From: a virus
Virus record (IMG/VR): IMGVR_UViG_3300024520_000614
Span: 1-20,009 of that record
Strand: one strand, 5' to 3'
DNA length: 20,009 nt
The notes under the pieces: generated by a model
The model's input: the letters and a program-made list of their open reading frames with translations, nothing else
The model's database searches: none
What the model was told of the DNA's origin: nothing
Position numbers and translations under genes: made by a program
Part shown: positions 1-20,009 of the stretch, one piece after another
How the letters are laid out: the number at the start of each line of letters is the position of its first letter
Numbering within the stretch: position 1 is the stretch's first letter

Positions 1-55
1 TGGCTGTCTGTGACTTGCAGAGCTCTGCAAGGCTAAAATTTTTAGATAGTTTCAT
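1..55 (-). CDS. Endolysin, probable peptidase M15 type, N-terminal 18 codons only
   Basis: Reading the minus strand from an ATG at 55 gives MKLSKNFSLAELCKSQTA, after which the window ends. The pattern MKLSxNFxLxEL...S.TA is how many phage D-Ala-D-Ala carboxypeptidase-like (peptidase M15_3) endolysins begin, as I know that family; the zinc-binding residues would lie outside the window. The ATG directly follows the TAA of the XhlA-like gene (TAAATG), so the two are probably translated together as a lysis pair. What is seen is an open frame with a family-like N-terminus and a tight junction; the enzymatic role is inferred from these 18 residues and the neighbour. It would cleave peptidoglycan stem peptides at the end of infection. 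Confidence 0.6.
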   Translation of the reverse strand, partial: MKLSKNFSLAELCKSQTA

Positions 56-256
56 TTAAAATGTGAAGTGGCTCACCAAAGTATAGATTAAAAAGGCCAT
101 GCCAGCAATCAAAGCTCCAGTGCATGTGAGTAATATTTTCTCAAGTCTTTTTACTCGCTCTTCTATTGAATGAATTTTTTTATGTGTTAATTTTTGCATG
201 ATTCGGCAAAGCTTTTCATGCGATTCAATCTTTTGTAAAGCGTTTGATTTAGCCAT
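56..256 (-). CDS. XhlA/holin-like small membrane protein
   Basis: This 66-residue protein has a charged helical N-terminal half with the segment KIESHEKLCRIMQKL (residues 9-23) and a heptad-like stretch around IEERVKRLEKIL (31-42), followed by one hydrophobic segment of about 20 residues (41-60) and a very short tail. Phage XhlA-type haemolysin/holin accessory proteins commonly show this layout, with an ESHEK-like N-terminus, a coiled coil and one C-terminal membrane span. It probably sits in the inner membrane and helps form or regulate the lysis lesion. Its ATG overlaps the stop of the 1516-residue gene (TAATG), with AAGGAG just upstream, and its stop abuts the ATG of the probable endolysin. 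The lysis role is inferred from architecture and position; a small virion or membrane protein of other function is the alternative. Confidence 0.6.
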   Translation of the reverse strand: MAKSNALQKIESHEKLCRIMQKLTHKKIHSIEERVKRLEKILLTCTGALIAGMAFLIYTLVSHFTF

Positions 257-3200
257 TAGGTTCTCCTTGCAATTACTTTTTCTGTAGGAGATAGTAATGC
301 TTCTTCTGTTCCTGTCAAGTTGGTTTGTGGGTTTTTTGCACTTGCCATTTGCATATTATTTACCACGGGTTGAGGTGTTGGTTTTAATGGTGGTCCTTTA
401 GCTTGTTCTTCCCACCAAGGTTTATCGCTCATGGTTCCTTTGTCTATCGTTATACCTTTGTCCGGTTGCATCCATTCCTCAGCTTCTAAAGTCCAGTCAG
501 AGTTCAAAGGAGTATCAGCCATGATTTCATATAGGTTTCCTAATATTTCTAGTGTGGTTTCATCCAGTGGGTTAGCAATTCCATATTCTTCTGCCAACGT
601 TTGAAAAGATTCCTTCGCTCCTTCAGTAACTTTAAAAGGTTTGAATGTATTCTCTGTAATCATTTCATAATCTTTTAACTGATTTCTTTTATCAAACCAT
701 ACTCTTAATTCTTCATCACTGTAACCAAGCATCTTAGCAGCATCAATTTTTCTTCTCATCTTACTGTACTCTTCAAACTTTACTCTATTACCATAAATAA
801 ATTTTTTAATAATATCATTGGGATCTACTGGATCTCCAGTTCTTAATCCTTCGTACAACATTTTACTTGTTAGACGTTCATTCTGTAATATAAATTCATT
901 AATAAAAAACTGCATTTGTTTTTTAACATCGATCGGTGCAGGTCGTGCGCCAATGAATCCTAATAATTCATCAGGTACTTCGTATTCAACACCTTTCATA
1001 GTTTGATCCATAACAGCTGCATACAATCTTCTAACCTGAACCTGTGAGAAAGGAGCCATCGTTTTAGTTAAATGAATAATTGACTTTTGCATCTTTATTC
1101 CAAAGTCATCGAGTTCATTAAAGACTCTTACTCCGTGTCTAGTCTCACCTTTTCTCATAAATAGATCAGCTATTCCTCCCACCCAAATCGCTTCTGATAT
1201 AAATGGTTCAACTAATCGATGAGAAGCTCTTCCAAATCCATCGATTAAACGAGGGATTAAAGGTGAGTCTTTATCTTGCTCCACTGCATTGATGATAGCT
1301 TGCACGGGATTAACCATGGTATCATAAAAATATCCTCTACTAAAATCTATGTATTTATATTTACCATCTACATAAACAGGTAAGATGGTTGAATCTTTTG
1401 AGAACCATGGGACAAATTCTTTTAAAGCATTTAACTTATCTGTTGTGAAGCCATACGCTTGTTGAAAACCCCACACGGCTAGAGGACCTAGAGTTCCCCA
1501 AGCTACAGTCATTCCCATTAATCTTTCCCAACCCATACGAGCAAGTACTGGATCTTTAGTTTCTTTAATTGATTTAAGAGTCATATTACTACTGCCTCTT
1601 ATAATTTCTGAAGGCCATGATACGAAGTTTCCGACAGGTGCTCTTCTCATTCCTTTAATTAGATCAGATACATATGCATAGTTAGGAAGAAATTCTCTAA
1701 CATTTTGAGTTGCCATCTTTAATATTTCAACTGATTCAAAACTACCACCGGGCACTTGCTTCATTGTAATTTCACCAGCCTTGAAAGCATTTTTATAAGA
1801 TCTTCTAATTCTGTGAGACTCAGCTGCGAAGTTCCACATTTTCCAGAAGTCATCTTCCGCAACGTATAAATCTTGAGCTACCTTCATTCCTTTTCTAATT
1901 CCTCGTGTAATAAAATTCTTATCCATTTTCTTACCAACCCATTCAAAGAATCCACTTCTCTGAGTATCTTCAATAAGACCCATTAAGTCTCGGTAAGTAG
2001 CACTGGCATTAACCATCCCTTCATCTAATAAAAATCTATATAAAGATTGTCCACCTTCTTCAGTGAACTCGGACGCTGGAATTAATTTATCTGGATCCAT
2101 GGTATTAGCTCCCGGTCTAAATTTTCCAGGTGAAGAAGTATCACTTGCTACTTTTAAGCCAGGTCTATTTCTCCCGAAGAGTTGAGGTTGAGTAGTTCTA
2201 TAAGCTGTTCTAAAAGCTTTAGCCATCTGAACAGGATTAATAAAAATATTTCCAGTAGCAATGGTTGTCACTGCTCCTGATGCAAAGTTTCTACCATGAG
2301 TGAACGGACCTAATACTGTTTTACCAGCTTGAACCATTCCTTTAGGAATCAATACTGCAATCTGATACCACAATGGCATTACTTTTTTATCTAATGCTAC
2401 GTTCGCTCCGAATTTTAATCCATGTGCTATCTCTTCAGTAGTGAACATTCCATTTAAAGGAACTGTGTATGCTTCTTCTGCAATTGCTTGCGGTAATTTT
2501 AAGGGAGCTTCAACAATTTTTTTACTAGATTTAATAGTATTAAAAGCTTTAAAAGCTTCATTATAACTTGGATAAACTAATGCTCGTTCGCCTCTTTTAA
2601 TCATGGCATCAGAGTCTATTTTCATTTTGTTATAGAATCTGTCTCTGGATGCAATGCTTGCAAGGTCTGTTGTTACATTAGCTATAATAGTGTTGGCATT
2701 TTCATAGCTACCAAATAATTTTTTAAAAGCTTTTAAGTCTGATTCTTTTTGAATTAATCCACCCTTTTTATCAGCTGTAAATTTACCTCCGGTAATATTC
2801 TCTGAGATATTTTTAGTCATCAATGCTTTATCCTTAGCCCATCCTTGAGCTTCAAATTTAAATACAGGGGAAGCGGTTGCTGGATCTAATCTTACGTTTT
2901 TTATAATAGTATCTACAGCTAATTGTGCTTGTGTCTTTGTCATTTTTGCATCATTAGCTACAGCGTTACGTATAAAAATTTCTGCTACTTCATCTCTTAT
3001 GTCTGAAGCTACAGCGTATTCATCAATAGGTTTAAGAGAACTCTCCTTAAATATTTTATACTGTGCACTTAGAGTATTTTTAATTCTATCATTCATCATT
3101 TTAACAAACTCTTTAGTAGCTACATTTAAATTACCACCTTTAACGATGTTATTTAAAAACTCTGCCCATGATCCGTGAACATTGCTTAGTTCATCTATTA

Positions 3201-4806
3201 ACTTAAGTGCATCTTTTTCTGGAATGTTTAGTTTCTTAGTTAAAGTTTCATAAAATTTATTAATGGATTTAGAATCAAATCCTTTTACTACTACCTTTCC
3301 ATTCTTAACTCCTAGCTTTCCTTCTTTAATAGTGTCCACTATTAAATTAGATAAGTCATCGGTTAAGCCTGAAGAGTTAGCTCCTTTTTGTGTATACTTA
3401 GAAATTCTTTTTATAACCTGGTCAAAGTTTCTTAAGTAATCAGTGGATAAAGATTGTGCTGAAGCTTCTTTTCCATGCAGTCTTTGCATTGCTTGAAACT
3501 GTTCTTCAGGATAAACACTTCTTGCTCTTAGTTTACCTGCAAAATATTTATCTACAAATCTTTCGAATGCATCATTACTATAGGCTAAATTTTTTCCTTG
3601 ATTTTTAATTAGTTTTCCCACGTATCCTAATCCCATTACGGTTGGGATTATAGGAAAGCCCATCTCTCCACCAAACTTTAATTTATTATAAAGCATTCTT
3701 GTGGCATCCGATTTAGCTGTCCCTCTTTTATCTCTGTCTAAGGCTGTGTAATCTCCTGCATCAAAAAACCAATCACCAAAAGTTCCAATCTCTTCTGCAT
3801 CATAAACCAGGGCTCCTGAAACTCCACCCCCTACTAGTAGAGAAACAAATTTCTGTTTACGAGATAATTTATTTAACTCCATTGCTTTTTTAGCTGAGGT
3901 ATAAGCATTAGTGTTGCCTGCTGTTCTTACATACTTACCATTCTTAATAGCATCAATAGCTTTGTTCGTGATCCGTGAAGCGGAATCTGTGTACTTCATA
4001 GCTTTATTTCCTACAACCTTCCAACCTCCTAACATTTGAACCATAAATTCCGTGATATGACCTATGGCTGTTTCATGTGCTTTGTCTTCTCCGTATGCCA
4101 TCATTTGTCCAAAGAAAGTTTTATCAAACCACTGTTCAAGTTTAGCTACGTTACTTTGATCCACGGGGATACCTTCTTCTCCCGCCCAGTCTTTGATCAT
4201 GGCAGTTATATTAGCCCAGCCGTATGGAATTTTTATTGCACCAGACAGAAGGGCTCCTGTTACTGATTCTGTGATACCTATTTCACTTTCAAATGGATCA
4301 GGAGTGTCACCATCACTTTCCCACCAGTTTTCTATTTTTTTATTGTCACCAGAACCAGTCATACTGGCTAGTTGTACATGTTCTTTTAAATCTTTTTCCC
4401 CGTATTCAGTTTCTAAAGTTTTACCTAAGAATCTTTTTTGATTTTCATTTAAATCTTCTGGCCAGATTGTATCCCCTGTTTTCCAGTCAATAGTAGTACC
4501 TTTTAGAAGACCTTTATTTTCTTCAACCCATTCTCTTAAACTTTGAGGTTTCCAATTAGGGTCCTCAAGTTTTTTAGCTTCATGGTATTTTTCTTTACCG
4601 TGTTTTTTTAAATATTTATATTCACGAAGAGTTTTAAAGGCTGCGTCTAACCCTTCTTTAATATTGCTTGCTCTTCGAATAGCATTCTCTTCTGCTTCTT
4701 CAGCTTTATCTAATTCCTCTTGTTCAAACCAAGCTTTTTTCTCTTCTTCTTTCTTAGTTTCTTTATCTTCTTCGATAAGTTTACGAGGGTCAAATCCAAA
4801 TGGCAT
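256..4806 (-). CDS. Very large internal virion / ejection-type protein (1516 aa)
   Basis: This is the largest gene of the window. The first 50 residues are strongly charged and helical (runs of E and K at 12-40). The body is mostly alpha-helical in composition, rich in K, E and A. Hydrophobic or glycine-rich stretches lie near residues 321-335, 382-400, about 820-860, and about 1092-1120 (LMGMTVAWGTLGPLAVWGF). The C-terminal ~100 residues are acidic, with proline-rich spacers. I see no clear catalytic motif. Podoviruses usually carry one very large protein late in the virion operon that is stored in the capsid and ejected into the cell envelope (T7 gp16 is the model). Size, position just before lysis and membrane-like patches fit that role, but this is inference, not homology. 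The start has a strong GGAGGAG site, which overlaps the TAG of the preceding gene. Confidence 0.6.
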   Translation of the reverse strand: MPFGFDPRKLIEEDKETKKEEEKKAWFEQEELDKAEEAEENAIRRASNIKEGLDAAFKTLREYKYLKKHGKEKYHEAKKLEDPNWKPQSLREWVEENKGLLKGTTIDWKTGDTIWPEDLNENQKRFLGKTLETEYGEKDLKEHVQLASMTGSGDNKKIENWWESDGDTPDPFESEIGITESVTGALLSGAIKIPYGWANITAMIKDWAGEEGIPVDQSNVAKLEQWFDKTFFGQMMAYGEDKAHETAIGHITEFMVQMLGGWKVVGNKAMKYTDSASRITNKAIDAIKNGKYVRTAGNTNAYTSAKKAMELNKLSRKQKFVSLLVGGGVSGALVYDAEEIGTFGDWFFDAGDYTALDRDKRGTAKSDATRMLYNKLKFGGEMGFPIIPTVMGLGYVGKLIKNQGKNLAYSNDAFERFVDKYFAGKLRARSVYPEEQFQAMQRLHGKEASAQSLSTDYLRNFDQVIKRISKYTQKGANSSGLTDDLSNLIVDTIKEGKLGVKNGKVVVKGFDSKSINKFYETLTKKLNIPEKDALKLIDELSNVHGSWAEFLNNIVKGGNLNVATKEFVKMMNDRIKNTLSAQYKIFKESSLKPIDEYAVASDIRDEVAEIFIRNAVANDAKMTKTQAQLAVDTIIKNVRLDPATASPVFKFEAQGWAKDKALMTKNISENITGGKFTADKKGGLIQKESDLKAFKKLFGSYENANTIIANVTTDLASIASRDRFYNKMKIDSDAMIKRGERALVYPSYNEAFKAFNTIKSSKKIVEAPLKLPQAIAEEAYTVPLNGMFTTEEIAHGLKFGANVALDKKVMPLWYQIAVLIPKGMVQAGKTVLGPFTHGRNFASGAVTTIATGNIFINPVQMAKAFRTAYRTTQPQLFGRNRPGLKVASDTSSPGKFRPGANTMDPDKLIPASEFTEEGGQSLYRFLLDEGMVNASATYRDLMGLIEDTQRSGFFEWVGKKMDKNFITRGIRKGMKVAQDLYVAEDDFWKMWNFAAESHRIRRSYKNAFKAGEITMKQVPGGSFESVEILKMATQNVREFLPNYAYVSDLIKGMRRAPVGNFVSWPSEIIRGSSNMTLKSIKETKDPVLARMGWERLMGMTVAWGTLGPLAVWGFQQAYGFTTDKLNALKEFVPWFSKDSTILPVYVDGKYKYIDFSRGYFYDTMVNPVQAIINAVEQDKDSPLIPRLIDGFGRASHRLVEPFISEAIWVGGIADLFMRKGETRHGVRVFNELDDFGIKMQKSIIHLTKTMAPFSQVQVRRLYAAVMDQTMKGVEYEVPDELLGFIGARPAPIDVKKQMQFFINEFILQNERLTSKMLYEGLRTGDPVDPNDIIKKFIYGNRVKFEEYSKMRRKIDAAKMLGYSDEELRVWFDKRNQLKDYEMITENTFKPFKVTEGAKESFQTLAEEYGIANPLDETTLEILGNLYEIMADTPLNSDWTLEAEEWMQPDKGITIDKGTMSDKPWWEEQAKGPPLKPTPQPVVNNMQMASAKNPQTNLTGTEEALLSPTEKVIARRT

Positions 4807-4814
4807 TTCTCCTC

Positions 4815-5699
4815 CTACTCTGCGTTAATATCTTCTACGACCTCTAAGAAGGTTCCCATTACTCTAAAAAGTTTACCGGTTCTATAGTCAAAAATAATTT
4901 TGCCTTTGTAAGGACCCCATTTGTTGATACCATTTTGACTTAATTTATATTTTATAATTTCACCATTTTCAATTTGAGTTGGACCTCCTTGAGCGTTTTG
5001 ATCAATATCCAGATCACTAAACCATACCTTGCTAGATAAGTCAGCTGCGCCAGCTTCACCTAGCTGTTCACCATACCCTCCAGTTTCCATTTTGTATAAG
5101 TGGTTTGCAATTGCTCTAACTGCGGAAGCCGGTGGCTTGTTAACTTGATTCATTAAATAAGTTTCATAGAAATTAATTCTCTCTTCAACTGCTTCGCCTG
5201 GTCTAATGTGTCCTGATTTACTATACTCCATGGTATCCCATACTGCTTTAGCTGAGTCTTCGTAAGAAGAACCTGGGTGAGTTCTCATGTGAAGTTGAAT
5301 TTTTTCTTCCATAGAACTAAGGTCGTCATCGTCTAATCCTTTTACTAAGTCAGCTACTAAACCTCTTTGCCCTTGAGCTCCTTGATATTCAATTGCTTGT
5401 TCTTGGGCTCTGGACTTTTGAAATTGTCCGAAAGGTTCTTGAGCTTGTTTCGCTGCTGTTTGAAATATGTTTCCAGTAGGTTCATTACCCACCATGTTTA
5501 AACCAAAATTAATTAAAAAATCATTAACACTAGAACTTCTTGGTGCTTTAGGTTGAGGAGCTAGTTTATTAATTAAATTTAATTGACTTCTTATTTTAGC
5601 TAAGTCTCCATCTTTATATCCTTGTCTAAGTCCAGACGTAATACCTCCGGCACTACCGCCTCTTCTAAACATTGGTCTTTTTAAAGTTTGATTGAACAT
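4815..5699 (-). CDS. Putative internal virion protein with FRRGGS N-terminus
   Basis: This 294-residue protein begins with a basic, glycine-rich tract (residues 7-30, including KRPMFRRGGSAGGITSGL) that I recognise from uncultured marine phage virion-region proteins. A helical middle is rich in Q and A (about 70-115), with acidic segments, and the C-terminus (about 235-290) looks like beta strands (IIKYKL, GKIIFDYRTGKLFRVMG). The mixture suggests a short N-terminal linear motif joined to a separate folded C-terminal domain. It sits between the Q/A-rich protein and the 1516-residue protein, in the same operon, which suggests a component of the ejected internal complex. Its ATG overlaps the previous stop (TAATG). 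The function is not established by sequence; I infer only that it belongs to the virion. Confidence 0.55.
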   Translation of the reverse strand: MFNQTLKRPMFRRGGSAGGITSGLRQGYKDGDLAKIRSQLNLINKLAPQPKAPRSSSVNDFLINFGLNMVGNEPTGNIFQTAAKQAQEPFGQFQKSRAQEQAIEYQGAQGQRGLVADLVKGLDDDDLSSMEEKIQLHMRTHPGSSYEDSAKAVWDTMEYSKSGHIRPGEAVEERINFYETYLMNQVNKPPASAVRAIANHLYKMETGGYGEQLGEAGAADLSSKVWFSDLDIDQNAQGGPTQIENGEIIKYKLSQNGINKWGPYKGKIIFDYRTGKLFRVMGTFLEVVEDINAE

Positions 5700-6535
5700 T
5701 ATTTACCCCAGTTAAATCCCGTTGGAAATGATGCACTACCTTGCCCCTGCATGTTTCCATAAATACCTGACAGTACAGCTCCTGTTCCCAACGCAGTTTG
5801 CAACGGTGTCGGGTTTGGTGTGACTGATGATTGATATTGGCCTGGTGCTCCAGATGCAATGCTCGCGATACCTTGACCTTGATAACCTAATCTTTCGTAA
5901 GGTTCATAAGCTTCAAGTCTATTTTGTTCTCTTTGTGCATCTAGTTGAGCTTGAGCTTGGGCTTGTTGAGTCGCGCCCATTGACCCTAAACCTGCTACGT
6001 CCGCTCTTTGCATTCCTGGTACAGCTCCAGCTAATTGCATTTGATTCAAGTATGCTTGCTGTGCTCCTTTTTGAGCTTGACCAAAACCTTGCTGTTGTAA
6101 GCCGGCCATTAGTAAAGCTCTATTCATATCTGATTTGTTTTGATACTGTGATCTCATAACGCCTTCACGTCCTCCACCTAAGTTTCCAGACTTGGTTGCA
6201 AGATCAGCTATTCCTAAAATTCCTCTTTGTGCTTGATCATCATATTCTTGCATAGTGGTATCGATAACATCTTGTTGATACGGAGACATGAAAGCCGATT
6301 GACTTCCAGGTCCAGTATAAGCTGATGCCTGAGTAATGTAAGGTTGATAAGCACCAATACCTTGACCAGCTAATGTATAAGCATCTTGTTGATATTGATC
6401 TTGACCTGCAACTTGTGGTGCAAATTTTGCCGTGTCTAACGGCGCTGCCGTCATTGCCGTTAATTGTTTTCCATAATCCTTTTGTAAATCTTCCACATAT
6501 TGTGGTGGAAGTGTTTGTTGTTGTTGTATTGCCAT
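5699..6535 (-). CDS. Gln/Ala-rich virion protein, probable ejection or tail-associated protein
   Basis: This 278-residue protein is poor in charge and very rich in Q, A and G. Its recognisable core is residues 84-160: SPYQQDVIDTTMQEYDDQA, then GNLGGGREGVMRSQY and NRALLMAGLQQQGFGQA. The YQQxVIDTT...GGGRE...L.QGF pattern is, to my knowledge, widespread in podovirus late operons next to other internal virion proteins and has no defined biochemical activity. A long helical Q/A tract (about 150-210) could form a coiled coil. It starts with an MAIQQQQ run. The gene shares TAATG junctions with both neighbours, so it is probably made in fixed ratio with them. Ejection protein is the favoured reading; a tail or head-completion protein is possible. 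Confidence 0.55.
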   Translation of the reverse strand: MAIQQQQTLPPQYVEDLQKDYGKQLTAMTAAPLDTAKFAPQVAGQDQYQQDAYTLAGQGIGAYQPYITQASAYTGPGSQSAFMSPYQQDVIDTTMQEYDDQAQRGILGIADLATKSGNLGGGREGVMRSQYQNKSDMNRALLMAGLQQQGFGQAQKGAQQAYLNQMQLAGAVPGMQRADVAGLGSMGATQQAQAQAQLDAQREQNRLEAYEPYERLGYQGQGIASIASGAPGQYQSSVTPNPTPLQTALGTGAVLSGIYGNMQGQGSASFPTGFNWGK

Positions 6536-8178
6536 TATACTACCTCGCTTAATCTCTCTGATACACCAAACATCTCTTGAGCGCCAGATAAACCTTGCGT
6601 CTCTTCAGATATTTGTCCACCTTGTTCTAAATTTTTCATTATGTTTTCCATTATTTCTGCGCCTTTGTCAATGTCTCCATCGCCTGCGCCTCTTACAGCA
6701 TCCGCTGTAAATACAAATTCATTTTTACTTAATCTTGCTGGAACGTCATCAGCTTTTTCTTCTCCACCTAATGGCACAAAGCCACCGTCGTTTCTATAAT
6801 CTTTTTCCATACCACCTAGATCCATTAAGCCACCTTCAGCCATGTACATTTGACCCACATCACCTTGACGATATAGATCTGCTCTTTTCATAGTGTCAGT
6901 AATGCCACCCATTTTATCTTGCGTAGAAGTTTTTCTTGCATCTTCCATAGTGTAATCTGATGGAACAGATTGACCACCTGAATAGTAACCTATTCTTCCA
7001 CCTTGAGCTTTGCCTGCTCTAGCCTGTGCTGCAAAATCTTCCAATGACATTGGTTGAAGCCCCATTTCTTCCATTTCAAAAACATATTTATCATATTCTT
7101 CTTGTAACAATGGATCAATACCTCCACCACCTTGATAACCAATTCTTCCACCTTGAGCCATAAGGTCCATGTTCTTAGATGCTTTACTTCCTAAGAAAGG
7201 ATATTTAATTCTAATCGCTGCTAATTTTTCACCACTTGGATCTTTGAATGCTTCAATAACTTCTGCTCTTATGCCTTCAATATCCATTCCTTCTCCTCTT
7301 GAGATATCATCTAAAGAATCTTTGCCTGGATGTTTTTTTGTATACAATCCTGCTGCTGTGGATGCACCTAGAATACCTAATACTGCTTTATTGTCTAAAC
7401 CAAATTTTGCTATTTTTTTTAATATACCACCTGTAGTTTTAGTACCTCCAGCTGTTTCTTTTATTTTGTCAACTACTGTTGAACCTATGTTTTCTCCTGG
7501 ATGAATATCTGTAGGATATTTTGATGGAGTAGATTTATTAAACATCTTTCCTAGGCCTCCACTTTTTTGCATTGGGTTACTAAAATATTTTGTTAATCCA
7601 CTTCCCATATTATTCATTCCGGTTCTTGGATCAAACCCTGTTTGTAAATTTCCTAGTCCCCCACCAATACCTCTAGCTAATTGACCACCACCATAAGTCA
7701 TCAGTCCTGATTTAAGACCTCTACTTATACTTCCATGTTGATCAAAGCCTCCAAGACCTGACATTAAACCACCAGCGAGCGGATTAAACGGTGCAACAAA
7801 TGGTGCTGCCATACTAGCAACCTGTGCTACTTCATTCGGTATTAATTTTCTTAATCGTTTTTTTATAGAACTTCCAAGACCATAACGTCTTCTTCCACCG
7901 AGACCGGCGATCCCACCATAAGCCATGGGTTGTTCTTGTTGAGCTTGTTCTTGTTGCAACTGAGCTAGAATTTGTTTCCATGCTCCGCTTGTATAAAATT
8001 GTTCAAAAGTTATGAATTGGGCTTGCTGTTCAGGACCTAAAGATTCCCAAATCTGTTGAGCCATCTTTCGTTCTTGCCCATTTTCAGGAACCTGTCTTTG
8101 GATATCTCCTTCACCATATTTAATGCTTGGAGCGCCTGCTTCTATTGTGTCTGATATTTGTAAATCTGTTATAGCCAT
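6535..8178 (-). CDS. Putative virion protein with GGRIGY motifs and C-terminal DDVPARLS domain
   Basis: This 547-residue protein is modular. Residues 1-85 are helical and Q-rich. Then come MAYGGIAGL (85-93), a basic patch RRRYGLGSSIKKRLRKL (96-112) and a long Gly/Ala/Met region with hydrophobic stretches (115-175 and 250-285) that could contact membranes. AQGGRIGY occurs twice (341-348 and 391-398), flanking an acidic helical spacer with EEYDKYVFEMEEMG and PMSLEDFAAQARAG. The C-terminal part has EGGLMDLGG and GGFVPLGG, followed by DDVPARLSKNEFVFTADAVRGAG (478-500), a sequence I know from many marine phage virion-region proteins. Its role is unknown; storage in the capsid or ejection is plausible. 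No good Shine-Dalgarno sequence is visible before the ATG, unlike most neighbours. Its stop overlaps the next start (TAATG). Confidence 0.55.
   Translation of the reverse strand: MAITDLQISDTIEAGAPSIKYGEGDIQRQVPENGQERKMAQQIWESLGPEQQAQFITFEQFYTSGAWKQILAQLQQEQAQQEQPMAYGGIAGLGGRRRYGLGSSIKKRLRKLIPNEVAQVASMAAPFVAPFNPLAGGLMSGLGGFDQHGSISRGLKSGLMTYGGGQLARGIGGGLGNLQTGFDPRTGMNNMGSGLTKYFSNPMQKSGGLGKMFNKSTPSKYPTDIHPGENIGSTVVDKIKETAGGTKTTGGILKKIAKFGLDNKAVLGILGASTAAGLYTKKHPGKDSLDDISRGEGMDIEGIRAEVIEAFKDPSGEKLAAIRIKYPFLGSKASKNMDLMAQGGRIGYQGGGGIDPLLQEEYDKYVFEMEEMGLQPMSLEDFAAQARAGKAQGGRIGYYSGGQSVPSDYTMEDARKTSTQDKMGGITDTMKRADLYRQGDVGQMYMAEGGLMDLGGMEKDYRNDGGFVPLGGEEKADDVPARLSKNEFVFTADAVRGAGDGDIDKGAEIMENIMKNLEQGGQISEETQGLSGAQEMFGVSERLSEVV
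6992..7158 (-). repeat. Duplicated GGRIGY coding motif flanking a 50-residue spacer
   Basis: A 17-base sequence (attcttccaccttgagc on the plus strand) is found at 6992-7008 and again at 7142-7158, exactly 150 bases apart. Both copies are in frame and encode AQGGRI. They bracket an acidic helical segment of the 547-residue protein. This could mark an inserted or duplicated cassette, because the motif plus spacer looks like a self-contained module. Confidence 0.6.
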
Positions 8179-8232
8179 ATTTATATGTGTATTAAGTGTT
8201 AAAGAGCAGGTATTTCTCCCGATGATTTCATA

Positions 8233-8433
8233 CTACTTTGTTTTTGCAAACAAATCAAGTGTTGGCATGATAACATGCACATCTCTTCGCACATCCTCCG
8301 CCGGAATATCAGCTGCTTTTAAAGCTGCTTCATCCGCATACACTTCTCCTGTTTTCTTATTAGAAATTGTTGTTTTTATTTCAGCCGGCTCAATGACTGG
8401 TACTTCTACGTTATTAATGATTGTTGTTTTCAT
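8233..8433 (-). CDS. Conserved-looking 66-aa protein of unknown function
   Basis: This small protein reads MKTTIINNVEVPVIEPAEIK at the start, has an acidic, alanine-rich middle (residues 29-50) and ends DVHVIMPTLDLFAKTK. It has no membrane segment, no cysteines and no motif I can tie to an activity. I consider it a real gene because its ATG shares one base with the preceding stop (TAATG), an SD-like GAGGT lies upstream, and it lies in the gapless minus-strand gene chain. It is followed by a 54-base gap before the next gene, one of the few gaps in the region. A short virion or chaperone-like protein is possible, but no function is assigned. Confidence 0.6.
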   Translation of the reverse strand: MKTTIINNVEVPVIEPAEIKTTISNKKTGEVYADEAALKAADIPAEDVRRDVHVIMPTLDLFAKTK

Positions 8434-8768
8434 TATGTTGTTACCTCTTTCTTAATGTTTAGATAGCTAACTCCAAAATCAAAAGAGTCTGCGCTACCTG
8501 CTTTAATGGTAAGGGTCTTACCCCCTACTACTATTAGCGGTTGGGTTAATAATTCTACTGTTGTATTTGCCGTTAAAGCTGCTGTTTTAATAGCTGTAAT
8601 AGCATTATTAGTAACAGTTACACTAGGCGTCCCAGCTGATGTAACAAGAATAGATTTAATAACATAGGTTTCACTAACTAAAGGATTGCCCGCACCAAAA
8701 GGATTAAGTTCCGCATTGGTAGTATCATTATCTATTCCTACAAAGTCGTATTGGTTTACTACTGCCAT
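8433..8768 (-). CDS. Small beta-rich virion/decoration-like protein (111 aa)
   Basis: This 111-residue protein has almost the composition of a beta sandwich: short alternating hydrophobic strands rich in T, V and S, with no cysteine and few charges. Its second half (KSILVTSAGTPSVTV ... TLTIKAGSADSFDFGVSYLNI) follows the same strand order and C-terminal motif as the 121-residue protein at 15708-16073 (VNTILIANV ... LLAVTAGTASDLAWSVSYEEM). I therefore regard the two as probable distant paralogues. Small proteins of this sort in phage late operons often decorate the capsid or attach to tail fibers; that role is inferred. It has TAATG junctions on both sides, with the 54-residue gene upstream and the 66-residue gene downstream. 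Confidence 0.6.
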   Translation of the reverse strand: MAVVNQYDFVGIDNDTTNAELNPFGAGNPLVSETYVIKSILVTSAGTPSVTVTNNAITAIKTAALTANTTVELLTQPLIVVGGKTLTIKAGSADSFDFGVSYLNIKKEVTT

Positions 8769-8932
8769 TATTCTAAAAAGAAAGCTTTAGCTTCTATCTC
8801 CTGTTTTAATTCTTCTTGAAAGGTAGAATTTAATTTCTCTAACACGGCATCTAAATCTCTTACTAAAGAGTGTGCTACATCTGCATCGTACTCTTCACTT
8901 GCTCTGGTTAATGATTGAACTATCTTGGCCAT
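8768..8932 (-). CDS. 54-aa helical protein, easily overlooked gene
   Basis: An ATG at 8932 opens a 54-codon frame: MAKIVQSLTRASEEYDADVA, then a helical stretch with AVLEKLNSTFQEELKQEIEAK, ending FFLE and TAA at 8768-8770. Three facts support it. The stop shares its last base with the ATG of the next gene (TAATG). A GAGGAGG ribosome binding site lies about 12 bases before its ATG, inside the end of the upstream gene, which it overlaps by 13 bases. It also fills what would otherwise be a 150-base hole in a gapless operon. The second half has hydrophobic residues in heptad-like spacing (L, V, L, L, F, L, I), so a short coiled coil that forms oligomers is likely. The function is unknown; a tail or fiber accessory is possible. 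Confidence 0.75.
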   Translation of the reverse strand: MAKIVQSLTRASEEYDADVAHSLVRDLDAVLEKLNSTFQEELKQEIEAKAFFLE

Positions 8933-9804
8933 AGATTAGCTATGCCTCCTCTATAATAATGATGACTACCATGTCCTTGATAACTTCCTTTATCTGAGCT
9001 AGTTGATTTACCTTGAGTTGTGTGTTGACCTTTACTTCCGCCTCCCATATTCATCTGCCCTGGAGTTGGACCTTTTGGAGTTATAACTCTTTCACTTGGA
9101 GGTTTATTTGTATTGCCTGCAGCAATGTCTCGTATTTCTTTTTGTTTAGCTATTTGGCTTTCAGAATAATAATCCTTCGTTCCATATTTATTCATCCACT
9201 TCTGTGCCATTGCTTGTGAAGTAGGAGAACCATATGCAGACATTCCTGGTGCATTCATTCCTTGGAAAGGTCCGCTTGTCATTGTGTATGGATTTTGTTG
9301 TGTGCCTATTCCTATCGGTTGGCCCATATTACCGGTTTTAAAAAATTGTTGATTCATTGCTTGTTGTTGTGGAGTTAATTGTTGTCCTTTAAATGCTTGC
9401 TGTGCTAAACTAAAATATGGATTCCCTATTATAGCACTCAGTGCCATACCAGGTAGTTCTTTTACATAATCAACACCCCCTGTAAATTTATCTGCGACGT
9501 TGGTTGCAAATTTTTTAATCCCTTCAATTCCTTCAATTCCTTCAATTCCTTCAATCCCTGCGGTTTCTTTTTCTCCAAACACTTCATTAAACTCTGCTTC
9601 CGTATATTTATTGCTATAAGGAGAGTCTTCATAAGTTAACTTGTTTTCATCAATAACAACGTCTCCTCCATTATCAAAAGGCAATCTCATTATCCCACCA
9701 TTAGCTGCATGAATTTTACTTCCATAGGTATCGGCCCAGTCTCTTGCGATCTCTGGTTCGTTAGCCCATAGGTATCTTCTTTGTGCTTCTGATTTAAACG
9801 GCAT
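8920..9804 (-). CDS. KSEAQRRYLWAN-family marine phage virion-region protein
   Basis: The protein begins MPFKSEAQRRYLWANEPEIA and continues RDWADTYGSK. I know this N-terminal module from many uncultured marine phage proteins, where it precedes variable low-complexity regions. It is followed by GGIMRLPFDNGG (36-47), four Gly-Ile-Glu triplets near residue 85-95, a hydrophobic helix around LPGMALSAIIGNPYFSLAQQ, a Q/G/M-rich stretch, then a Ser/Gly/His-rich tail that ends YYRGGIANLWPR. The GGIxxL pieces match motifs in other proteins of this operon. The function is unknown; a virion-associated, possibly intrinsically disordered, protein is inferred. It starts at a TAATG overlap with the tail-hub-like gene, with GGAGGAAG as the ribosome binding site, and overlaps the 54-residue gene at its end. 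Confidence 0.6.
   Translation of the reverse strand: MPFKSEAQRRYLWANEPEIARDWADTYGSKIHAANGGIMRLPFDNGGDVVIDENKLTYEDSPYSNKYTEAEFNEVFGEKETAGIEGIEGIEGIEGIKKFATNVADKFTGGVDYVKELPGMALSAIIGNPYFSLAQQAFKGQQLTPQQQAMNQQFFKTGNMGQPIGIGTQQNPYTMTSGPFQGMNAPGMSAYGSPTSQAMAQKWMNKYGTKDYYSESQIAKQKEIRDIAAGNTNKPPSERVITPKGPTPGQMNMGGGSKGQHTTQGKSTSSDKGSYQGHGSHHYYRGGIANLWPR
9522..9557 (-). repeat. Tandem 9-bp repeat encoding Gly-Ile-Glu triplets
   Basis: The plus-strand unit cttcaattc occurs three times exactly (9522-9530, 9531-9539, 9540-9548), with a fourth, one-base-different copy at 9549-9557. On the coding strand it gives GIEGIEGIEGIE. Because the unit is nine bases long, slippage would change length without breaking the frame. 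Confidence 0.85.
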
Positions 9805-11972
9805 TATCTTCTTCCTCCTGCATGTACATCTAACCTAAAAGTTCCCATTTTCCAATTAGTATCTACTGCTGTATTTGATATTTTTACTGCAACCGATCGT
9901 CCTCTTGCTCTGCACGATTTATAGTTAGTGCTCGAAGTAATAGTAAAAGGGCCTAAGCTAGAGCTAGCTGCTGTTTGGTTAGGAAAATTTCTTAAATCTA
10001 ATTCAACTATTGTATCGCCTGTTTGAGCAAGAAAGTCAGGTAAAAATCTACTAACCCTCATGATATGCTCTCCATCTCCTCTAAAGGTAATTCCTTCTCT
10101 TTGATCTTGAGTAATATCAAAATCACCAGATAATATATTAGCAGGAATAGCAGCAGTTGATCCTCCTTTAATTTGATTTAAGCCTGTTTCGTGTTCAAAG
10201 TAAGTTGAAATTCCATCTGTATTTCCTACGGTATCACAGGTATCGGTACCTGCATCATATTGAGTTGCATGAGGTAAACCAAAAACAGCTGAGTCTACCC
10301 ATGTCGTTCTAGGATAAAGGGAGTTGGCGTTTGTGTACCAAATAGGTCTTTTTGCGGTTGAATCTAAATAACTATATATCACACATCTATTTACTACGTT
10401 GGAACCTGATGTTGGATAAAACCACATCACCTCTCCAAACAAGTTATTAATTCCACAATAGATAAATTGATTTGAAGTAGTGTTAAGATCGTCATAAACA
10501 TAATCTTCTACTAAGCAGTCCATCGATTCTAGTTTACCAGTAAATTTGAAAAAACCATTATCAGACATCCAGTAAGCAGCACCGTCTACTTCAACAGCTG
10601 CATTCTTTCCTATCAATCCACAGTTGGTTCCCACTTGTTCATAGGCGAAAGTAAAAGGTTGACCTACAAATCTCATGGTAAATAATGAAGTATCCGTCCA
10701 TACGTAAATTGCATTTCTACCTAGTTTACTTCCCATGATCCGTGATCCGGCAGCCAGTCTTTGTGTGCCAGCGCTATTGATTGCAGTAGGTGCCCAGGTA
10801 TTAATATCCTCTTGAGAAGAGAATCTTATAAACATCTCATCTTGAGTTGTGGTGTCTCCAATTGTTGTTTCTGTTCCAAATAAAACTAAGTGACGATCAG
10901 GTGTTGATACTAACATATCACGTGATGCGGTCGGTGCACCACTAACAATGGTTGCTCTGGTTGCTGTTGCATTACTTAAATCTGAATCCCATTCAAATAC
11001 AGCGCCATTAAAAATTAAAGCTAAAAGAGTACTTCCTAAATTATCCAAGGACCATAGACCAGGCTCTGCAACTTTATCAGTTGTAGAAGAGGCTTGTCCC
11101 CATCCACTATAGTCAGTAATATTTGTGATGGTCGCTCCATTACTATGAGTAGCGGCTGTTGTTCCGTTAACTCCTCTAACGACTCCGCTTAATACATTTG
11201 AACTAATTCCCGTGTAACTTAAATCCTCTGTCCCTATTCTTATTTCACTAGTTCCGCTGGTCGGGAAACCGGTTGAACTGGTTAAGGTAATTCCACTTGT
11301 CGCTGCAGCATCCGTGATGGCTCCATTTAAAGTTGTTGTTTGCGGAGCTGTTACGGTTCCTGAATATTGAGATATACCCCATCCAAAAACACCAACCTGT
11401 TCAGCTGGTCCTACTGGATAGTAAAATTTAACAGAACAATCTCCATTAGTAGCCGTTGCACTTGCAGTAGACCCCATAGTAATAGTAACTGAGGTAGTGT
11501 CTACTACTTCAGTTATCATAAAAGTTTTATCATCAAAATCAGAAGCTGAATAACCAGAACCTGTTGGAGGTGTAACACTTTCCAGTAATAAAATATCTCC
11601 TGCTGTCATTCCAGTTGTAGAAGATAAAGTAATTGTAAGAATAGCAGAGCCTGAAGTAGAAGCTAGTTTGTCAGTTAAAGCTCCGAAGTCAGTTTTAATT
11701 GGGTGAATATCATAGTAGGCCTCACCTGTGTATGCATATAAAATTCGATTGGTTCCTATAATGGAGTATTTAATACCCTCTTTATTAACCATTTGATGGA
11801 GAGCTCTAGCAGCACCTGTTAAAGAAGTGCTCCCTAATTGAGACCATCCTCCTATTTTTTCAGGAGTGCCATATCTAAAACGAACGTTCTCACCCCCCGT
11901 CCACTGTGCTTCAGCGCCGGTAGGTGTAACTTGTTTATTAAACCCTGGTAGAAATCCTATTTTTTGTAGCAT
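9804..11972 (-). CDS. Large tail hub/nozzle-like virion protein (722 aa)
   Basis: The N-terminus GFLPGFNKQVTPTGAEAQW, then GGENVRFRYGTPEKIGGW (26-43), is a pattern I associate with marine podovirus tail structural proteins resembling P22 gp10-type tail hubs. The rest is rich in repeated beta strands with W, Y and GT turns, including IIGTNRILYAY (71-81) and LALIFNGAVFEWDS (317-330), compatible with a beta-propeller. Two extra beta domains seem inserted: residues about 105-190, and about 205-290 with GFPTSGTSEIRIGTEDLSYT followed by VVRGVNGTTAATHSNGA. The second is a module I know from other phage structural proteins. It is the first gene after the oxygenase cassette and may have its own promoter and 5-prime hairpin. 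Tail role is probable; the exact position in the tail is inferred. Confidence 0.6.
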   Translation of the reverse strand: MLQKIGFLPGFNKQVTPTGAEAQWTGGENVRFRYGTPEKIGGWSQLGSTSLTGAARALHQMVNKEGIKYSIIGTNRILYAYTGEAYYDIHPIKTDFGALTDKLASTSGSAILTITLSSTTGMTAGDILLLESVTPPTGSGYSASDFDDKTFMITEVVDTTSVTITMGSTASATATNGDCSVKFYYPVGPAEQVGVFGWGISQYSGTVTAPQTTTLNGAITDAAATSGITLTSSTGFPTSGTSEIRIGTEDLSYTGISSNVLSGVVRGVNGTTAATHSNGATITNITDYSGWGQASSTTDKVAEPGLWSLDNLGSTLLALIFNGAVFEWDSDLSNATATRATIVSGAPTASRDMLVSTPDRHLVLFGTETTIGDTTTQDEMFIRFSSQEDINTWAPTAINSAGTQRLAAGSRIMGSKLGRNAIYVWTDTSLFTMRFVGQPFTFAYEQVGTNCGLIGKNAAVEVDGAAYWMSDNGFFKFTGKLESMDCLVEDYVYDDLNTTSNQFIYCGINNLFGEVMWFYPTSGSNVVNRCVIYSYLDSTAKRPIWYTNANSLYPRTTWVDSAVFGLPHATQYDAGTDTCDTVGNTDGISTYFEHETGLNQIKGGSTAAIPANILSGDFDITQDQREGITFRGDGEHIMRVSRFLPDFLAQTGDTIVELDLRNFPNQTAASSSLGPFTITSSTNYKSCRARGRSVAVKISNTAVDTNWKMGTFRLDVHAGGRR

Positions 11973-11993
11973 AAAAAAACCTGTTTATCAGGT
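11973..11993 (-). promoter_or_regulatory. Hairpin plus T-run directly before the tail-hub gene
   Basis: On the minus strand ACCTG-ATAAA-CAGGT forms a 5-bp stem, followed at once by six further T residues and then the ATG at 11972. This could be a weak intrinsic terminator for the oxygenase cassette. The only SD-like bases of the tail-hub gene (AGG) lie in the 3-prime arm, so it could equally be a translation control hairpin. The stem is short, so either reading is uncertain. Confidence 0.35.
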
Positions 11994-12020
11994 AGTATAT
12001 CAGATTGATATGGAATTCAA
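11994..12020 (-). promoter_or_regulatory. Candidate extended -10 promoter for the tail-hub gene
   Basis: The minus strand has TATACT at 11999-11994 (5 of 6 to TATAAT), preceded by TGA, which makes an extended -10, and TTGAAT at 12020-12015 with a 15-bp spacer. It lies in one of the few real intergenic gaps (11973-12038). Spacing is short and the DNA is AT-rich, so chance matches are expected. Confidence 0.3.
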
Positions 12021-12038
12021 CAGATTTTGTAAGAGCTA

Positions 12039-12668
12039 TTACTGGACAAGATCTAGATATATATTACCAGAAACAGTAATTCTAGTTTCTTCGGTACCAT
12101 AAAAAGGATAAACTGAATGAAAAAGAGAAGCTGGAAAAATTAAAACTTTTCCTTCCCATCTTTCGTCAGGAAAATAAAGTTCTTCAGTAAAAAATTCATC
12201 CGGTCTCTCACTACCTTGATGAAAAAAAGTAACCCCTCCTGCATTATTCAAATTACTATGAACACCAGGAGCAATTTTATGCATTTCTTCTATTTTGAAT
12301 GGAACTTTAACAAAGATAATAAAACTAAAACAACCATTGTGTTGATGGATAGGATTAAATTCATATTGCTTCATATAATTAACCCACATATTTTTCAATA
12401 TAAGTTTAACTTTATCCCCTTCCCGTTGAGATCTTCTTTTAAGAAGTCCAGGAATATATGCCGTAGTAAAAGGGTCATACATTTGAATCATATTAGAAAA
12501 GAAATCTTGAAAGATATGTGCGTGTTCTGCAAAGCCTTCTTCTCTTACAATATTTCCAGCTAACTCCTGATTGTAGGGTTTATGTTTTTCCTTGATTATC
12601 TCTTTTAATTTATCAAAAAGATTTTTAGGCATCATGGTAGACAATATTATTTTTTCGTGAGCTTTCAT
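12039..12668 (-). CDS. Putative 2OG-Fe(II) oxygenase with HxH motif (third of the cassette)
   Basis: This 209-residue protein has a helical N-terminal third, then the metal-site-like motif NPIHQHNGCFSFIIFVKVP (H108 and H110) and the distal segment LIFPASLFHSVYPF with H184, followed by ETRITVSGN with R196. This H-x-H ... H ... R layout on a double-stranded beta helix is what I know from phage and bacterial putative 2OG-Fe(II) oxygenases of the TIGR02466 type. The position that is normally Asp or Glu in HxD/E enzymes is His110, so the exact iron ligands are uncertain. Such enzymes couple decarboxylation of 2-oxoglutarate to hydroxylation of a substrate; the substrate is unknown. The ATG follows the preceding TAA directly (TAAATG). 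It ends the oxygenase cassette and is followed by 66 non-coding bases. Confidence 0.65.
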   Translation of the reverse strand: MKAHEKIILSTMMPKNLFDKLKEIIKEKHKPYNQELAGNIVREEGFAEHAHIFQDFFSNMIQMYDPFTTAYIPGLLKRRSQREGDKVKLILKNMWVNYMKQYEFNPIHQHNGCFSFIIFVKVPFKIEEMHKIAPGVHSNLNNAGGVTFFHQGSERPDEFFTEELYFPDERWEGKVLIFPASLFHSVYPFYGTEETRITVSGNIYLDLVQ

Positions 12669-13415
12669 TTAATCAAAATTTTTCTTATTCCAGATTTTAT
12701 TTTTATAATTATCTAACATATTTTTAAACAGTATTAAACGGGGCGTATGAGCGAAAACTTCTTCCTCTTTCTTTTTTTTATAATTAACTTCTATCTGCCA
12801 ATCATCTCTTTTAAAGGGTATTACCATGGCCAATGGAGTACCAGCGGGAATTGTTTTAGTTGTTCCTTCAAACTTTTTAGTTGCGCATGGAAAATTTATA
12901 GCTATGTGAGGATAGATATCCGTATCTACAACTCCGCTAAAAATTCTAAAATGAGGTAAGGTATGATTAAGAGGGTTAAGAAATATACAGCTGTATCCTG
13001 GGGGAGTAGTAATCAGCCAAGGAGAAATTATTTTAAGAGCTACATGTATTTCATCAGAATTATATCCATCTTCTGAAAATTGATTTGGACTATGAGAATC
13101 TATAGCTAGACCCTTTATCGTTAATATTTCATTTACTTGGGGAGCATAACTAACCTCTAGGTTCCATACTCCTTCCTTCTGATATTTTTTTATATGTATA
13201 TCCCATCCAGTAGATATGGTGTAACCCATACTTAAAGCATCCAGAAAAGGCATGCACTTTTTAACAGACGGTTGTGAGGCGTCTCTGTTATGTAAAGTTT
13301 CTATTTTTTTATACCATTCCGGTATAACTTTTTTAGAAGGTAAAGGAGGATTTAAAAAAGAATCGGCATCTTCACCCAGATATGTATCAAATATTATTTT
13401 TTTCTTTGTAAACAA
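12669..13415 (-). CDS. DUF6065-like protein of unknown function in the oxygenase cassette
   Basis: The predicted 248-residue protein contains LPSKKVIPEWYKKI (about 26-39), VKKCMPFLDALSMGYTIST (51-69) and a beta-rich second half with ISPWLITTPPGYSCIFLNPLN, GVVDTDIYPHIAINFP and TIPAGTPLAMVIPFKRDDW. The order CxPfl...GY/W...TPPGyS...NP.N...GVVDTD...IPaGTPla.viPfkRd resembles my memory of the DUF6065 family; no activity is known to me. The start is likely TTG at 13415: no ATG occurs near the beginning, an in-frame TGA lies 30 bases upstream, and AGG is 9 bases before the TTG. The gene overlaps the second oxygenase by 22 bases and abuts the third. Its fixed place between oxygenases suggests it shares their substrate or complex, which is inference. 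Confidence 0.55.
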   Translation of the reverse strand: MFTKKKIIFDTYLGEDADSFLNPPLPSKKVIPEWYKKIETLHNRDASQPSVKKCMPFLDALSMGYTISTGWDIHIKKYQKEGVWNLEVSYAPQVNEILTIKGLAIDSHSPNQFSEDGYNSDEIHVALKIISPWLITTPPGYSCIFLNPLNHTLPHFRIFSGVVDTDIYPHIAINFPCATKKFEGTTKTIPAGTPLAMVIPFKRDDWQIEVNYKKKKEEEVFAHTPRLILFKNMLDNYKNKIWNKKNFD

Positions 13416-14008
13416 TGTGGTATACCTAAAAACTCCCTTCCATCAAATTTATTTTGTTTGGCATTTTTATGAGTAGCATCATTATAGTGTAAAAAAAGTT
13501 GAGCACATTCTTGACCATGAAAGGCATAGCGCCAATGTTCTATTTTTTCACCTTTATATAATAGCATATCCCCTATATTTAAGTCTATTCTAGTTCCCTC
13601 TTCATTTGTTCCTTCTGTCTTGTCAACATAAAGAGGCCATCTAGTTCCTCCTAAATGAAGAGTAGCAGATATCTCACATGAAAATCTATCTTTGTGTCTT
13701 TCTAATACATCTCCATTTTTATATAATCGTGAATAAGTATAAGTTTCATATAGCTTTAAATCTGTGGTTTTTTCTATAAGAGGTTTTAGTTTTGTAAGTA
13801 AAGAATCCATTGCTGGATCTCCATAACAGGAATAAGTATTTTCAACTTGTGCATCATTAAAAGTACCCCAATACTCTACAAAAGGAGAAATAAGTCTTGC
13901 TCCTAACATAAGCTCAAAACCTTTTCTTTTAAGTTTAAAGTAATTATAAACAAAATCACACAGCTCTTTTGAAACAGCTTCTCTTAAAATAATATAATTA
14001 TCTTTCAT
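13394..14008 (-). CDS. Putative 2OG-Fe(II) oxygenase (second of the cassette)
   Basis: Counting from the ATG at 14008 the protein has 204 residues. It shows the HxD iron motif in LERHKDRFSCEISATLHLGG (H105, D107) and a distal histidine in GDMLLYKGEKIEHWRYAFHG (H158 most likely, H164 possible), followed by QLFLHY. The H-x-D ... GD.llY.G...HWR ... FLHY layout is typical of 2OG-Fe(II) dioxygenase-fold proteins in marine phages. I choose the ATG at 14008, since it gives an ATGA overlap with the upstream oxygenase and the protein then starts MKDNYIILREAV; a TTG eight codons upstream is open but less likely. The end overlaps the DUF6065-like gene. Only about the motif positions resemble the first oxygenase, so this is a different subfamily rather than a recent copy. 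Substrate unknown. Confidence 0.75.
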   Translation of the reverse strand: MKDNYIILREAVSKELCDFVYNYFKLKRKGFELMLGARLISPFVEYWGTFNDAQVENTYSCYGDPAMDSLLTKLKPLIEKTTDLKLYETYTYSRLYKNGDVLERHKDRFSCEISATLHLGGTRWPLYVDKTEGTNEEGTRIDLNIGDMLLYKGEKIEHWRYAFHGQECAQLFLHYNDATHKNAKQNKFDGREFLGIPHCLQRKK

Positions 14009-14595
14009 GTAAAAAAAGGCCCTCCCCACCAAGCGACTAATGAATGTCTAGTTCCTTTGGTAACAGGTTTGACTCTATGCCAAATAATAGAAGGAAAAAT
14101 AAGCATGGTTCCTTGTTCTTTAAAAGCATCTTTACTTAATAAAGGAGGAGCATACTTTCCATCCGGGGAAGAATGTAAGCTTCTAAATTCTATATCACCT
14201 CCTTCATATTCTGATGGAGCACTTAAAGGAATAATTAAAGATAGTTTTCTACAATAGTTATTATTAATATTGAAAGGCTCATCTTCTTTTATATCCATAT
14301 GCCAATCATAAAATTGACCAGTACTATATTTTGTAAACTGTATGTCTTCCACTTCGCCTATATTATATTTAAAAATATCTCGATTAGCTATATTAACTGG
14401 CTCTAAGATCCAATCCCAAACCCATTTAGCATTTATCCAACCTATGTCAGAATCTCTTACTTCTTTTTTTGTGCGCCCTCTATCCTTACCAATCCTTCCA
14501 CTTTCAACTTCTTGCTGTTTACCATACTTAATAAATTGATCGCATATGTGCGGAGGAATTGCTTGCTTCCAAAAAACATAATCTTTTAATAACAT
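14005..14595 (-). CDS. Putative prolyl-4-hydroxylase-like 2OG-Fe(II) oxygenase (first of the cassette)
   Basis: This 196-residue protein has the full facial triad of a 2OG-Fe(II) dioxygenase: H99 and D101 in QFYDWHMDIKED, H173 in LIFPSIIWHRVKPVTKGTRHSL, and R183 ten residues later as the expected 2-oxoglutarate anchor. FTKYSTGQFYDWHMD and SLIIPLSAPSEYEGGDIEF match the P4H/PKHD-type (PiuC-like) pattern known for peptidyl-proline hydroxylases and relatives. It is the best supported enzyme of the window. It is the first gene of the cassette, separated from the fiber chaperone by 56 bases with a hairpin and promoter-like signal, and its stop overlaps the next oxygenase (ATGA). A protein substrate such as a fiber protein is attractive but unproven; a host metabolite or nucleic acid base is possible. 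Confidence 0.8.
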   Translation of the reverse strand: MLLKDYVFWKQAIPPHICDQFIKYGKQQEVESGRIGKDRGRTKKEVRDSDIGWINAKWVWDWILEPVNIANRDIFKYNIGEVEDIQFTKYSTGQFYDWHMDIKEDEPFNINNNYCRKLSLIIPLSAPSEYEGGDIEFRSLHSSPDGKYAPPLLSKDAFKEQGTMLIFPSIIWHRVKPVTKGTRHSLVAWWGGPFFT

Positions 14596-14614
14596 TATAA
14601 TCTTTATCTTTCTT

Positions 14615-14643
14615 TATATACCTTTCTTATATTGCGATTGCAA
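14615..14643 (-). promoter_or_regulatory. Weak sigma70-like promoter before the oxygenase cassette
   Basis: On the minus strand TTGCAA (14643-14638) is followed after 17 bases by TATATA (14620-14615), 20 bases before the ATG at 14595. Each box matches 4 of 6 consensus bases. The spacing is ideal and the site is in a true gap, but in such AT-rich DNA this is only suggestive. The -35 box lies inside the hairpin described separately. Confidence 0.3.
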
Positions 14644-14648
14644 TATAA
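14627..14648. promoter_or_regulatory. Perfect 9-bp inverted repeat in the gap before the oxygenases
   Basis: The plus strand has ttatattgc at 14627-14635 and its exact reverse complement gcaatataa at 14640-14648, with gatt as the 4-base loop. It follows the stop of the chaperone gene by a few bases. No T-run follows on the minus strand, so it is a poor intrinsic terminator; a protein-binding operator overlapping the candidate promoter, or an mRNA 3-prime-end stabiliser, are alternatives. Confidence 0.55.
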
Positions 14649-14651
14649 TTT

Positions 14652-15035
14652 CTAAGGAACTCTACCGCTACTTATGCCATCCATTTGTGGCCACGTGTCA
14701 TCTGTAAGTGCCTCTTGCGTTGTTACGTCTCTTAAGGCTTGTCTATAAGTTCTAATATCTGCTTGAAAAGTAGCGTCATCTTTATAAGGAGAATCTGGGC
14801 CTAACATCCAATCAGTGTTATCTAATTTTGCATTTCTTAAAGCTCTAACTTCATTTACATCTTCCCATTTTTTGAATTCATATAATGTTTGAGTTGCTGG
14901 ATCTAACCACCAATTTTCTTCTACACTATCATCGGGACATTCTATAAAGTGTGCCGCTTCAGCTGGGTTTGAAGGCAAAGCATCTTCAACTCTCATTACT
15001 CTATATGTTTCATTATGTACTTCAATGTATTTCAT
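14652..15035 (-). CDS. Phage tail assembly chaperone-like protein
   Basis: The second half of this 127-residue protein, RALRNAKLDNTDWMLGPDSP ... FQADIRTYRQALRDVTTQEA (about 64-110), is the signature R..RL..tDW...pDs......a.YRqALRDv of the phage tail assembly chaperone family (Pfam Phage_tail_APC, PF16778, by memory). The first half is acidic and contains WWLDPATQTLYEFKKW. Such proteins help fibers or tail parts fold and are usually encoded directly after the fiber they serve. Here the upstream gene is the glycine-rich fiber, two bases away, which fits well. Absence from the finished virion is expected for a chaperone but cannot be seen from sequence. The 56-base gap after it ends the fiber module. 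Confidence 0.75.
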   Translation of the reverse strand: MKYIEVHNETYRVMRVEDALPSNPAEAAHFIECPDDSVEENWWLDPATQTLYEFKKWEDVNEVRALRNAKLDNTDWMLGPDSPYKDDATFQADIRTYRQALRDVTTQEALTDDTWPQMDGISSGRVP

Positions 15036-15037
15036 AA

Positions 15038-15688
15038 TTAAGCTACAAACTCCACTACAACCACTCTACCCGGTCTTCCATATTTATCAACTGGTCCTGC
15101 CGGAGCATTTCCACCAGTTCCTATAGTAACAGTATGAGTTGTGGGTGCATACTGAGGTGAATTATAATAAGCTGCTGCTACACCACCAGATCCTGCGCCT
15201 CTAGTTGGTTGAGAGTGTGAATTTCCTCCATAGCCAGCACCATCCAATACATTTATATTATTAGTAGGGCGCCAGTTATTTGGACTTACTTGTGCTCCAA
15301 CTGTTCCACCACTAGATTGTTGAGCAGAATTATTCGCACCTACAGCTTTACCATGAGACCAAAAAACACCAGTACTAGAATTTGTACCAGCACCGCCAGC
15401 AGGCGCACCCGGTCCTGATTTTTGTCCACCAGGAGCAGATAATAAATTTCCAAAATTTGTTGCACTTCCAGGATTTCCTTGGTGTCCACCGCCACCACCT
15501 ACAGCCATAGCAAAACAAAATTGTGTGCCTGGATTAGGTGTAAAAGTTCCACTTGTTTCATATGTAGTTGTTACGTATGTTCCACCACCAGCAGAACCAG
15601 AAGAGGCAGTAATAACTCTACCATCTCCATCGACTGTGATAGTTGATGATGTATAAGTACCTTTTGCTAGTTTAATTATTCTAGGCAT
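15038..15688 (-). CDS. Glycine-rich tail fiber / adhesin-like protein
   Basis: Residues 1-60 look like a beta-stranded attachment part (MPRIIKLAKGTYTSSTITVD, ETSGTFTPNPGTQFCFAMAV). From VGGGGGHQGNPG (63-74) to about residue 195 the chain is dominated by G, A, S, N and P, with motifs such as APGGQKSGPGAPAGGAG and GAGSGGV. It closes with the beta segment TVTIGTGGNAPAG and YGRPGRVVVVEFVA. This arrangement, including the final GrpGrVvVvEf, is typical of the glycine-rich domain at the tips of phage fibers that recognise the host surface. The tail chaperone gene follows, as is usual for a fiber. Host receptor binding is inferred. A GGAGGAG ribosome binding site precedes the ATG. Confidence 0.75.
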   Translation of the reverse strand: MPRIIKLAKGTYTSSTITVDGDGRVITASSGSAGGGTYVTTTYETSGTFTPNPGTQFCFAMAVGGGGGHQGNPGSATNFGNLLSAPGGQKSGPGAPAGGAGTNSSTGVFWSHGKAVGANNSAQQSSGGTVGAQVSPNNWRPTNNINVLDGAGYGGNSHSQPTRGAGSGGVAAAYYNSPQYAPTTHTVTIGTGGNAPAGPVDKYGRPGRVVVVEFVA

Positions 15689-15707
15689 ATATTAATCTCC
15701 TCCTTTA

Positions 15708-16073
15708 TTAATCAGCCATTTCTTCGTAAGATACACTCCATGCCAAGTCAGAAGCAGTTCCTGCTGTGACAGCAAGTAAATCTGTTTCGTCTAACCATAT
15801 AGGTCCGGTTGCATCTAAAAAGCTTAAAGTTGAATCTGCTGGAACGGAAATTGTACTTGCTATTTTATAATAAGTAACTCCGTTATCGTTGCTAATTTCT
15901 AATGTAACATCACATGCGTTAGTTCCATCTACGTTAGCGATTAAAATTGTATTAACTTTGGCAGCGTACTCTGCAGTAACGTCTATCATAGTTGTTCTAG
16001 TTGTACCGCCCAGATTACCCATAGCATTCTTAGGGGTTATCGTTGCGACTGATACTAAATTTGGTGTAGCCAT
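15708..16073 (-). CDS. Small beta-rich virion/decoration-like protein (121 aa)
   Basis: This 121-residue protein alternates short hydrophobic strands and T/D/N turns: VNTILIANVDGTNACDVTLEISND, then TISVPADSTLSFL and a C-terminal LLAVTAGTASDLAWSVSYEEM. The layout is an all-beta fold of about 100 residues, and its C-terminal half parallels the protein at 8433-8768. It lies between two fiber-like genes in the same operon, so I suggest a small fiber- or capsid-associated protein. There is no catalytic motif. The ATG has GAGGAA about 8 bases upstream in a 24-base gap. Structural role is inferred from neighbours and fold-like composition only. Confidence 0.55.
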   Translation of the reverse strand: MATPNLVSVATITPKNAMGNLGGTTRTTMIDVTAEYAAKVNTILIANVDGTNACDVTLEISNDNGVTYYKIASTISVPADSTLSFLDATGPIWLDETDLLAVTAGTASDLAWSVSYEEMAD

Positions 16074-16097
16074 TTTTTTATTCCTCTTTTCTTATTA

Positions 16098-16838
16098 CTA
16101 GAAAATCATTGCCATTGCAATAGCTTTTCCTACCGTTGATATTTCACTTCCATTATACTGTAAAGTCCCTGATCCTTTAGGCACTAAATTAATACCTACA
16201 TTAGTCTCTCCAGAAGCCGTAAAAGACGGGTTATTCCCAGTAGCTGCATTAGCGTAAGTAAGCTCATTAACAGCTGATCCAGTTGCAGTCAATAGAAATA
16301 ATTCATTACCATTAGTATCTAAAATGGATGTACCAATTTTAGGAGAAGTTAGTGTTTTGTTAGTTAAAGTCTGTGTGCCTGTAAGAGTTACATCACCAAA
16401 AGAGGAAGTTGCATCATCAATATCTGGGTTAGTTCCATCATTAGCAGTAGCATATAAAATTTTAGTTCCTTTATCAGTAGTCGCCCAAGTAACACTATTA
16501 CCAGAACCAGAAACATATTTAAGTTGAACGGTATAAGCACCTGATGTGCCATTTTTAATTATATAAAAAGTTTGAACATCTAAAGGAATAGTTACAATTT
16601 GGTTTCCAGTAATTGATCCTGTAAATTCTATAACTCTGTGTGCAAGAACAGCACCTGTTGATCCATCAGATACAGAAAGTGTAGTTGTTTGAGCTCCACC
16701 AGCTATTGATTGCGCTGTATAGCCACCCGCGAATTGTTCTATAATTTCTAAGTTAGTATTTGTTTTTGTTCCCCATGTACCGGCATTTTCGCCAGTTGCC
16801 ATTTTTTCTACGCCGAGAGGGGTATAGGTTGATGCCAT
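16098..16838 (-). CDS. Tail fiber-like protein with TLTNKTLTSPKI motif
   Basis: The N-terminal segment YTPLGVEKMATGENAGTWGT, followed by KTNTNLEIIEQFAGGY (to about residue 40), and the central GTQTLTNKTLTSPKIGTS (153-170) are hallmarks of fiber-like proteins in marine phages as I know them. The rest is beta-rich, with TTLSVSDGSTGAVL and VTIPLDVQTFYIIKNGTSGAYTVQL, and the C-terminus reads GINLVPKGSGTLQYNGSEIS. This is a trimeric-fiber type composition. It is preceded by 67 non-coding bases that hold the strongest promoter of the window, and the ATG has a TAGGAG ribosome binding site, so fiber production may be boosted from here. Whether it forms the fiber shaft or a baseplate-near part cannot be told. 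Confidence 0.65.
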   Translation of the reverse strand: MASTYTPLGVEKMATGENAGTWGTKTNTNLEIIEQFAGGYTAQSIAGGAQTTTLSVSDGSTGAVLAHRVIEFTGSITGNQIVTIPLDVQTFYIIKNGTSGAYTVQLKYVSGSGNSVTWATTDKGTKILYATANDGTNPDIDDATSSFGDVTLTGTQTLTNKTLTSPKIGTSILDTNGNELFLLTATGSAVNELTYANAATGNNPSFTASGETNVGINLVPKGSGTLQYNGSEISTVGKAIAMAMIF

Positions 16839-16867
16839 AATTTTTCTCCTAATTCATATTAACTGTT

Positions 16868-16909
16868 TTTATATTTTGTATTATACACAATGTCAACATC
16901 CATTATCAA
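16868..16909 (-). promoter_or_regulatory. Two overlapping sigma70-type promoters before the fiber gene
   Basis: On the minus strand, TTGACA (16896-16891) is followed after exactly 17 bases by TATAAA (16873-16868). Interleaved with it, TTGATA (16909-16904) is followed after 18 bases by a perfect TATAAT (16885-16880). The two predicted transcription starts would fall about 12 bases apart, near 16873 and 16861, leaving a 5-prime leader of roughly 20-35 bases before the ATG at 16838. This lies in a true gap. It implies reading by the host RNA polymerase. The upstream -35 box overlaps the stop of the repeat protein gene. Confidence 0.65.
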
Positions 16910-18180
16910 GAAGTTATACGAGTATAACCGGCTGATTGAGTTGCTGTCACCCCACTATAACTCGCACTCTGAGTTCCAGTAACTCTACTATATCCTACAG
17001 GAGCTAGATTTCCTAGAGAAACTGTTAAAGCGTCAGGAGCAGTTAATCCAACCACATCAGCAGGAGTAAGTGCACCTACTGAAGATGTTAAACTTAGTCC
17101 AGTTAAAGGCACTCCAATTTCAAGAACAGGGGTTCCTAGAGAACTTGTTAAAGCAGATGGAGCCGTAATAGTAACTAATTGAGTTTCAGTTATAGTTATT
17201 TCCCCAACACTTGCAGTAGCACCTACACCATCTATAGCGTAAGTCATTTGATGTGTTATAGAACCGACCGAAGCAGTTGCACCAAGTCCTGTTAAAGGCG
17301 CTCCTTCAGCTATAACTACTGATCCAACAGCCGTTGTACCTACCCCAGCTGTACTAATTGGAACTCCTATTTCTGGAATAATAGATCCTACAGAAGCTGT
17401 TGCACTGACACCACTTAAACCAATTGCCATTTCAGTTGGAGTAATAGCCCCGACTGAAGCAGTTGCACCAAGTCCTGTAGGTTGAACTAATTTATTAAAT
17501 GAATCTCCCCATGGTTCTTCTCCCCAACCATTTCTACCCCAACCAACTAAAGTTCCGGCATTATCAAAATCCCCTACGTTAGATGTTAAAGTGGATGGTG
17601 CTGTTAAAGTTGCAAGGGTAATAAGATCTAAAGTTAATGAACCTAATGAAGATGTTAAAGTTGAAGGAGCAGTTAAAGCAACTTCCATTATATCTTTTGC
17701 GTCTACACTACCAACACTAGAAGTGGCACCGAGACCAGTTAAAGCAACTGAATATTCTACACCCCAACCAGAATTACCCCACTCTTGTCTACCCCAACCT
17801 TCTTCATTGGCTGCTTCTAAAGAACCTACTGAAGATGTTAAAGTTGATGGTGCGGTTAAAGTTGTGATAGAAGTTAGATCAAGAGTTAATGATCCTAATG
17901 AAGATGTTGCCGCAATACCAGTTAAATCTGCTGTTATAAATTGAGCAGCTGTTACACTACCAATTGAAGATGTTAAAGCTGATGGTGCACTTAATGCAAC
18001 TGAATATTCTACACCCCAACCAGAGTTGCCCCATTCTTGTCGACCCCAACCTTCTATATTATGAGCTTGTACAGCTCCTATTGAAGATGTTAAAGTTGAT
18101 GGTGCAGTTAAAGATAAAGCTACTGTCTCAGATTGCCAAGTGTTGGCTCCCCAAGTATTATTGCCCCAGGTTGCTGCCAT
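16906..18180 (-). CDS. Repeat-rich beta virion protein (about fifteen 20-residue repeats, W boxes)
   Basis: This 424-residue protein consists almost entirely of short repeats in two flavours, TAPSTLTSSxGS and TGLGATASVGS, each followed by a few variable strand-like residues; I count about fifteen units. Four Trp/Gly boxes are set between them: WGNNTWGANTW (5-15), GWGRQEWGNSGWG (44-56 and again 128-140) and GWGRNGWGEEPWG (213-225). The last 30 residues change to three short YSxVTxTQS-like units. There are almost no charged residues and no cysteines. Similar TGVSATxSVG repeats occur in marine phage structural proteins, so a fiber or surface lattice protein is likely. Its start codon and ribosome binding site are inside a perfect hairpin with the previous stop, which suggests coupled translation. 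Unit number may vary between relatives. Confidence 0.65.
   Translation of the reverse strand: MAATWGNNTWGANTWQSETVALSLTAPSTLTSSIGAVQAHNIEGWGRQEWGNSGWGVEYSVALSAPSALTSSIGSVTAAQFITADLTGIAATSSLGSLTLDLTSITTLTAPSTLTSSVGSLEAANEEGWGRQEWGNSGWGVEYSVALTGLGATSSVGSVDAKDIMEVALTAPSTLTSSLGSLTLDLITLATLTAPSTLTSNVGDFDNAGTLVGWGRNGWGEEPWGDSFNKLVQPTGLGATASVGAITPTEMAIGLSGVSATASVGSIIPEIGVPISTAGVGTTAVGSVVIAEGAPLTGLGATASVGSITHQMTYAIDGVGATASVGEITITETQLVTITAPSALTSSLGTPVLEIGVPLTGLSLTSSVGALTPADVVGLTAPDALTVSLGNLAPVGYSRVTGTQSASYSGVTATQSAGYTRITS
17744..18055 (-). repeat. Near-identical 60-bp direct repeats inside the repeat protein
   Basis: Plus-strand bases 17744-17803 and 17996-18055 match at 56 of 60 positions and lie 252 bases (84 codons) apart. 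All four differences are silent: Arg aga/cga, Glu gag/gaa, Gly ggt/ggc, Asn aat/aac. Both copies encode GWGRQEWGNSGWGVEYSVA. Confidence 0.9.
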
Positions 18181-18198
18181 AAGGAGTTCCTCCTTATG
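18178..18198 (-). promoter_or_regulatory. 9-bp hairpin covering the RBS and start of the repeat protein
   Basis: The minus strand reads CATAAGGAG-GAA-CTCCTTATG: a perfect 9-bp stem with a 3-base loop. The 5-prime arm holds the TAA stop of the upstream gene and the AAGGAG ribosome binding site; the 3-prime arm ends exactly with the ATG at 18180. In mRNA this would hide the initiation site until a ribosome finishing the upstream gene melts it. The pairing is seen directly; the coupling mechanism is inferred. Confidence 0.75.
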
Positions 18199-18634
18199 CT
18201 ATTCTTACAATCGCTGTTGTAGCTCCTGCTGCTGGAAATTGAACTGTGAATGTTCCACTAGAAACTGTTTTGTCTCCACCAAAAGCTACTGCACAAACTG
18301 CAGCATCTGTTGCATGTGAATCATTATAAATTAAACATCCGTTAGCAGTGAATGAAGCTGATGTCCAAGAGACATCTGCAAAATCACAAACCGCTGTTGA
18401 AGAATCCAAAGTTGGTGTAACACTTGTTAAAGCTTTTCCACCCGCAGTGTATGCAGTTCCTGATGAATTAGTTATTTCAGCTGTGGAACTATAAGCTGTA
18501 GTAGATGCACTTAATGTCGCTGAACTCGTATACAATGCTATGTCAAAAGTATTTCCAGTTGAAGCTGTAAAGTTATGTTCCGCTTCTAAGATTTCTTGTT
18601 TAAAGCTATTACAAATTGCCGATGTTATTGCCAT
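18194..18634 (-). CDS. Small virion-region protein MAITSAICNSFKQE type (146 aa)
   Basis: The N-terminus MAITSAICNSFKQEILEAEH followed by NFTASTGNTFDIALYTSSATL is one I know from uncultured marine phages, always in the structural region and without a defined function. The remainder is beta-rich and full of S, T and A (AYSSTAEITNSSGTAYTAGG, VSSGTFTVQFPAAG), with three cysteines in the body and one in the N-terminus. It probably forms a compact beta domain attached to the capsid or tail. It follows the adaptor gene after 13 bases, with an AAGGAG site, and its stop codon is embedded in the hairpin that controls the repeat protein. Its translation probably drives translation of that next gene. Confidence 0.6.
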   Translation of the reverse strand: MAITSAICNSFKQEILEAEHNFTASTGNTFDIALYTSSATLSASTTAYSSTAEITNSSGTAYTAGGKALTSVTPTLDSSTAVCDFADVSWTSASFTANGCLIYNDSHATDAAVCAVAFGGDKTVSSGTFTVQFPAAGATTAIVRIA

Positions 18635-18647
18635 ATTTTTCTCCTTA

Positions 18648-19379
18648 TTATTGAGGCGGTGACTCGATTGGTATTCTCACTGTTCCATCCGTGTAATCGT
18701 CTCGTCTTCGTCTTCCAATTTGCATCGCTGCAAACTTTTGTAGTTCTTGTTTATACTTATTTTCATATAGTGTCAACATATCCATTGGACCTTTTAAGAA
18801 TCCATATGCCTCCACCAGACAAGCATATAACAAACCTTGTGGAAAATACTGGCTTATATAAGTTGTAGTCTGACCACTGGCTAATTGAGCCGGTATTTTA
18901 TTAAAATAAATTCTAAATATGTAATTAGCGTCTGGAGTGGGAGCTAAATAGATAGATCCTGAAGTAGTATCAGTTGTGCCTGTTGCTCCACCAAACATAG
19001 CGTAATACTTAGGTTTTCCTGTAACATCAACTCCGGAAGCCGTAGATCCTGATGGACCCGTTAATCTTCCTACGTATTCAGTTAAGAAAGTTTGATCACG
19101 TCTCTCCAACCACGTACCTTGTTCCGTGGAATTACTAGCATTGAAAACTTCTACACCTCTTACAAATAAAGTCCCAGCTGGAACTCTAATATTATTAACA
19201 TCTGCCGCCATAGTTCCTTCATCTACAAATCTATCAGCATCCATAGGTAAATCATTATTAATTCTATATTCAGCATTCATGATAAATTGATCTGTAATAG
19301 TAGAAGTAAATACAGTTGTATCTACTTCACAATAATTTTGTATTGCAGTTGTAAGTGTTGCGTATGTAAAGCCGGCCAT
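18648..19379 (-). CDS. Putative head-tail adaptor protein
   Basis: From the ATG at 19379 this is a 243-residue protein starting MAGFTYATLTTAIQNYCEVD. The N-terminal helices (TITDQFIMNAEYRINNDLPMDADR, about 27-50), then a beta part with FVRGVEVFN and QTFLTEYVG, then YFPQGLLYACLVEAYGFLKG and helical YENKYKQELQKFAAMQIGRRRRDD near the end, follow the layout of the short-tailed phage adaptor family (SU10-type adaptor) as I remember it. Such proteins form a ring under the portal. I prefer the ATG at 19379 because it makes a TAATG overlap with the previous stop and has GGAG 5 bases upstream; a TTG nine bases earlier is open but less convincing. Its place at the head side of the module fits. Confidence 0.6.
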   Translation of the reverse strand: MAGFTYATLTTAIQNYCEVDTTVFTSTITDQFIMNAEYRINNDLPMDADRFVDEGTMAADVNNIRVPAGTLFVRGVEVFNASNSTEQGTWLERRDQTFLTEYVGRLTGPSGSTASGVDVTGKPKYYAMFGGATGTTDTTSGSIYLAPTPDANYIFRIYFNKIPAQLASGQTTTYISQYFPQGLLYACLVEAYGFLKGPMDMLTLYENKYKQELQKFAAMQIGRRRRDDYTDGTVRIPIESPPQ

Positions 19380-19759
19380 TATCTCCAACCTTTCTTAGCA
19401 ATTTTAGGAAAGCCACTAATTAATCCACCATAAGCTTTTTTAACTGGCTTATATTTTTTAGAACCTATATGTGCTGCAGGAACTCTTTCACCTGCAGATT
19501 TTTTATAATTTGGATCTTGTGCCCAAGGTCTTCTGTCTGTAAATTTTTTCTTATCTAATGGAACTCTGTATCCTACTTGAGGACCTTTGTTTGTAATTTT
19601 TATTTCACCATATTTATCTTTTCCTAAAACATTATAAAGTTTATCTTTTTTTACTATTCCTACCCCTATATTTTTAGGTTTAGGAATTTTCTTAGGTTTA
19701 AGTTTACTAACTTTTTTACCAACTGCTTGTATAATTTTTTTAATAACTCCTGTTGCCAT
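19379..19759 (-). CDS. Very basic small protein of unknown function (126 aa)
   Basis: About a quarter of the 126 residues are K or R. The N-terminal third is almost a lysine/proline tract (KKVSKLKPKKIPKPKN, residues 15-30), followed by a short mixed region with YGEIKITNKGPQVGYRVPLDKKKF and a C-terminal KKAYGGLISGFPKIAKKGWR. The last part resembles the GGI/GGL tails in other proteins of this operon. Such charge suggests binding of DNA or of an acidic partner in the capsid, but no known fold is recognisable. It has TAATG junctions with both neighbours and lies just before the adaptor gene, so a head-completion or DNA-associated role is plausible. Function not assigned. Confidence 0.55.
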   Translation of the reverse strand: MATGVIKKIIQAVGKKVSKLKPKKIPKPKNIGVGIVKKDKLYNVLGKDKYGEIKITNKGPQVGYRVPLDKKKFTDRRPWAQDPNYKKSAGERVPAAHIGSKKYKPVKKAYGGLISGFPKIAKKGWR

Positions 19760-19998
19760 TATGCTTCTATGGTTACCGGTCCAACGGACACTGGATAACC
19801 ACCTCCTTCTTTGCTCCCTGCTGTAGCTGTATCAGTATTGACAACAAAATAAAACCAGTCAGTTGTAAAATCTGTATCTCTGGCACCTGCTACATATTTT
19901 CCTGTAGTTATAGCATAACCTGCAGCTAGTGCAATTTTAGCTCCTGTAATTCCATCCCAACTTTCTGGATTCGCATAAGCTCCTGCTGTAGTAGGCAT
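19759..19998 (-). CDS. Small virion-region protein, possibly cut by the window edge
   Basis: The frame encodes 79 residues from an ATG at 19998, including GAYANPESWDGITGAKIALA and a C-terminal GGGYPVSVGPVTIEA. The AGAGG upstream is only one or two bases from this ATG, which is too close for normal use, and the frame stays open to the window edge (F-R-G before M), so the real start may lie just outside. There is no recognisable motif; the mixture of A, G, T and aromatic residues fits a small beta-type structural protein. The stop overlaps the start of the basic protein gene (TAATG). Unknown function. Confidence 0.5.
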   Translation of the reverse strand: MPTTAGAYANPESWDGITGAKIALAAGYAITTGKYVAGARDTDFTTDWFYFVVNTDTATAGSKEGGGYPVSVGPVTIEA

Positions 19999-20009
19999 TC
20001 CTCTAAAAC

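Follow-up and report, generated by a model that had tools for sequence, protein, structure and literature searches.

The four minus-strand genes at positions 12039–14595 of the window (the whole 20,009-nucleotide stretch analysed, from IMG/VR virus record IMGVR_UViG_3300024520_000614) are best read as the minimal edition of a widespread and highly variable enzyme island that lies beside receptor-binding fibre genes in marine tailed phages. We propose, giving it a little less than an even chance, that this island is a polymorphic tailoring system for the phage's own adhesion fibre.

The four-gene unit and its products

The unit comprises g4 (14005–14595, 196 amino acids), g3 (13394–14032, 212 amino acids from a TTG start), g2 (12669–13415, 248 amino acids, also from a TTG start) and g1 (12039–12668, 209 amino acids). 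Overlaps of 28 nt join g4 to g3 and 22 nt join g3 to g2, g2 and g1 abut, and the unit is set off by gaps, of 56 nt from the Phage_tail_APC gene and of 66 nt from the virion gene on the other side; the coordinates thus bear out the layout described in an earlier, sequence-only reading of this DNA. The fibre-side flank encodes a tail fibre assembly chaperone (Phage_tail_APC; 14652–15035, minus strand; PF16778, 5.8e-11; PHROG_4912, 4e-12). Next to it, on the same strand, is a gene for a Gly-rich fibre/adhesin-like protein (15038–15688; weak Gly_rich_2 match, 0.0024). It corresponds to the Gly-rich fibres, with about 30% Gly, that accompany other islands, and is a candidate substrate of the enzymes. 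On the other flank, the 722-amino acid product of a minus-strand gene at 9804–11972 had been labelled a tail hub, which goes further than its match to PHROG_3287 (3.5e-97), a virion structural protein. A terminator-like hairpin with a T-run separates this gene from the unit (11979–11993, minus strand); two such hairpins were found against 1.9 expected, no better than chance, and promoter-like sites that might serve the unit were at or below the shuffle level.

g4 is a P4H/PKHD-like oxygenase, with matches to 2OG-FeII_Oxy_3 (PF13640, 1.9e-14; 54.8 bits against a cut-off of 27), to PHROG_61 (3.9e-34) and, by sequence in the PDB, to P4H and PiuC. Residues H99, D101, H173 and R183, picked out beforehand and exact in the translation, are invariant in an alignment of 36 sequences, as is S185. 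The protein therefore combines the profile, the HxD/E…H iron triad and the 2OG Arg (RxS) of the 2OG/Fe(II) superfamily. We set aside a defence or anti-defence role, as PADLOC returned nothing beyond a general 2OG profile, matched by g4. g1 matches 2OG-FeII_Oxy_5 (PF13759, 8e-12; 45.9 bits against a cut-off of 27) and PHROG_81 (5e-29), and its proposed residues H108/H110/H184/R196 are likewise exact. Both His of the HxH, the distal His and an Asn are invariant among 28 relatives, and the Arg is kept in 86%. Since HxH…H…R is conserved, the acidic ligand of HxD is replaced by His, and we regard g1 as a putative 2OG/Fe(II) oxygenase of an HxH variant.

With g3 assigned to PHROG_2954 (1.9e-46; no Pfam match in the profile search), the three oxygenases fall into distinct subfamilies, as had been suggested. 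The AlphaFold2 model of g3 (pLDDT 92.7) has as its best Foldseek match 4iw3, a Pseudomonas P4H complexed with EF-Tu (E = 1.5e-9); there were 668 PDB matches at E ≤ 0.001, and among the top matches listed all are 2OG/Fe(II)-type oxygenases. VIA Z scores to P4H, PHD2 and SnoN were 15–16.6, the best over 185 residues. We conclude that the model has the double-stranded β-helix fold of 2OG/Fe(II) oxygenases. P4H of P. putida and PHD2-like enzymes, which hydroxylate prolyl residues of proteins, are among its closest folds and share the HxD…H triad with g3, but identity to them is about 12–16% and g3 lacks their canonical 2OG Arg. The triad residues had been identified correctly as H105/D107/H158 but with numbering that becomes H113/D115/H166 from the upstream TTG; together with H182, they are invariant in an alignment of 46 sequences. 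No Arg is conserved at +9 to +12 after H166 in these sequences, and Q178 and H182 are conserved where the usual 2OG-anchoring Arg is expected. Other oxygenases anchor 2OG by other residues, and R102 is a possible alternative anchor here. The iron-site residues are thus intact in g4 and g3 and, in the HxH form, in g1, but g3 lacks the canonical Arg, so that its activity is not certain.

g2 matches PHROG_7084 (1.4e-41) and, weakly, DUF6065 (15.9 bits against a gathering cut-off of 26.6); DUF6065 matches were found in 17 of its 23 relatives at E ≤ 1, the best at 3e-8. Its AlphaFold2 model (pLDDT 79) suggests a dUTPase-like β fold: all of the top 50 Foldseek matches are dUTPases or dCTP deaminases, or complexes of these (best E = 1.9e-3), and VIA aligned many dUTPases at Z of about 10 over 114–130 residues (best 10.3, over 114–125). 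Trimeric dUTPases are the best and nearly the only fold matches, but g2 differs from them in its identity of about 10–17%, in extra helices and in that the canonical catalytic motifs PRSGLA, DYRG and a Gly-rich C-terminal stretch cannot be recognised. Inspection of the alignment found neither PRSG nor the C-terminal Gly-rich motif; a GIVDTD stretch followed by GxPxVQ is all that resembles dUTPase motifs, and the dUTPase profile PF00692 matched one of the 23 relatives, at E = 0.27. Our guess is that g2 serves in binding, or as a scaffold for, a nucleotide or modified residue.

A variable island linked to fibre genes

We picked marine phage loci solely by the flanking virion gene (PHROG_3287), which provides an independent anchor. 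An oxygenase-type gene was present in the interval at 36 of 37 anchored loci. With HMM families derived from g3- and g2-selected loci, and therefore biased towards finding such families again, oxygenases accounted for 267 of 381 ORFs inside the slot between the fibre genes and the virion gene, compared with 17 of 446 elsewhere. The co-occurrence supposed in the sequence-only reading is thus a conserved neighbourhood. At least three oxygenases were present in 34 of 41 islands. The g4-type gene lay upstream of the g3-type gene in 192 of 214 cases and on the opposite strand in none, and this pair also occurs in HTVC033P, HTVC023P and HTVC008M. Gene sets vary even among phages with near-identical flanks. 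The DUF6065-like gene, previously counted as the fourth part of the unit, belongs to the repertoire but is not a constant member, being present in 6 of the 41 flank-picked islands.

Larger islands add ORFs for a flavin halogenase (Trp_halogenase), Sulfotransfer_3, APS-kinase-like or PAPS-type proteins and a nucleotidyltransferase; one of them (L138) carries Carbam_trans and a single ORF that fuses Sulfotransfer to Asp_Arg_Hydrox, an Asp/Asn hydroxylase. Oxygenases lie at most six genes away in 73 of 78 halogenase loci. At the VirX1 (6qgm) locus in Syn10, a DUF6065-like gene comes after the halogenase, and then several oxygenase-type genes in a row and a homologue of g3; S-RIM44 and S-CREM1 also have a halogenase with a DUF6065-like gene, oxygenases and a g3 homologue after it. 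Judged by gene content, the larger islands and the sulfotransferase–hydroxylase fusion are compatible with enzymes that would work in succession on a common substrate.

Island content correlated with the fibre-side neighbour when the other flank was controlled for (partial Mantel r = 0.23, p = 0.001), and less strongly with the other flank when the fibre side was controlled for (r = 0.12, p = 0.04). The same held for the sequences of g4 (0.44 with the fibre side versus 0.14 with the other flank) and of g3 (0.23 versus 0.06). This pattern fits the fibre as target; it could also arise from recombination breakpoints that fall only on the other side. Gly-rich fibre genes adjoin the islands, or lie within one or two genes of them, in HTVC008M, Mosig, S-RSM4, S-CAM8 and Syn10, the HTVC008M island being on the opposite strand. 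Cases for comparing island absence with Gly-rich fibre absence were too few.

We rejected a bacterial origin of the module: a g3-profile scan covering 84,980 genomes yielded 16 loci, many on phage-like contigs, and neither L280, a lone chromosomal-looking homologue, nor L281, from an NRPS/PKS cluster of Brasilonema, gave a clue to the substrate.

Proposed fibre tailoring and its alternatives

In the proposed scheme, the oxygenases would act first and hydroxylate side chains with the help of Fe(II) and, presumably, of 2-oxoglutarate and O2. Where an island is larger, its further enzymes could then sulfate, carbamoylate or halogenate the hydroxyls so formed, or aromatic rings. The substrate would most likely be the phage's own adhesion fibre or a partner protein, encoded next door, and a swap of the enzyme set could alter fibre surface chemistry, and hence receptor binding or evasion, with the fibre gene unchanged. 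A more tentative extension is that tailoring is combinatorial, swappable hydroxylases and optional halogenases, sulfotransferases and carbamoyltransferases decorating the fibres and so diversifying host range and surface in a second way, alongside changes in sequence; a protein of this kind may then be what VirX1-type phage halogenases naturally act on. None of 167 Gly-rich fibre sequences contains collagen-like Gly-x-y repeats, and so collagen-type hydroxylation provides no argument. A Trp-rich fibre as halogenase target was discarded, since the Trp content of fibre-region proteins showed no consistent relation to halogenase presence (lower with a halogenase in c6, slightly higher in g10). 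Among open-licence papers, we found none on fibre modification by phage 2OG oxygenases.

Biosynthetic clusters commonly tailor their products with halogenases, sulfotransferases, carbamoyltransferases and 2OG oxygenases, which is the set seen in the islands. It is conceivable, though unlikely, that the enzymes produce or modify a natural-product-like peptide or small molecule, such as a halogenated, hydroxylated or sulfated compound set free on infection or lysis, the island's proximity to fibre genes marking an insertion hot spot. The g3 family can act on small molecules, given that the Brasilonema homologue has NRPS and PKS genes on either side; the fold matches of g3 include SnoN, HalD and related enzymes of small molecules, and VirX1 takes diverse free aromatics (PMC8407142). 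However, we saw no genes in the islands for scaffold synthesis, carrier proteins or export, the minimal g4–g3 sets have no obvious precursor, and island content tracks the fibre side.

We consider it less likely still that the enzymes target the host, through hydroxylation of a translation factor or a drawdown of 2-oxoglutarate that alters nitrogen signalling. The EF-Tu complex matched by g3 points in this direction, as does the 2OG modulation proposed for cyanophages by Sullivan et al. 2010 (PMC3037559). A fold match, however, reveals no substrate, and 2OG could be depleted without a large set of divergent enzymes and without halogenases or sulfotransferases. Moreover, islands occur alike in phages of SAR11 and of cyanobacteria, despite the different nitrogen control of these hosts.

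Base-modifying 2OG oxygenases exist (TET/JBP), and the predicted fold of g2 might make it a dUTPase-like nucleotide enzyme in the modification of phage DNA or nucleotide precursors; relatives of g2 adjoin thymidylate synthase in haloviruses, and one lies near ribonucleotide reductase in S-RIM4. We regard this explanation as improbable: g1 and g4 match Oxy_5 and Oxy_3, g3 has no base-modifying family above threshold, g2 lacks the canonical dUTPase motifs, and sulfotransferases and carbamoyltransferases fit poorly. A role in haem or iron metabolism, argued by Wittmers et al. 2022 (PMC9599517) from 2OG oxygenases and phage ferrochelatases and echoed by the 'ferrochelatase' annotation of g3 homologues in many records, is scarcely credible, and we reject the label itself, because the oxygenase fold of g3 scores strongly, HxD…H is invariant and 0 of 46 homologues match the ferrochelatase Pfam profile at E ≤ 1.

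Relation to described phage genes

The system had been put forward as undescribed, which it is not wholly, because Wittmers et al. reported co-located 2OG oxygenases and 'ferrochelatases' as partner AMGs in HTVC023P-type pelagiphages. The authors noted that every ferrochelatase was accompanied by an oxygenase, which they termed nearby, not adjacent (PMC9599517). These are the same g4-type and g3-type genes, co-located in variable order, and the window has the same partnership, with g4 overlapping g3. That study reads g3 as a haem enzyme, whereas here it has an oxygenase fold; we also find that the genes occupy one constant position next to the fibre genes, and that the repertoire includes DUF6065, halogenase, sulfotransferase and carbamoyltransferase genes. 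Cyanophages with many oxygenases have likewise been published (PMC9964418, PMC3037559). Those phages (including S-CREM1, PMC9964418, and the source of VirX1, 6QGM) also have islands of many divergent oxygenases, but the papers treat these genes and the PrnA/VirX1 halogenases as separate AMGs, for 2OG signalling, DNA repair and pyrrolnitrin protection. Our searches of open-licence papers found none that treats the cyanophage genes as one fibre-linked island, corrects the 'ferrochelatase' label or deals with DUF6065. The fold corrections, the wider toolkit and the fibre linkage appear to be new.

Among the auxiliary genes of ocean viruses, those for phage 2OG oxygenases and flavin halogenases occur often but are unexplained. 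If the island does act on fibres, these genes would be infection machinery and not metabolic genes, and mass spectrometry of virions from cultured phages could be used to look for the substrates. Regardless of the fibre reading, the changes from 'ferrochelatase' to oxygenase and from DUF6065-like protein to dUTPase-like fold alter published interpretations. In earlier work 'phrog61' and 'phrog2954' were seasonally enriched, which was interpreted as metabolic manipulation (PMC11561400).

Protein families of the minus-strand unit

The 20,009-base window is a complete IMG/VR record whose source is a tailed phage, probably marine judging from its relatives. Four overlapping or abutting minus-strand ORFs (12039–14595) are transcribed in the order g4, g3, g2, g1, with genes for a Phage_tail_APC chaperone and a Gly-rich protein upstream and a PHROG_3287 virion structural gene downstream. 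The sequence-only reading had named active-site residues in three putative oxygenases; these were correct, but the start of g3 differs. In g4 (Oxy_3, PHROG_61), H99, D101, H173, R183 and S185 are invariant among 36 sequences, and g1 (Oxy_5, PHROG_81) keeps HxH...H...R. g3 (PHROG_2954), whose homologues carry the name 'ferrochelatase', matched no Pfam family. Its AlphaFold2 model (mean pLDDT 92.7) gave a Foldseek list headed by 2OG/Fe(II) oxygenases (P. putida P4H with EF-Tu, E 1.5e-9), and VIA-align matched SnoN (Z 16.6) and PHD2 and P4H (Z about 15.5) over 164–185 residues. Across an alignment of 46 homologues, H113, D115, H166 and H182 do not vary and the usual 2OG-binding Arg is absent. As the fold and invariant residues are those of an oxygenase and none of the 46 homologues matches a ferrochelatase profile, the published label is very probably wrong.

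PHROG_274, a family labelled 'DNA endonuclease V', contains HxD...H...R and, on sequence, looks like a further oxygenase family under a misleading name. 2OG-oxygenase signatures occur in both PHROG-named groups, 'ferrochelatase' (PHROG_2954/3531) and 'DNA endonuclease V' (PHROG_274), for example at 3112–3798 of comparison locus L046 and 3453–3938 of L057, and GenBank records have taken over both names. A g3 homologue in the cyanobacterium Brasilonema (L281, 7956–8627) is flanked by NRPS and PKS genes and is a putative natural-product oxygenase. Small basic ORFs (52–58 aa) with a Lys-Lys end immediately precede g3 at L042:5302–5478, L143:6740–6916 and L002:9326–9484.

The model of g2 (PHROG_7084, DUF6065-like; pLDDT 79) has matches that are nearly all to dUTPases (best Foldseek E 1.9e-3; VIA Z 10.3). 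Canonical dUTPase motifs were not recognisable in g2, so the likeness is one of fold and any dUTPase activity is putative. Its relatives adjoin thymidylate synthase in haloviruses and immediately follow a halogenase in Syn10, S-RIM44 and S-CREM1, the last annotated 'triphosphate nucleotidohydrolase'. An oxygenase-type gene lies among three DUF6065-like genes in L026 (6043–10657), where the opposite strand encodes a short halogenase-like FAD protein. In L021 (8523–10617), a sulfotransferase-like ORF, a DUF6065-like gene and a kinase/adenylyltransferase fusion (PAPS-synthesis-like) are consecutive, near a Gly-rich fibre gene.

A conserved oxygenase island

Comparison loci were retrieved with g2, g3, the PHROG_3287 virion flank and a cassette halogenase, the flank-selected set being picked independently of oxygenases. 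At least one oxygenase-type gene lay between fibre genes and flank in 36 of 37 flank-selected loci with a visible tail anchor, counting the doubtful c13 family. With c13 left out, islands held a mean of 4.1 oxygenases (three or more in 34 of 41, none in four). Oxygenases made up 267 of 381 ORFs within this slot compared with 17 of 446 elsewhere. g4 preceded g3 in 192 of 214 cases. Among 78 halogenase loci, oxygenases occurred within six genes in 73, an upper estimate since the halogenases compared are those most closely related to a cassette halogenase; g3 was found in 60 and g4 in 65. These tests are partly circular, as loci selected by g3 and g2 served to train the HMM families. We conclude that the oxygenase island is real, conserved and widespread.

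Other island ORFs encode Trp_halogenase, Sulfotransfer_3, APS-kinase-like, cytidylyltransferase-like and Carbam_trans proteins. One ORF (L138, 5438–6796) fuses a sulfotransferase to Asp_Arg_Hydrox (aspartyl/asparaginyl beta-hydroxylase), which suggests that hydroxylation and sulfation can share one pathway. The flavin halogenase VirX1 of cyanophage Syn10, a full-length match to structure 6qgm, resides in such an island. This one comprises two halogenases, one DUF6065-like, one JmjC-type and several Oxy_5 and Oxy_3 genes, as well as DUF6445 and a g3 homologue. Further examples are HTVC008M, Mosig, S-RIM44, S-CREM1, S-SCSM1, S-PM2, S-RSM4 and S-CAM8.

Island content and neighbouring fibres

Gene sets differ among phages whose flank is almost identical to that of the window. 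For 161 pairs with a flank bit ratio above 0.85, mean island similarity (0.36) equalled the overall mean (0.36), with only four identical sets; it was 0.70 for 16 pairs with a similar fibre-side gene and a distant flank. Partial Mantel correlations with the fibre side and the other flank were 0.23 (p 0.001) and 0.12 (p 0.04) for island content, 0.44 and 0.14 for g4 sequence, and 0.23 and 0.06 for g3 sequence; g3 and g4 correlated at 0.74. DUF6065 was rarer with the c6 fibre type (1/16 versus 49/70, p 3e-6). Neighbouring fibres contain about 30% Gly, and Gly-rich fibre genes adjoin islands or lie within one or two genes of them in HTVC008M (where the island is on the other strand), Mosig, S-RSM4, S-CAM8 and Syn10.

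The fibre-side correlation supports the fibre as substrate without proving it, since one-sided recombination linkage could give the same pattern. Fibre tailoring is the best single explanation, though we hold it tentatively, as somewhat short of probable; its strongest rival is that the island enzymes tailor small molecules.

The island's pieces are partly known. Eight non-orthologous 2OG oxygenases, co-located with 'ferrochelatases', have been described from pelagiphages (Wittmers et al. 2022, PMC9599517), a 2024 time series reported enrichment of phrog61 and phrog2954 among seasonal viruses (PMC11561400), Sullivan et al. 2010 (PMC3037559) recorded the families in cyanophages and put forward 2OG signalling, and the S-CREM1 paper (PMC9964418) reported ten oxygenases and PrnA, not handled as one unit. 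Our search of open-licence literature found no paper that joins oxygenases, halogenases, sulfotransferases and carbamoyltransferases with DUF6065-like proteins in a single fibre-linked island; both the composition of the island and its link to fibres appear to be new.

A fibre-region protein of the window (16906–18180) has repeated WG..WG..WG stretches. Gly-rich fibres of the c4fib family (29 loci, for example L003:1932–3407) carry a recurrent NTPPx[S/D]PPQG motif; g3 is present wherever the motif occurs and is common across the whole set anyway.
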